A stretch of DNA of 64,000 nucleotides from Luteithermobacter gelatinilyticus (lineage in GTDB: Bacteria > Pseudomonadota > Alphaproteobacteria > Sphingomonadales > Emcibacteraceae), in assembly GCF_005849285.1 (NCBI RefSeq), contig NZ_CP040517.1, positions 874,501-938,500 on the forward strand, read 5' to 3'. The position numbers and the translations under genes are program-made. The notes beneath the pieces were generated by a model. That model searched no databases. It worked only from the letters and a program-made list of their open reading frames with translations, and was not told where the DNA came from. Of this stretch, positions 1 through 64,000 are shown piece after piece (the first letter of the stretch is position 1; every line of letters starts with the position of its first letter).

Positions 1-1
1 G

Positions 2-661
2 GATGTGAGCGACCGGCTTTCCCTGGACTGGCTTGCGGCCCATCTGCCGCGCGATGCCAATTGGTGGGCCAGTCCGCGGCGGCGGGCGGTAGAGACGGCA
101 CAGGCTTTGCAGAAAAGTCTTTCTTTACGCCTGCCCATCTGGGAGGATACGCGCCTGGGAGAACAGGATTTCGGAGATTGGCAGGGTCTTGATTTTCATC
201 AGTTATGGTCAATTATCGAAGATCTGCCGGCGCATAACTGGTCCTTGCTTGCCGCAGACACCCGTCCGCCCGGCGGGGAAAGCTTTCTCGATGTCTGGCA
301 GCGTGTAGGAGATTTTATTACCGAACATACGGCGCAGGCCCATTGCGATCATTATATGCCAGAGAAATATGTGATTGTGGCCCATGCCGGCACGATTAGG
401 GCGTTTGTCGGTCAGGCTCTGGGGCTTGATCCGGAACGGGCCTTGTCTTTGGGGATGCAGCCCCTATCCCTATGTGAGATGCTGCATCAGACGGGAACAG
501 GACGTGGTGGGGCGTGGCAGTTGTTATCGCTCAACAGAACTGCCGTTCCCAATAAGGTGAGAAGCACCAAAGAAAAGGCCACAAAACCAGATTCCGAAAA
601 AACAGATTCTGGTCCTTCAGATTTTGGGGAAACGAAAAATCCAGATGTATCTCAGATCTGA
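2..661 (+). CDS. Histidine phosphatase family protein, 5' end outside window (possible alpha-ribazole phosphatase)
   Basis: The visible part reads in frame from base 2 with no stop. The RHG catalytic motif that opens this family (LxRHGxT) is missing, so the true start lies upstream and the GTG at 5 is probably internal. Seen: a WASPRRRAVETAQAL segment that matches the family's substrate-binding SPxxRAxQTA region, an acidic GEQDFGDWQG stretch, and the second catalytic histidine in VIVAHAGTIRAF. The last ~35 residues are a polar, Lys/Ser/Asp-rich tail not needed by the fold. It converges on the B12 operon, ending 8 bases from the end of cobO, so a CobC-like role (removing phosphate from alpha-ribazole phosphate in nucleotide-loop assembly) is a reasonable inference from context. 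The family alone also includes phosphoglycerate mutases. Confidence 0.8.
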   Translation, partial: DVSDRLSLDWLAAHLPRDANWWASPRRRAVETAQALQKSLSLRLPIWEDTRLGEQDFGDWQGLDFHQLWSIIEDLPAHNWSLLAADTRPPGGESFLDVWQRVGDFITEHTAQAHCDHYMPEKYVIVAHAGTIRAFVGQALGLDPERALSLGMQPLSLCEMLHQTGTGRGGAWQLLSLNRTAVPNKVRSTKEKATKPDSEKTDSGPSDFGETKNPDVSQI

Positions 662-668
662 GAGGGAG

Positions 669-1289
669 TCAGAAATCAATGCCGCGTACAGGTTTTATAC
701 CTGCTTCAAAGGGGTGTTTGATATTTTTCATTTCCGTTACCTGATCCGCCGCTGCCAATAGCGTCGCAGGAGCATCCCGTCCGGTCGCAATAACGTTGCA
801 GAGAGGGTGACGATTAAGAAGGGCGGCTATCACCTCGTCATGGGGCAGATAATTGTAGCGCAGCACAATGTTCAGTTCATCCAGCACCACCAGCTGATAG
901 GCGCCGCTTGTCATCATTTCCACACCAACACTCCAGGCCGCGTGCGCTGCCCGTATATCCTGTTCCCGGTTCTGAGTGTCCCAGGTAAAACCTTCGCCCA
1001 TGATGCGCAGAGTTACCTGCTCGTCAAAACGGGAAAAAAACTGTTTTTCTCCGGTTTTCCACTTGCCCTTGATAAACTGAACGATACCCACTTTCCAGCC
1101 CCAGCCCAGCGCACGAGCAACTGTCCCGAAGGCGGCCGTGGACTTGCCCTTGCCATGACCGGTATGCACCAGAAGCAGACCGCGATCGGTTTTCTTTTTC
1201 TGTTTCATGCGGTTGCGGTGAGCCGCCTGCTGTTGTTTCATATGCTGTTTATGGACTTCATTGAGCGTTTGATCATGATCTGAAGTCAT
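669..1289 (-). CDS. cobO: Cob(I)yrinic acid a,c-diamide adenosyltransferase
   Basis: CobO/BtuR/CobA-type ATP:corrinoid adenosyltransferase, 206 aa, which attaches the 5'-deoxyadenosyl group of ATP to the cobalt of reduced corrinoids. Seen: a polar, basic N-terminus (~40 aa), then the P-loop GHGKGKST at residues ~44-51, followed by AAFGTVARALGWG, the IVQFIKG segment, and the VLDELNIVLRYNYL motif, all in family order and at the family's usual length. It is the last gene of the leftward B12 operon; its start overlaps the end of the threonine-phosphate decarboxylase gene by 17 bases, so translation is probably coupled. Family assignment is firm; preference for cobyrinate diamide or for salvaged cobinamide cannot be told from sequence. 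Confidence 0.95.
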   Translation of the reverse strand: MTSDHDQTLNEVHKQHMKQQQAAHRNRMKQKKKTDRGLLLVHTGHGKGKSTAAFGTVARALGWGWKVGIVQFIKGKWKTGEKQFFSRFDEQVTLRIMGEGFTWDTQNREQDIRAAHAAWSVGVEMMTSGAYQLVVLDELNIVLRYNYLPHDEVIAALLNRHPLCNVIATGRDAPATLLAAADQVTEMKNIKHPFEAGIKPVRGIDF

Positions 1290-2331
1290 GAAATATCCTT
1301 TCCAATGTATTTTCTAGGCGGTGCCAGGCGGAGTCATTAGGTGGCAGGCCAAAACGCAGCCAGTGATCCCGTTCGGTGAAACGGCGCACATAAATGCCGG
1401 CCTGGGCCAGTATATCGGCTTTGGCACACATATCCCGGCCTTCTGTCAAGCAAAACAGGGATGTTCCGCCCCGAACAGCGAAACCATATTTTTCGAGGAG
1501 CTTTCTCAGGCGAGTCATATTCCATTTCAGTCGGCGACGGTTCTCGTCAATCCATATAGCGTCCTCAAATAATCGAGTAAACACCAGAAGGGAAAGCGTG
1601 GAAATCGTCCACATCCCCTGGTGCGTCTTGAGTTTGCGGGCAAGGTATTGGGTGCAGACCGCCGCGCCCAGCCGCAGCCCGGCAAGGCCGGAAAATTTGC
1701 CGGCTGACCGCAAAACCACGACGTTGTCCAGTATGTTATAGTGCAGCAGGCTGACTGCCGGCGTCGTATCCGCAAACGCTTCGTCAATGATAACGGTGCC
1801 GCCCCGTTGACTATAGTCCCGCACAAGGTTGTATAAGGTTGGCGGGTCAATACACCGGCCGTCGGGATTGTTGGGATGGGTCAGGATAAGAACTTTTCCG
1901 GGCGGCAGGTTTTCTAAAAGAGTCGTATCATGGATGGCGTTCACACCATAAGGGATGTTCACCACCCGGTGCCCTGCCCGGCGCCAGCAGCGGGCATGTT
2001 CTGAATAGGTGGGGGTCGCGATGAAAACCTCGTTTTTTGGAAAAAGGCCGGGCAGGGTTTCAATCAGATACTGTGAACCCGGCGCCAGAACCAGCTGATC
2101 CGGGGATAAGCGGGGCGAAAGATAGGCCGCATAGGCGTTCTTGCAGTGCTCGATATCTTTTTCTGAAGGCAGTCGTCCGGCAGCCTGGCGGATCCAGGCG
2201 GGGTCAAGTTTTTCCAGCCATGGATAGGGATAGGGACTGATCCCTGTAGACAGGTCGATCCACGGGCGCGGCGCCGCAGGATAAAGGGTTTTGATATGGG
2301 TCAAATCGCCGCCGTGATGGTGTCGTATCAT
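1273..2331 (-). CDS. cobD: Threonine-phosphate decarboxylase (CobD/CobC type, PLP-dependent)
   Basis: 352-aa fold-type I aminotransferase-like enzyme that makes (R)-1-amino-2-propanol phosphate, the linker of the cobalamin nucleotide loop. Seen: DLSTGISPYPYP near residue 26 (the family's N-terminal substrate motif), THPNNPDG at 151-158, the PLP-ring aspartate in IIDEAFAD (D183), and the Schiff-base lysine in RSAGKFSGLAGLRLG (K212). Called CobC in Pseudomonas denitrificans nomenclature and CobD in Salmonella nomenclature. The start overlaps the cbiB stop by 4 bases (ATGA), placing it in the middle of the operon beside the enzyme that uses its product. Confidence 0.92.
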   Translation of the reverse strand: MIRHHHGGDLTHIKTLYPAAPRPWIDLSTGISPYPYPWLEKLDPAWIRQAAGRLPSEKDIEHCKNAYAAYLSPRLSPDQLVLAPGSQYLIETLPGLFPKNEVFIATPTYSEHARCWRRAGHRVVNIPYGVNAIHDTTLLENLPPGKVLILTHPNNPDGRCIDPPTLYNLVRDYSQRGGTVIIDEAFADTTPAVSLLHYNILDNVVVLRSAGKFSGLAGLRLGAAVCTQYLARKLKTHQGMWTISTLSLLVFTRLFEDAIWIDENRRRLKWNMTRLRKLLEKYGFAVRGGTSLFCLTEGRDMCAKADILAQAGIYVRRFTERDHWLRFGLPPNDSAWHRLENTLERIFHDFRS

Positions 2332-3299
2332 ATTGCTCCCCCTATCAAAAGGGCTAAGACCAGCATGATCCAGCTGATTCCGATAATCCGCAGGCCGGTT
2401 TCAATATCTTTGGGGAGCGCCTCATGTCGGCCTTTGCCGAAATAAGCACCGTCAATCCGATACCCCCCATATTGCCGTGATCCGCCCAGCTGCAGGGACA
2501 AAACACAGGCTAGCGCCGCTTCCGGCCAACCCGCATTGGGGGAGACATGAGCCGGGGCCTGGCATCTCACAAGGCGGACAGCCTCAATCATATTGATCCG
2601 GCCAAGTAGGCCGCCGGCCAGAACAATCAGCAGGGCGCTGAGCCGGGCAGGAATCAGGTTAACCAGATCGTCAAGGCGGGCAGCAGCCATGCCGAAATGC
2701 CGGTAGCGGGGAGTGCGGTGGCCGACCATGCTGTCGGCCGTATTGATGGCTTTATAGGCCACAAGACCGGGGACACCCCCGATCAGATACCAGAAACAGG
2801 GGGCGATTACAGCATCGGAAAAATTTTCTGCCAGACTTTCCAAAGCGGCTTTGATCAAGCCAGAGGAATCCATGGCGCTTACGTCCCGGCCGACAATGCG
2901 TGCCACGGCCTGTCTGGCGGCCGGAATATCTTCATGGTCGAGAGACGTTGCAACTTTCTTCACATGTTCATAAAGGCTACGGGCGGCCAGCAGGGTACTG
3001 GCGAGAACCAGAAGCAGGACTTCGGCCACCACCTCAGGCAAAAAGGTATACATCCCCTTGTGCAGCAAGAAAGTTCCCACTGTAAGGATCAGAAGATAAA
3101 CGGCAAGGCAGATGATGCCCTGAATACGGTTTTTTCTGGAGCTGTGGCAATCAGGCCGGTTCATCCTCTGCTCTAGAAAAGCTAGTAGTTTGCCCATCCA
3201 AACCACCGGATGAGAGAGGCGCCGGTACAGCCAGCGTGGATCGCCGATCAAAGCGTCAAGGAGCAGAATTACAAGGAGGTCGTGTAGGGGGGAGAACAT
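2328..3299 (-). CDS. cbiB: Adenosylcobinamide-phosphate synthase
   Basis: 323-aa integral membrane enzyme of the CbiB family (CobD in Pseudomonas naming), which condenses adenosylcobyric acid with aminopropanol phosphate. Seen: an N-terminal ALIGDPRWLYRRLSHPVVWMGKL block diagnostic of the family, several hydrophobic spans (near 60-80 and 90-110, with another at the C-terminus), the VGRDVSAMDSSGLIKAALESLAENFSDAVIAP-type core, and VAYKAINTADSMVGHRTPRYRHFGMAAARLDD. Length is normal. It starts 18 bases after btuF and overlaps the next gene, consistent with a single transcript driven by the upstream riboswitch. Confidence 0.95.
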   Translation of the reverse strand: MFSPLHDLLVILLLDALIGDPRWLYRRLSHPVVWMGKLLAFLEQRMNRPDCHSSRKNRIQGIICLAVYLLILTVGTFLLHKGMYTFLPEVVAEVLLLVLASTLLAARSLYEHVKKVATSLDHEDIPAARQAVARIVGRDVSAMDSSGLIKAALESLAENFSDAVIAPCFWYLIGGVPGLVAYKAINTADSMVGHRTPRYRHFGMAAARLDDLVNLIPARLSALLIVLAGGLLGRINMIEAVRLVRCQAPAHVSPNAGWPEAALACVLSLQLGGSRQYGGYRIDGAYFGKGRHEALPKDIETGLRIIGISWIMLVLALLIGGAI

Positions 3300-3316
3300 G
3301 ATTTGTTTTTCTGCAT

Positions 3317-4195
3317 TTATTTTTCTACGGCGTGGACGTCGGACCGAACGAGACGGTTGGCTTCACGCGTGATATAATCGGCAGCTTCGGCCACAAAAAT
3401 GCCGTTGCAGGACAGATAACGGCCGGGCACAAAAATGGTGGGAATCTGGTCAACCATCCGACCGATGACCCTGTGGCGGCTGATGCTCCAGTTTGACGGG
3501 CGGTTGGAATCCAAGTCGAAAAAACTGGCGATAATGATGTCTGGCGGATGTTTGACCAGCATTTCCAGTGGCAGTGTGCGCCAGCCCGAAAGATCCAGTT
3601 CGTCGGCAAGGGTGTCAAAGCCTGCCAGCTTGATCAGGTCATTGACAAAGGTATTTTTCCCGGCGGTCACTCCGCTGGGCGTCAGGTAAAGCGCCCGCAG
3701 ATTACGCCGCGGCAGGTTTTTCAGCCTGTCAAATCGGGCTTTAAGTTCCTTGATTTTGTTTTCCGCCCGGTCCGCCTGATTCAGGGCCTGTCCCACCTCG
3801 CGGATATTACGGATCAGGGTTTCCTGATCACTGCCATAGATTGCGGAAGTAACCCGGATATTCTTTTTCCTGAGAAAGTCAAGCATATCCCAGCCGCTCC
3901 AGTAGCGAACGACCTGATCCGGGGCACGGCTCAGGATAGCTTCCGCTGTGGCCCTGACTTGCGGGAGGCCCAAGGCGCGCTCCCGGTAAAAACTGTGACG
4001 GGCGGTAGCATCCATTGACAGGGCCAAAATCTGGCTGCGCTCTGCCAGGGCCAGAACATACTGGTCTGCGCAATAGTCCAGGGAGATGACCTTGGGCAGG
4101 CTGTCCTCCGCTTGGGCACCACAGCCGAGCCCCCCAAGAAAGACGACGGCCATCCGGCAGATCAGGCGTCTGATAAGGAAGGCCGTCTTTTTCAT
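3317..4195 (-). CDS. btuF: Periplasmic B12-binding protein of an ABC transporter (BtuF-like)
   Basis: 292-aa helical-backbone substrate-binding protein. Seen: a Sec signal peptide (MKKTAFLIRRL then a hydrophobic stretch, cleavage probably after CGAQA), VISLDYCADQYVLAL typical of cobalamin/ferric-siderophore binding proteins, a long central helix region (residues ~145-185, charged, KIKELKARF) and a C-terminal lobe with IIIASFFDLDSN. Its ATG overlaps the btuB stop (TGATG), so translational coupling to the receptor is likely. No BtuC permease or BtuD ATPase gene is in the window; these would have to be elsewhere. The B12 assignment rests on the riboswitch and on neighbouring genes; by fold alone haem or siderophore binding is possible. 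Confidence 0.85.
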   Translation of the reverse strand: MKKTAFLIRRLICRMAVVFLGGLGCGAQAEDSLPKVISLDYCADQYVLALAERSQILALSMDATARHSFYRERALGLPQVRATAEAILSRAPDQVVRYWSGWDMLDFLRKKNIRVTSAIYGSDQETLIRNIREVGQALNQADRAENKIKELKARFDRLKNLPRRNLRALYLTPSGVTAGKNTFVNDLIKLAGFDTLADELDLSGWRTLPLEMLVKHPPDIIIASFFDLDSNRPSNWSISRHRVIGRMVDQIPTIFVPGRYLSCNGIFVAEAADYITREANRLVRSDVHAVEK

Positions 4196-6057
4196 CAGAA
4201 TGTTCCTCTTATACCGGCATAGACAGACCGGTCCGGAGTGCCATAACCCAGAACCTGCTGATATTCCTTATCAAACAGGTTATCAATCCGGCCGAAGATT
4301 TCGATATGATCTTGCAGCCGGTAGCGGGCCCTGAGGTCAATGCGGAGCCAGGACGAAATGATTTGGCCGCCTCTGTCGTTTTCTTCCCCGTTATAGGTGG
4401 CGGCAAGGTTGATGCCCAGCCTGTCCGTAGCCTGCCAGTCCATCTGGCCATAAGCCATATGTTCGGGCACGCGGATAAGCTTTTCGCCACTGTTGCGGTC
4501 TGTGGCGTCCGTATAGGTGTAGTTGCCGCTGATCTTCAGCGTGTCTGTGATCTGCCCGACCAGCCGCAGTTCCACGCCTTGGGACCTGACCCTGTTGATG
4601 TTGTCATATCCTGAGGTAAAGGAAAAGTCGATCATATTGTCCACATCCTGGCGGAAATACGTGGCCGCAAGAAAAAGACGATCTTGCAGAAAAGCTTGCT
4701 CAATGCCGATTTCCCAGCCTTCGGATTCTTCCGGCTTGAGGTCGGGATTGGGCGCCGAAAGCCCGCAAAAAGTACAGACAAAGGTCAACTGGAACACGCT
4801 GGGCGCCTTGAAGCCTTCGGCCCAGTTGGCAAAAACCTTGGTGCCGGTGGCTTCGCGGTAATAGGAGGCGGTAAATCGCGGTGTCGTGGTTGCGCCATAT
4901 TGGCTGTGATCATCATAACGTAATCCGGCTGTAAGTGTGAAGCCTTCTAGACCCTGCCAGCTGAGTTCACTGAACAGGCTGTCGATGTCAAAAGACTTGT
5001 CTGACACGCTTGCCGCTTTACTTGTTTCGTGTTGGGCGCCGAAAGAGAGAATGAAGGCCCGCGTGAGTTCCGCAATCCCCAGATAATCCAGATTAAAGCG
5101 GGTGCCTTCGGCGACAAAGGGTGCAAAGATTTCGCTAATGCTTTCCCGGTTGGTTTCTGCATAATCGACAGAAAAGGTATTGCGGAATCGATCATCTGCA
5201 AAATTCAGATATCCTTTGGCGCCAATCAGAAATTCCTCGGAATACCCGATTTCGGCACCATCCATCGGGCCGGCCTGGTCAAATTCATTACGGTTGTCCG
5301 TGTAGCGGCTGATCAGTTCAGTGCTAAATGTGTCATTAAGCCGGGCGCGGACTTTGCCGTGCAGGGTGTAATTCCAATAGCCGTCCTGTTCCGTGTTCCC
5401 GTCATTTTCATCGGCTTTGGAAATGCCGTCCGTGCGGATGCCGCTGAGGGACAGGTTAAAGGTGATTTTGTCATTGCCGCCATAAAGGCTGCCACTGCTG
5501 CGAAGCGTGTTATAAGAGCCGCCCTCCACGGAAAACCCGCCCCCCAGACCGGGTTTGCCCGTGGCGGTAATAATGTTGATTACCCCACCAATGGCGTCGG
5601 AGCCATACAGGATGGATTGTGGGCCTTTGAGAACCTCAATGCGGTCAATGCCAGTGGGGTCCAGATGGGCGAAATTATACCCGCCGCCGGGACTGGAAAC
5701 GTCATTGATCTGAATGCCGTCGATCAGCACGACGGTTTGATCTGAACTTGCCCCACGGATGCGCAGGCTTGAGGTTCCGCCAAAGGCGCCATTGCTGTTG
5801 AGGGTAAGACCAGGGATGGTCTGCAAGGCGTCCTGAATAAACACCGTCTGGGTGGTTGTCAGGTCATCGGAATCAAGTGTTTCAATGCTGCTGCCCACTT
5901 CGGACAGAGGCCGGGCGTACCGGGTGGCGGTGACGACGATTTCCTCGTCCGCCACATAAGCACTTTCGGCGGCACTTTCAGCATAACCCGGAAGGGCGTG
6001 AAAGGTGATGAGAAAGGCCAGTAGGCTTGTACGTCCCGTAAGATGGTGTTTCCTCAT
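4195..6057 (-). CDS. btuB: TonB-dependent vitamin B12 receptor (BtuB-like)
   Basis: 620-aa outer-membrane receptor that would import cobalamin or other corrinoids using TonB energy. Start chosen at 6057 because MRKHHLTGRTSLLAFL begins a signal peptide and a GAGGAG ribosome site lies at 6067-6072; the frame stays open upstream but runs into the riboswitch and encodes no receptor sequence there. Seen: TonB box-like EEIVVTATRYARPLSEVG, plug domain with VLIDGIQINDVSSPGGGYNFAHLDP and RIEVLKGPQSILYGSDAIGGVINIIT, then a 22-strand-type barrel ending in an aromatic terminus (YAGIRGTF). Its placement directly behind a cobalamin riboswitch and ahead of btuF and cbiB supports the substrate call. Confidence 0.92.
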   Translation of the reverse strand: MRKHHLTGRTSLLAFLITFHALPGYAESAAESAYVADEEIVVTATRYARPLSEVGSSIETLDSDDLTTTQTVFIQDALQTIPGLTLNSNGAFGGTSSLRIRGASSDQTVVLIDGIQINDVSSPGGGYNFAHLDPTGIDRIEVLKGPQSILYGSDAIGGVINIITATGKPGLGGGFSVEGGSYNTLRSSGSLYGGNDKITFNLSLSGIRTDGISKADENDGNTEQDGYWNYTLHGKVRARLNDTFSTELISRYTDNRNEFDQAGPMDGAEIGYSEEFLIGAKGYLNFADDRFRNTFSVDYAETNRESISEIFAPFVAEGTRFNLDYLGIAELTRAFILSFGAQHETSKAASVSDKSFDIDSLFSELSWQGLEGFTLTAGLRYDDHSQYGATTTPRFTASYYREATGTKVFANWAEGFKAPSVFQLTFVCTFCGLSAPNPDLKPEESEGWEIGIEQAFLQDRLFLAATYFRQDVDNMIDFSFTSGYDNINRVRSQGVELRLVGQITDTLKISGNYTYTDATDRNSGEKLIRVPEHMAYGQMDWQATDRLGINLAATYNGEENDRGGQIISSWLRIDLRARYRLQDHIEIFGRIDNLFDKEYQQVLGYGTPDRSVYAGIRGTF

Positions 6058-6149
6058 AATATTATACTCCTCATTCAGTCGCAAAAGGACCGACTGTTTG
6101 TGAACCATGCGCTTGTGAGGAGATTTTGGGAAAACACCCGACCCTCCGC

Positions 6150-6402
6150 ACCAGCAACTCCTGTCGCCAATACGGATGTTCCGCCCTGATCCATTGTCCC
6201 GATGGTCAGGTGGGCGACCAGATGGCAGGTTTCCTGGCTCTTGGGTTATTGCTTCTGTTTCGCCTTCCCGGACAGGGTCCAGTGACATTTAAAGAAAAGA
6301 AGCTCGCCAATTACAGTTGCGGGCACAGCCACGGCTTGGGAAATTCACAGAATATATTCCGTACCGTGTTCCCTTTTAACCCCGAAGGGCACCATCTGCG
6401 GC
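6150..6402 (-). promoter_or_regulatory. Cobalamin riboswitch upstream of btuB
   Basis: On the minus strand the order is: GATGGTGCCC..TTCGGGGTTAAAAGGGAA (6395-6370), a GTCACTGG..CCGGGAAGG block around 6288-6264, and the B12 box AGCCAGGAAACCTGCC at 6239-6224. CAGATGG (6399-6393) can pair with CCATCTG (6226-6220) to close the aptamer. The remaining ~70 bases toward btuB form the expression platform. In this class adenosylcobalamin binding lowers expression, so high B12 should shut the btuB-cobO operon. The 3' limit is approximate. Confidence 0.93.
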
Positions 6403-6462
6403 TGATATATACACAGAGTTGGCAAGTTGATCAACTAAGAATTCGTCTGAGAAGAGGGGCCC

Positions 6463-6954
6463 TCAGGACTGCCGGTCGTTTTCTTCCCGGGTGATATCCC
6501 CGACATCCAGAACCGGCGAGGCGTCCAGACGTTCTGCATCCATCATCTGGGCCACCCGTTGTAGGGCTGCGAGGATAAAGCTTTGTTCCCAGTCCTCCAG
6601 TTGGTCAAATTGGGTGCTGAATTTATCCTGCAGGGCGGGGGGGGCCTTGGTCAGTGTCGCATGCCCCTTATCTGTCAGGTGAACCAGAACCTTACGCTTG
6701 TCCTGGGAGTCGCGTTCCCGAAACACCATGTCGGCGGCGGACAAGCGGTCAACAATGGTTGTGACTGTGGCCTGGGTCAGGTTCATTTCCTGCGCCAGAC
6801 GGCCGATGGTCACGTCACCAAGTTCATGGATCGTTTGCAGCAGCAGAAGCTGTGGCAGGGTCAGGCCGGTTTCCCGGGCCAGCCTTTTGGAATGCAGGTC
6901 CGTGGCGCGAATGATCCGGCGCAGGGCAACTAAGACTTTTTCTTTGGCATCCAT
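6463..6954 (-). CDS. ectR: MarR-family regulator, EctR type
   Basis: 163-aa winged-helix repressor of the MarR family. Seen: MDAKEKVLVALRRIIRATDLHSKRL at the N-terminus, recognition-helix region LAQEMNLTQATVTTIVDRL, the beta-wing with RERDSQDKRKVLVHLT, and a C-terminal LEDWEQSFILAALQRVAQMMDAERLDASPVL stretch. That N- and C-terminal combination is the signature of EctR1 proteins known from other ectoine producers, where they repress the adjacent ectABC-ask operon. It lies divergent from ectA across a ~300-bp AT-rich spacer containing palindromes (7122-7161), matching this role. Confidence 0.88.
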   Translation of the reverse strand: MDAKEKVLVALRRIIRATDLHSKRLARETGLTLPQLLLLQTIHELGDVTIGRLAQEMNLTQATVTTIVDRLSAADMVFRERDSQDKRKVLVHLTDKGHATLTKAPPALQDKFSTQFDQLEDWEQSFILAALQRVAQMMDAERLDASPVLDVGDITREENDRQS

Positions 6955-7121
6955 AATTTTTGATCACCTTGGTTTCTGTCGTTTGTCCAGAAAGGTGGCA
7001 TGGGACTAGGCAAAGCTCAAGGACATCTTTTGTGACATATCCTGTCTTGTAAGAAACGTTAATACAAATGGTCGGATTATTTCACAAAATTCACAAAAAG
7101 AATAATTTGAGTATCAAATTT

Positions 7122-7161
7122 TAAATAATAATATTATTTACGAAATAATTCCTGAATTATT
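7122..7161. promoter_or_regulatory. Two AT-rich palindromes in ectR-ectA spacer, candidate EctR operators
   Basis: TAAATAATAATATTATTTA at 7122-7140 is a perfect palindrome with 9-base arms around one base. AATAATTC-CT-GAATTATT at 7144-7161 is a second inverted repeat with 8-base arms. They sit between the divergent ectR and ectA genes in a spacer (6955-7253) that otherwise shows only very AT-rich sequence. MarR proteins bind such dyads; the link to EctR is inference. Confidence 0.5.
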
Positions 7162-7253
7162 CCTGTAATTGCTTGAAAAAAATATATAGAAATACTAAAT
7201 AAATACCAAAATTTATCTTGAAGTTCAAAGTAAAGGATGGGCTTTGTATCGTT

Positions 7254-9145
<1,892 letters not shown>

Positions 9146-9245
9146 GCCTGTCAAAATGAAATGTTTCCGGGCGCCCGGCATGGCGTCCGGTCCGATCTGA
9201 TTGTTGAATGATCCTGGAAAAATTTATGAAGGAAAGCTGAGAAAA

Positions 9246-9644
9246 ATGATCGTCAGACATCTGAGTGAAGCGGAAAAAGGTGAACGCAAGGTCGAAGCGG
9301 AAAACTGGAACAGCGTCCGGTTGTTGCTCAAGGAAGACAATATGGGGTTTTCCTTTCATATCACCACCATTTATGCCGGCACGGAAACCCCGATCTGGTA
9401 TCAAAATCACCTTGAATCCGTCTATTGCATCAGCGGGGAAGGCGAGGTGGAAACCTGCGATGACGGCAAGGTGTATCCCATTACGCCAGGCATGATCTAC
9501 ATCCTGGACAAGCATGACAAACATATTCTGCGGGCCAAGACGGAAATGAAAATGGCCTGTGTGTTCAATCCGCCACTCAATGGCAAGGAAGTTCATGATG
9601 AAAATGGAGTCTATCCGCTCGAAGCAGCATCAGTTGCCGAATGA
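9246..9644 (+). CDS. ectC: Ectoine synthase
   Basis: 132-aa cupin enzyme that cyclises N-gamma-acetyl-diaminobutyrate to ectoine. Seen: [28 protein letters not shown], an EctC N-terminus, the [29 protein letters not shown] cupin motif with metal-ligand candidates, and [20 protein letters not shown], with normal length. Start chosen at the ATG at 9246, which has an AAGGAAAGC ribosome site and matches family proteins; the longer open frame adds 15 residues of no similarity. Follows ectB after 100 bp and precedes ectD by 13 bp. Confidence 0.96.
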
Positions 9645-9657
9645 CAAAGGAGGTCTC

Positions 9658-10575
9658 ATGATTGCGGATATTTATCCCTCCCGAAAAAGCGCCGAGCCAC
9701 AAATTTTGCTGCGTCATGATCCTGTGGTGTACACGGAAATGCAGGATGGCATGTTTCTGAGCAGGGAACAGAAACAGGAATTTGAGGAAAAGGGGTTTTT
9801 GGTTCTGAAAAACATTTTTTCAGAGGTTGAGATTCGGCTGTTGCAACAGGAGCTCAGCGATCTGCGTCAGCGCTTCAAAGAACTGAAAGGCCGCGAGGAG
9901 GTCATCAGTGAACCAAATAGCGGAGAAATCAGGTCGATTTTCAAAATCCATGACAGTAGTCCGGTTTTCAGCCGGCTTGCCAGGGATTCCCGGCTGGTGC
10001 ACGCCGCTCAGGACATTCTGGCGGATGAGGTCTATATCCATCAGTCGCGGCTTAACTACAAGCCGGGATTTGAGGGCAAGGAATTTTACTGGCATTCAGA
10101 TTTTGAAACCTGGCATGTGGAAGACGGCCTGCCCAATATGCGCACGGTCAGTATTTCTATCACTCTGACGGACAATACGTCGCAAAACGGAGCGTTGATG
10201 TTGATTCCCGGTTCCCACAAGGATTTCATCAGTTGTGTGGGGGAGACCCCGGAAGATCATTACAAAGAATCACTGAAAAAACAGGAATACGGCGTTCCCG
10301 ATCATGACAGCCTGGAATATCTGGCCAATAAGGGCGGCATAGAGCAGGCCTTGGGGCCGGCAGGAACGGTGGTGATTTTCGACTGCAATACCATGCATGG
10401 GTCCAATAGCAATATCACCCCCTATGCCCGCAGCAATGCCTTCTTTGTGTACAACAGCATGCAAAACAAGGCTCAGGCGCCTTTTGGCAATATTCCGCCA
10501 AGGCCGGAATTTGTGGCGACCCGGGAAAAATTTGTGGCCGTTCGTCCCGAGGAAAGGCCGCTTTTAAAAACATAA
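9658..10575 (+). CDS. ectD: Ectoine 5-hydroxylase
   Basis: 305-aa Fe(II)/2-oxoglutarate dioxygenase (PhyH superfamily) that converts ectoine to 5-hydroxyectoine. Seen: iron ligands in FYWHSDFETWH (H146, D148) and TMHGSNSN (H247), close to the positions described for characterised EctD proteins, and the EctD-specific stretch containing QSRLNYKPGFEGKEFYWHSDFE. An AAAGGAGG ribosome site precedes the ATG at 9658; the open frame extends 33 codons upstream inside ectC, but that part is a shadow of ectC. Its presence implies hydroxyectoine as an additional protectant. Confidence 0.96.
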   Translation: MIADIYPSRKSAEPQILLRHDPVVYTEMQDGMFLSREQKQEFEEKGFLVLKNIFSEVEIRLLQQELSDLRQRFKELKGREEVISEPNSGEIRSIFKIHDSSPVFSRLARDSRLVHAAQDILADEVYIHQSRLNYKPGFEGKEFYWHSDFETWHVEDGLPNMRTVSISITLTDNTSQNGALMLIPGSHKDFISCVGETPEDHYKESLKKQEYGVPDHDSLEYLANKGGIEQALGPAGTVVIFDCNTMHGSNSNITPYARSNAFFVYNSMQNKAQAPFGNIPPRPEFVATREKFVAVRPEERPLLKT

Positions 10576-10637
10576 ACGGATGGAATGTCGGGCCCGGAAG
10601 CCACCTGAACAACAGAGGACGCCACGAAGGAAAGATA

Positions 10638-12071
10638 ATGCATACCGTAGAAAAAATTGGCGGGACGTCCATGAGCCGCCATGAAGATGTGTTGAACAAT
10701 ATTTTTATCGGCGGACGCCAGGAACGGGATCTTTATAACCGTATCTTTGTGGTGTCCGCCTATGGAGGCATTACGGATAAGCTTCTGGAACATAAAAAGA
10801 ACCGCAAACCCGGAGTTTATGCTCTGTTTTCCGACGGGGACAGCGAATGGGCGTGGGGGGATGCCCTGACCCGGGTTTCCCATATCATGTGTGAAAAAAA
10901 CAAGAAAATTTTCGGCGACAGTGAGGAGCAGCGCCAGGCCGACAGTTTTGTCATTGAACGGATTGAAGGGGTCCGCAGTTGTCTGATGGATCTGCACCGG
11001 CTGTGTTCCTTTGGACATTTTCAGCTTGAGGAACATCTGATGACCGTGCGCGAAATGCTCAGTGCGCTTGGTGAGGCCCATAGTGCCTACAATACCAGTC
11101 TTCTGTTGCAAAAACACGGCGTCAATGCCCGCTTTATTGATCTCAGCGGTTGGCGGGAAATGAGCAAACAGCCGCTGGATGAAAAACTCATGGCGCATAT
11201 GAAAGATGTGGACCTGACTCGTGAACTGCCGATTGTGACCGGGTATGCGCAATGTTCTGAAGGTCTGATGAATACCTATGATCGCGGGTATACGGAAATC
11301 ACCTTCAGCCGTCTGGCGGTGCTCACGGGCGCCCGTGAGGCGATTATCCACAAGGAATATCATCTGAGCAGCGCTGACCCGAAAATTGTCGGGGTGGAAA
11401 AGGTCAAGCCCATCGGCCAGACCAATTATGATGTGGCGGATCAGCTGTCCAATCTGGGGATGGAGGCAATTCATCCGCGCGCGGCCAAGGGGTTGCGTCA
11501 GTCGGGTATTCCGCTCAGGGTAAAAAATACGTTTGAGCCGGATCATGACGGCACGCTCATCCGCACGGAGTATATGAGCGAAAAACCCTGTGTGGAGATT
11601 GTGGCCGGGCGCAAGGGTATTTATGGCATCGAGGTATTCGATCAGGATATGGTCGGTGTCGGCGGATATGAGGAAACCATTCTGAAGACCCTTAAACGCT
11701 TTAAGGTCAAGATGATCACCAAGGATATCAACGCCAACACCGTCACCACCTATGTGGTCGGTAATCTCAAGGATGTGCGGCGGGTGGTGACGACGCTGGA
11801 GGAAGAATATCCCCAGTCGGAAATCTCCGTACACAAGGTGTCCATTGTGTCCGCCATCGGCAGTGACATACAGATCAGCGGTCTGCTTTCGCGGGCGGTC
11901 AGGGCGATGGCGGAACACCGGATTGTCATACGGGCCATGAGCCAGTCCATCCGCCAGGTTGATATCCAGTTTATTGTGGCCGAGGACGATTACGAAGCGG
12001 CCATTCGAGCACTGCATGAAGTGCTGGTGGAGAAGGACGCGGAACAGGGAATAATGACAGATGCCGCGTAA
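10638..12071 (+). CDS. ask: Ectoine-cluster aspartate kinase (Ask_Ect)
   Basis: 477-aa aspartokinase that phosphorylates L-aspartate to feed aspartate semialdehyde into EctB. Seen: HTVEKIGGTSMSRHEDVL (the kinase lysine/GGTS loop in the form typical of Ask_Ect), FVVSAYGGITDKLLEHKK, the nucleotide-site YDRGYTEITFSRLAVL, and a C-terminal pair of ACT-like segments beginning near residue 310 (VEIVAGRKGIYGIEV and VSIVSAIGSDIQISGLLSRA). Specialised Ask_Ect enzymes are known to escape threonine/lysine feedback in other ectoine producers; here that is inference. The 3' end overlaps the next gene by 11 bases. Confidence 0.94.
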   Translation: MHTVEKIGGTSMSRHEDVLNNIFIGGRQERDLYNRIFVVSAYGGITDKLLEHKKNRKPGVYALFSDGDSEWAWGDALTRVSHIMCEKNKKIFGDSEEQRQADSFVIERIEGVRSCLMDLHRLCSFGHFQLEEHLMTVREMLSALGEAHSAYNTSLLLQKHGVNARFIDLSGWREMSKQPLDEKLMAHMKDVDLTRELPIVTGYAQCSEGLMNTYDRGYTEITFSRLAVLTGAREAIIHKEYHLSSADPKIVGVEKVKPIGQTNYDVADQLSNLGMEAIHPRAAKGLRQSGIPLRVKNTFEPDHDGTLIRTEYMSEKPCVEIVAGRKGIYGIEVFDQDMVGVGGYEETILKTLKRFKVKMITKDINANTVTTYVVGNLKDVRRVVTTLEEEYPQSEISVHKVSIVSAIGSDIQISGLLSRAVRAMAEHRIVIRAMSQSIRQVDIQFIVAEDDYEAAIRALHEVLVEKDAEQGIMTDAA

Positions 12072-13011
12072 CGTGACAAAACTGTTGCTGATTCTGTGCA
12101 GCAGCCTGATGTTGAACGGCCTGGTGCCTTCGATGGGGCCGGCGCAAGTAGCGGCGCCCGTCGGCGTGGATCAGGAGAATTACCGCAAGGTTGGTGCTGA
12201 ACAGCTGGCGCAGAAAATCGGGGAGTTGGAAAAGCCACTTTATTCCCCATTTATTGAACGGTTTCTTCTGGATGAGGTCAAGAACCTGCGGGTGGATCAG
12301 GAGCGCTTAAGGACGGAAATGACCGAAAAGCTGGCCAGCAGTCAGCTCAAGGTTTCCGATCTCGCCATGACCTATGTGACAGATGCCGTGACCTATTTTT
12401 TCTATCTGATTACGGGGATCACCACCCTGATGGTGATTGTGGGGTGGACCTCATTGCGGGAAATTCGCTCCAAGGCCGAAAACCTTGCCAATAAGAAAAT
12501 CAGCCAGGTTACAGCGGATTATGAAAGACGGTTGCAGCACATAGAGGATGAATTGCGACAGAAGTCGCAGCGTATCGCCGAAAATCATGAGGAAATCGAA
12601 AAAACCAACGAAATTCATTCCCTCTGGCTCAAGGCGTCGCAGGAAACGCTGCCGGAGGCCAAGATCGCCATTTATGATCAGATTTTGATGATCCGTCCCG
12701 ATGATGTGGAAGCCTTGACCTACAAGGCGGATGCGGTTTTGCAGCTTGATGAACCGGTCTGGGCGCTCAGTCTGTGCAACCGGGCCCTGAAATATGACCC
12801 GGAAAACGCCAACGCCTATTATCAGCGGGCTTGTGCCGAAGCGAAACAGGGATATGTGGATGATGCCCTGAAGGACCTGGAAAAAGCCTGCGCACTTTCC
12901 GAGCCCTATCGCGACGAGGCGCGGGAAGACCCTGCCTTTGACGGATTGCGTGAACTGCCGGCTTTCATGGAAATCATCAGCAAAAACCCGCTAGTTGAGG
13001 ACGAGACATGA
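12061..13011 (+). CDS. Membrane-anchored coiled-coil/TPR protein attached to the ectoine operon
   Basis: 316-aa protein of no named family that I recognise. Seen: a hydrophobic N-terminal signal sequence (LLLILCSSLMLNGLVPSM), a periplasmic stretch, a transmembrane segment near residues 110-137 (VTYFFYLITGITTLMVIVGW), a charged coiled coil (~150-185), then tetratricopeptide-like helices (KADAVLQLDEPVWALSLCNRALKYDPENANAYYQRACAEAKQGYVDDALKDLEKAC). If the leader is cleaved, the TPR region would face the cytoplasm. Its ATG lies inside the ask stop region and its own stop overlaps the symporter ATG by 4 bases, so it is co-translated with both. A scaffold or sensor for the symporter is a guess. Confidence 0.8.
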   Translation: MPRNVTKLLLILCSSLMLNGLVPSMGPAQVAAPVGVDQENYRKVGAEQLAQKIGELEKPLYSPFIERFLLDEVKNLRVDQERLRTEMTEKLASSQLKVSDLAMTYVTDAVTYFFYLITGITTLMVIVGWTSLREIRSKAENLANKKISQVTADYERRLQHIEDELRQKSQRIAENHEEIEKTNEIHSLWLKASQETLPEAKIAIYDQILMIRPDDVEALTYKADAVLQLDEPVWALSLCNRALKYDPENANAYYQRACAEAKQGYVDDALKDLEKACALSEPYRDEAREDPAFDGLRELPAFMEIISKNPLVEDET

Positions 13012-14435
13012 TTGCCAGTTTTGTCATTTTCCTGGTCTTGTTCATGGGGGTGGGTATTTTATCGGCGCTGAAAAGCACAGGCCACAAAAAGGATTATTAT
13101 CTGGCGGGCCGCAATGTATCGCCATGGTTGGCCGGGCTGTCGGCGGTGGCCACCAATAACAGTGGTTTTATGTTTATCGGGGTGATCGGCTTTACCTATT
13201 CCACCGGACTTGCGGCCATCTGGTTGATGGTCGGGTGGATTTTCGGGGATTTTCTGGCCTCGCTTTTTGTCCATAAACGGTTGCGTGAAGTTTCCGGCGC
13301 CGTCGATGAAGTGACCTTTAGCGGTGTTCTCAGCCAGTGGCGGGGAACGGAACAGAAAGTGCTGCGGGTTATCACGGCATTGATCACGATCCTGTTTTTA
13401 GGGGTTTATGCCGCGGCCCAGCTCAAGGCGGGCGGAAAAGCCCTGCACAGCCTGCTGGGATGGGACCTGCGTTCCGGAGCGCTTATCGGCAGCATTATTG
13501 TGGCGGCTTATTGTTTGTCTGGCGGTATTCGGGCGTCCATCTGGACCGATGCAGCCCAATCCATTGTCATGATCCTGGCGATGGGAATCCTGATGGTGAT
13601 GGCGATAATGCATCTGGGCGGTCCCGAAATGGTGGTCCACCAGCTTGGCGCTATTCCCGGATATTTGTCGCTCACGCCTGAAGGCAGCCTGTTCCAGCCG
13701 AAATGGCTGTCGTTCGGGCTATTTGTGATCGGCTGGCTCTTTGCCGGTCTCAGCGTGATCGGCCAGCCGCATATCATGGTTCGGTTCATGGCCCTGAAAC
13801 GTCCCGGGGACATGCGGAAAACCCGCCTGTATTATTATGGCTGGTACACGCTGTTTTATGCCATGGCCACGGTGGTGGGACTGTTGGCCCGGCTTTATCT
13901 GAGCGATGCCAGCAGTTTTGATGCAGAACTGGCGCTGCCTCTGATGGCGATAGAAATTTTGCCGCCGGTGCTGGTGGGGCTGGTTTTGGCCGGTATTTTT
14001 GCGGCCACCATGTCAACGGCGGACTCCCTGATTCTGAGCTGTTCGGCCGCCATCACCCATGACCTGTTTCCCCGCAGGCTGGAAAATATCTGGCTGATCA
14101 AGGCTGCAACGCTGATGGTGACCGCGTTGGCTTTGTGGATTGCGCTTGCAGACCAGCAAAGCGTTTTCCGGCTAGTGATTGTGGCCTGGTCCGTCCTTGC
14201 CTCTGCCTTTGCGCCCCTGTTAATCGTCAAAAGCTTGGGCAGAGAGGTTCCGGAACGCCTGGGCGTGATGATGATGGTTGTGGGGGTGCTGGTGGACCTG
14301 ATGTGGATCGAAATGGGCTGGAGCACCTATCTTTATGAAGGAATGGCAGGGATTTTGTCCGGCTTGCTGGTCTATGCGGCTTTCCGCGGCGTCTTCTCTG
14401 ACCCGGTCGTAGAGTATGTCGAAGGAAACCGCTGA
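13008..14435 (+). CDS. Sodium:solute symporter family transporter
   Basis: 475-aa SSS-family (PutP-like) secondary transporter. Seen: about 13 hydrophobic spans, KDYYLAGRNVSPWLAGLSAVATNNSGFMFIG (the family's sodium-site region), LSGGIRASIWTDAAQSIVMI (matching the SSS signature GGxxAVxxTDxxQ), GQPHIMVRFMALK, and FAATMSTADSLILSCSAAITHDLF with the TMS 8 sodium ligands. Translationally coupled to the TPR protein and thereby to the ectoine operon, so import of ectoine, hydroxyectoine or proline is likely, although the substrate is not set by sequence. The stop is immediately followed by the inverted-repeat element at 14438. Confidence 0.88.
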   Translation: MIASFVIFLVLFMGVGILSALKSTGHKKDYYLAGRNVSPWLAGLSAVATNNSGFMFIGVIGFTYSTGLAAIWLMVGWIFGDFLASLFVHKRLREVSGAVDEVTFSGVLSQWRGTEQKVLRVITALITILFLGVYAAAQLKAGGKALHSLLGWDLRSGALIGSIIVAAYCLSGGIRASIWTDAAQSIVMILAMGILMVMAIMHLGGPEMVVHQLGAIPGYLSLTPEGSLFQPKWLSFGLFVIGWLFAGLSVIGQPHIMVRFMALKRPGDMRKTRLYYYGWYTLFYAMATVVGLLARLYLSDASSFDAELALPLMAIEILPPVLVGLVLAGIFAATMSTADSLILSCSAAITHDLFPRRLENIWLIKAATLMVTALALWIALADQQSVFRLVIVAWSVLASAFAPLLIVKSLGREVPERLGVMMMVVGVLVDLMWIEMGWSTYLYEGMAGILSGLLVYAAFRGVFSDPVVEYVEGNR

Positions 14436-14437
14436 GG

Positions 14438-14477
14438 CTAGCGTGAATTGTGAATAGGTTGGTTCAATTCACTCTAG
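14438..14477. repeat. 40-bp palindromic element, short relative of the 31093 MITE
   Basis: CTAGCGTGAATTG at 14438-14450 and CAATTCACTCTAG at 14465-14477 are inverted copies with one mismatch, around a 14-base loop that continues the MITE end (TGAATAGGTTGGTT). It lies between two convergent genes, two bases after the symporter stop, and its right arm supplies the TAG stop of the Rrf2 gene. As RNA it would fold on either strand, so it may act as a bidirectional terminator. Confidence 0.8.
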
Positions 14478-14899
14478 GTGTGCTGGGGCGCGGCGTCCGC
14501 AAGATCCCGCAGGGTTCTTTGATCCAGAACCTCAGTTAGGGCCAGGCGCGCGTCGATCATGATATTGCGAATCCGGCAGCTGGTTTCATCGGGGCAATCT
14601 TCACAGGGGCGATACCGGGTCAGGCTTGCGCAGGGCACCATGGCCAGCGGGCCGTCAATGATCCTGATAATATCGCCCACGGTGACCTTTTCCGGGGCGC
14701 GGGCCAGGCGGACGCCGCCATACAGCCCGCGTTTGCTGTCAATAATATTGTTTTTGCGCAGTTCAGTGAGGATCGCCTCCAGAAATTTATGGGGAATATT
14801 CTCGGCCTGGGCAATAGCGCCTGTCTGGACCCGCTGGGTATCCTGCGCCACTAGATAACTCAGCGCCTTCAGCGCGTATTTTGCTTTCATGGACAGCAT
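14474..14899 (-). CDS. Rrf2-family transcriptional regulator
   Basis: 141-aa winged-helix regulator. Seen: MLSMKAKYALKALSYLVAQ at the N-terminus, helix-turn-helix with QAENIPHKFLEAILTELRKNNIIDSKRG, the wing GGVRLARAPEKVTVGDIIRIIDGPLA, and a Cys-rich loop VPCASLTRYRPCEDCPDETSC whose Cys residues are of the kind that bind an Fe-S cluster in IscR/NsrR/RsrR-like members, though the spacing is not IscR-like. Start taken at the ATG at 14899 (the upstream extension is not family-like; the ATG at 14890 is an alternative). Targets unknown; it is divergent from the SLC13 permease. The 14900-15239 spacer shows no gene. Confidence 0.87.
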   Translation of the reverse strand: MLSMKAKYALKALSYLVAQDTQRVQTGAIAQAENIPHKFLEAILTELRKNNIIDSKRGLYGGVRLARAPEKVTVGDIIRIIDGPLAMVPCASLTRYRPCEDCPDETSCRIRNIMIDARLALTEVLDQRTLRDLADAAPQHT

Positions 14900-15239
14900 G
14901 ATGGTCCCTGTTTCTTTATTCGCTGTTGCCCCCGGTCCGCTTTTCCTGAACCAGCCGGGGGGATCCCACTTCACCCTGTATCATGATTATGGCGAATCCC
15001 GGATGTGCTGTGCTTATTGGGAGATGGCGCGGAAAACCGCGGGTTTTGGCAACAGCTTGATTTCCGGGACAGCAAAAATTCAGTATGATTTTCCCTCAAA
15101 GTCTGAAGCAACGCCGCACTATGCGACCTCTTGGTCCTGACCGGGTGATTATCCTGCTCTGTTTAACGAAGGTTTGTTGACTTTGCAATAAAAATTAAAT
15201 AATCCTATCGGGAAAATAGGAAATTAAGGGTGAACGGCT

Positions 15240-17126
15240 ATGACATTTTCCGCCGAGACGCATCTGCTCATTACCTTGGGGGTGTTGCTGGCCCTGTTTG
15301 TTGCCTTTGTTCTGGAACGTGTGCCAGCGCATCTTAGCGCGATGACGGCGACGACGGTTTTGCTCGTCACCGGGACGCTTTCGACGGAGGATGTCCTGGC
15401 AACCTTCAGCAATCCGGCGCCGATGACCATTGCCTGCATGTTTGTCATCACGGCTGCTTTGGAAGGGGCAGGGGTGATTGATGCATTAGGTCGTTTTATG
15501 CTGGGGCTTGCCGAGCGGCATAAGGGGCTGGCGCTTCTGGGATTGTTTTTTGGGGTGATGGTGGCGTCGGCTTTTATGAACAATACGCCGGTGGTGATTG
15601 TCATGGTGCCGGTCATGATTGCCCTGGCCCAGAAGCTGGGGGATTACCCGTCAAAATATCTGATGCCGCTCAGCTTCGTCGCGATTTTCGGGGGGACCTG
15701 CACCCTGATTGGCACCTCCACAAATCTGCTGGTGGACGGGGTGGCCCGCAGTCATGGCTTTGCCGGTTTTGGTATGTTTGAAATGTCGCTGGCGGGGTTG
15801 TGCCTGGCCGCTGCCGGAGGGATATATCTGATGCTGGTGGGGCGGCGGGTTCTGCCGGACTATCCCCTGCTCATTGATCAGATTGGCACAGAAGAGGCTA
15901 AAAAACGTTTTGTGGCGGATGCCATGATCCTGGGGGGATCCTCAGTTATCGGCAAAACCCTGAATGAGCTGAACTACGACGCCAATGCCCGGTTTCGTAT
16001 TGTGGACCTGATCCGCGGTGATGCCGGTGTAAGGCGCAGCATCATGGCCCCCGAAAGTGGTGCGGCCTTAAGCGCCCTGCGCGATACGCCGCTTCAGGAA
16101 GGCGACCGCCTGATTTTTAAAACAGACAAAGGGGATCTTGAGCGGATCCGGTCTTTGTTCGGGCTGTCTTTCGATACGGAACGCAAAACAAATGGTATGG
16201 CCGGGACCGGGGCCGGGGCCGGGGTCGGGGTGAGCGTGCCGGCACGGCTCGGAGCGCCTCTTGTGGCCCGTGAAACCGTTGTGGCCGAAGGGGTACTGGG
16301 AAAATCCTCGCGCCTTGTGGGCAAAAACCCGGCAACGTTGCGCTTGCGGCGCCGATATGGTTGTTATTTGCTGGCTATTCACCGGCGCAATGAAAATATC
16401 ACGGCCTCGTTTGACAATATTGTGTTGCGGGAAGGGGATGTTTTGCTGTTTGAAGGGCCGCGGGAAGAACTGGACAAGTTGTTTGAGAATGAAAATATTC
16501 TCAGGATTACCCACCTCAAAGGTGTTGAGCTGGATCGTCCAAAGGCGGTTCTTGCCGTTATGGCGCTGGGCGCGGTGGTGGGGTTGGCTGCCCTGAATGT
16601 CATGCCCATTGCCGGGCTGGCGTTGTCTGCGGCGGTGTTCCTTGTCCTCACTGGTTGTGTCGGTTCACGCAAGGCTTATGAGGCCATAGACTGGCGGATC
16701 CTGCTGTTGATCTATGGCACGCTGGCAGTGTCCACGGCCATGGAGAAAAGCGGGGCGGCCCAGATTCTGGTCAGCGGGCTGATGGCAGCTTTGGGTGAAA
16801 TGGGACCGGTGATGCTGCTGGGCGGAATTTACCTTCTGACCTCACTGCTGACCGAAGTGATGAGTAACAATGCGGCCGCTGTGTTGATCGCGCCACTGGC
16901 CATCGGTCTGGCTGAAAGTCTGGGGGTGGATGCGCGCCCGTTTCTGGTGGCGGTCATGTTCGGGGCGAGCGCCAGTTTCGCCACGCCCATCGGATATCAG
17001 ACCAACACCATCGTCTATTCGGCGGGAGGATATAGATTTGCGGACTTTCTGAAAATCGGGATTCCGCTGAATATTCTGATGTTGCTTGTATCTGTGGGGG
17101 TTATTCCGCTGTTCTGGTCTTTCTGA
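15240..17126 (+). CDS. SLC13/DASS-type permease with two RCK_C (TrkA-C) domains
   Basis: 628-aa divalent anion:sodium symporter-like membrane protein. Seen: N-terminal spans, the MNNTPVVIVMVPVMIALAQ motif, GGTCTLIGTSTNLLVDG (first SxT-type substrate motif), a cytosolic insert (~210-420) with two TrkA-C-like repeats (LRDTPLQEGDRLIFKTDKGDLERI and FDNIVLREGDVLLFEGPREELDKL), and the C-terminal half with EVMSNNAAAVLIAPLAIGLAE and FATPIGYQTNTIVY. This architecture is common for bacterial sulfate, citrate or similar anion carriers; the substrate is not decidable. The linker between the RCK repeats holds an odd Gly/Ala/Val run (see findings). Confidence 0.9.
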   Translation: MTFSAETHLLITLGVLLALFVAFVLERVPAHLSAMTATTVLLVTGTLSTEDVLATFSNPAPMTIACMFVITAALEGAGVIDALGRFMLGLAERHKGLALLGLFFGVMVASAFMNNTPVVIVMVPVMIALAQKLGDYPSKYLMPLSFVAIFGGTCTLIGTSTNLLVDGVARSHGFAGFGMFEMSLAGLCLAAAGGIYLMLVGRRVLPDYPLLIDQIGTEEAKKRFVADAMILGGSSVIGKTLNELNYDANARFRIVDLIRGDAGVRRSIMAPESGAALSALRDTPLQEGDRLIFKTDKGDLERIRSLFGLSFDTERKTNGMAGTGAGAGVGVSVPARLGAPLVARETVVAEGVLGKSSRLVGKNPATLRLRRRYGCYLLAIHRRNENITASFDNIVLREGDVLLFEGPREELDKLFENENILRITHLKGVELDRPKAVLAVMALGAVVGLAALNVMPIAGLALSAAVFLVLTGCVGSRKAYEAIDWRILLLIYGTLAVSTAMEKSGAAQILVSGLMAALGEMGPVMLLGGIYLLTSLLTEVMSNNAAAVLIAPLAIGLAESLGVDARPFLVAVMFGASASFATPIGYQTNTIVYSAGGYRFADFLKIGIPLNILMLLVSVGVIPLFWSF

Positions 17127-17367
17127 ATACCCGCTCACAAAAATGTGAATGGCTGTTTTTTAGGGTTTCCCGGTAGACAAAGCCATTTTGGGATATATAT
17201 ATCAGTCAACTCTGTCGCAGACTGAAATTTGACTGAAATTTTAAGTCTTTGGTAAAACTGAATAACCGCCGGAATTCCCGGTTCTGGGTAATGTTTTCCC
17301 GGTTTTTACAGCCAGAATGAGGCCCCAGAATAAGGTTATTGTCAGATTTATTTTGAAAGGTTCCTCC

Positions 17368-18648
17368 ATGAAACGGGCGCTTTCGTTTATTCCTTTTATT
17401 TCGTTTCTTGCCGTTGTGATAGGGCTTGCGGGCTGTGAGCAGGAGCTTGGCAATCAGGCCGGCCCGGGCTTTGGCCAGCCGCCGCAGGTTGAGGTGGCGG
17501 TGCCGATCGAAAAGGAAGTGACGGAATGGGATGAATTTACCGGCCGTCTGGCCGCAGTGGAAGCGGTGGATATCCGGGCGCGGGTAAGCGGCTATCTGGA
17601 ATCTGTCCATTTCAAGGAAGGCGCCATGGTCCAGAAGGGGGATCTTCTTTACATCATTGATCCCCGGCCCTATGAGGCGGCCTTGAAGAGCCGCAAGGCG
17701 GAACTGGTTCAGGCCCAGGCGCGGTTGAAACAGACGACGGCCAATCTGAAACGCGGCAAGGAGCTTGTGGCCAAGAAAGCCATCTCGCAGGAGGTCTATG
17801 ACCAGCGCGTCGAGGAATATGAGCAGGCCCGTGCCGCGGTAGAGGCGGCTCAGGCCGCGGTGCAGCTTGCGGAGCTGGATGTGGAATACACCCATGTGCG
17901 GGCCCCGATCACGGGACGTATCAGCCGCACGCTGGTCACCCCCGGTAATCTGGTCAGCGGTGGTTCCAGCTCTTCTACCCTGCTGACCCGAATGGTGTCC
18001 ATGGACCCGATCCATTTTTATTTTACGGGGGATGAGAGGGACCGGCTGCGCTATTTGCGGCTTGACTTGGAAGGGCGTCGACCCAATTCGGCGCGTTTCG
18101 CCAATGCCGTGCGATTGCAATTGCCGGATGAGGAAGGTTATCCCCATCGTGGGGTGATGGATTTCGTGGATACCCGGATTGATGAGGAAACCGGCACGAT
18201 TACCGGTCGGGCCATTTTCGACAACCCCGATCATCTTTTGGTGCCTGGCATGTTTGCCAAGATCAAACTGAAGGGGGAAGGGCCATACCAGGCGTTTCTG
18301 ATCCCGGACAAGGCCGTAATCACCGACCAGTCACAACAATATGTCTTTGTGCTGGATGAAAACAACACGGCGCAGCGCCGGGTAGTAACAGCAGGAATTA
18401 TGGCCTATGGCCTGCGGGTGATCCGGGATGGCCTGTCCGCCGATGATCGGGTGATTGTGAATGGTTTGAGTCGGGTTCGCGCCGGCATGACGGTCCAGCC
18501 GGTGCTAGTAAAGCTGGAGCCCCGGGAAGAGGAAAACAGCGATTTTGGTTCGGACCCTGATCTGGACAGTCCTGACCCGAAAAATTCTGACCCGAAAAAA
18601 ACTTCCCAAGAAAACGGCACTAGCGCCGAAGGAGAGGGCGGGGCATGA
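17368..18648 (+). CDS. RND efflux periplasmic adaptor (membrane fusion protein)
   Basis: 426-aa AcrA/MexE-like adaptor that bridges an RND pump and an outer-membrane channel. Start at 17368 where a lipoprotein leader begins (MKRALSFIPFISFLAVVIGLAGC, lipobox LAGC); the longer open frame is not family-like. Seen: PPQVEVAVPIEKEVTEWDEFTGRLAA, the lipoyl half-motif ARVSGYLESVHFKEGAMVQKGDLLYIIDPRPYEA, a coiled hairpin (~105-165), the matching lipoyl half VRAPITGRISRTLVTPGNLV, and a beta-barrel region. The last ~35 residues are a low-complexity Asp/Pro/Ser/Lys tail. The stop overlaps the pump ATG (ATGA). No TolC-type gene follows. Confidence 0.93.
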   Translation: MKRALSFIPFISFLAVVIGLAGCEQELGNQAGPGFGQPPQVEVAVPIEKEVTEWDEFTGRLAAVEAVDIRARVSGYLESVHFKEGAMVQKGDLLYIIDPRPYEAALKSRKAELVQAQARLKQTTANLKRGKELVAKKAISQEVYDQRVEEYEQARAAVEAAQAAVQLAELDVEYTHVRAPITGRISRTLVTPGNLVSGGSSSSTLLTRMVSMDPIHFYFTGDERDRLRYLRLDLEGRRPNSARFANAVRLQLPDEEGYPHRGVMDFVDTRIDEETGTITGRAIFDNPDHLLVPGMFAKIKLKGEGPYQAFLIPDKAVITDQSQQYVFVLDENNTAQRRVVTAGIMAYGLRVIRDGLSADDRVIVNGLSRVRAGMTVQPVLVKLEPREEENSDFGSDPDLDSPDPKNSDPKKTSQENGTSAEGEGGA

Positions 18649-21600
18649 AATTCGGTCACTTTTTCATAGAACGCCCCCGGTTTGCCGGGGTTTTGTCCAT
18701 TTTGCTGATTATTATCGGGCTTCTGGCTTTCGGGGCCCTGCCGGTATCCCAATATCCGGAAATTTCCCCGCCGACCATTAACGTGTCGGCCTCCTATCCG
18801 GGGGCGACAGCGGAAACCATTGCCGATACTGTGGCCACTCCTATTGAACAGGCGGTCAATGGCGTGGAAAACATGCTGTATATGACCTCGTCCTCCACAG
18901 CGGGCCAGTTGTCGCTGGACATTACGTTTGAACTGGGGACCGATCTGGATACGGCGCAGGTTCTGGTGCAGAACCGGGTTGCCCAGGCGGAACCGCGCCT
19001 GCCGGCGGAAGTGCGCAATCTGGGGGTTGTGGTTCAGAAACGATCGCCGGACCTGATGATGGTGGTGCATCTTTTGTCCCCGGACGGCACCTTTGACAAC
19101 CTGTATATCAGCAATTATGCCCAGTTGCAGGTGGTGGACGTGCTCAAAAGGATCAAGGGCATCGGCGACATCACTGTTTTCGGCACCCGGGAATACAGCA
19201 TGCGGGTGTGGCTGGATCCGGACCGGCTGGCGGCCCTTAACCTGACAGCAACGGATGTGATTCAGGCGCTCAGGGCCCAGAATGTGCAGGTGGCTGCGGG
19301 AACGCTGGGCCAGCCGCCCATGAAGGAAAAAACGGCCTATCAGTTTTCGGTCAATACCCAGGGGCGCTTCAACGATGTTGAACAGTTCAAGAAAGTCATC
19401 ATTAAGTCCGGGGAAGAAGGGCGCCTGGCGCGCATCGAGGATGTGGCACGGGTGGAGCTCGGGGCCAGGGATTACGGGATCAACAGTTTCCTGAATGGCA
19501 AGATGGCAACGGGGCTGGGCATTTTCCAGCTGCCCGGCGGGAACGCCCTGGAAACTGCGGCGGCAATTCACAGAACCATGGAGGAACTGTCCAAAGATTT
19601 CCCCGACGGACTGACCTATAAAATCGCCTATGACCCCACCCAGTTTGTGGAAGAGTCCATGGACGCCGTCTACCAGACTATTTTTGAAGCGGCGCTTTTG
19701 GTGATCGTAGTGATTATCTTGTTCCTGCAGTCTTGGCGGGCGGCCCTGATCCCGATTATTGCCATTCCGGTCTCCCTGATCGGCACCTTTGCGGTGATGG
19801 CCATGTTCGGGTTTTCGCTCAATACGCTGTCGCTGTTCGGGCTTGTTCTGGCCATCGGGATTGTGGTGGATGACGCCATTGTGGTGGTGGAAAATATTGA
19901 ACGGAATCTGGAGCTTGGCAAAAGCCCGCGCGAGGCTGCTCATATCACCATGGACGAGGTGGGTACGGCGCTCATTTCCATCGCGCTGGTGCTTTCGGCA
20001 GTTTTTGTGCCGGCGGCCTTTTTGGGCGGAATTACTGGCGAGTTCTTCCGCCAGTTTGCGCTCACCATTGCGGTGGCAACCATCATTTCCGCGTTTAACT
20101 CGCTTACGCTTAGTCCGGCACTGGGGGCTATTCTGTTACGGGAGAAAGGGGCGCCGCGTACCACTTTCGGCAGGATCTGGAATGCAGTTCTCGGGCCGGT
20201 GTTCAGGGTTTTCAACGCGGTTTTTGACAAGGCGACCACCGGATATGAGCGCAGCATATCGCAGGTCATCCGCCGTCCGTATGTTTCCTTAAGCGTTTTC
20301 GGCGTGTTGCTGTTGGTGATGGTTGGGGCGATCCTGCGTATTCCCACCGGATTTATTCCGCAGCAGGACATGGGATATCTGATCGTATCGGTAGAACTGC
20401 CCAAAGGGGCGTCCCTGCAACGCACCACCGATGTGGTGCTGGAAGCGACCGATGAAATCTTGGAGGTGCCGGGGGTGGGCAATGTGGTGGGCATTGCCGG
20501 GTTTAGCGGGGCGACTTTTGCCTCGGCGTCCAATGCGGCGGCCATGTTTGTGTTGCTGGAGCAGTTTGAAGACCGCGCGCCAGGCATCACGGCGGCGGGC
20601 GTTGCGGCGCAGATCCGGCAAAAACTTGGTCATATCATGGAAGCGGGCTTTTTTGTCATTGATCCGCCGCCGGTGCGCGGGCTGGGTCAGGGCGGCGGTT
20701 TCAAGATGATGGTGCAGGACCGTTCGGGCCAGGGGTTGCGGGCGCTGGAAGCTGAGAGCTGGAAACTGATCGGCATGGCCAATCAGGATCCGATGATCCA
20801 GTTTGCCTTCACCACCTATGGCACAAATGTGCCGCGCTATTGGCTGGACATTGACCGGACCAAGGTGGAAATGCTGGATGTGCCGATTGACAATGTGTTC
20901 AGCACATTGCAGGCCTATCTGGGGTCGGCTTATGTGAATGACTTTAACCTTTTTGGCCGCACCTACCGGGTGACCGTACAGGCGGATTCCGAGTTCCGGC
21001 TGACCCCGGATGATATTACGGATCTGAGGACCCGCTCGCGCAGCGGCAAGATGGTGCCGCTGGGATCGTTGCTGGAAGTGCGCAAGACCACCGGTCCGGA
21101 CCGGGTGGTGCGGCATAACCTTTATCCGGCGGCCGAAGTCCAGGGCAGCGCCATGCCGGGGGTAAGCACCGGCGCGGCCATCGAGGTGATGGAACGGCTT
21201 GCGGCGCAGGGGCTTCAGAGCGGATTTGGCTATGAATGGACGGAGATTGCCTATCAGGAGAAAAAAACCGGCAATGTGGGGCTGTTGATTTTCCCCTTGA
21301 GTGTACTGTTTGTTTTTCTGGTACTGACCGCTCAGTATGAAAGCTGGTCGCTGCCGCTGGCCATTATCCTGATTGTGCCGCTATGTATTCTGTTTGCCCT
21401 TGGCGGCATCTGGCTCAGGGGCATGGACAACAATATCCTCACCCAGATCGGCTTTATCGTGCTGATTGGGCTGGCGAGCAAGAACGCCATTCTGGTGGTG
21501 GAATTTGCCAAGCAACAGGAAGAGGAAGGGCGGCGGCTTCTGAGCGCGGTCGTCGAAGCGGCCCGGTTGCGGCTGCGGCCCATTCTGATGACCTCCATCG

Positions 21601-21812
21601 CTTTTATTCTCGGGGTTGTACCGCTGGTGTTTTCTTCTGGTGCCGGTGCGGAAATGCGTCAGGTTCTGGGGACTGCGGTCTTTTCCGGCATGATCGGCGT
21701 GACGCTCACCGGGCTGTTCCTGACTCCGGTCTTTTATGTGGTGATCCGTCGGTTTGTGACGGGCCAGAAAAACGACAACTCCCTTGAAATTCCCGAACCG
21801 GATAAGATCTAG
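18645..21812 (+). CDS. RND efflux permease (AcrB/MexF-like)
   Basis: 1055-aa hydrophobe/amphiphile efflux RND transporter, 12 membrane spans with two large periplasmic loops. Seen: N-terminal FFIERPRFAGVLSILLIIIGLLAFGALPVSQYP, the porter loop with PGATAETIADTVATPIEQAVNGVENMLYM, TMS4 with LVLAIGIVVDDAIVVVENIERNLE (the two adjacent proton-relay aspartates), and the second-half ILTQIGFIVLIGLASKNAILVVEFA. Length is normal. MexF-like features fit aromatic or drug-type substrates. It is followed directly by hpaR, so export of aromatic compounds is possible but only by context. Confidence 0.95.
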   Translation: MKFGHFFIERPRFAGVLSILLIIIGLLAFGALPVSQYPEISPPTINVSASYPGATAETIADTVATPIEQAVNGVENMLYMTSSSTAGQLSLDITFELGTDLDTAQVLVQNRVAQAEPRLPAEVRNLGVVVQKRSPDLMMVVHLLSPDGTFDNLYISNYAQLQVVDVLKRIKGIGDITVFGTREYSMRVWLDPDRLAALNLTATDVIQALRAQNVQVAAGTLGQPPMKEKTAYQFSVNTQGRFNDVEQFKKVIIKSGEEGRLARIEDVARVELGARDYGINSFLNGKMATGLGIFQLPGGNALETAAAIHRTMEELSKDFPDGLTYKIAYDPTQFVEESMDAVYQTIFEAALLVIVVIILFLQSWRAALIPIIAIPVSLIGTFAVMAMFGFSLNTLSLFGLVLAIGIVVDDAIVVVENIERNLELGKSPREAAHITMDEVGTALISIALVLSAVFVPAAFLGGITGEFFRQFALTIAVATIISAFNSLTLSPALGAILLREKGAPRTTFGRIWNAVLGPVFRVFNAVFDKATTGYERSISQVIRRPYVSLSVFGVLLLVMVGAILRIPTGFIPQQDMGYLIVSVELPKGASLQRTTDVVLEATDEILEVPGVGNVVGIAGFSGATFASASNAAAMFVLLEQFEDRAPGITAAGVAAQIRQKLGHIMEAGFFVIDPPPVRGLGQGGGFKMMVQDRSGQGLRALEAESWKLIGMANQDPMIQFAFTTYGTNVPRYWLDIDRTKVEMLDVPIDNVFSTLQAYLGSAYVNDFNLFGRTYRVTVQADSEFRLTPDDITDLRTRSRSGKMVPLGSLLEVRKTTGPDRVVRHNLYPAAEVQGSAMPGVSTGAAIEVMERLAAQGLQSGFGYEWTEIAYQEKKTGNVGLLIFPLSVLFVFLVLTAQYESWSLPLAIILIVPLCILFALGGIWLRGMDNNILTQIGFIVLIGLASKNAILVVEFAKQQEEEGRRLLSAVVEAARLRLRPILMTSIAFILGVVPLVFSSGAGAEMRQVLGTAVFSGMIGVTLTGLFLTPVFYVVIRRFVTGQKNDNSLEIPEPDKI

Positions 21813-21864
21813 GGGCGATATGCTAAGAAATACTAATATCTGTGAAAGGAGCTGAGGAAATAGG

Positions 21865-22362
21865 TTGCGAGAGTCTTTGACAGGGGGTAACACTAGAGCC
21901 TTGCTTCAAAGCGTTTCAACGGCAATGGACCCGCTCGCCATGCGTGAATTCAATCGCTCCCTTCCCATGCGGATGCTCAGGGCACGGGAAGTATTTATGA
22001 AATTGTTCAGACCCATTCTGAACGATTACGGCATCACGGAACAGCAATGGCGTGTGCTCAGGGCGTTGCTGGATGAAGGGGAAATGAGTGGCCAGGCCCT
22101 GAGCCGTAAATGCTGCCTGTCCGGGCCCAGCCTGTCCCGCATCATCAGCCTGCTGTCCAAAAAGGGATATATCATCAAACGTATTCAGCCTGACGACCAG
22201 CGGTACATGCTGATCCGGCTGGCGCCCGCCGGCAAAAAATTGTGTGAAGAAATGTCTCCGCGCATCGAGGAAAAATACCGGGCGGCGGAAAGTATCATAA
22301 GCCCGCAGCAGCAGGAACAGTTGCACCGACTTCTGGACCAGATCATCGACCGGGAAGAGTAA
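21865..22362 (+). CDS. hpaR: Homoprotocatechuate degradation regulator, MarR family
   Basis: MarR-family repressor. Seen: REFNRSLPMRMLRAREVFMKLFRPILNDYGITEQQWRVLRALLDEGEMSGQALSRKCCLSGPSLSRIISLLSKKGYI, the wing with QPDDQRYMLIRLAPAG, and a short helical C-terminus; this RSLP..LLRARE..M opening is specific to HpaR. The start is uncertain: TTG at 21865 follows a good AAAGGAG..GAGG site, while ATG at 21925 or 21940 would give lengths closer to known HpaR. Known HpaR proteins repress the hpa meta-cleavage genes and are released by the aromatic acid substrate; the target here would be the divergent 24186-24348 promoter region. Confidence 0.88.
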   Translation: MRESLTGGNTRALLQSVSTAMDPLAMREFNRSLPMRMLRAREVFMKLFRPILNDYGITEQQWRVLRALLDEGEMSGQALSRKCCLSGPSLSRIISLLSKKGYIIKRIQPDDQRYMLIRLAPAGKKLCEEMSPRIEEKYRAAESIISPQQQEQLHRLLDQIIDREE

Positions 22363-22377
22363 GCCCCCAGAAAAGCC

Positions 22378-23241
22378 TTACAGGCGTTCATCTTCCACCC
22401 CGTTTTTCAGGCAACCGATTCCGTCCACGGTCACTTCCACCACGTCGCCGGGGATAAGATAACGTGGCGGGTCAAGGCGCGCGCCGGCGCCCGTGGGGGT
22501 GCCAGTGGCGATCATATCCCCCGGTTCAAGCTGGGCGAAGGTGGAAATATAATGGATTAGATAAGGGATCGGGAACATCATGTTGGCAGTGGTATCGTCC
22601 TGACGTATTTCCCCATTCACCCGGGTCTGAAGATGCAAGGCCCCCAGATCTTCAAACTGATCCGACGTGACCATCCAGGGGCCATACGCGCCGAGTCGTT
22701 CGAAATTCTTGCCCTGGGTGACGTTGAACTTGGCGTGACGCACCCAGTCGCGCAGGGTCGCTTCGTTCATGATGGTGAGGCCTGCAATGTGATCCCGGGC
22801 ATGTTCTTCGGGAATGCGCCGTCCGGCTTTGCCGATGATGACGACAATTTCTCCCTCATAATCCAGTTGTTCACTTTCCGGGGGGCGGACCAGATTTTCC
22901 CCCTGTGCAACAAAAGAACCGGGCGTGCGCATGAAAATGCTGGGATATTTCGGCAGTTCGGATTCGTCTTGATATTCCGCATTGCGGTTGGCGTAATTGA
23001 CGCCCACACAAATGATTTTTCCCGGGCTGAGTAAGGGTTTTAACAGCTTGACCTGCTCCACGGGGCAAAGGGGGGGCAAGCTTTGGGCCAGGGCCATGGC
23101 CTCTTCCAGCCGCCCTTGTTGCAGCAGCGCATCAAGGCTGTATACCCCTTCTCCCAGTCGCCCGCCCAGGTCGATGACCTGATTGTCCTGAACCGTTCCT
23201 ACCGAGATCCGGCCGTCTTTTTCGAAGGTGATGAATTTCAT
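22378..23241 (-). CDS. Fumarylacetoacetate hydrolase-family enzyme, probable HpaG-type decarboxylase/isomerase
   Basis: 287-aa FAH-fold protein with a small N-terminal domain. Seen: KIICVGVNYANRNAEYQDE, the metal-binding DYEGEIVVIIGKAGRRI (Glu-x-Glu pair), TIMNEATLRDWVRHAKFNVTQGKNFE, and the C-terminal DMIATGTPTGAGARLDPPRYLIPGDVVEV signature. In homoprotocatechuate breakdown FAH proteins perform decarboxylation of 5-oxopent-3-ene-1,2,5-tricarboxylate and the next isomerisation; enterobacterial HpaG has two FAH domains, this has one. It is in the same direction as, and 32 bp after, the DapA-like aldolase. A 2-hydroxyhepta-2,4-dienedioate isomerase alone is the main alternative. Confidence 0.82.
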   Translation of the reverse strand: MKFITFEKDGRISVGTVQDNQVIDLGGRLGEGVYSLDALLQQGRLEEAMALAQSLPPLCPVEQVKLLKPLLSPGKIICVGVNYANRNAEYQDESELPKYPSIFMRTPGSFVAQGENLVRPPESEQLDYEGEIVVIIGKAGRRIPEEHARDHIAGLTIMNEATLRDWVRHAKFNVTQGKNFERLGAYGPWMVTSDQFEDLGALHLQTRVNGEIRQDDTTANMMFPIPYLIHYISTFAQLEPGDMIATGTPTGAGARLDPPRYLIPGDVVEVTVDGIGCLKNGVEDERL

Positions 23242-23273
23242 GATCCTCTCCCGCGTCCTTTATATCATGCCTG

Positions 23274-24185
23274 TTATATCAGGCCTGCGCGGTCCAGTAC
23301 CGCGTCCAGACGCCTTTCCAGGTCCGGTGGGGCGGGGCACATGGGCAGGCGGTGTTCATTGTCCGCGATCAGGCCCAGGCGCTTCATCATATATTTGATG
23401 GGGATGGGGTTGGTGTCGTAAAAAACTGCCTGATTGACCTCCAGTAGGCTGGCATGCAGCGCCCGGCCTTTTTTCAGATCATTGTTCCAGACGGCCTCTA
23501 CCATATCCGCCAGAATGCGGGGGTTTAGGTTGCCCACCGCATTCATCAGGCCGCAGGCGCCCACCGCCATCATGGGGAAACTCAGTTCTTCCAGCCCGAC
23601 GAAGAATTTCAGGTCCGGGTCGATATGCCCCAGGCATTCGCTGACAAAACCCAGATCGTTGACCGCATGTTTGAGGCCCACGAAATTGGGGGAACGGTTC
23701 CGCAGGGTCCGCACCGTGTCCAGCGTCACACCGACGGCGGTACGGCCGGGAATATGGTAAATCATCCAGGGCACGTCATGGCCTTCGGCCAGTTTCAGGT
23801 AATAGTCGATCAGGCCCCGCTGCGGCGGCCGGATATAATAGGGAGTGACAATCAGCAGGGCATCGGCGCCGGCGTCTACCGCATGATGGGTGAGCTGTTG
23901 CGACTCGGCCAGCGACTGGGAGCCGGTGGCCGCCACCACGGGGCAGCGTCCGTTGACGGTATCGACGGCAAGGGAAACCAGGCGGTTCCTCTCGTCAATC
24001 GTCAGGGTGGAGGGTTCGGCCGTAGTGCCGTTGACCAGAATGCCATGCGAGCCGTTCCTGATCTGGAACTCAACCAGCCCGACATAGGCGTCATAATCCA
24101 CCTGGCCATTGCGGAACGGGGTGATCAGGGGGGGAATGGAGCCTTTCAGGCGGTCGGCCTGGGGGCGGTCCTGTGATGGTGTCAT
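23274..24185 (-). CDS. DHDPS/NAL-family aldolase, probable 4-hydroxy-2-oxoheptanedioate-type aldolase
   Basis: 303-aa class I aldolase of the dihydrodipicolinate synthase family. Seen: GSIPPLITPFRNGQVDYDAYV, the GTTAEPSTLTIDERNRL substrate loop (GTTAEP in place of the usual GTTGE), the general-acid tyrosine in MIYHIPGRTAVGV, and the Schiff-base lysine in FVGLKHAVNDLG. Because it sits in the hpa cluster and no HpaI-type class II aldolase is present in the window, it may cleave the terminal hydroxy-oxo-heptanedioate to pyruvate and succinate semialdehyde. True lysine biosynthesis DapA is the alternative, but the context argues against it. First gene of a leftward pair with the FAH gene. Confidence 0.8.
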   Translation of the reverse strand: MTPSQDRPQADRLKGSIPPLITPFRNGQVDYDAYVGLVEFQIRNGSHGILVNGTTAEPSTLTIDERNRLVSLAVDTVNGRCPVVAATGSQSLAESQQLTHHAVDAGADALLIVTPYYIRPPQRGLIDYYLKLAEGHDVPWMIYHIPGRTAVGVTLDTVRTLRNRSPNFVGLKHAVNDLGFVSECLGHIDPDLKFFVGLEELSFPMMAVGACGLMNAVGNLNPRILADMVEAVWNNDLKKGRALHASLLEVNQAVFYDTNPIPIKYMMKRLGLIADNEHRLPMCPAPPDLERRLDAVLDRAGLI

Positions 24186-24348
24186 TATTCGTCTCCTTGG
24201 GGGCTGTCTTCTTGGAGTGGGCCCCGCTTACTTATTGACAGGATGTCAAGAATAATTTAATACATAACATGTTATCTATTATCTTGTTAACTAATATTGC
24301 GATGACTGTCAATATCCTTCATACTGATCGCCTGTCTGGAGAAAAACC
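24186..24348. promoter_or_regulatory. Divergent hpa promoter region with palindromes
   Basis: This 163-bp spacer separates the two arms of the hpa cluster. It contains TTGAC-AGGAT-GTCAA at 24235-24249, whose first six bases (TTGACA) resemble a rightward -35 box, and the perfect 12-base palindrome ATAACATGTTAT at 24264-24275 where a -10 or operator would lie; GTTAAC follows at 24286. HpaR regulation through these dyads is inference. Confidence 0.45.
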
Positions 24349-24744
24349 GTGCCTCATTTTATCGTAGAATACTCCGCGAATATAGAGCAGGAACTGGATC
24401 TTCCGGAGTTCCTTGCAAAAATCCGTGATGTGGCCGTGGAGACCGGGCTCTTTCCTTTGGGCGGAATTCGGGTACGGGCCGCCCGCCGGGACCATTATGT
24501 CATTGCCGACGGCAACCCGGAAAACGGTTTTGTGCATATTGTGGCGCGGCTTCGGGCGGGGCGGCCGTTCGACCTGCGCAAACAGGCAGGGCATCAGATC
24601 TTCGGGGTGATCTGCGACCACCTCCAGTCGCTTTATAACCGTCGCCCGTTCGCCATTTCCTTTGAAATGCAAGAAATCGACATGGACTTCAATTTCAAGA
24701 AAAACAACCTTCATGAGCGTCTTGAGCATAAACAGGAAGCATAA
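24349..24744 (+). CDS. hpaF: 5-carboxymethyl-2-hydroxymuconate delta-isomerase
   Basis: 131-aa CHMI of the tautomerase superfamily; it isomerises 5-carboxymethyl-2-hydroxymuconate to 5-oxopent-3-ene-1,2,5-tricarboxylate. Seen: GTG start followed by PHFIVEYSANIEQELDLPEFL, so that after removal of fMet the N-terminal catalytic proline is exposed, then GLFPLGGIRVRAARRDHYVIADG, FVHIVARLRAGR and the C-terminal LSFEMQ-like ISFEMQEIDMDFNFKKNNLHERL that closes E. coli HpaF as well. Length matches the family (~126). Two bases separate it from hpaE. Confidence 0.94.
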   Translation: MPHFIVEYSANIEQELDLPEFLAKIRDVAVETGLFPLGGIRVRAARRDHYVIADGNPENGFVHIVARLRAGRPFDLRKQAGHQIFGVICDHLQSLYNRRPFAISFEMQEIDMDFNFKKNNLHERLEHKQEA

Positions 24745-24746
24745 CC

Positions 24747-26264
24747 ATGACACAGTTTGAGCAAAACTTGCAAAAGGCCGAAGCGTTTTTGCAACGTTTC
24801 AGAGATAACCCGGCTCCGCATTTTATTGCCGGTACAATAACCCTTGGTCGCTCAGGCCGGACGTTTGACAATATCAGCCCCTTAGACAACAGCGTGATGG
24901 GAGAGGTGGCCGAAGGCAGCGCCGCCGACATTGACGCGGCCGCCACGGCCGCCTGGGACGCCTTTCCGGCCTGGCGCGACATGTCCCCCAAGGAACGCAA
25001 ACGGATTCTTCATCGTCTCGCGGATCTGATCGAGCGGGATGCGGAGGAAATCGCGCTGCTGGAAAGCCTGGATACGGGACAGCCCATCCGTTTCATGAGC
25101 AAGGCGGCCATCCGTGGGGCCGCCAATTTTCGCTTCTTCGCGGACCGGGCGCCGCAGGCCCGGGACGGGCAGGCCCTGCCGATGGACAGCCATATCAACT
25201 ATACCCTGCGTACTCCCATCGGGCCAGTGGGCGTGATTACCCCTTGGAACACGCCCTTTATGCTGGCCACCTGGAAAATCGCCCCGGCATTGGCTGCCGG
25301 CTGCACCATTGTGCACAAACCGGCGGAATGGAGCCCGCTGACGGCGGTGAAACTCGCCGAACTGGCCCAAGAAGCCGGTATCCCCGACGGGGTGTGGAAT
25401 ATGGTGCAGGGGCTGGGCGAAGGCGCGGGCAAGGCGCTGACCGAGCATCCTCACATCAAGGCGCTGGCCTTTGTCGGCGAAAGCCAGACCGGTAGCCTGA
25501 TCATGGCCCAGGGCGCTCCGACCCTGAAACGGGTGCATTTCGAACTGGGCGGCAAAAATCCGGTGATCGTGTTTAACGATGCGGATCTGGACCGGGCGCT
25601 GGATGCGGTGGTGTTCATGATTTACAGCCTGAATGGCCAGCGCTGCACCTCCTCCAGCCGTTTGTTGATCCAGAAAGACATCGAGGCGGAATTTCTCGAC
25701 CGTCTTGCGGAACGGGTGTCGAAAGTACGGGTGGGCCACCCGCTGGACCCGGCGACGGAAGTGGGGCCGCTGATCCACAAAAAGCATTTTAACAAGGTGA
25801 TGAGTTATATGCAGATCGCCCGCGAGGACGGGGCGGAGATCCGGGTTGGCGGCGCGGCGCGCGAGGATCTGGCGCCGGGCAACTATGTCATCCCCACCCT
25901 GTTCGCGAATGCCCGCAATGACATGCGCATAGCCCAGGAGGAAATCTTTGGCCCGGTGCTGACCGCCATTCCCTTCACCGACGAGGCGGAAGCGTTGCAA
26001 CTGGCCAATGACGTGCAATATGGACTCACGGGCTATATCTGGACCCGGGATGTGGGGCGGGCCCATCGGCTGGCGCAGCGGATGGACGCAGGCATGATCT
26101 GGGTGAATTCGGAAAATAACCGGCATCTGCCTTCTCCCTTTGGTGGCATGAAAGCCAGCGGCATTGGCCGGGACGGCGGCGATTACAGTTTTGAGTTTTA
26201 CATGGAAACCAAAAATATCTGCATCGCGCTGGGGGACCACCCGATCCCCAAACTGGGGGTTTGA
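24747..26264 (+). CDS. hpaE: 5-carboxymethyl-2-hydroxymuconate semialdehyde dehydrogenase
   Basis: 505-aa NAD-dependent aldehyde dehydrogenase. Seen: RMP-like FDNISPLDNSVMGEVAEGSAADIDAAATAAWDAFPAW, the cofactor segment PVGVITPWNTPFMLATWKIAPALAAGCTIVHKPAEWSPLTA, the catalytic glutamate in RVHFELGGKNPVIVF, the catalytic cysteine in NGQRCTSSSRLL, and a C-terminal PFGGMKASGIGRDGGDYSFEFYMETKNICIALG typical of HpaE (CHMS dehydrogenase). Oxidises the ring-cleavage product of HpaD. It sits between hpaF and hpaD, the order expected of an hpa upper operon. Confidence 0.94.
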   Translation: MTQFEQNLQKAEAFLQRFRDNPAPHFIAGTITLGRSGRTFDNISPLDNSVMGEVAEGSAADIDAAATAAWDAFPAWRDMSPKERKRILHRLADLIERDAEEIALLESLDTGQPIRFMSKAAIRGAANFRFFADRAPQARDGQALPMDSHINYTLRTPIGPVGVITPWNTPFMLATWKIAPALAAGCTIVHKPAEWSPLTAVKLAELAQEAGIPDGVWNMVQGLGEGAGKALTEHPHIKALAFVGESQTGSLIMAQGAPTLKRVHFELGGKNPVIVFNDADLDRALDAVVFMIYSLNGQRCTSSSRLLIQKDIEAEFLDRLAERVSKVRVGHPLDPATEVGPLIHKKHFNKVMSYMQIAREDGAEIRVGGAAREDLAPGNYVIPTLFANARNDMRIAQEEIFGPVLTAIPFTDEAEALQLANDVQYGLTGYIWTRDVGRAHRLAQRMDAGMIWVNSENNRHLPSPFGGMKASGIGRDGGDYSFEFYMETKNICIALGDHPIPKLGV

Positions 26265-26300
26265 ACGGCACCGGAAGAAACCTTGGAAAGGATTAAGAGA

Positions 26301-27143
26301 ATGGGCGAAATTGTACTGGCCGCCAAAATCACCCATGTGCCGACCATCTGGATGTCGGAAAAGGTGAAAGGGTTTGAAGGCATCCGGAAGCAGGCTGTTG
26401 CAGGGTTGAAAGAAATCGGTCGTCGCGCTGAAGCCCGGGGGGTGGAAACCTTTATCCTATGCGACACTCACTGGTTGGTGAACCAGGGGTTTCACCTGAA
26501 CGGCCGCCCGGGTTGGGCGGGCACCTTTACCAGTCATGAACTGCCGCATATGCTACATGGGCTGGCCTATGACTATCGCGGGGATCCGGATCTGGGCGAC
26601 CTGATTGCCGAAGAAGCCAATGCAGCAGGGCTGCGTACGCTCAATCACAAGGTGCAGGGCTTGGACCTGGAATATGGCACGCTGATTCCCATGTGGCTGG
26701 CCAATACATTCGGGGCCAGGGTGTTACCGGTGGCGGCCAACCAGTTCTCGGCCCCCGAAGAAAACCGGGATTTCGGTATAGCGTTGCGCCGGGCGGTGGA
26801 AAAAAGCGGCCGTCGTGTGGCGTTTCTCGCCTCGGGCTCCCTGTCCCATGCGTTCGCACCCAACCGTGTCTCCCGGGATAAACTCAATGACATCACCGAT
26901 GAATTTCTGCGGCAGGTGGACCTGAGGGTTTTGCAGCTCTGGACCGAAGGCGAGATCGCGACCTTCCTGAAAATGCTGCCCACTTATGTGACGGCCTGCC
27001 ACGGGGAAGGGGCTATGGCCGATACCGCCATGCTGTTTGGCGTGCTGGGGTGGGACAGTTATAGGGGTAAAGCCGAAATTCTTTGTGACTATTTCCCGTC
27101 CAGTGGCACGGGTCAGGTGATCGTGGACTTTCCAGTGTCTTAA
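26301..27143 (+). CDS. hpaD: 3,4-dihydroxyphenylacetate 2,3-dioxygenase
   Basis: 280-aa class III (LigB-type) extradiol ring-cleavage dioxygenase that opens homoprotocatechuate. Seen: EIVLAAKITHVPTIWMSE, FILCDTHWLVNQGFHLN, TSHELPHMLHGLAYDYRGDPDLGDLIAEEA, VAFLASGSLSHAF, and YVTACHGEGAMADTAMLFGVLGWD, which align along the whole length with E. coli HpaD and keep the histidines and glutamate expected to hold Fe(II). Start put at the ATG at 26301 with an AAAGGA site; an in-frame TTG at 26283 would add six residues. Last gene of the rightward arm. Confidence 0.95.
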   Translation: MGEIVLAAKITHVPTIWMSEKVKGFEGIRKQAVAGLKEIGRRAEARGVETFILCDTHWLVNQGFHLNGRPGWAGTFTSHELPHMLHGLAYDYRGDPDLGDLIAEEANAAGLRTLNHKVQGLDLEYGTLIPMWLANTFGARVLPVAANQFSAPEENRDFGIALRRAVEKSGRRVAFLASGSLSHAFAPNRVSRDKLNDITDEFLRQVDLRVLQLWTEGEIATFLKMLPTYVTACHGEGAMADTAMLFGVLGWDSYRGKAEILCDYFPSSGTGQVIVDFPVS

Positions 27144-27161
27144 CTAAGGGGCCTCAGCAAC

Positions 27162-27491
27162 CTATCCGGCGCAATTGCGGCATTGCGGAGTGGACGGGTC
27201 AAGAGACAGACGATCTTTGTCAATTTCTTCGCCACAGGTGATGCAATACCCGAATTCCCCGTCTTCGAGACGCTGCAAGGCCGCCTCGATGCGCTGTAGT
27301 TCCAGGCGGCGCCGGCGTTCCACCTCCTTGGACATGGCCTGGGCCTGAAGAGCATCCATGCGCGACAGGCGCCCCACCTTGGTCTGATCCAGTTCAACGG
27401 CCGCCTTGTTATCCTGGGCCGTATGGATCAGCTGTTCCAATTCTGCTTTTTTGGATTGCAGTATTTTTCTGAAACGATCCGCGTACGCCAT
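27162..27491 (-). CDS. TraR/DksA-family zinc-finger protein
   Basis: 109-aa DksA-like protein. Seen: a coiled-coil N-terminal two-thirds (YADRFRKILQSKKAELEQLIHTAQDN ... AQAMSKEVERRRRLELQRIEAALQRLEDGEFG) followed by a four-cysteine zinc ribbon YCITCGEEI...CRNCAG. It is shorter than canonical DksA (~150 aa). The tip acidic residues of DksA are not clear here, so it may belong to the short DksA-like group that acts on RNA polymerase secondary channel only in part. It converges on hpaD with an 18-bp gap and is transcribed alone. Confidence 0.88.
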   Translation of the reverse strand: MAYADRFRKILQSKKAELEQLIHTAQDNKAAVELDQTKVGRLSRMDALQAQAMSKEVERRRRLELQRIEAALQRLEDGEFGYCITCGEEIDKDRLSLDPSTPQCRNCAG

Positions 27492-27702
27492 TTTCTAAAA
27501 AGTCCTTACCGGTTGCCTATCTGGAGAAAGGGGTTTCAGTAATGATCCCTGCTCCAAAACAGTATCGGCCGGATAGTCGGGAATGACAATCCCTGGTAAC
27601 TATGTTTTAAATAATTATTTGTATAAGCAATTAATTCTTGACCGGGGGCCCCGGATCAGAAAAATAAAGGTACAAACTGAAGGTCAGGGTGAGGAAAATC
27701 CC

Positions 27703-28122
27703 ATGCCATCTGAGGTCAGGCATATCTTTTTTGAGGAGGCAGAGCTGAGACGGGCTCTGGTCAAATATGCCCTTGTGAAGGGGAAAACCCTGCTGTTTGA
27801 CGATATCAAAAGTATCATCATCAATAACAGCGGCATGGTTTCCGCTACCCTGATGATCAAAAAAATTATCAACGAACCGCCGATCAGGATGGAATTTTCT
27901 ACAGCGGAACTGGCGGCGGCGCTGGTGCTGTTTTGTAAGGAGACGGGGGTACCCTTGCCTAAAAAGGGGGTGAAAAGCCTGAATGTTGATGAAGATCGGG
28001 TCTATATGACCATTATTCTGGATGAACGCCTCAAGATAGAGGGCCTGGGCCTTGATCGCCTGACAAAAAAATTCGTCAATAAGCAGCCCGTGATCCGTCG
28101 CAACGCTAATCCGGAAAAATAA
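27703..28122 (+). CDS. Hypothetical protein, unknown function
   Basis: Not recognised. At the ATG at 27703 a 139-aa acidic-to-basic protein begins (MPSEVRHIFFEEAELRRALV); the frame is open from 27583 and could add 40 residues of less protein-like sequence, but a GTGAGG site precedes 27703. Seen: alternating charged helices and strands (LMIKKIINEPPIRMEFSTAELAAALVLFCKETGVPLPKKG), no signal peptide, no membrane span, no cysteine cluster. The segment FEEAELRRALVKYALVKGK followed by VSATLMI resembles small alphaproteobacterial proteins of unknown function. It stands alone between the DksA-like gene and lutA. Confidence 0.6.
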   Translation: MPSEVRHIFFEEAELRRALVKYALVKGKTLLFDDIKSIIINNSGMVSATLMIKKIINEPPIRMEFSTAELAAALVLFCKETGVPLPKKGVKSLNVDEDRVYMTIILDERLKIEGLGLDRLTKKFVNKQPVIRRNANPEK

Positions 28123-28192
28123 CGATTTCTGATCTTTTCTGTTCACCTCGGTTCTCTGCTTGGTATAGTTTCCCGCAAACGGGAGACATCAA

Positions 28193-28948
28193 GTGCCGCA
28201 ATCATCCACCAGCAAAAAGAGTGCCGCCGGTCTTTGGGTGACCTGCTTGGTCAATCTGTTCAGGCCGTCAGTGGCCTGGGCGGTGGTGCGTTTGCTGAAC
28301 CAGGCCGGGATTGACGTGATCGTTCCCAAACACCAGACCTGTTGCGGGCAGCCCTCCTATAATGGCGGGGACAGGTCCAACGCCCGGCGTGCAGCAAGGC
28401 AGGTCATCCGGCAGTTCGAGAGGCTGGATTATATGGTGGTGCCGTCGGGATCCTGTGCAGCAATGATCCGCAAACACTATCCGGAACTGCTGAAAGAGGA
28501 TAGAGATTGGAGCGCCAGGGCGAACAACCTGGCGGCCAAATGTTATGAGCTTACAGAATTTCTGAACCATGTGGCCGGATATGACGGCACACAAGTCTCT
28601 TCCCTTAAGGCCACCTATCATGACAGCTGCAGCGGCTTGCGGGAGTTGAACCTCAAGACCGCCCCCCGGGACCTTCTGGGCCGGGTTCGGGGACTTGAGC
28701 TTGTGGAAATGCGTGATGCGGAACGCTGCTGTGGCTTCGGGGGTGCTTTTTGTCTTAAATATCCGGAACTTTCCAATGATATGGTTTCGCGCAAAATCCG
28801 CAACATTATGGACAGTGGCGCAGAATGTGTGATTGCCGGGGATCTGGGCTGTCTGATGACCCTGGAGGGGAAACTGCATCGTCTGGGCCATCGGATCAGG
28901 GGCTATCACATCGCCGAAATTTTGGCCGGTATGGAAGGGGACGCCTGA
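28193..28948 (+). CDS. lutA: L-lactate utilisation protein A, (Fe-S)-binding (LldE)
   Basis: 251-aa protein with two cysteine-rich CCG domains: CCGQPSYNGGDRSNARR near residue 45 and CCGFGGAFCLKYPELSNDMVSRK near 180, plus TYHDSCSGLREL. With LutB and LutC it forms the iron-sulfur L-lactate dehydrogenase that oxidises L-lactate to pyruvate, known from Bacillus and widely distributed. A GTG start at 28193 follows GGGAGA. The stop overlaps lutB by one base (TGATG). Confidence 0.94.
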   Translation: MPQSSTSKKSAAGLWVTCLVNLFRPSVAWAVVRLLNQAGIDVIVPKHQTCCGQPSYNGGDRSNARRAARQVIRQFERLDYMVVPSGSCAAMIRKHYPELLKEDRDWSARANNLAAKCYELTEFLNHVAGYDGTQVSSLKATYHDSCSGLRELNLKTAPRDLLGRVRGLELVEMRDAERCCGFGGAFCLKYPELSNDMVSRKIRNIMDSGAECVIAGDLGCLMTLEGKLHRLGHRIRGYHIAEILAGMEGDA

Positions 28949-30363
28949 TGACCGCGGGGACTGGGTCGCCAAAGAGATTCCGGGAGGCAAGTCGTACGGC
29001 GCTGAACAATGAACGCCTGCAACGGGCCATGAACCGACTGCAATCGGGGTTTGGTGAGGCCCGGGCGCAGGCCATTGCCGATCTTCCGGAATTTGATGCG
29101 TTGCGGGATCTGGCCCGCCAGCGCAAGGATTTTACGCTCCGTCACCTGCCGCAGTATCTTGCGGCCTTTGAGCAGGCGGTGCGCCGTGCCGGCGGGCGGG
29201 TGCACTGGGCGAAGACGCCGCAGGAAGCCAACCGTATCGTGCGTGGCCTGTGTCAGGAATATGATTGCCGGCATGTTGTGAAATCCAAGTCCATGGTGGG
29301 TGAGGAAATGCGTCTTGCCGATTATCTTCTCGGCTGGGGGGCAGATGTCATTGAAACTGATCTTGGCGAATATATACTTCAGCTGCGCCAAGAAAAGCCC
29401 AGCCATATCATTGCGCCGGCGACCCATTTGAATCGGGACGACATTGCCGAAACCTTTCAGGCGACGCATGGTGAGGACGGGCAACAGGGCAAGGCAGCCG
29501 AAGGATTGGTTCAGGAAGCGCGACACCGGTTGCGGCAAAAATTCAAGCAGGCCGAAATGGCCATTACCGGGGCAAATTTTCTGGTCGCGGAAACCGGAAC
29601 CGTGGTGCTGGTGACCAATGAAGGCAATGCGGATCTGGGGGTAACACTGGCCCCGCATCATGTGGTGGTCAGCAGCATTGAAAAAGTGGTCCCCACCCTG
29701 AAAGATGCGTTCCTGTTTCTGCGGCTTCTGGCCCGTTCGGCTACAGGGCAGGACATTTCCACCTATACCAGCTTATACACCGGCCGGCGGCGCGACGGGG
29801 CAACGGACGGACCGGAAACTTTTGATGTTGTTTTGCTGGACGGGGGACGCAGTGATCTGTTGGACAGCGAATTTGAAGAGATACTGCACTGCATCCGCTG
29901 CGGGGCCTGTCTCAATCATTGCCCGGTCTACGCCGGGGCGGGCGGGCATGCCTACGGGTCCATTTATCCCGGCCCGATGGGGGCGGTGCTGGCGCCGGCG
30001 CTGAATGACGGGACTGTCCATCGTGAATTGTCCCAGGCTTCCACCTTTTGCGGCAAATGCGAGGAGGTCTGTCCGGTGCGTATTCCTTTGCCGAAACTGA
30101 TGCGTTACTGGCGGGAAAAAAGCTTTGGGGATCATCAGTCCCCCTTTACCGAAAGGGTGATGTTACGAGGGTGGGCCTGGCTGTGTCGCCACCCGCATCT
30201 TTACCGTTCCGTCATCCGGCTGATGTCGTCTTTGCTTCGGCGTCTGTCTCATGGAGGTTGGATCACCTCCTTACCGGGGTTGGGGCGCGCCTGGACCCAG
30301 GATCGTGATATGCCGGCCCCGCCCGCCAAAACCTTTTTCGAGGAGTGGGAGGACAAAAGATGA
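28948..30363 (+). CDS. lutB: L-lactate utilisation protein B, iron-sulfur (LldF)
   Basis: 471-aa LutB. Seen: an N-terminal LUD-type region (HVVKSKSMVGEEMRLADYLLGWGADVIETDLGEYILQL), TGANFLVAETGTVVLVTNEGNADL, and two ferredoxin-like [4Fe-4S] clusters, CIRCGACLNHCPVY and FCGKCEEVCPVRIPLPKLMRYWRE. The open frame extends back into lutA, but ATG at 28948 overlaps the lutA stop and begins the family's N-terminus. Acts as the electron-transfer subunit of the lactate oxidising complex. Confidence 0.94.
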   Translation: MTAGTGSPKRFREASRTALNNERLQRAMNRLQSGFGEARAQAIADLPEFDALRDLARQRKDFTLRHLPQYLAAFEQAVRRAGGRVHWAKTPQEANRIVRGLCQEYDCRHVVKSKSMVGEEMRLADYLLGWGADVIETDLGEYILQLRQEKPSHIIAPATHLNRDDIAETFQATHGEDGQQGKAAEGLVQEARHRLRQKFKQAEMAITGANFLVAETGTVVLVTNEGNADLGVTLAPHHVVVSSIEKVVPTLKDAFLFLRLLARSATGQDISTYTSLYTGRRRDGATDGPETFDVVLLDGGRSDLLDSEFEEILHCIRCGACLNHCPVYAGAGGHAYGSIYPGPMGAVLAPALNDGTVHRELSQASTFCGKCEEVCPVRIPLPKLMRYWREKSFGDHQSPFTERVMLRGWAWLCRHPHLYRSVIRLMSSLLRRLSHGGWITSLPGLGRAWTQDRDMPAPPAKTFFEEWEDKR

Positions 30364-30980
30364 GTCGTCTGGAAGACCTGTTTCCCGGAAGGGAGCAGAA
30401 AAACCCCATCTCCCGGGACAAGTTGTTTGAGGCGCCCGAGCTTGTGCCAGCACGGGGCAGGCTTGAGGGACAGGCACGGCGGGCGGCCTTTCTGCACCGG
30501 GCCACCACCCAGCGGATGGCCTGTTTGCACGCCCATGACAAATCAGTGGAACAGGTGGTGCGGGATTATCTTTGCGCAGAGGAACAGCGTGAGAAGCCAG
30601 TGATGATTCCGGAGCGGGAAATCCGCGCATTGTTTCCGGGGATCGAGGTTTTCGATCCGTTTGATGTGCGCGATGGGGACGGGGCCGTTTTGATCACCGG
30701 ATGTGCCGGAGCCATTGCGGAGACCGGTTCCTTGATTCTGACCAGCCATCCCGAGCGTCCGCTGGCCGCCGCCTTCTTGGCGGATACGCATATTGTTTTG
30801 CTGTCCTCGGCACAGATCTTTGCCAGCCTGGAGGATTTTTTCCTCAAACAGAAAGAAAGTATACCCCATGCCGTGCATGTGATCAGCGGTCCCTCTACCA
30901 CGGCGGATATCGAAATGCGCCTGGTGAAGGGCGCTCATGGCCCTCTGAAACTGGGTGTTGTTTTGCTGGACGTATCCTAA
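30360..30980 (+). CDS. lutC: L-lactate utilisation protein C (LUD domain)
   Basis: 206-aa LUD-domain protein. Seen: MSRLEDLFPGREQKNP, a glycine-rich VLITGCAGAIAETGSLILTSHPERPLAAAFLADTHIVLL and the closing VISGPSTTADIEMRLVKGAHGPLKLGVVLL that is typical of LutC/YkgG. The ATG at 30360 overlaps the lutB stop by 4 bases. Together lutABC encode L-lactate oxidation; no lactate permease (LutP/LldP) or LutR regulator gene is next to them. The following 110 bases are AT-rich with no gene, then the MITE. Confidence 0.93.
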   Translation: MSRLEDLFPGREQKNPISRDKLFEAPELVPARGRLEGQARRAAFLHRATTQRMACLHAHDKSVEQVVRDYLCAEEQREKPVMIPEREIRALFPGIEVFDPFDVRDGDGAVLITGCAGAIAETGSLILTSHPERPLAAAFLADTHIVLLSSAQIFASLEDFFLKQKESIPHAVHVISGPSTTADIEMRLVKGAHGPLKLGVVLLDVS

Positions 30981-31092
30981 AAAATAATAAAACCCTGAAA
31001 AAAACATTTCACTCAAAGGAAAGACGTCACAATTTGTTCTTTTTTGCGTGTCATGTTGCACCTGCGCACCAAATATTTTCATATTTTCTGCT

Positions 31093-31376
31093 AGAGTGAA
31101 TTGTGAAGAGGTTGGCTCAATTCTGTTGGCGGATCGTGGCCCGCCTCACGCGGAAGACGGCGCCGGGCGATGCGGGGCATCGGGCCAGGCGTCTGACCCA
31201 GGAGTCTGACAAAGTGAGCGGCCCCAAGCCGCCACCCCGAAGGGCCGGGCCGATCTGGTCCAGTTCCGGCGGGGTTTGGCTGGGCCGTACCGCCAGTATG
31301 GCCGGCGCCAAATCCCTGGCTCCTGAACCAGACCTGACCGGCAGAATGGGTCAACCTCTGCACAATTCACTCTAGT
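31093..31376. mobile_element. 284-bp MITE-like element with ~35-bp terminal inverted repeats
   Basis: The left end CTAGAGTGAATTGTG-A-AGAGGTTG (from 31093) and the inverted right end (to 31376) match over ~35 bases with about four mismatches. The GC-rich interior codes for no transposase, but both strands stay open for ~90 codons and end in the same residues because the ends are inverted. CTAG borders both sides, so a TA target duplication is possible. Related copies: 14438-14477 and 34639-34660. Confidence 0.85.
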
Positions 31377-31447
31377 GATAGTATTTTGAGCTAGATCATT
31401 TTGCAGTGCAGCGAATTCGGTTAGGGTGGCACAGGAAAGGATATTCC

Positions 31448-33298
31448 ATGACAGCGTTGTCTGATGATTCTGATAATAAAAAGGGGGTCCCATCATGTTC
31501 TTCCGGGGCCGCCTGTTCCCGGCCCATGTCGCCGGGTGGGCTTTGGGAACGGGATGCTTATGGTGCTACCGCGGTATATGAGACGATCGACCGGTCCCTG
31601 AACGCCATTGCGGCCAAATACACTGCGGGACTCAGCCCACGGGCACTGGTCAGCGCCTATATGGACTGGCTTGCCGGTTTGACATTCTCACCCGGTCGGC
31701 AGGCACAACTCAGGGACAAGGCCTTTCGAAAATGGCTACGGTTTGTGCAATATGCCCTGCAGGCGTTGCAGCATTCGCCAGGCGCTGAGGCACCGGACTG
31801 CTGTATTGAGCCGTTGCCTCAGGATAAAAGATTCCGGGGCGAAGCCTGGCAACAGCTGCCCTTTAACCTGATGTATCAGGGGTTTTTGCTCACCCAGCAA
31901 TGGTGGTATAACGCCGCCACCGGGGTACGGGGGGTCACTCCTCAGAACGAACGCGCCATTGATTTTGCCGGACGGCAGATTCTTGATCTTTTTTCCCCGT
32001 CCAATTTTCTATGGACCAACCCCGAGGTTCTCAAGGCCACCTTTGAACAAGGCGGGCTCAATCTGTATCGTGGATGGCAGAATTTTCAGGAAGACATGGA
32101 ACGCCTGCTCAGCGGCAAGCGCCCCGTTGGGGCAGAGAATTTTCTGCCGGGGCAGGACGTGGCGGTTACTCCGGGCAAGGTGATTTATCAGAACCGGTTG
32201 ATTGAGCTTATTCAGTATGAGGCGCAAACAGACAAGGTGCGGCCCGAACCGATCCTGATCGTACCGGCCTGGATCATGAAATATTATATTCTCGACCTGT
32301 CGCCGGAAAATTCCCTGGTCAGCTATCTGGTGCAGCAGGGCTATACAGTTTTCATGATTTCGTGGAAAAACCCGGGGCCCGAGGATCGGGATCTGTCCCT
32401 GGACGATTACCGCACATTGGGGGTGATGGCGGCGTTGGACGCCATTGAGCATATTTGCCCCGATCAGAAGATTCATGCCACGGGGTATTGTCTGGGGGGC
32501 ACGTTGTTGTCGATTGCGGCGGCGGCCATGGCCCGGGACAGGGATGAGCGCCTGAAAAGCCTGTCCTTCTTCGCGACCCAGATTGATTTTGAGGAAGCCG
32601 GGGAATTGATGCTGTTTATCAATGAAAAACAACTGGCTTTCTTGGAAGATATGATGTGGGAGCAGGGGTTCCTCGATACGCGTCAGATGGCCGGGGCGTT
32701 TCAGCTGTTGCGCTCCAACGATCTGATCTGGTCGCGCATGGTGCGGGACTACCTGATGGGCGAACGTCAGCCAATGACGGATCTGATGGCCTGGAACGCG
32801 GACCAGACCCGGATGCCCTATCGCATGCATACCGAATATCTGCATAAATTGTTCCTGAATAATGACTTGACGGCCGGGCGTTATGAGGTGGAGGGCAAAC
32901 CTGTGGTGATTGCCGATATCCGGGCCCCCATGTTTGTCGTCGGCACCCGTACCGATCATGTGGCGCCGTGGAAATCGGTGTATAAATTCACGTTGTTTGC
33001 CGATACGGATGTGAGTTTCCTACTCACGTCCGGCGGGCATAATGCGGGCATTATCTCGGAACCCGGTCACCCGCGCCGACAGTATCAGATTTCTTTGCAC
33101 CGGGACCGGGATCCTTATGTGGACCCGGATCGCTGGGTTGAACAGACTCCGGTAAAAGATGGCAGCTGGTGGCCGGAATGGGTGAAATGGCTGGACAGTC
33201 AGTCGGGGCCTCTGATAAAAGCGCCGGAAATTGGCGGTGACAAGGGCCGTGCGGCAGTGGTGCGCGATGCACCGGGATGTTATGTATTGATGCCGTAG
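31448..33298 (+). CDS. phaC: Class I poly(3-hydroxyalkanoate) synthase
   Basis: 616-aa PHA synthase that polymerises 3-hydroxyacyl-CoA (probably 3-hydroxybutyryl-CoA) into granules. Seen: N-terminal PhaC_N domain (RFRGEAWQQLPFNLMYQGFLLTQQWW; NFLWTNPEVLKATFEQGG), alpha/beta hydrolase core with the lipase-like box GYCLGG (catalytic Cys at residue 348), catalytic Asp in VVGTRTDHVAPWKSVYKF and catalytic His in TSGGHNAGIISEPGH. The ATG at 31448 has an AAAGGA site; the frame's earlier start lies at the MITE border. No phaA/B or phasin gene lies alongside it. Class I rather than III from its length and lack of a PhaE neighbour. Confidence 0.95.
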   Translation: MTALSDDSDNKKGVPSCSSGAACSRPMSPGGLWERDAYGATAVYETIDRSLNAIAAKYTAGLSPRALVSAYMDWLAGLTFSPGRQAQLRDKAFRKWLRFVQYALQALQHSPGAEAPDCCIEPLPQDKRFRGEAWQQLPFNLMYQGFLLTQQWWYNAATGVRGVTPQNERAIDFAGRQILDLFSPSNFLWTNPEVLKATFEQGGLNLYRGWQNFQEDMERLLSGKRPVGAENFLPGQDVAVTPGKVIYQNRLIELIQYEAQTDKVRPEPILIVPAWIMKYYILDLSPENSLVSYLVQQGYTVFMISWKNPGPEDRDLSLDDYRTLGVMAALDAIEHICPDQKIHATGYCLGGTLLSIAAAAMARDRDERLKSLSFFATQIDFEEAGELMLFINEKQLAFLEDMMWEQGFLDTRQMAGAFQLLRSNDLIWSRMVRDYLMGERQPMTDLMAWNADQTRMPYRMHTEYLHKLFLNNDLTAGRYEVEGKPVVIADIRAPMFVVGTRTDHVAPWKSVYKFTLFADTDVSFLLTSGGHNAGIISEPGHPRRQYQISLHRDRDPYVDPDRWVEQTPVKDGSWWPEWVKWLDSQSGPLIKAPEIGGDKGRAAVVRDAPGCYVLMP

Positions 33299-33352
33299 AG
33301 CAAAAAAGGCAGTGGTCACAGGGTGACAAGAAATCAGGGGTAACCTATCCAG

Positions 33353-34642
33353 ATGAGACGTAATCGGCTTCTTGGCAGGGCTTTGATGATCGGGGTTCTG
33401 ATGATTGGGATCATGACGGGGGCCGGGGCGCATCAGGCGGCCTTTGCGGCAGAGCAGGCTTTTCTGGTAATAGAACAGCCCCTGATGAAGCAGAGGGAGC
33501 CGGGCCGGCTCAGTCTGTATGTCACTAATCCCTCTGACCGTGCTGTGTCGTTTGTTGTTCAGGATCATTTGCCGGTGGAGATCGCGGTGGGGACCCAGCG
33601 TCGCGGGCTGACGGTGCCGCTTGCCCCTGCCGAGACGGCAGGAGAACGGATCATTCCGCCGACGGGCTTTTTGAAGGTGGACTATATCCTGACCCTGCCC
33701 GAAGACATTCGGCCAGGGCCGGTGCATCTGAGCTTGCGGAAGGGGCAGGGCAGGGGGGTTTTTGTCATGCTGCGCAGCGACAAGGTGGCCGGCCATGAGC
33801 TTGCAGCGACCGGACCGTCGGACAAGAGGACACCAGAGACGGCGGAAGAAGTGGCAGAACGAGAATTTGTTGTCCTGAATGAGCGGGATATAGAGGAGTT
33901 GAAACAGGAAAAAGGGTTCTTTTTCGAGAATATTTCCCGGTATGAGCCGTCCTATATTCTGTTTGGCAATGATGATTTTAATGCCAAGTTCCAGCTCAGC
34001 TTCAAATATCGCCTGTTTGGCGGGGGGCGACAGGTGAGCGACCGGCGGTCCTGGCTGGAAGGCATACATTTTTCCTACACCCAGACGTCGTTCTGGGATC
34101 TGGCGGCGGAATCCAAGCCGTTCGAGGACAATATATTCCAACCGGAACTGTTTTATTTTTTGGAGGACTGGCGGCCCTCCTTTCTGCCGGAGTCGGCGAA
34201 TCTGGATTTGCAATTCGGTTTTCGGCATGAATCCAACGGCCAGGGTGCCGATAAATCCCGCAGCCTGAACGTCCTGTATGCCCGCCCCGGCATTGATTTC
34301 GATTTGGGAGCAGGACGGTTTTTCCGGCTCATGGCGGATGTGTGGGCCTATGTCGGTGATCTGAGCGACAACCCGGACATTAAGGATTTTCGCGGACATA
34401 CTGGCCTTAGCCTGACCTATGGCACGCTGGATGGGGTCCAGATCGCGTCACGGATCCGGGGCAGTCTTGCCACCGGCCAAGGCAGCGTGACCCTGGATGC
34501 GACCTATCCGTTAAATAAGCTGTTTTTCAAAAATATTGACATTTATCTTCAGGCCCAGCTGTTTACGGGCTATGGGGAGACCCTGCTGGATTACAACCGC
34601 AAGGTCACCCGCCTCAGATTCGGTGTGGGCATCATTCGCTAG
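33353..34642 (+). CDS. pldA: Outer-membrane phospholipase A (OMPLA-like) with extra N-terminal domain
   Basis: 429-aa secreted protein with a signal peptide and a two-part layout. Residues ~25-140 look like an Ig-like beta domain (RLSLYVTNPSDRAVSFVVQDHLPVEI); residues ~165-429 are an OMPLA barrel: SRYEPSYILFGN, FKYRLFGGG, FSYTQTSFWDL, and FRHESNGQGADKSRSLN, which keeps the catalytic His292 and Ser294 of the HxSNG motif. OMPLA hydrolyses outer-leaflet phospholipids and is active as a calcium-dependent dimer. E. coli PldA has no comparable N-terminal domain. The TAG stop at 34640-34642 is part of the repeat element that begins there. Substrate and regulation cannot be read. Confidence 0.88.
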   Translation: MRRNRLLGRALMIGVLMIGIMTGAGAHQAAFAAEQAFLVIEQPLMKQREPGRLSLYVTNPSDRAVSFVVQDHLPVEIAVGTQRRGLTVPLAPAETAGERIIPPTGFLKVDYILTLPEDIRPGPVHLSLRKGQGRGVFVMLRSDKVAGHELAATGPSDKRTPETAEEVAEREFVVLNERDIEELKQEKGFFFENISRYEPSYILFGNDDFNAKFQLSFKYRLFGGGRQVSDRRSWLEGIHFSYTQTSFWDLAAESKPFEDNIFQPELFYFLEDWRPSFLPESANLDLQFGFRHESNGQGADKSRSLNVLYARPGIDFDLGAGRFFRLMADVWAYVGDLSDNPDIKDFRGHTGLSLTYGTLDGVQIASRIRGSLATGQGSVTLDATYPLNKLFFKNIDIYLQAQLFTGYGETLLDYNRKVTRLRFGVGIIR

Positions 34643-34679
34643 AGTGAATTGTGAAGAGGTATTCTTATTCTTGAATAAG
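34639..34679 (+). repeat. Solo end of the MITE family, followed by a small hairpin
   Basis: CTAGAGTGAATTGTG and the following AAGAGGT (34639-34660) are identical to the left end of the 31093 element, but no inverted partner follows. Directly after comes CTTATTC-TT-GAATAAG (34664-34679), a 7-bp stem that may act as the pldA terminator. The first TAG is the pldA stop codon. The rest of the gap to 35016 holds no convincing gene. Confidence 0.75.
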
Positions 34680-35016
34680 GTCTTGTGCTGGTAAGTTTGT
34701 CGTGTCGGAGGTCTGCAAAGCGGGGAAACAGTATGTTTCCTGTATGGGTTTTTTACTGTTTTTACTGTCATTTTGCCGGTCTTGTATTCCTCTCATCGCG
34801 CTTGCGGGGCCGGTGATGTCACATGAAAGAGCTGTTGCAGAGGGCTCTGGGGACCAGACTACCTTTCCAAAATGGAAGCATCAACTCTTTTATAGGTTAA
34901 CCATTGTCATTTGGTGGATTTAATGAGTCCTGAACCTAGTTGGCGCGTCCAGTGTTGCTGGTGTAACAGGCCACGGGATTTCTCCGGAGCCAGTTGTTTA
35001 TGCTATCTCAGGGGGC

Positions 35017-37206
35017 CTAAAATTTGTATTTCAGGCTGGCCGAAAAGTTGCGTCCCGGCTGTGTAAACCTTTGCAGGTAGGTTGTTGTGCTTGCATATCC
35101 CCGCACGTCTTCCCAAAGCCAATATTCCTTGTCGGTCAGGTTAAAGACGGCGGACCGCAGGGAAAGGTAGGGGGTAATATTGTAATAGGCCGTCAGATCC
35201 ACAAGGGTATAGCTGTCGGGGGTGAAATAGTCTTCATCGGAAACCCAGTCCTTACTCTTGGCACCGACCAAGGTAAGGTTTATCCCGACGCCCCAGACTT
35301 CATCGGGGGAATCAAAGGTCAGGCCGAACACAGCTTTGGTCGGAGAAATAGAATCAATTGGGGTATCTTGTCCGTCGATTTCCGTATTGCCCTCGGCATA
35401 GGCAAAAGCCGCCTGAAAGGCCAGTCCCTCGGGAGCATCCAAAAGCTGGTCAAGCCATAGGGCCGTTCGCGCTTCGATGCCCTTGATAGTGGCTTCGTTA
35501 TAGTTGACATACTGATAGACGCTGAGGCCGTCGACCAGATCCACGGTCTGTTCAATGAAGTCGTCATAGGTGCTATAGAAGCCGGTCAGTTCGAAACTTC
35601 CCGCTTTGGCGTTGATGCGGAAACCCAGCTCAAAGGAATCGCTGCTTTCTGGCTCGAGGTTGGGATTGGACAGGGTCACATAACCGCGTACCGCCGAACT
35701 CTGGTCCTCCCGGTATAGCTGATTGAGCTCAGGCGCCTTGAAGCCCTGGCTGAACTGGCTGAACACGGAGAAGGTATCGGTGAGTTTATAGACTGCGCCG
35801 AGCCGGAAGGTAACGTGATCGCTCTCATGGCTGCCTAACTGATCCGTATAAAGGTCGTCAACCTGAGGATCGGCTTCGAACCGGTCATAGCGGGCACCCG
35901 GAGTGAGCAGCAGGCTGCCGTCCAGCAGCCTGATCTGGTCCTGGATATAGAGGCCATAGGTCTTGCCCTTGACTACAGGCGTATAGCGGGACAGATCGGG
36001 ATCGCGGTCGATATCCAGATAATATTTATTGGTGATATTTTCCTGTTCGGTGTACTGGAAAATGGCGCCGTAGGTGATGTGATGGGGGCCAGCCGCCTTG
36101 TCAAATTGGGCGGAAACCTGGAAATCTTCCTCACCATGGCTGTAATCGATCAGCCGGGTAAAATAGCCGAAACGTTCGGTATAGTTGATAGTTTTCTGCT
36201 TAACCTTGCTGTCCTGCCAATCCAGGGTCCAGCTCAGGTTGTCGAACAAGACAGTGTTGGCGGTCCATTCATGGGTCAGGCCGATGTGATAGCGCTCGGA
36301 TTTATCATCGCCGGTATAATTGTCATAATCATAGGAAGCGCTGTAGCTCGGCCCTTCAAGGGATTTCAGTTCGATAAAGCCGGTGGAGCGGAAATATTCG
36401 CCGACTAGTTTGAGGCGGTGAGCGTCATTGAGCTGATACTCGATTTTAGCGAGGATATTGTCGGTATTATAGTCATAGGGATCGGGCAGAGTGCGCTCGT
36501 TGCCGAGCGCGTCGCTATAGCCGTCGCCATAGTTTTCCGTCTCTTCGCCGTCCCTGCGGGTATACTGGATCAGGCTTTCCAGCTTCCCGCTGCGATTGGC
36601 AAGGGTCAGGGTTTCGGCGAAAGTATCAGTGACGCTGTCATAGAGTATTTTGGCGGCGCCGCCGGTGTCATCCCCTTCGTCCAGATAGGAGGCCGGGCTC
36701 TTGGTGGTGAAGGCCACCACACCGGCCATGGCGTCGCTCCCGTACAGGCTGGAGGCCGGTCCGCGCAGGATTTCCACCTGCGCCAGGGAATCGATATCGA
36801 CAAAATTACGCGGGGAATTGAGCCAGGGGCCGGAGGCAAAACCTTCGGACTGTTCGGTGCCGTCCACCATGATCTTGACCCGGTTACCGGTCAGGCCGCG
36901 GATGTTAAAACCGGAAAGGCCGTAACGTCCCGCATTGGTGGCTTCCACGCCCGGTTCATAGCGCAACATGTCACGAATGTTATCGGACAGGATGGAATCG
37001 ATTTTTTCCTCGTCTATGACCGAGACGGTGGCGGGAACGTCCACCAGCTTGTTTTCCGTGCGGGTGGCGGAAACCACAATGACCTCAAGTGGGGCGGTAG
37101 CCGGGCCGAGATCCGATTCCTCGAATTCCTCAGCCAGGGAAGGGATGGTTAAAGCCAGGACGGAGGTGCCGGCGGCCAGCAAGGAAAGAAGCGCTGTTTT
37201 ATTCAT
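35017..37206 (-). CDS. TonB-dependent receptor of the haem/haemoglobin type (HmuR-like)
   Basis: 729-aa outer-membrane receptor with signal peptide (MNKTALLSLLAAGTSVLALTIPSLA), TonB-box region LEVIVVSATRTENKLVDVPATVSVIDEEKI, a plug with RGLTGNRVKIMVDGTEQSEGF and VEILRGPASSLYGSDAMAGVVAF, and a barrel with the haem-receptor landmarks FKAPELNQLYRE (FRAP box) and LSNPNLEPESSDSFELGFR (NPNL box). It ends in aromatic YKF. The histidine usually found between FRAP and NPNL boxes is absent. It is divergent from the ExbB-like/DUF2149/CobN-like operon across two Fur-like boxes, arguing that iron, haem or another metal-tetrapyrrole is the cargo. Confidence 0.88.
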   Translation of the reverse strand: MNKTALLSLLAAGTSVLALTIPSLAEEFEESDLGPATAPLEVIVVSATRTENKLVDVPATVSVIDEEKIDSILSDNIRDMLRYEPGVEATNAGRYGLSGFNIRGLTGNRVKIMVDGTEQSEGFASGPWLNSPRNFVDIDSLAQVEILRGPASSLYGSDAMAGVVAFTTKSPASYLDEGDDTGGAAKILYDSVTDTFAETLTLANRSGKLESLIQYTRRDGEETENYGDGYSDALGNERTLPDPYDYNTDNILAKIEYQLNDAHRLKLVGEYFRSTGFIELKSLEGPSYSASYDYDNYTGDDKSERYHIGLTHEWTANTVLFDNLSWTLDWQDSKVKQKTINYTERFGYFTRLIDYSHGEEDFQVSAQFDKAAGPHHITYGAIFQYTEQENITNKYYLDIDRDPDLSRYTPVVKGKTYGLYIQDQIRLLDGSLLLTPGARYDRFEADPQVDDLYTDQLGSHESDHVTFRLGAVYKLTDTFSVFSQFSQGFKAPELNQLYREDQSSAVRGYVTLSNPNLEPESSDSFELGFRINAKAGSFELTGFYSTYDDFIEQTVDLVDGLSVYQYVNYNEATIKGIEARTALWLDQLLDAPEGLAFQAAFAYAEGNTEIDGQDTPIDSISPTKAVFGLTFDSPDEVWGVGINLTLVGAKSKDWVSDEDYFTPDSYTLVDLTAYYNITPYLSLRSAVFNLTDKEYWLWEDVRGYASTTTYLQRFTQPGRNFSASLKYKF

Positions 37207-37243
37207 GATGATATTCCCGGTGCGCGAATGTTATGGTTTTAAA

Positions 37244-37320
37244 ACTAATAATGATTCGCAAAAACAAATAGCAGGCCAATTTTGAAGCGTCAATAAATTA
37301 ATAATGATTCTCAAAATTAG
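37244..37320. promoter_or_regulatory. Two Fur-box-like sites between the receptor and the CobN-like operon
   Basis: ACTAATAATGATTCGCAAA (37244-37262) and TTAATAATGATTCTCAAAA (37298-37316) share AATAATGATTCnCAAAA and resemble the GATAATGATAATCATTATC Fur consensus, about 54 bp apart in the spacer of the divergent genes. Placement suits control of both directions by iron through Fur; the closer one lies near the receptor start. Sites are inferred by eye; the local sequence is AT-rich. Confidence 0.7.
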
Positions 37321-37425
37321 TTGCAAATAACTTTCGATGCCTGTATGAGCTTAGGAAAGAGAAATGGAATCGGGGGGGAGGCAACCCCTTCCATATATTA
37401 GAGAATTATTGAGTGGAGTAAGCTT

Positions 37426-38007
37426 GTGATAAAGACCCTTGAAGACCTGATGTATCAGGTGTCGGACCTGTTCATGGCGCCGGTGCTGATTCTGCTGGTG
37501 CTGTTGTTTTTCTACAGCCTATATGCTCTGGGCGGTTTTGTTGTGGAGGGAGTTCAACGCAGCAGGGGGACGGCCCGGTTCCGCAAACTGCTCGGCAACG
37601 GCCTCTGGTCCGGTGAGGAGGCGCCCAGGGGCTATCCGCTCACGGCCCTGGCCGTCAGTCGGCCGGACGTCACCAAAGACGAGCTTGATGTGGCGGCGCT
37701 CAGCGAGATGGAAGGGGTGCGCATGGTCAGCCGGGTAGCCCCCATGCTGGGCCTGATCGCCACCATGATCCCGATGGGGCCGGCGCTGAAAAGCCTGTCC
37801 GACGGCGACGTGCAGGGCATCAGTGAAAACCTGATCGTGGCCTTTTCCGCCGTGATCTTCGGCCTTGTGGTGGCTTCCATCACCTTCTTTATCGCCAGCA
37901 CCAAAAAAAAATGGCTGGCCCAGGAATTGGTGGCGCTGCTGCCTCATGTGGAAAAGCGGGCCGAGGATTTTGCAGAAGAGAGGGAGATCCTTCGTGAAGC
38001 TTCTTGA
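37426..38007 (+). CDS. MotA/TolQ/ExbB-family proton channel protein
   Basis: 193-aa membrane protein, three predicted spans: ~17-40 (VLILLVLLFFYSLYALGGFV), ~98-118 (SRVAPMLGLIATMIPMGPAL, containing the family's proline-rich TM) and ~128-155 (NLIVAFSAVIFGLVVASITFFIAS). It has the ExbB/TolQ pattern of a cytoplasmic loop between TM1 and TM2 but lacks the long N-terminus of ExbB. GTG start at 37426 follows a GGAG site. Its 3' end overlaps the DUF2149 gene by 14 bases. With that gene and the chelatase it corresponds to the proton-channel partner found in Hmu-type operons, presumably powering the envelope protein. Confidence 0.88.
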   Translation: MIKTLEDLMYQVSDLFMAPVLILLVLLFFYSLYALGGFVVEGVQRSRGTARFRKLLGNGLWSGEEAPRGYPLTALAVSRPDVTKDELDVAALSEMEGVRMVSRVAPMLGLIATMIPMGPALKSLSDGDVQGISENLIVAFSAVIFGLVVASITFFIASTKKKWLAQELVALLPHVEKRAEDFAEEREILREAS

Positions 38008-38326
38008 AGAGGATGAATCCATCAACCCGGCGCTGTCCGTGGTCAATCTGGTGGACGTGTTCCTGGTGCTGATTGCGGCGCTATTGATCTCCATCGCCCA
38101 AAACCCGATCAATCCCTTCCTCGATGACGATGTTATGGTAATCAAGAACCCCGGTCAGAAAGACATGGAAATGATCATCAAGAAGGGCGAGAAAATAGAA
38201 ACCTATAAAAGTACTGGCGAAATCGGGGCCGGCGAAGGGGTCAAGGCGGGCGTCGCCTACCGCATGCCGGATGGATCGATCATTTACGTACCTGATGAAA
38301 CAGGTGCGGATGCTGTTGCCAACTAA
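37994..38326 (+). CDS. DUF2149-type small membrane protein
   Basis: 110-aa protein with GTG start at 37994 (AGGGAGATCC site 5' of it), one transmembrane segment at ~17-35 (VNLVDVFLVLIAALLISIA) and a soluble periplasmic-side domain (NPGQKDMEMIIKKGEKIETYKSTGEIGAGEGVKAGVAYRMPDG). Topology is like ExbD/TolR. I recognise it as DUF2149 from the ALSVVNLVDVFLVL pattern and from its place between an ExbB-like gene and a CobN-like gene, an arrangement known in Bacteroidota and archaeal operons. The longer open frame upstream overlaps the channel gene in another frame and is not real. Confidence 0.85.
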   Translation: MKLLEEDESINPALSVVNLVDVFLVLIAALLISIAQNPINPFLDDDVMVIKNPGQKDMEMIIKKGEKIETYKSTGEIGAGEGVKAGVAYRMPDGSIIYVPDETGADAVAN

Positions 38327-38347
38327 TTTGTGACCAGAGGAAATATT

Positions 38348-41300
38348 ATGCGTATCCTGCTGACTTTAATGGCTTTTTTTGTGTTTGGAAATGTCGCATC
38401 GGCGACGGAAAAACAAAAGATACTGTATGTTTCTGGCACTCACGCCAATACGGCGAAAATTTCTGTCATCAGGAATTATCTGGAAAAGCATGATATTTCC
38501 ATCGACTTGGCGAACGCCCGGGATTTCAAGACTGGGGAAGATGCCCTGGCCCGTTTTGACGGCTACGATCTGGTCTTTATGGATGATTCATCCGCCCGCA
38601 GCACCAAGATGACGTTCAGCAAGTTTTTGCCGGCCATCAGCCGGGCGAAAAGCCGCCTGCTGGCGATCAACTGGCTGCAAAGTCCCGATCTGGTCAAGGG
38701 GCTGACGTCCGAGCAGGCGCAGGTCCTTCATGATTATTATGATAACGGCGGCATGGTAAACCTTTCTCGTATGGCCGACTATCTGGCTTATCAGGTGCTG
38801 GGTAATGGAACAAAGACGGTGCCGGCGCCCGTGGTCTATCCGGAGGTGGGCATATATGCCCCCGGCTATGACGGGCTCATATTCGAGGACGTGGACAGCT
38901 ATCTCAACTGGCGCGGCCAGAAGCTCGATACCGGAAGGCCCGTGATCGGCGTTCTGCTGCAGCGGTCCCTGATTGAATCCGTCAATACCACCGTGGTGGA
39001 TGACGCCATTGCCCGGATCGAGGAAAAGGGGGCGTTGGCGATTCCGTTCTTTTTTGAGCTGAGCCCCCGCTCCAGCGACTATACCCCAATGCTGCAGAAG
39101 GACGGCAAGACCATTATCGATGTGATTGTCAATTTCCGGGCCATCCACTGGGCAAACAAGCGCAAGGAAGAGTTTGAAAAGCTTGGTGTGCCAGTACTGC
39201 AGGCGCTGACTTACTTTGATGGCGACCAGGCCGCTTGGGAACAGGACAGCCAGGGCATCTCCTCCACCATGACCCCCTTTGTGTTGGTGCTGCCGGAAAC
39301 CGCAGGCGTGATCGATCCAGTGATCGTCGCCGCCGTCAACCAGGAAAGCGGGCATGCGGAGGTGATCGACTATCAGATGGATCACCTGGTCTCCCGTGCC
39401 CTCAAATATGCCGCGCTCCGTCACAAGCCGAACGGCGAAAAAAAACTCACCGTCATGGTCTGGGGTGACAAGGATATGGGCGCGTCCTTCCTCAATATCG
39501 AACACAGCCTGCGATCCATCAGCGCCAACCTCAATGAGGCCGGTTATGGCGTTGACAAGGTGGACAGCAATTATTTCACCGATCCCATCGACCGGATTCT
39601 TAATCCTTTCTACCGGGATTATGAACTTGACGGGCTCTTAAAGGATGATCTCGCCGAGCTGATGCCAGTAAAGGAGTATCTCAAGTGGTTCAACAGCCTG
39701 CCCGAGGATGTGACCAAGCCGATCAATGATTTCTGGGGCCAGGCGGAAGATAACTTCATGGTGGTCAAGCGGGATGGTGAGGCTTATTTCGTCCTCCCCC
39801 GGATCCGCAACGGCAATATGCTGATCATGCGCCAGCCGCCCCGGTCCGATGATAAGGACCAAGACAAGATGATCTATCACCAGGGTACAGTGCCCATGAA
39901 CCATTATTATCTGGCGGCCTATTATTATGCCCGCAAGTTCTGGAACAGTGACGCCATTATCCACCTCGGCACCCACGGCAGTCAGGAGTACCTCAACGGC
40001 AAGGAACGTGGCCTGTCCCGCTATGACCAAGGCAATTTGGCGGTCTGGGACACGCCAGTCATGTATCCCTTCATCATTGATGATGTGGGTGAGGCCATGC
40101 AGACCAAACGCCGCGGCAGCGCCGTGGTGGTCGCTCATATGACACCGCCTTTTGCCGCCGCCGGTCTCGAGGGCGTGACCGCAAATGTGCACGAGCTGAT
40201 GCATCAATATCGCTCCATGGATGAGGGTGGCGTGAAGGTCAAAACCGGCGAGGAACTGAAAAAAATATGTTTTGAGTCAAAGGTTTGTGATGACCTTGCT
40301 ATGACGTCAGAGCAGATTGACGCCGATTTTGATCATTTCCTCGAGGAACTGCATCTTTATCTGGAAGATGTGGCCAATGCCAACCAGCCGCTCGGCCTGC
40401 ATACCTTTGGGGAACTGGCGGAACCGGATCTGGTGACTTCCACCATTGTCCAGATGCTGGGCCGGGACTTTATCGCCCGGGCGCGGGAGTTCGAGGCCGA
40501 TCATTACGGTGTGTCTCCTGAAGCCGGCAACGACCATCTGGACTCAAAAGCGTACAGCCTAGAAGACCTGGCCGGGTTTAAAACCGTGCGCGATTATGTA
40601 ATCAAGGGCAGGGATTTCTCCGGTCTGGAGGATGAACTGCGCGCCGATCTGGAAAAGGCTCGTGACTTCTATAATCGCATGGAAGGCATCCGGGAACTGC
40701 CCCATCTGCTGGCGGGTCTCAGCGGCCAGTATGTGCCGGTTAAAACCGGCGGCGATCCGGTCCGTTCCCCGGACTCGCTCGCCAGCGGCTTTAACCTCTA
40801 TGGTTTTGACCCCTCGCACTTGCCGACCAAAGCCGCCTGGGAACAGGGCAAGGAACTGGTCGAGGGTGTGATCGGCGATTATTACAAAGAGCACGGGAAC
40901 TATCCCGACAAGCTGGCCTTTTCGCTGTGGTCGATTGAGGCCATGCGCCATTACGGCGTGCTGGAAAGCCAGGCCCTTTACGCCATGGGTGTGCGTCCGG
41001 TCTGGAGCGAGAGCGGTATGGTCACCGGCACCGAGATCATCCCCATGCGCGAATTGAAGCGGCCCCGGGTCGATGTGGTTCTGTCCGCCACCGGCCTCTA
41101 TCGCGACGCCTTCCCCAATGTAGTGCTTTTGCTGGCGGAAGCGGTCAAAAAAGTGGCCGAGCTCAAGGAAGCCAACAACTCCATCTGGGAAAACAGCCAG
41201 CGGGTGAAAGCAGAACTTCTGGCCGAGGGTATGAGCGAGGAGGATGCGGAATATTTCTCAACTGTGCGGGTTTTCTCCAATGAATCCGGTACTTACGGTT

Positions 41301-42271
41301 CCGGTGTGGATGATGCGGTCCGGGCCAGCGACACCTGGGAAACGGACGCCAAAATCGCCGACAATTATATGGCCAAGATGGGCAATGCCTACGGCGCCGA
41401 TCCGAACCGCTGGGGCGAAAAAGTGGAGGGCGTCAATATCTACGGCAAGCAGCTTTCCGGTACCGATGTGGCCATGTTCGCCCGCTCGTCCAACCTGTAT
41501 GGCATGATTTCAAGCGACGATCCCTTTGAATATTTCGGCGGCCTGTCGCTAGCGATCCGAAACCTGGACGGCAAAAGCCCCCAGATGGTGATTTCCAACC
41601 TGCGGGACGCCAATAATCCCCGGGCCGAGGAGGCGGCCCAGTTCCTGGCCAAGGAACTGCGTACCCGTACCCAGCACAGCCGCTGGGTCAGTGAAATGAT
41701 GAAGGAAGGCTATTCGGGCGCCACCACCATGGAAGGCAAGATCACCAATTTCTGGGGCTGGCAGGTGGTTGACCCAAACCTGGTGCGGGCCGACCAGTGG
41801 CAGGAGTTCGCCGAGATCTACGTGAATGACAAGTTCAACCTTGGCATCAGTGAATGGTTCGAAAAGGTCAACCCCGGCGCTCAGGCTCAGATCATTGAAC
41901 GCATGCTGGAAGCGATGCGCAAGGATTACTGGGACGCCAGTGACGAGACCAGGAAGCAGCTTGTGGAACGTCTGATTGAGCTGGTCAATAAATATGATCT
42001 GATCGTCGATAACGAGAAGCTCGCTGATTTCGTCAACGCCCAGGCCGCCGGGTTCGGCATGTCTGCGGCCCTGCCGGCCCCGGACGCGGCCACGCAAGGG
42101 CAGATGAGCCAGCCCGTTCAGGGCCGTGAACTGCAGAAAGTGGAGCAGGCGGAAGTTATAGAAAGCGGCTGGGATTTAAACCTTCTGGGTTCCTTGGCGC
42201 TGTGCTTTATTTTCTTTGCAGTCGGCGCCATGCGTCAAACCATAGGACCCTTCAGAAACCAAGCGGTTTAA
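38348..42271 (+). CDS. Exported CobN-like metal chelatase, membrane-anchored (HmuS-like)
   Basis: 1307-aa CobN/BchH-superfamily large subunit. Seen: a signal peptide (MRILLTLMAFFVFGNVASA), a central CobN core (IIHLGTHGSQEYLNGKERGLSRYDQGNLAVWD at ~537-568; RRGSAVVVAHMTPPFAAAGLEG), and a C-terminal NESGTYGSGVDDAVRASDTWE, NLYGMISSDDPFEYFGGLSLAIRNLDG, MISNLRDANNPRAEE-like region, then a single hydrophobic anchor near ~1283-1300 (LLGSLALCFIFFAVGA). Classical CobN inserts cobalt in the cytosol with CobST; here the leader and C-terminal anchor place it in the periplasm and there are no CobS/CobT genes. Its operon and Fur boxes match HmuS-type proteins, proposed haem dechelatases. ATG at 38348 follows AGAGGAAA. 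Confidence 0.9.
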   Translation: MRILLTLMAFFVFGNVASATEKQKILYVSGTHANTAKISVIRNYLEKHDISIDLANARDFKTGEDALARFDGYDLVFMDDSSARSTKMTFSKFLPAISRAKSRLLAINWLQSPDLVKGLTSEQAQVLHDYYDNGGMVNLSRMADYLAYQVLGNGTKTVPAPVVYPEVGIYAPGYDGLIFEDVDSYLNWRGQKLDTGRPVIGVLLQRSLIESVNTTVVDDAIARIEEKGALAIPFFFELSPRSSDYTPMLQKDGKTIIDVIVNFRAIHWANKRKEEFEKLGVPVLQALTYFDGDQAAWEQDSQGISSTMTPFVLVLPETAGVIDPVIVAAVNQESGHAEVIDYQMDHLVSRALKYAALRHKPNGEKKLTVMVWGDKDMGASFLNIEHSLRSISANLNEAGYGVDKVDSNYFTDPIDRILNPFYRDYELDGLLKDDLAELMPVKEYLKWFNSLPEDVTKPINDFWGQAEDNFMVVKRDGEAYFVLPRIRNGNMLIMRQPPRSDDKDQDKMIYHQGTVPMNHYYLAAYYYARKFWNSDAIIHLGTHGSQEYLNGKERGLSRYDQGNLAVWDTPVMYPFIIDDVGEAMQTKRRGSAVVVAHMTPPFAAAGLEGVTANVHELMHQYRSMDEGGVKVKTGEELKKICFESKVCDDLAMTSEQIDADFDHFLEELHLYLEDVANANQPLGLHTFGELAEPDLVTSTIVQMLGRDFIARAREFEADHYGVSPEAGNDHLDSKAYSLEDLAGFKTVRDYVIKGRDFSGLEDELRADLEKARDFYNRMEGIRELPHLLAGLSGQYVPVKTGGDPVRSPDSLASGFNLYGFDPSHLPTKAAWEQGKELVEGVIGDYYKEHGNYPDKLAFSLWSIEAMRHYGVLESQALYAMGVRPVWSESGMVTGTEIIPMRELKRPRVDVVLSATGLYRDAFPNVVLLLAEAVKKVAELKEANNSIWENSQRVKAELLAEGMSEEDAEYFSTVRVFSNESGTYGSGVDDAVRASDTWETDAKIADNYMAKMGNAYGADPNRWGEKVEGVNIYGKQLSGTDVAMFARSSNLYGMISSDDPFEYFGGLSLAIRNLDGKSPQMVISNLRDANNPRAEEAAQFLAKELRTRTQHSRWVSEMMKEGYSGATTMEGKITNFWGWQVVDPNLVRADQWQEFAEIYVNDKFNLGISEWFEKVNPGAQAQIIERMLEAMRKDYWDASDETRKQLVERLIELVNKYDLIVDNEKLADFVNAQAAGFGMSAALPAPDAATQGQMSQPVQGRELQKVEQAEVIESGWDLNLLGSLALCFIFFAVGAMRQTIGPFRNQAV

Positions 42272-42317
42272 CGGATACGAAAAGGGAGGGGGTATGCTCT
42301 CCCTTTTCGAAACCGCT
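42262..42317 (+). terminator. Strong hairpin after the CobN-like gene
   Basis: Inner arms CGAAAAGGGAG (42278-42288) and CTCCCTTTTCG (42299-42309) pair perfectly with a 10-base loop; outer arms AGCGGTTT (42262-42269) and AAACCGCT (42310-42317) extend the stem, with an 8-base bulge on one side. It starts inside the last codons of the chelatase. No U tail follows, so termination is inferred from position and stability. Confidence 0.7.
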
Positions 42318-42488
42318 CCTAGATAAGAAATTTTTAAGTGCGCAAAATCTGCGTAATTATCCGCTTAACCCTCTGTAAATTATAAACTTTCCAGTGACTC
42401 TCGCCCGAACAATATGAAAGATGGCGGGCGTTGAGACAGCAGCATGAAAAGGCCCTGCAGCAAAAGACGCCCGCAAGGGAGTAATCAC

Positions 42489-42832
42489 ATGTTCAATTAT
42501 ATTCTATCTCTGGTTTTCTGTCTGTTGCTGATGTTGCCCGGCACCGACGGTATTGCGGCCGGACCCTGAACTTTACATAAATAATAGCCCCTGTTCCTGG
42601 CGGAGTAGATCCGCACTCCCTGATGCTGATACATGGGGAACTGGACGGGGCCTATTCGACGGCCCAGTTTGATGAGATATTTACGGCCTTGTATCGCCTG
42701 AACCGGGAGGCGGTCATGGTCCGATACTGGGGCGAAGGCCACGGGATCAGAAGCCCGGCCAACATCCGCGACATGTGGCGGCGTATGTTTGAATGGTATG
42801 ACCTATATCTGAAGGGGGAAAGGGGTCGTTAA
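42489..42832 (+). pseudogene. Remnant of an S9-family peptidase gene
   Basis: An ATG at 42489 opens a 26-codon signal-peptide-like frame (MFNYILSLVFCLLLMLPG) that stops at 42569. After a stop, another frame to 42832 reads LMLIHGELDGAYSTAQFDEIF and RYWGEGHGIRSPANIRDMWRRMFEWYDLYLKG, the C-terminal end of a prolyl-oligopeptidase (S9) domain including its catalytic Asp/His surroundings (GELDGA, GEGHG). The whole middle is missing. This is a decayed gene, probably lost during insertion of the neighbouring element. Confidence 0.7.
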
Positions 42833-42833
42833 G

Positions 42834-43091
42834 CGTTTCACTATAATGAGAAATGCGGCTGGACTTAAAGACGTGACGCCCCACATCCTGAGACACACCG
42901 CTGCGTTTCGCATGGTTCAAGCAGGTGTGGACCGCTATAAAGTTCAGAAAATACTAGGCCATTCGAGTCTGGCAGTCACAGAGCGATACGCTCACCTGTC
43001 TGTCGAACATCTCCGGAACGACATTATGGTATTGTCACATGGGAGAGAATCCATAAGTGGGAATGTAGTCCCGTTTAAGATAAAAAAATAG
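42834..43091 (+). pseudogene. C-terminal fragment of a tyrosine recombinase
   Basis: About 85 residues carrying the C-terminal catalytic half only: THILRHTAA-type box (VTPHILRHTAAFRMVQAGVD), the HSS box (LGHSSLAVTERYAHL) with the nucleophile tyrosine context. The N-terminal domain and the first catalytic Arg are absent, so it is not functional. It differs from the intact integrase downstream and marks an older insertion. Confidence 0.8.
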
Positions 43092-43177
43092 TTGGCACAC
43101 AGATGTACCAACTGTGACAAATGTGCCAGATCATGAATTTTCATACAATAACTAAGTCATTGTTTTTTCTTCAAAAT

Positions 43178-43226
43178 TGGTGCCCCCACACGGACTCGAA
43201 CCGCGGACCTACTGATTACAAATCAG
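43178..43226 (-). tRNA. 3' fragment of tRNA-Thr(TGT), probable attachment-site copy
   Basis: On the minus strand 49 bases read as the anticodon stem-loop with TGT anticodon (CTGAT-TTGTAAT-CAG), variable region, T-arm (GCGGTTCGAGTCCG) and acceptor 3' strand ending in CACCA. Nothing resembling the D-arm or the acceptor 5' strand precedes it, so this is a displaced 3' half and not a working gene. An integrase gene begins 166 bp away, so it is probably an att remnant. An intact tRNA-Thr should lie elsewhere. Confidence 0.85.
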
Positions 43227-43391
43227 CGTTATGGGTAATTTCTTGAATTCTTTTGAAATATTGTGAAACAATAAAAACCATTGGAAAACAATGTGATATA
43301 TTGTATATTATGAAATCATGGGGTTTCATGCAGTTTCCCAAAATTAAGGAAAAAACGCTACCCCAAATGTTACCCCAAAAAAGGGGGCGGA

Positions 43392-44663
43392 ATGGCCCGC
43401 AAAATGAAATTCACTACGCGCATGATTGAGGCGCTCAAACCTGGCCCTGAAAGATATGAAATCTGGGAGCAGGGGCGCGCGGGATTTGGGCTGCGGGTTA
43501 CGCCGGGTGGCACGAAAAGCTGGTTCTATCTATACCGCTTCAAGGGCAGACTCAGGCGCATGACTCTGGGGCGGTTTCCTGAAATCGGCCTGGCCGCGGC
43601 GCACCAGCTTCACGCCGAGGCGGAAGGGAAAAAAGAGCGTGGCATTGATCCAGGAAAGGAACGCGTCGCGTCAAATCGCCGCGAGCGGGAAGCTCCCACC
43701 GTCAAGGAACTGGTCGAGGATTACCTAAATAATATTTCCAAGCGCTCGCTTGATGAGGATCGGCGCATTTTCAACCTGGATGTGCTGCCCGCAATTGGCC
43801 GGAAGAAGGTCAGGGATATTCGCCGTCGCGATGTATTGCAGATACTGGATGGGATTATTGAGCGGGGCTCCCCAATTCAGGCGAACCGCACGCTGGCGGC
43901 AATGCGTCGGATGTTTAACTGGGCGATTGGCCGAGATATTGTTTTGATGAACCCCTGCGCCGCCATAGAGCCGCCGGGGAGGGAAAAAGCTCGCGACAGG
44001 GTTTTGGGGGTTGACGAAATAAAAAGGCTCTGGACGGGACTGGAACAAGCCCGGGTGATTAAGTCTGTGGCCCTGGGGTTGAAGTTCCAGTTGGTAACAG
44101 TGCAACGGATCGGGGAAGTCGCAACAGCGGAATGGCAGGACATGGATCTGGAAGAAAGGATTTGGACCATTCCGGAGTCCAAGGCGAAGAACGGCATTTC
44201 CCACCGCGTCCCACTGTCCGGCTTGGCAGTGGAGATACTGGACCAGGCGCGGGCACTGCAAAAGCGGGATGAGGCAGAACAGGGCCATAATCCGGGCGAG
44301 GGGGACGAAGCGAACTGGGTGTTTCCGTCGCGCGTTGCCGGGCGGGCGGTCACGGTGGCGGCATTCAGCCAGGCAGTTAGAAAAAACCGCGATGTCATGG
44401 GGGTGAAGGACGTGACGCCCCACGACCTGCGGCGTACGGGGGCAAGCCATATCGCCAGCATGGGCATTCCTCGATTGCACATTTCCAAAATTTTAAATCA
44501 CGTGGAAAGCGGCGTTACGGCCGTTTACGACAGGTACGGTTATGACGCGGAAAAACGCTGTGCCCTAGACGCTTGGGCAGCGCGACTTATGGAGATAGTT
44601 CAGGGGGAAAAGCCGGACAAGGTGGTATTGTTTCATGGTAGGCGGACAGGGAGCGAGACATGA
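43392..44663 (+). CDS. P4-type tyrosine integrase
   Basis: 423-aa phage/ICE integrase with the DUF4102 arm-binding N-terminus (RKMKFTTRMIEALKPGPERYEIWEQGRAGFGLRVTPGGTKSWFYLYRF), a SAM-like core-binding domain (VKELVEDYLNNISKRSLDEDRRI...DVLPAIG) and the catalytic domain: Arg in TVQRIGEVATAEW, HDLRRTGASHIASMG, and NHVESGVTAVYDRYGYD with the nucleophile Tyr. Complete. It overlaps the next gene by 4 bases. Together with the tRNA fragment it defines the left end of an integrative element. Confidence 0.92.
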   Translation: MARKMKFTTRMIEALKPGPERYEIWEQGRAGFGLRVTPGGTKSWFYLYRFKGRLRRMTLGRFPEIGLAAAHQLHAEAEGKKERGIDPGKERVASNRREREAPTVKELVEDYLNNISKRSLDEDRRIFNLDVLPAIGRKKVRDIRRRDVLQILDGIIERGSPIQANRTLAAMRRMFNWAIGRDIVLMNPCAAIEPPGREKARDRVLGVDEIKRLWTGLEQARVIKSVALGLKFQLVTVQRIGEVATAEWQDMDLEERIWTIPESKAKNGISHRVPLSGLAVEILDQARALQKRDEAEQGHNPGEGDEANWVFPSRVAGRAVTVAAFSQAVRKNRDVMGVKDVTPHDLRRTGASHIASMGIPRLHISKILNHVESGVTAVYDRYGYDAEKRCALDAWAARLMEIVQGEKPDKVVLFHGRRTGSET

Positions 44664-45385
44664 GCCGCACGCGGACAGAGAAGGAGCAGATCGAGAAGGG
44701 GCTTGTCAAGGTCCGAGAAAGGCGGCAGGGTCAAGTGTGGGTGCGGAACAGGATAGGGCCAGAGGCGGAAAATTTAGGAGAGTTGATAAAAGGCCTTCTA
44801 AAGAAAGAGAAGTTCGGCAAGGAAAGGGTAAAATTCATTTCCGACAGTGCACGCGGCTGGCTTGAAGAGCAGGGGCTGCCAAACACCGCGGTGGTTTGTT
44901 ATAGAGCAGGTGAGCCACCTACGCCGGTTCCCCGGAAAGAATTTGACTTGAAAAAGGGCGGTGTTGCTGTGCTGGACAATTTTCTGGAAAAGTTGGGATA
45001 TGGGTATTGGGATGATGAGCGCCTTGCTGCGCGGCTGGTCATGCATGCTGAGCAAATTCTTGATCCGGGGCTGGATGTGGATGTGATTGAGGAAATGCGG
45101 CGGTTTACGGAAACACTTGAATATTTGCGACAGTTCCGGGCTGTGGATGCCCGGACCGGGAAGCCCCGGAAACGGAAAAGTCTAGGGTCATATATTCGCG
45201 AAGTTTTGAAGAAAGACGGGAGGGGCCTGTCACCCAAGGTCGTTTGGCAAATCCTAGAAGCAAAAGGGGTGGTTCGGGAGAATGAAACGGGAGCCACGGC
45301 TTGGAAAGGGGGGGTGGTGCGTTGGGAATCGTTTTGTAACGCGGTATACCGGGAAAGAAAGAAGCTTAAGAACCTCGAAAATTAA
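44660..45385 (+). CDS. Unknown cargo protein next to the integrase
   Basis: 241-aa protein, not recognised. Its ATG overlaps the integrase stop (ATGA), so it is translationally coupled. Seen: very basic N-terminus (SRTRTEKEQIEKGLVKVRERRQGQVW), a central region with QILDPGLDVDVIEEMRRFTETLEYLRQF, and a C-terminal helix rich in Lys/Arg; no secretion signal, membrane span or known catalytic motif. Coupling suggests a role in element excision or DNA handling, but this is only inference. Confidence 0.72.
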   Translation: MSRTRTEKEQIEKGLVKVRERRQGQVWVRNRIGPEAENLGELIKGLLKKEKFGKERVKFISDSARGWLEEQGLPNTAVVCYRAGEPPTPVPRKEFDLKKGGVAVLDNFLEKLGYGYWDDERLAARLVMHAEQILDPGLDVDVIEEMRRFTETLEYLRQFRAVDARTGKPRKRKSLGSYIREVLKKDGRGLSPKVVWQILEAKGVVRENETGATAWKGGVVRWESFCNAVYRERKKLKNLEN

Positions 45386-45485
45386 AAAAATCCATAGTTA
45401 GTGATTAAGTATGATTCTGTAAAATTTACATTTCAAATTAATCCTGCACACTTCTCTTGTTTTTATAAAAATGCAGGAGAGATGT

Positions 45486-45677
45486 ATGGTAACCCCAGCC
45501 CTTCTTAATATAAAGCAGGTTTGCGAAATCACCAGTTTATCCAAAGTCACGATCTGGCGTTTGGAAAGAGCTGGAGACTTCCCAAAACGACATAAAATTT
45601 CTCGAAACCGCATAGCGTGGCTTCATACTGACATTCAGGATTGGATTGCAGAAAAATCCGGGGGAAAGGGAAAATGA
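45486..45677 (+). CDS. AlpA-family DNA-binding protein / excisionase
   Basis: 63-aa protein with a MerR-like winged helix-turn-helix: LLNIKQVCEITSLSKVTIWRLERAGDFPKRHKISRNRIAWLHTDIQDWI. AlpA proteins act as activators of integrase genes or as excisionases in P4-like elements. Start at 45486 with AGGAGAG upstream; an ATG at 45471 is an alternative. Low-GC surroundings fit a mobile element. Confidence 0.88.
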   Translation: MVTPALLNIKQVCEITSLSKVTIWRLERAGDFPKRHKISRNRIAWLHTDIQDWIAEKSGGKGK

Positions 45678-45862
45678 AAGAAGGCTCCAGCCGTCGGGGT
45701 GAAGCCGTAGAAAGTCCAAGAAATTCGCAGGCGGACTTTACGACTTTTCCCCCTCAAAACAATCAAACTTTTCCAGAAAAAATTATCGCGCGCAGGTATC
45801 GCGTTTTCCCTACCTACGTCCGCGTGATTTCTGAAATCCTTTTGGGAGGCTGCAATGATTAA
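45674..45862 (+). CDS. Short hypothetical protein
   Basis: 62 codons starting with an ATG that overlaps the AlpA-like gene stop (ATGA) and ending with an overlap to the next gene. Polar, Ser/Gln/Arg-rich (KEGSSRRGEAVESPRNSQADFTT), with a short hydrophobic end. The overlaps on both sides favour translation, but composition gives no clue to function and it could be spurious. Confidence 0.45.
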   Translation: MKEGSSRRGEAVESPRNSQADFTTFPPQNNQTFPEKIIARRYRVFPTYVRVISEILLGGCND

Positions 45863-46400
45863 GCGACTGAAGCTTTCTTTTCTGATTTCTCGTTCCGGCG
45901 GCCCGGAAATCATCCATCTGAGCGGCCAGACGGCCCGGGCCCTTCACTCGCTAATTCTAGCCGGGGAGAAGAGTGTCAGGGCGCCGGGAATCTCTGCCTG
46001 GGCGTTCAGGTTGTCTGAATATATTTGCCATTTAAGGCATGAATATTTCCCGGAAGTTTTGAGGGTTAGGGAAAAAACATTCCGGGGTGGTTGGGGACGG
46101 CTGGTACGGGCGCTATATCCTCAGAACCCCAGCTCGGGTTTTGCAACGTCGGGAGATAGCGGAATGACTGATGGCACCACACTAATCCCCAAAAATGCCA
46201 TGGAAGAAATCCGGATTGGACTACAGAAATATCATGGTCAGAAGCTCTATATCCGATTTTTTCTCAATGTTGGCGGCGGTGATTTCTTCCCCTTAAAAAA
46301 GAGGGTGACGTTTCAAATTCATCACCTCAAAGGCTTGATTTCCGCCTACCGGGAAACTCGCAAAATCGCTGCCAAACGCTGTTGGTTAAAAAATAAATAA
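45855..46400 (+). CDS. Two-domain winged-helix / PC4-like protein
   Basis: 181-aa protein. First part (~25-95): IIHLSGQTARALHSLILAGEKSVRAPGISAWAFRLSEYICHLRHE, a winged-helix type seen in proteins of integrated elements. Second part (~115-175): LIPKNAMEEIRIGLQKYHGQKLYIRFFLNVGGGDFFPLKKRVTFQIHHL, resembling transcriptional coactivator PC4/p15 domains that bind single-stranded DNA. The two are usually separate small proteins; here a linker with Ser/Gly/Asp joins them. Its ATG overlaps the previous gene by 8 bases. Possible role in regulation or replication of the element. Confidence 0.65.
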   Translation: MIKRLKLSFLISRSGGPEIIHLSGQTARALHSLILAGEKSVRAPGISAWAFRLSEYICHLRHEYFPEVLRVREKTFRGGWGRLVRALYPQNPSSGFATSGDSGMTDGTTLIPKNAMEEIRIGLQKYHGQKLYIRFFLNVGGGDFFPLKKRVTFQIHHLKGLISAYRETRKIAAKRCWLKNK

Positions 46401-46410
46401 AGGCAGCGGC

Positions 46411-46788
46411 ATGGCAAAAAAAAACAACAAAGGCCGCTCTTCCTATGATCGCCACATACGCTTCTATTACTATCTTTTGAAATCGGAAGCCTGGCGATCT
46501 TTGAAACCCGGCCCGCGCGCCCTCCTGATAGAATTGTATTCCCTTTATAATGGCAATAATAACGGCGATATTTTTTTGTCAGAACGTGAAGCCGCGCGGC
46601 GGTGTAATGTCAATAGAAAAACAGCTGCAAGATATTTTCACGACTTGCAAGAAAAGGGGTTCATTTTTCCAAAAACAAAAGGCTGTTTTAATGTGAAGTC
46701 CCCTGAGGCCACGGCCTGGATTCTCACAGAATTCCCCTATAATGGTAATCTTCCCACGAAGGACTTTATGCGGTGGAACGGGCAATAA
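46411..46788 (+). CDS. Helix-turn-helix protein of the integrated element
   Basis: 125-aa protein. Seen: HIRFYYYLLKSEAWRSLKPGPRALLIELYSLYNGNNNGDIFLSEREAARRCNVNRKTAARYFHDLQEKGFI, a winged helix-turn-helix of the kind that opens replication-initiation or regulatory proteins on integrated elements in Alphaproteobacteria. Eleven bases follow the preceding gene. The direct repeats starting at 46802 follow immediately, which suggests that this protein may bind them. Confidence 0.75.
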   Translation: MAKKNNKGRSSYDRHIRFYYYLLKSEAWRSLKPGPRALLIELYSLYNGNNNGDIFLSEREAARRCNVNRKTAARYFHDLQEKGFIFPKTKGCFNVKSPEATAWILTEFPYNGNLPTKDFMRWNGQ

Positions 46789-46801
46789 AAAATTAAAACG
46801 C

Positions 46802-46941
46802 GGGGGTAAAAAATGGGCCCGCCTGGGGGTAAACGATGGACCCGTTGTCTCAAATTTGTTGCATAAATGTCACGAGTCGGGGGTAAAAAATGGGCCCGTT
46901 TTTATCATTTTTGTATTTTAACGGGGGTAAAAAAGGGGCCA
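46802..46941. repeat. Four iteron-like direct repeats (GGGGGTAAA..TGGnCC)
   Basis: GGGGGTAAAAAATGGGCCCG at 46802, GGGGGTAAACGATGGACCCG at 46825, GGGGGTAAAAAATGGGCCCG at 46879 and GGGGGTAAAAAAGGGGCC at 46923: same orientation, offsets 23, 54 and 44 bases. The offsets are not all multiples of three, so they are not an intact coding repeat. Position directly after a helix-turn-helix gene suggests a binding array or replication iterons. The rest of the gap to 47111 is A-rich with no gene. Confidence 0.7.
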
Positions 46942-47111
46942 CAGATAATATACCATACACCCTTACCAAAAAGCAGGTCCCTTTCCAGGACAACAAATCT
47001 AAAAAAATAAAATAAAAAAAGAATGTTTAACCTTCGACACTCGAGTGGCCTTGTCTTAAAAAAAAGTGGGCAGGACCGTGGTCTTTAGGCCGTAGACTCA
47101 TAATTTTTCAA

Positions 47112-47674
47112 TCAGATTTGCACTGAGGCGAGTTTTGCGGCGGCCAGGAAGTTCTCTGGATTTTTGTTATATCGTGTCGCAATGCCCCGATAATGCTTGA
47201 GCTTACTGAAGAAGCGCTCGACCAGATTTTGTTGCCGATAGGGTCACTTGCTGAAAGCAAATGTCTGTTTCCGGTTGGCCGTGGGCGGGGTGTTTGCCCA
47301 GGCTTTGCGTTCGGCTGTAATGCGGCGCAAGGCATCAGTGTCATAGGTCTTATCTGCCAGGAGAACGGCTCTTTCCTTGATGTCACCGATCAGATCAAGC
47401 ACCGCTTGCTGTCGTGGGCTTGGCTGACTGCCTCAAACAGCTGGTTCCAGACCCCGGCCTTGCGCCAGCGGACAAAGCGGTTGTAGCAGGTGGTTGAGGG
47501 ACCATACCGCTCCGGAATGTCCGCCCACGGCGTCCCTGCCCGAAAGCGCCATAATATCCCATTAGTCACCCGCCGGTCGTCTACTCGCGGCCCCCCGCGA
47601 GACTTGTTCGGCAATAGCGGAGCTATGATCGACCATTCAAAGTCTATTAGTTCATACCGGCGGCGACGCATCAA
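47112..47674 (-). pseudogene. Decayed IS5-family (IS427-like) transposase
   Basis: The minus strand reads MMRRRRYELIDFEWSIIAPLLPNKSRGGPRVDDRR...RYGPSTTCYNRFVRWRKAGVW to 47390 (the OrfA half), then in another frame LADKTYDTDALRRITAERKAWANTPPTANRKQTFAFSK, a stop, and YRQQNLVERFFSKLKHYRGIATRYNKNPENFLAAAKLASVQI (the OrfB end). The middle, with the first catalytic aspartate region, is missing, consistent with a deletion between short similar sequences. Unable to transpose. Element ends are not certain; they are roughly 47090-47715. Confidence 0.85.
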
Positions 47675-47748
47675 TCTTTCCTCAATGTCTTGAGGGAGAT
47701 TGAATCATATCTTAACCCGTTTGGGAATCCCTTTTATGAGTTTACGGC

Positions 47749-49062
47749 CTAGGTGATGATCGCTTCCAGCTGGCGCAGGCGGCGGTGGTAGCCGCCGATG
47801 ATCGACTCGGTGAGGCCATGTGGGAAACCGTTCGGCAGCGCGGCCAGCGTTTTATCGATAGCTTTGTCGCTGCGATCCAGCAACTCTGCGAACAGCTCCT
47901 GGACGATGTTTTTGCCCATGCCGCAGGCTTCGGCCGTTTCCAGAAAGTGCCGGGGAGCAATTCTATGCACGAGGTAATGCCGGCTTTTACCGATGGCCAT
48001 TGCCATTTTCATCTGACGTTGCTGCAGCTGCTTCGCGTCATAGAGCGGCTGGACCGACATGACATCGTAAAACGGCGTTAGAGAAAACCGGCTGCGCGGG
48101 TACAGGAACAGGCTGAAATTCTTGGCGTGACCGTCGGTCGCGGCGAGCAACCAGAACACAATCGCGGCCTTCATGATCCGCCGCTGATCCTCAAGGGGCG
48201 TATCGCTGCTGGTGAACAGGCCAATCAGCCCAGCCAGGCCCGGGCCACCATCGCTTTCATATTTCCGGGCCGGCGGAACCGACAACGCCTGGCAGCAATC
48301 TTCCTGCGGCAGGCGCAGCAGCCGTTTATCCGTGGTCCAGAGCCGGTCGAACCGCTTGACGACGAGCACTTTCCTGTTGCCAAAGCGCGTGATTGCAGTT
48401 TCGGCAGCCGGCAGGCCGAGCGCATTCATCAGCGTCATGCACAGATGCTCGTTCTCGACCGAGAGTGAAAGGTCGATGCCGTCCGGCCGCTTGCCGATCT
48501 CCGGTTTGAAGATGTGGGTGGTCGCCGTTGTGCCGTGCGGGATATGCCACTGGTCCTTCCAATGCAGCAGGGCGGTTTTTTCCTGCGCGCCCGCCAATGA
48601 AATCCGGAATTCTTCATCCGCGCCAATGCCGAGCGGACTATTGCCAAGGTCTCCTAGCAGCGCGGCGATCTCATCGTCACTCACGGGCCTTGCGTCGATC
48701 CCGCCGGGCGGTCCCGGGGCAATGTCTTCGGGCAAGAACTGCAGGGCGCCGACGCAGTCGCGGCCGATTGCGCTCAGCAGGTTGAAGGCATCGGTCCCAT
48801 CGGCCCGGGCGCGTTCGGCAAGCTTGCGGCGGATATCGGGATTATCCGGGAGCAGATTATCGAACACCGCGATCACCGCCGCGCCGATATAGCGATCCTC
48901 GCGCAGCGGCAGCGAGAGGGAGATCGGGAAAGCATCCTCCCAGGACAGCCAGCTGTCATCATACTGGAAATCGACGGCGCCGCTCGCGGCCTTGCGCAGC
49001 TGGCCGACCAACCGGCTGTTCAGATAAACCGCAAGCGGGGCATGTCTTTTGCGGCGGGCCAT
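47749..49062 (-). CDS. hipA: HipA-type serine/threonine kinase toxin
   Basis: 437-aa HipA. Start at 49062, overlapping the hipB stop by one base (TGATGG); the open frame runs further into hipB and is not real. Seen: N-terminal ARRKRHAPLAVYLNSRLVGQLR, SISLPLRE-like FPISLSLPLREDRYIGAAV, LPEDNPDIRRKL-like LLPDNPDIRRKLAERA, ISLAGAQEKTALL (nucleotide loop), and the kinase motif ATDGHAKNFSLFLYPRSRFSLTPFYDVMS with catalytic Asp and the metal-binding Asp. HipA phosphorylates glutamyl-tRNA synthetase in E. coli and induces persistence; the target of this one is not known. Confidence 0.92.
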   Translation of the reverse strand: MARRKRHAPLAVYLNSRLVGQLRKAASGAVDFQYDDSWLSWEDAFPISLSLPLREDRYIGAAVIAVFDNLLPDNPDIRRKLAERARADGTDAFNLLSAIGRDCVGALQFLPEDIAPGPPGGIDARPVSDDEIAALLGDLGNSPLGIGADEEFRISLAGAQEKTALLHWKDQWHIPHGTTATTHIFKPEIGKRPDGIDLSLSVENEHLCMTLMNALGLPAAETAITRFGNRKVLVVKRFDRLWTTDKRLLRLPQEDCCQALSVPPARKYESDGGPGLAGLIGLFTSSDTPLEDQRRIMKAAIVFWLLAATDGHAKNFSLFLYPRSRFSLTPFYDVMSVQPLYDAKQLQQRQMKMAMAIGKSRHYLVHRIAPRHFLETAEACGMGKNIVQELFAELLDRSDKAIDKTLAALPNGFPHGLTESIIGGYHRRLRQLEAIIT

Positions 49063-49316
49063 CAGAACAGCCCCTCGATATCCTCTGGCTTGGCCTGGCT
49101 GCGCGGCCGGACGACAAGCTCCAGATCGAGCGCGGCCAGGGCGGCAATAACCGTGGCAAGCTGCGTGGCCGGGGCGCCGTCCTCCAGCTTGGAAATGGTC
49201 GCCTGGCGCAGATGGATTTTTTCGCCGAGCTGGGATTGCGTCAGGCCCCGTTGCTTGCGGACCCGGCGCAGGATGGCGCCCAGCTGTTTTTCTGATCTGG
49301 CAATCTGTTCGGTCAT
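49062..49316 (-). CDS. hipB: HipB-type antitoxin/repressor
   Basis: 84-aa XRE-family helix-turn-helix protein (SEKQLGAILRRVRKQRGLTQSQLGEKIHLRQATISKLEDG) that would bind the operator palindromes just upstream of its start and neutralise HipA. The stop overlaps hipA by one base. Length and gene order match hipBA modules. An AGGA site sits before the ATG. Confidence 0.92.
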   Translation of the reverse strand: MTEQIARSEKQLGAILRRVRKQRGLTQSQLGEKIHLRQATISKLEDGAPATQLATVIAALAALDLELVVRPRSQAKPEDIEGLF

Positions 49317-49338
49317 GATCCTGTCCTTTTATAGCTAA

Positions 49339-49438
49339 TATACGTAAATGCGTATAAAATGTCAATATACGCGAAAGCGTATAAGTCATTTTTATGCGCG
49401 AACGCGTATAAATGATATTCAGACTACACAAATGTGTA
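49339..49438. promoter_or_regulatory. Ladder of palindromic operators in the hipB / RHH-hsd divergent spacer
   Basis: TATACGTAAATGCGTATA (49339-49356), TATACGCGAAAGCGTATA (49366-49383) and TATGCGCGAACGCGTATA (49393-49410) are 18-base inverted repeats starting exactly 27 bases apart; TACACAAATGTGTA (49425-49438) is a weaker fourth site. They fill the spacer between the hipB start and the RHH gene start, so one set of sites could control both directions. Confidence 0.85.
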
Positions 49439-49459
49439 TCCGTTGGTTACACTGCGGCG

Positions 49460-49657
49460 ATGGAAAAAGATGTCGGGTTTCGCATCAGGCTTCAGCGCGA
49501 GCTGCGCGAGAAATTTCTGGCAGCCTGCCACGCAGAGGACAAGTCGGCGGCGCAGGTGATCCGGGAGTTCATGCGAGAATATGTGTCCAAGCGCCGCCCC
49601 TCAACGGAATCGCCGGCGCAACAATCGCCCGAAAATCGCGATAGAGGTAATTTGTAG
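49460..49657 (+). CDS. Ribbon-helix-helix family small protein
   Basis: 65-aa protein from the ATG at 49460 (an upstream in-frame ATG at 49412 lies among the operators). Seen: FRIRLQRELREKFLAACHAEDKSAAQVIREFMREYV, a typical ribbon-helix-helix DNA-binding pattern, then a polar tail. It sits 18 bp before hsdM, so it may be an autoregulator of the restriction-modification operon or an orphan antitoxin. Confidence 0.75.
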   Translation: MEKDVGFRIRLQRELREKFLAACHAEDKSAAQVIREFMREYVSKRRPSTESPAQQSPENRDRGNL

Positions 49658-49675
49658 ACCAGGAAAAGAGGCACT

Positions 49676-51281
49676 ATGACACGCCGAAAGTCAGAATCGA
49701 AATCAAGCAGCAAAGGCAAGGCCAAGAAAAATAACGGCCAGCTGGGTTTTGAGGCACAGCTCTGGGCCGCCGCCGACAAGCTGCGCGGCAATATGGAGCC
49801 GTCGGACTACAAGCACGTCGCCCTTGGCCTGATCTTTCTCAAATACATCTCCGATGCCTTCGAGACAAAACGTGCGGAACTGCTCAAGGAGGAACTGGCC
49901 GATCCGGAAGACCCGGAGGAATACCTCGCCGAGAACGTCTTCTGGGTGCCTAGGCAAGCCCGCTGGTCGCACCTTCAGGCCAACGCCAAGAAGCCCGAAA
50001 TCGGCAAGCTTATTGACGACGCCATGCTGGCGATTGAGGCCAAGAACGAAAACCTCAAGGGCGTTCTGCCGAAGGACTACGCGCGCCCGGCGCTGAACAA
50101 GGTGATGCTGGGTGAGCTGATCGACCTGATCAGCGGCATCGGCATGGCCGAGGAAGCCGACCGTTCAAAAGACATCCTCGGGCGCGTTTACGAATATTTC
50201 CTCGGGCAGTTTGCCGGCTCGGAAGGCAAACGCGGCGGGGAGTTCTATACGCCGCGTTCCGTCGTGCGGCTTCTGGTCGAGATGCTGGAGCCCTACAAGG
50301 GCCGCGTCTATGACCCGTGCTGCGGCTCCGGCGGCATGTTTGTGCAAAGCGAAAGGTTCGTTGAGGAACACGGCGGGCGCATCGGCGACATCGCCATCTA
50401 CGGGCAGGAAAGCAATTACACCACCTGGCGGCTGGCCAAGATGAACCTCGCGGTGCGCGGCATTGACGCCGACATCCGCTGGAACAACGAGGGCAGCTTC
50501 CATAAGGACGAATTGCCGGACCTGAGGGCCGATTACATTCTCGCCAATCCGCCCTTCAATATCTCCGACTGGGGCGGGGAGAGATTGCGCGAAGACGCCC
50601 GCTGGAAGTTCGGCGTGCCGCCCGTGGGCAACGCCAACTATGCCTGGCTTCAGCATATCTATCACCACTTGGCACCCACCGGCACGGCGGGCGTGGTGCT
50701 CGCCAATGGCTCCATGTCCTCGGCGCAAAGCGGCGAAGGCGAGATTCGCCGCGCGATGGTCGAGGGCGACGTGGTGGATTGCATGATCGCCCTGCCGGGT
50801 CAGCTCTTCTACTCAACCCAGATTCCCGCCTGCCTGTGGTTCCTGGCGCGGGACAAGAAGAACGGCACGTCCTCAAGTAGCGAAGCGGTAGGACAACGGC
50901 AAAGCTTCCGCGACCGGCGCGGCGAGGTTCTGTTCATCGACGCACGCAAGCTCGGCCACATGGTGGACCGCACCCGTCGGGAGTTTTCCGATGAAGACAT
51001 CGCCAAAATTGCGGGCACCTACCACGCCTGGCGCGGGGAGGACGGCGCGGGCGATTACGAAGACGTGCCGGGCTTTTGCAAATCCGCCACGCTGGAGGAG
51101 ATCAGGGCCCACAACCACGTCCTCACCCCCGGCCGCTATGTCGGCGCGGCGGCGGCCGAAGAAGACGATGTACCGTTCGAGGAACGCTTCGCAGAGCTGA
51201 AAGAGGCGTTGGCGGAGCAGTTCGCCGAAGCCGAGGAGCTCAGCGCCCTTATCCAGAAGAAGCTGGAGGAGGTCGGTGCGC

Positions 51282-51289
<8 letters not shown>
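49676..51289 (+). CDS. hsdM: Type I restriction-modification methylase subunit
   Basis: 537-aa HsdM. Seen: a basic N-terminal tail, helical domain ([39 protein letters not shown]), the SAM-binding motif [14 protein letters not shown] (~211-224), and the adenine-N6 motif [13 protein letters not shown] (~290-302). It methylates adenine in the recognition sequence set by HsdS. Its end overlaps the HsdS start by 8 bases. High GC throughout. Confidence 0.95.
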
Positions 51290-52627
<1,338 letters not shown>

Positions 52628-52631
<4 letters not shown>

Positions 52632-54213
52632 CCTCACGGACGATATCGGTTTATCTGCTCAAAGAGGAGGTTGCAGATTATCAAGATGCACTGAAGGACA
52701 ACATTGCTTTTACACGCATTGATCCTAAAGAAGGCGATGATGAGACCGGCGCAGCGCTGTTCATCAAGCCAACATTGAAGAACCCTCCCCGCTGGCAAGC
52801 CCTTCTTAGCGGCACGTTCGATCTTAACCAGGTTGATCTGGGCGTTAAGAGTTCTTCCGCCGTCTTGTTTTTGACTGTTGAAGATCGAAAGTTCGCTCTT
52901 GCCTTCGGGCACGGGCACGCGATGCTTGATGATGCCAAAGTGGTTCATGACTTTGGTTTGGAAGCCTCCCTCAGCATGGTGGAACCGGAGCAACTTCGGA
53001 ACATCGATGTTATGCGCCCGGAGGCAATGGCTCTGCGCAAGCGGCATCAGGTCGGGCGTTCTTCACGCATGGAAGAGTTTGAAATTGACCAACTCCTTGA
53101 TGTCGTTCGTAGCATCACCGGCCGATCGAGCGATCAGGACTTTGCCAAGAAGGTCACCGGAACAACCGCTTTCAAGATCACCGCTAACCTTGAGTATGCC
53201 GACTTGGCGAACAAATGCGCCCGCGCGTTGGAACTCTATGAAAGTGATGCCTATCAGGAGAATTTTGCCCTGATCGATAACCTCCGGTCGGAGAAGGACC
53301 CTGCCGTAATTGCGCGGCTCGATGATGCGTTGCTCGACGCTCTTAAAAATAGAGAGTTTGACCGAATCAGTCTGTCGCCTCCCGAAATCATAGAGCACCG
53401 GGAGATTGTTGGCTTCAAGTACAGGGGCTACGCAGGCGATGAAATTAAACCGGATCTCGATATCGCAGATTACTTTGCTGTATATCCAGATCAAGACGCC
53501 TTGGACTTGACCACACTCAAGCGTCACAAGGTCCATGTTCAATTCGAAGATGATGAGAGCGCGCGTGCCATCTGGAAACTATACAAATGCATAATCTTTG
53601 ACTGCGTGATTGATGATCGGCAATACATTCTCACCGAAGGAAACTGGTATCGCATTGATACAGCATTTCGTGATCGGACGAATGAATTCTTTCGAAACAG
53701 TGTTGTGGAAATGGATTTGCCAAGTGCCGGGGCTACAGAATTCGAGAGAGACTATTGCGCGAGGGTGGCACAAGGGGAGGGGGTATATCTGTTTGACCGC
53801 CAGACGTTCCGCGTGCCCGGTGAAACCGCCAGATACGAACTTTGTGATCTTCTGTTTAACGAACGTGTGCTTTTGCATATTAAGCCATACAAGAACGGCT
53901 CAGGGGCACTCAGCCACCTGTTCAGGCAGGGCGAGATGGCTGGTGAGCTTTTCTGCCGGGAGCCTGAGTTCCGGCGCGCCGCCCGCGCGCATCTCGAAAC
54001 GCTCAATGCTGATGCGGTGGGACTGATCCCGGACGAACCGCCAGACGCGCGCCAATATACACTGCGTTTCGGCATCATCGCGAAGCGCAGAGCGCAGGGT
54101 GGCGGTTTCGATATTCCGTTCTTTAGCAAGGTGTCATTTCAGCATGCAGCCCGCCGCCTGTCCGCTTACGGCTATCGGGTGGATGTATGTTTCATTGAGC
54201 GGGAGGCGGGTGC

Positions 54214-54217
<4 letters not shown>
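52628..54217 (+). CDS. DUF6119 / TIGR04141 sporadically distributed protein inside the hsd operon
   Basis: 529-aa protein. It shows the layout I recognise for TIGR04141/DUF6119: [21 protein letters not shown]-terminus, [60 protein letters not shown], and [20 protein letters not shown]; the rest ([31 protein letters not shown], the later half) also fits. Function is unknown. Both ends overlap neighbours by 4 bases (hsdS stop/ATG at 52628; hsdR ATG at 54214), giving strict translational coupling. Coding sequence seems lower in GC than hsdM and hsdR. Family recognition is from memory of its pattern. Confidence 0.82.
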
Positions 54218-57369
<3,152 letters not shown>

Positions 57370-57732
57370 AAACAAAAAGCATTAAGACTTAAGAGGGCGC
57401 TGCTTTGGTCCCGAGCCTGTTGAGATTTGTCTCGACGCGGAAAGCTTCTCGGATGGGTGCTGATTGCCCTGGCGGTTATTGACAGCCGGCATTTCATTTT
57501 CCCGGATTTTTTGACGGTTCCCTTATTAGGGCTTTAGGGCTGATATATAAGTTTTTTATTGTGCCGGATATGTTTTTAGAGGCAATTATCGGGGCCGGGC
57601 CGGGATACCTGCTTAATGCACCCGGTCTATTGGTGGGGGAACCATCGCCTTTGTCCACTTGCCGTCACGCGTTCGTGGTGACGGCATGGGATAGTGTGAG
57701 GATTCCCCGGTTTTGGTGTGAGCAGGCTCAGC
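57370..57732. other. Intergenic region between convergent hsdR and dehydrogenase genes
   Basis: No protein-like frame in this 363-bp gap. A hairpin GCCGTCAC-(9)-GTGACGGC lies at 57661-57685 and may terminate either of the two converging transcripts. Nothing like a tRNA or an inverted-repeat end of the island was seen here. Confidence 0.6.
57661..57685. terminator. Hairpin between convergent genes
   Basis: GCCGTCAC (57661-57668) pairs with GTGACGGC (57678-57685) across a 9-base loop. No clear U run follows on either strand, so it is only a candidate bidirectional terminator. Confidence 0.4.
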
Positions 57733-58743
57733 TCAGTTTTGCTGGGTCATGTGTTGCATACTGTTATATTGCGGGGCAAGGTCCATATGGCGGACCAGGC
57801 GGACAAAATCGGTCATGCGCCGGTTGCGATAGGCGGCGAGGTCTTGGTTCCGATAATCGTAAAAACCGATACCGTCCTTGAGGCCGTTACGGCGATGGTG
57901 CATGTTGTTGACAACGATATCAGGGGGAGAAAAACGGGCCGGGTCAATTTTCCCGGACAAATAATCGGAGGCATAATAGAGAATGTCGCCGCCCCCCCAG
58001 TCGATGAATTCCAACAGTCCCAGCACAGCAAAACGCAGACCGAAACCAACCTTTACCGCCTTATCAATGTCTTCGGCGCTGGCGACCCCCTCTTCCACCA
58101 TGCGTGCTGCTTCATTCATGGCCAGGGCCTGAATACGGGGCACGATATAACCAGGGCTGGACGAACAGACAATGGGTACTTTGCCGATCTGTTCCAGGAT
58201 AGTGATCAGCCGGTCTATGGTTTCGCCGGAGGTCTTGCTGCCTTTGCTGATTTCCACCAACGGCATGAGATGGGCCGGGTTGAGCCAGTGGGCATTGACA
58301 AAATTTTGTGGATGGCGGACCAGGTCGGCGAGTTCGTCCACCATCATGGTAGAGGTGGTTGAGGCGAGGACGGCGTTTCTATTGGCGTGTTCGTCGATCC
58401 ACTGGAATGCCTGTTTTTTGGCTTCCATGACTTCCGGCACTCCTTCAAAGATCAGCGTGGCTTCGGCGGCGGATGGCCGGGCGTTCTCGCGATCCAAGAG
58501 GGTGATGCGATTCAGGACATCATCAATGAAACCGCTTTCCAGAAGTCCCACGGACGCCATAAAATCCAGATCTGTTCTGATTTCCCGGAACGCCGTTTTT
58601 TTTAACTGGTTCTGCTCATCCTCGGAGCGATCTTTCATGTCCACCAGATGAACAGGAAGACCGGCAAAGGCAAAGGTTAGCGCAATACCCCGGCCCATAC
58701 GGCCCGCACCGACCACAAGAACTTTATCCACTTTTTCAGTCAT
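57733..58743 (-). CDS. 3-hydroxyacyl-CoA dehydrogenase-family protein
   Basis: 336-aa NAD-dependent dehydrogenase of the 3-hydroxybutyryl-CoA/L-carnitine dehydrogenase group. Seen: Rossmann motif VLVVGAGRMGRGIALTFAFAGLPVHLVD, the catalytic region FVNAHWLNPAHLMPLVEISKGSKTS (His of the HFxxPxxxxxLVE-type motif) and SSSPGYIVPRIQALAMNEAARMVEEGVASAEDIDKAVKVGFGLRFAVLGLLEFIDWGG. Its ATG overlaps the opine-dehydrogenase-like gene's stop by 8 bases, so both are co-translated. Substrate unknown; carnitine-type or 3-hydroxyacid oxidation are possibilities. Confidence 0.88.
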   Translation of the reverse strand: MTEKVDKVLVVGAGRMGRGIALTFAFAGLPVHLVDMKDRSEDEQNQLKKTAFREIRTDLDFMASVGLLESGFIDDVLNRITLLDRENARPSAAEATLIFEGVPEVMEAKKQAFQWIDEHANRNAVLASTTSTMMVDELADLVRHPQNFVNAHWLNPAHLMPLVEISKGSKTSGETIDRLITILEQIGKVPIVCSSSPGYIVPRIQALAMNEAARMVEEGVASAEDIDKAVKVGFGLRFAVLGLLEFIDWGGGDILYYASDYLSGKIDPARFSPPDIVVNNMHHRRNGLKDGIGFYDYRNQDLAAYRNRRMTDFVRLVRHMDLAPQYNSMQHMTQQN

Positions 58744-59830
58744 TCAGAAAAACTCCGTCTTTCAGAAACGCCTGCATTCGGGCCGGGGAATAATCCGCCA
58801 GGCCAAGATTTTCCAGCGTGCGTCCCTCAGCATATAAGTCACGTCCGGTAATGGCGGAGGCAATGGCCAGAAATCCCCGCGCGAGGGGCGTTTCCTTACC
58901 GCACCACTTGCCTACTGAGACCAGGAAGGACAGTCCCAGTGCTGTGTCTTCATTCATATAACGATGAGTCATCAGATCGATTTTCTCCCGCCAGTCGCCG
59001 CTGTCGGTGAGTTTCTCGTGGGCCGCATTGCCATACATCCATTCCTCACCGTCCGGGCTGTAATGGTCGGCCAGAGGGAAATGTGGTGCGCCATAGCCCA
59101 GTGTCTCGCGTACAGCGATCCGTTCCCCGTCCAGGGAATCCGTGACCCGGCGGATAGAGGGCTGGGTACCTTCGTTATGAATATCCCAGGCATCGAAATG
59201 TTCCAGCGGCCCCGCATTCATCATAATCAGGGGCGGGTGAATGATCGGTCCGGCATTCATTAGGGCGCCGCTCAGGCAGTCTTCGATTAGTTCGATGGCA
59301 GGGTAGGCCTGTTTCAGGCGCTTAGCGGCATAGGCAGTGTTCCTGGCAGGAAAAACGCCAGTGGGCAACCGGGTGGCATAGGCGCTAACCACTACTTCCC
59401 GAGAGCCGTGTTTGCGGGCGAGATAGGGCAGGGTGCCGGTTTCTGCAAAGCTCACATCTGCTTTATTACCGGCTTCGCACATTGCGCGGGCAAAAATGAT
59501 GCTGCCGAAGGTGCCGGGAGGCAGGTAAATCACCTGACCGTCATCCAGTAGAGGCGCCAATTGTTGTGCCAGGCTGTTATGGGTCGTGGCCGGCAGGGGG
59601 ATGATAATGAGTTCTGCGCCCCGTACCGCCTCTTCCAGCGAGGTCGTGGGGTTGTGTATGGGGACGTCCCGCTTGCCCTTGTGATCCACAAGGGAGATAC
59701 TGCTGCTTTCCTGAACCGGTGCCAGCGCTGCCCCATCCCGGCGCCACAAGCGCACGCGATGCCCCTGTTCCGACATTTCCGTCGCCGCCGCATAACAGCC
59801 ATGACCTCCGCCAAGTACCGCTATCTCCAT
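58736..59830 (-). CDS. Opine/octopine dehydrogenase-family protein
   Basis: 364-aa enzyme from the ATG at 59830 (AAAAGGA site; the GTG at 59836 is poorly spaced). Seen: Rossmann motif MEIAVLGGGHGCYAAATEMSEQGHRVRLWRRDG, then the octopine dehydrogenase domain (GALMNAGPIIHPPLIMMNAGPLEHFDAWDIHNEGTQPSIRRVTDSLDGERIAV with the conserved NxxxH-like catalytic surroundings) and LTDSGDWREKIDLMTHRYMNEDTALGLSFLVSVG. The family joins amino acids with 2-oxo acids reductively; here a catabolic, opine-oxidising role is suggested by context. Positioned between the AraC regulator and the hydroxyacyl-CoA dehydrogenase-like gene. Confidence 0.87.
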   Translation of the reverse strand: MEIAVLGGGHGCYAAATEMSEQGHRVRLWRRDGAALAPVQESSSISLVDHKGKRDVPIHNPTTSLEEAVRGAELIIIPLPATTHNSLAQQLAPLLDDGQVIYLPPGTFGSIIFARAMCEAGNKADVSFAETGTLPYLARKHGSREVVVSAYATRLPTGVFPARNTAYAAKRLKQAYPAIELIEDCLSGALMNAGPIIHPPLIMMNAGPLEHFDAWDIHNEGTQPSIRRVTDSLDGERIAVRETLGYGAPHFPLADHYSPDGEEWMYGNAAHEKLTDSGDWREKIDLMTHRYMNEDTALGLSFLVSVGKWCGKETPLARGFLAIASAITGRDLYAEGRTLENLGLADYSPARMQAFLKDGVFLND

Positions 59831-59938
59831 GTTCACATCCTTTTCTGAATAGTTGGTATTTCCGGCACTGTAGAAAATGCAAGCACAGGGGACTATCCAG
59901 AATGCGAACCCGGCATCCGAAGGCCGAAATAAAGAAAA

Positions 59939-60940
59939 TTATTTGTTCAGTCTTTTGCGCAGGGTTTCAGAGGGCAAACAACCATATCTTTTTTTGTAAT
60001 AGGTTGCAAAGCGGCCAATGTTGTTGACACCGTATTTGAGCATGATATCGGTCACGCTTGTGGTTTCAGTACCTGTCTGCAGTTCTTCATGAATACGTTT
60101 TAATCTTACCTGACGTATATATTCCGTTGGTGTGGTATCCAAAAAACGCTTGAAGCTATTCTGCAATGTCCTGGCTGTAACGTTGGTATAAGATGTCAGA
60201 TCAGCCAATGTGATATTCTCGTGTATTTTGTCTTCTATATATTCGCGCGCTTTTTTCACGTGCCATGGAGTTGCGCTTGCTTCTGTGCTTTCCATTTTAT
60301 TTGAATAGTTATGATGATGCTGGAACAACAGAAGTGTCATAACCAGGTCTGTAAACTGATCACTTATAGCCCGTTTCTGTACAAGGGAAATGTCCACATT
60401 GTATAAGTTGCAGATGTAATTAATCGTGTTGATTAGAAGGCTACCCATCGGGGTAGAGTGCCAGATACTCAGATCAAAAACCAAAGGTTGTCTTAATTCC
60501 GTTTGCAACAAGCGGCATAGATGGGTTTCAATGGCTTCACGTTTGATACGAAGAATCAGATGATGGCAGTCGTCGTAAAGTTTGACATGAGTTTCTTCGG
60601 AAGGAGAAACAATCGTTGAGATGCCGACACCTGTTCTGGTCGATCTCAAGCCGTTTCTAACAGCACCATTACCCTTTAATGTGGTTTGAATCAGGTAATA
60701 ATCTGAAATTTCACCAGCATTCACCTCCACATTAGCACCATAATGTAAATGCAGCAGCCCCAATTTATCAAGGCTTAGGCCATCAAGCCTGGTGTTTACC
60801 TGTTTGCGTGCATTATTGATTTTCATATAGTGTGGCCATAAGAACTGGCTTACGACCTCTTTTGTTTCTTCAATATCAGAAGACCTGAAAATTTTATGAT
60901 TGTTCAAAGGGTTATTCATAAAAGATGGCGCAGTCATCAT
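59939..60940 (-). CDS. AraC-family transcriptional regulator
   Basis: 333-aa regulator. Seen: an N-terminal cupin-like ligand domain (VSQFLWPHYMKINNARKQVNTRLDGLSLDKLGLLHLHYGANVEV) and a C-terminal double helix-turn-helix (ITLADLTSYTNVTARTLQNSFKRFLDTTPTEYIRQVRLKRIHEEL; TSVTDIMLKYGVNNIGRFATYYKKRYGCLPSETL). Divergent from the TonB receptor and 102 bp from the opine-dehydrogenase-like gene, so it probably activates this catabolic locus. The 60941-61217 spacer carries no gene. Confidence 0.93.
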   Translation of the reverse strand: MMTAPSFMNNPLNNHKIFRSSDIEETKEVVSQFLWPHYMKINNARKQVNTRLDGLSLDKLGLLHLHYGANVEVNAGEISDYYLIQTTLKGNGAVRNGLRSTRTGVGISTIVSPSEETHVKLYDDCHHLILRIKREAIETHLCRLLQTELRQPLVFDLSIWHSTPMGSLLINTINYICNLYNVDISLVQKRAISDQFTDLVMTLLLFQHHHNYSNKMESTEASATPWHVKKAREYIEDKIHENITLADLTSYTNVTARTLQNSFKRFLDTTPTEYIRQVRLKRIHEELQTGTETTSVTDIMLKYGVNNIGRFATYYKKRYGCLPSETLRKRLNK

Positions 60941-61217
60941 CTTTTTTTCTCTCCCTTGAGTATCTCCCAGAAAATTATGCCTGTAACTGCCTTTTGTTGT
61001 TTACGGGAGCGGTTCAGCCCTGTTTAGTGCCAGCAGATATGGCCGCTGGATATTGTGTATGGAAATATCCCCCCAGTCAAATCCAAGATTCTTTTATTTC
61101 GTCTTTTGAATAGTTTGTTCGTATGCCGGATAGAATTCCTTCCCCTAAACAATCATGCTTTTGCCATATTCGGAAAGGGAAATGATCCGAGAAAAGGGAG
61201 ATGATAGGGAGATGGTA

Positions 61218-63488
61218 ATGAAGAATAAAACGCTCATGACGAGTGCCGTAGTGATGGCCTTCTCGGCCTCGTTGGCACAGGGGAGTGAAGTAGACGCGCA
61301 AGATGGGAAGTCTTTTGTTCTTGAGGAAATTACTGTAACGGCTCGCAAACGGGCTGAAAATCTTCAGAATACACCTATTTCCATTACAGCGTTTACAGCA
61401 AATGATCTGGAAAATCGCCAGATTGACTCGGTGGCTGATCTAGATGAGGCTACCCCTAACCTGATTTTTGATACAGCGGCTCCATCTTCAGGCAGTAATT
61501 CTGCGGCCTCTGTATTTATCCGTGGTGTAGGGCAGGTTGATTTTGCACCTACTACAGACCCCGGTGTCGGTATCTATGTGGACGGGGTATATTATGCTCG
61601 GGCTATCGGAGCAGCTCTGGATTTTTTGGATCTTGAGAGAATTTCGGTCTTGCGTGGTCCTCAGGGTACTTTATTTGGGCGTAATACAATTGGCGGGGCT
61701 CTGAATATTGTTTCCAAGAAACCTGCCCCTGAATTTGGGGGCGATAGCAGTGTTACAATTGGCAGTGCCAATCGTATTGATGTTGGTACTAATATTAACT
61801 TTCCGGTCTCAGACAACCTGTTGACCAAAATTTCTGCCAGTTCCCGTAATCAAGACGGGTATGTAACCAACCTTGCCCTTCCGAATGCCCCGAAACTGGG
61901 GGACAATGATTCCGGTTCTGTAAGAGCGTCACTGTTGTGGCTGCCTTCTGAGAATATTGATGTATTATTGAACGCGGATTATACGAGAGAGCGGGAAGAA
62001 AGTGCTCCAAATGTTCTCATCGCCGTAGATCCCACCCGGGCCTTTCCAGGGTTTCATAACAATGTCAAGGTCGGCGACTGTGCAATTCCAGAAAATAATC
62101 CTGAATGTTTTTCAAGCCGCTATATCGGCAGCCCATTTACTACATATTCTACGCAAGTCAGCGCATCGGAAATTGATTACTGGGGTGTAGGGATAACTCT
62201 GGACTGGCGACTGGGTGCCGTGAATTTGAAGTCTATTACCGCTTATCGCAATCTGGAAAGCTATTCTACCCGAGATGCGGATCACGCACCGATGGTGATT
62301 TTTGAAACTGAGGATACGATTGATCAGGACCAGTTCAGTCAAGAGCTACAGTTTTCCGGCCTGGCACTGAATGACAAATTGAAATGGGTGATGGGTCTGT
62401 ATTATTTCGAAGAAGAAGCCAACAATAATAACTTTGTTGATATCTCCGTTGGAACTTTCAGATCCGGTGGTTTGGTTAAAAATGATAACAAGGCTGTTTT
62501 CGTAAATGCAACATATGACATTACATACGATCTTCATGTGACAGCGGGTCTCCGTTACACCAAGGAAAATAAAGGTTTTACGCCTGATCAGGTTTTGCTT
62601 ACTCCTGTGGCGGCTGGCCCGGGGATAACGATCCCCGCTGGCACGCGCGTATTGCCTTTTGTTGAGAAAAAAACGTCTGTGGATGAATGGACGCCGCATT
62701 TGAATATTTCCTATGATATATCCGAAAATCTGATGGTTTACGGGACATATTCAGAAGGTTTTAAGAGTGGCGGTTTTACACAGCGGGTTTTCCCCCCGAT
62801 TGTCCCGGCTCCTGGTCAGGATCCGGCTGAAGTAATCCCAAGTTATGATCCGGAATTTGTGACATCTTATGAAGTCGGGTTCAAATCATCCTTCTGGGAA
62901 AAACGCGGACGATTGAATGTAGCGGCGTTTTATTCGGACTATTCCGATATGCAGATACTGATCCGTGAGGCCGTTGCATCTGTCACGGTGAACGCGGGGG
63001 AAGCAACAATGAAGGGGTTTGAAGCCGAGTTGACACTCCTGCCGATAGAAGGGTTGCTGGTGCAAGGGGGGATTGGTTATCTGGATGCCCGCTATGACAG
63101 CTTGAGCCCTAATGCCGTTGGGGTCACTATTAATAGCAAATTTTCCAATGCACCGGAATGGATGGTAAGCGGCTCCGCTGCTTATACATGGGAACTTGGG
63201 GGAGGCGCTGGAATATTAACTCCGCGAATTGACGGGGTATATACCAGTAAGGTTTATAATGACGCCATTAATACACCGGAGGTGGTGCAGGATGGATTTC
63301 TATTGTTGAATGCCAGCCTCACCTATGAAACGGACGATGAGAACTGGCGTGTTGTACTCGGGGTTCGGAATTTGACCGATAAGGTCTATCTTAATTCAGC
63401 CAGTGCCAATATGAGAACAGGGGGATATGTGGAAGGCAGTTACGCACGTCCCCGCGAATGGTCTTTGACCATAAAAACCTATTTCTAA
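61218..63488 (+). CDS. TonB-dependent receptor, unknown substrate
   Basis: 756-aa outer-membrane receptor. Start at the ATG at 61218 with AGGGAGA upstream and signal-like [22 protein letters not shown]; earlier in-frame starts add no signal. Seen: FVLEEITVTARKRAENLQNTPISITAFTANDLE (sphingomonad-style TonB box and plug start), PGVGIYVDGVYYARAIGAALDFLDLERISVLRGPQGTLFGRNTIGGALNIVS, and barrel strands ending in the aromatic motif TIKTYF. The gene seems slightly less GC-rich than the flanking chromosome. It is followed by a hairpin and a nitrilase-family gene, so a nitrogen-containing compound is the likely cargo. Confidence 0.93.
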   Translation: MKNKTLMTSAVVMAFSASLAQGSEVDAQDGKSFVLEEITVTARKRAENLQNTPISITAFTANDLENRQIDSVADLDEATPNLIFDTAAPSSGSNSAASVFIRGVGQVDFAPTTDPGVGIYVDGVYYARAIGAALDFLDLERISVLRGPQGTLFGRNTIGGALNIVSKKPAPEFGGDSSVTIGSANRIDVGTNINFPVSDNLLTKISASSRNQDGYVTNLALPNAPKLGDNDSGSVRASLLWLPSENIDVLLNADYTREREESAPNVLIAVDPTRAFPGFHNNVKVGDCAIPENNPECFSSRYIGSPFTTYSTQVSASEIDYWGVGITLDWRLGAVNLKSITAYRNLESYSTRDADHAPMVIFETEDTIDQDQFSQELQFSGLALNDKLKWVMGLYYFEEEANNNNFVDISVGTFRSGGLVKNDNKAVFVNATYDITYDLHVTAGLRYTKENKGFTPDQVLLTPVAAGPGITIPAGTRVLPFVEKKTSVDEWTPHLNISYDISENLMVYGTYSEGFKSGGFTQRVFPPIVPAPGQDPAEVIPSYDPEFVTSYEVGFKSSFWEKRGRLNVAAFYSDYSDMQILIREAVASVTVNAGEATMKGFEAELTLLPIEGLLVQGGIGYLDARYDSLSPNAVGVTINSKFSNAPEWMVSGSAAYTWELGGGAGILTPRIDGVYTSKVYNDAINTPEVVQDGFLLLNASLTYETDDENWRVVLGVRNLTDKVYLNSASANMRTGGYVEGSYARPREWSLTIKTYF

Positions 63489-63495
63489 ATGCGAC

Positions 63496-63517
63496 GGGGT
63501 GTTGGAAAAGACACCCC
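63496..63517 (+). terminator. Hairpin after the TonB receptor gene
   Basis: GGGGTGT (63496-63502) pairs with ACACCCC (63511-63517) around an 8-base loop, 8 bases after the TonB receptor stop. A T-rich run comes ~13 bases later, so it may attenuate rather than fully end transcription into the nitrilase-like gene. Confidence 0.5.
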
Positions 63518-63564
63518 ACTGACATGATGCTTTTTCGTGTTTCACTCTTTATATGGAACTGCTT

Positions 63565-64000
63565 ATGACTATTGAACCCTATAATGCCGTTGGTCTTATT
63601 CCTACAGTTTGGGGGATTTCCCGGCGTGAGGACATATTGCGCAACATTGAACATCATCGTCATATGATCAAAGCTGCCTGTTGGCTATCAGGACTAGACC
63701 TTCCTGTGAAGCTGATAGCTTTGCCAGAAGGAGCCCTTCAGGGATTTAATGATGAGGTGATGGACCTGGATCATGTGGAGTTTGCCAATAGTTGCTGCAT
63801 TGATATTCCGGGTAAGGAAACGGATCTGATCGGGGAAATTGCCAAAGAATATGGTGTCTATATTATGGCGCAGGCAAAAGCCCGGCACCCGGAAGTCAAG
63901 GATCGCTTTTTTAATGTAGGGTTCATCATCAATCCCGAAGGTGAGATCATTCTACAGCATTATAAGCTTACGCCACTTTACCCTGTGGAACACTCCGTTT
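63565..64000 (+). CDS. Nitrilase/carbon-nitrogen hydrolase family protein, 3' end outside window
   Basis: The visible frame has ~145 codons without a stop (an in-frame ATG at 63553 is an alternative start). Seen: TIEPYNAVGLIPTVWGISRREDILRNIEHHRHMIKAA, the catalytic glutamate in LIALPEGALQGF, and the catalytic lysine in LQHYKLTPLYP; the cysteine motif would lie past the edge. The family hydrolyses nitriles or amides. Its position after the TonB receptor suggests a joint locus for an imported nitrogen compound. Confidence 0.85.
   Translation, partial: MTIEPYNAVGLIPTVWGISRREDILRNIEHHRHMIKAACWLSGLDLPVKLIALPEGALQGFNDEVMDLDHVEFANSCCIDIPGKETDLIGEIAKEYGVYIMAQAKARHPEVKDRFFNVGFIINPEGEIILQHYKLTPLYPVEHSV

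Follow-up and report, generated by a model that had tools for sequence, protein, structure and literature searches.

A two-armed miniature element of Luteithermobacter gelatinilyticus with ends matching a resident IS630-family insertion sequence and a folded interior found across Alphaproteobacteria

A short palindromic element in the genome of Luteithermobacter gelatinilyticus very probably belongs to a superfamily of structured miniature inverted-repeat transposable elements (MITEs) that are moved by IS630-type transposases, change their terminal repeats over time and leave behind short palindromes, here called minis, which would mostly be remnants of collapsed copies. The element lies in a stretch of 64,000 nucleotides (hereafter the window), and its body of about 270 bp would represent one lineage of a superfamily extending over the whole of the Alphaproteobacteria. 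In this organization an outer stem formed by the terminal repeats would enclose two hairpin arms, which appear to be kept over long times, while the repeats themselves would turn over, each lineage fitting a different IS630-type transposase.

Direct reading of the sequence, CTAG-AGTGAATTGTG ... CACAATTCACT-CTAG, places the CTAG borders at 31091-31094 and 31372-31375, so that the element measures 285 bp with its borders (table 1); the sequence-only reading had recognized these borders but set the element at 31093-31376, with 284 bp, which is off by one to two bases. Its inverted ends, previously described as nearly identical over about 35 bp, show 89-91% identity over 34-35 bases in self-matches of positions 1-35 with positions 252-285. 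The 15-mer CTAGAGTGAATTGTG is found exactly at both ends of the element and at 34639, and matches with one and two mismatches lie at 14438 and 14463; altogether the window holds six matches against 0.9 expected, a number that none of 100 shuffles reaches. The related ends already noticed at 14438 and 34639 turn out to be, respectively, the end of a 38-bp mini and an end without partner. The single strand of the element has a folding energy of -167.3 kcal/mol (z = -7.8), the two arms being joined at its centre by CCCGAAGGG in this genome. As the earlier reading held, the interior is rich in GC and lacks a transposase: frames of 90 codons are open on both strands, nothing plausible is encoded, and a coding role is excluded because the 13-bp length steps between copies disrupt any frame. 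No Rfam family scored above its gathering score at the element when the whole window was scanned. It is shorter than about 500 bp, occurs in multiple copies, has terminal inverted repeats, encodes no transposase and shares its ends with an autonomous element, and thus has the features by which MITEs are defined.

Table 1. Positions of the element, its parts and related sequences (window coordinates unless a locus is named)
Feature	Position	Strand	Basis or genome coordinates
Whole element with CTAG borders	31091..31375	+	Direct sequence; 100% self-match
TA..TA span of element	31092-31374		Genome C1:905592-905874
Left terminal inverted repeat, TAGAGTGAATTGTGAAGAGGTTGGCTCAATTCTG	31092..31125	+	
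Right terminal inverted repeat, read inward TAGAGTGAATTGTGCAGAGGTTGACCCATTCTGC	31341..31374	-	
Arm A of conserved fold, tip GCGATGCGGGGCATCG, closing AnCCCGAAGGG	31123..31244	+	Match to model R1, covariation
13-bp tandem unit, GTCTGACCCAGGC type (GTCTGACCCAGG type)	31185..31214 (approximate)	+	Copy alignment
Arm B, second hairpin arm, inverted, diverged	31236..31345 (boundaries approximate)	-	Folds of copy and consensus
38-bp mini-palindrome, two ends alone, joined at CAATTC	14439..14476	+	Genome 888939-888976
Solo end, truncated relic without partner	34640..34660	+	
IS630-family insertion sequences, near-identical	L103:971-2029 and L104:971-2029		

Further copies abound in the genome, which is a single contig of 3,145,891 bp (3.15 Mb), as the sequence-only reading had predicted: a 13-mer of the end has 178 exact matches (92 + 86), compared with none for the same pattern read backwards. 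Nucleotide searches combined with 421 kb of genome stretches gave a catalogue of 26 near-full copies, which measure 269-296 bp and deviate from their consensus by 0.7-6.7%, about 15 partial copies and numerous minis, so that the element and its short remnants occupy over 100 places. TA is present at both borders in 25 of the 26 near-full copies, consistent with a target-site duplication of 2 bp, which taken alone is weak evidence. The bases flanking this TA differ among copies, the combinations C..G, C..A, T..G and T..A accounting for 69 of 78 minis; the duplicated target is therefore TA within YTAR, and the element proper reads GAGTG...CACTC. The length classes of 270, 283 and 296 bp reflect the copy number of the 13-bp tandem unit, since the insertions of 12+1, 13 and 25 bases in the alignment of copies all fall at one place. 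In nine of the 26 near-full copies the border abuts the end of another copy, with the TA common to both; some bacterial structured repeats likewise insert into one another, such nesting having been described for pneumococcal repeats (PMC10969869). When the flanks of the long copies are joined to restore the empty site, a long open frame spans only one of 26, against 85% for random TA dinucleotides in the window. A core-like relic without recognizable ends lies at 3051572-3051772 of the same genome.

A search of the genome for DDE_3 (PF13358) recovered two loci, each holding an IS630-family insertion sequence with TA on either side and a length of about 1,060 bp. Their ends read TAGAGTGAATTGTGAAAAGGTTGGGTC on the left and, inward, TAGAGTCTTTTGTTAATAGGTTTAGGC on the right, and the left end (position 971 of both loci) agrees with that of the element at 25 of 27 bases; insertion sequence and element both sit at TA within YTAR sites. 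The genome thus contains, together with TA targets, a resident IS630-family transposase with matching ends, which, along with the copies and their TA borders, upholds the proposal of a non-autonomous family served by a transposase located elsewhere, including the hint at the IS630/Tc1 families. This insertion sequence, of IS630/Tc1-mariner type and with the matching ends TAGAGTGAATTGTGAANAGGTTG, would be the mover: its transposase would bind the terminal repeats and move the element in trans by cut and paste. The transposase scores 127.2 bits with PF13358 and 155.2 bits with NF033545, over the curated cut-off, and is encoded in two frames split at a run of eight A (A8). On the IS630 model, which has 299 positions, the first part spans 4-118 and the second, a relative of the Sleeping Beauty transposase, spans 122-298. 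The upstream frame is out of register at A8 also in nine of the ten relatives that were examined; the split therefore seems to be a programmed feature, not damage, and may involve a programmed frameshift or transcriptional slippage. The covariance model for the arms (R1, introduced below) has no match in either locus, which indicates that the interior of the element is not derived from the insertion sequence. The copy in L104 (about C1:114.7-118.1 kb) lies a few hundred bases downstream of the apparent end of an rRNA operon, with 5S and tRNA-like sequence, read by eye, upstream of it.

The interior is more than filler: it is a folded module conserved across the class, which the sequence-only reading could not see. 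A search among relatives (n = 40) found a homologous element in another genus (genome G005), about 70% identical over 179 bp of the interior and with quite different ends, TAGAGCAATATCAGACCAGATTG; further homologous elements are present in genomes G079 and G038. The model R1 was built from four examples of the first arm, in which 17 of 36 pairs already show changes on both sides, and arm A of the window scores 71.6 bits with it (E 3.9e-13). On its rather rough E-values, R1 has matches in 43 of 385 genomes of Alphaproteobacteria at E <= 0.01, many of them with at least 10 copies each, and, at E <= 0.001, in 16 of 399 genomes from the phylum, including a few that do not belong to the class; it has none at E <= 1 in 407 kb of mostly alphaproteobacterial control DNA. 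Most of the loci read contain an element of 261-278 bp (about 265 bp) that is bordered by TA, has terminal repeats in agreement at about 20-24 of 24 bases and encloses two arms meeting at the centre; in many genomes arms A and B both match the model, on opposite strands. In the model-fitted alignment of 56 arms, 94.6% of the pair cells are standard, compared with 34-40% when the pairing is slid, 35 of 36 pairs have changed on both sides and covariation scores 0.735 versus at most 0.114 when slid. An unfitted sequence alignment of 24 arms recovers this fold as well, and 29 of its 30 pairs covary. Among the copies in the window's genome, 105 of 131 changes at paired positions break the pair, which suggests that the fold is constrained over lineages, as selection on mobility would lead one to expect, and not in every resident copy. 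G-U outnumbers A-C in both arms alike, and the comparison thus points to no transcribed strand. A link with CcrM was rejected, GANTC totalling 19 in 34 elements against 30.8 in shuffles, even if several lineages have one such site near position 23. Searches of phage contigs returned two contigs for each of two motifs, but no match to the arm model in them, and only two plasmid carriers are named. On one of them, Martelella mediterranea plasmid pMM593, the element (L390:1220-1624) overlaps an annotated hypothetical protein, WP_155122253.1, which is probably a spurious gene call.

In comparisons between lineages, positions 7-17 of the ends are for the most part close to random identity, with the tip TAG kept, and the terminal repeats vary between genomes and even between copies within one genome. 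Five copies in G987 and G990, for example, combine long invariant interior blocks with different terminal repeats, each of which is still matched to its own partner end. Set against a collection of 124 IS630-clade ends, 17 of 54 superfamily ends agree at no fewer than 13 of 18 variable positions, against 0.23 expected from shuffled ends, an excess that is somewhat inflated because shuffling breaks the TTGA near positions 20-24, itself IS630-like, and because both ends of each element were counted. Matches of 16 out of 18 outside the element's own genome link L326 to an insertion sequence of a Sphingomonadales MAG (L116) and L276 to one of a Hyphomicrobium MAG (L128). The TAGCCC(G/C)NATTTCTCAC-type ends of L280, L283, L284, L292 and L294 have no good match among the 124 IS630-clade ends, and no transposase was recognized beside the single ends read in G910, which are of the type TAGGGTCTGG. 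A local IS630 with matching ends is found in the window's genome only, compared with none identified in the 29 other carrier genomes, 15 of which lack any IS630 match; the failure to identify a partner there could stem from a lost transposase, from draft assemblies or from a partner of a different kind. Considering the conserved fold together with the excess of IS630-like ends, we infer that the element gains, over time, ends suiting other IS630 lineages. Most likely, the fold would hold the ends together as a compact substrate, or make the element tolerable between genes, or both.

Most of the further related ends belong to the 38-bp mini-palindrome TAGAGTGAATTGTGAATAGGTTGGCTCAATTCACTCTA, of which 78 copies were catalogued in the stretches read. 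Its sequence is that of the long left end from position 1 to 33 with ACTCTA appended, the left and right ends being united at the direct repeat CAATTC; a 44-bp form, made likewise from the other end, occurs at seven sites. Minis diverge from the consensus by 4.8%, as opposed to 1.5% for the long left ends, and are thus older on average. Only one of the 78 lies inside a predicted gene, whereas random positions fall within genes in 76% of cases over these stretches and in 82% over the window; of the 77 intergenic minis, 31 are flanked by convergent genes. By a looser frame test, an open frame of 150 codons or more runs across 20 of the 78, and some may therefore be situated at gene ends. The solo end at 34640 provides the TAG stop codon of the upstream open reading frame (33353-34642), indicating that relics can set gene ends. 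Palindromes of 16 bp in G910 (L359, L369, L370 and L375), TAGGGTCTGGACCCTA, correspond to the joined ends of its 267-bp element and are a possible counterpart of the 38-bp minis.

According to the junction and the greater age of the minis, the large palindrome would collapse between the 6-bp direct repeats CAATTC near its base, leaving the 38-bp form. We find it rather doubtful that the IS630 transposase instead moves the minis as mobile units in their own right, even if their 78 copies with one junction type, the presence of both ends and the YTAR context in 69 of 78 would suit such units. There are, in fact, two junction types, each accounted for by a short direct repeat of the long form (CAATTC for the 38-bp type, 3-4 bp for the 44-bp type); moreover, minis are older than long copies and, from what is generally known of Tc1/mariner elements, 38 bp offers scant room for two ends bound by transposase. 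In a REPIN-like system, the arms rather than the ends would be recognized, whether by a Y1 protein of RAYT type dedicated to them or by some other protein; this would account for arms that are better conserved than ends across genera. Such a system appears very improbable, given that REP families carry a GTAG or CGTC tag where the borders here are TA within YTAR, and that the ends match the IS630 of their own genome as well as IS630-clade ends elsewhere.

A simpler reading takes the element for an ordinary MITE of the resident IS630 with a meaningless interior, its likeness to sequences elsewhere being due to chance or recent horizontal spread. It is in keeping with the ends, which match the resident insertion sequence, and with copies that are young and similar, but we judge it improbable and already contradicted by covariation in many genera: the interior does not come from the insertion sequence, in which the arm model finds nothing, 43 of 385 genomes contain the two-arm fold, which covaries strongly even though sequence identity is low, and the same fold bears different ends elsewhere. 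Covariation might, on the other hand, arise if the arms were kept by self-correction of the palindrome, through template switching in hairpins, instead of selection, leaving the fold without function. Compensatory changes are possible in one step inside hairpins, the G-U excess is the same in both arms, and current copies lose pairs freely; self-correction could therefore create part of the covariation. As a full explanation we deem it possible but unlikely, since it needs neither a near-constant length nor the bulges, the tip and the two-arm layout that are kept over many genera. The reading of a structured superfamily can be extended further, to an ancient transposon parasite of the whole class, which keeps its two-armed fold of about 265 bp for mobility, exchanges its ends to suit the IS630-type transposase of the host and decays to short palindromes that may explain part of the intergenic palindromic repeats of the class; to this extended version we give an even chance.

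MITEs are usually regarded as gutted copies of one transposon, dying along with it. The present element reverses this picture, its body being conserved over a class while its ends change. Its lifestyle, that of a MITE with an IS630 partner, is of a known kind; a literature search of open-licence papers retrieved no account of a MITE whose interior is conserved throughout a class while its ends are exchanged. The best parallel for the lifestyle is RUP, a short non-coding repeat of pneumococci whose ends resemble those of IS630-Spn1, a resident element of the IS630 family (PMC3049150, PMC2229807). RUP and our element share TA targets, about a hundred copies and over-representation between convergent genes; the element works like RUP with IS630-Spn1 but is not a member of it, since RUP is 107 bp, AT-rich and pneumococcal, whereas the element has 270 bp, is GC-rich and two-armed and, unlike RUP, shares its core with a class in which it bears different ends. 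The nearest described repeats of Alphaproteobacteria are the CIR elements of Caulobacter and other members of the class, which, in the description available to us, are about 110 bp long, lack terminal inverted repeats and contain GANTC (PMC2229807, citing Chen and Shapiro 2003). As so described, they resemble the element in their intergenic position, two hairpin arms, conservation between species and TA termini; its size of about 270 bp, its 34-bp terminal repeats and a consensus devoid of GANTC set it apart from that description and speak against membership. Correia/NEMIS, ERIC, Chunjie and BOX/SPRITE repeats, compared by description only, are also short, structured and mainly intergenic, and to our knowledge none has been described with a class-wide conserved interior and exchanged terminal repeats.

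If the proposed superfamily is real, the covariance model would serve for locating such elements in unannotated intergenic DNA, their changing ends would constitute a natural experiment on transposase switching by non-autonomous elements, and collapse at a 6-bp repeat would give a concrete origin to abundant short intergenic palindromes. Elsewhere in the window, the sole Rfam match is a cobalamin riboswitch at 6207-6411 on the minus strand (108.7 bits).
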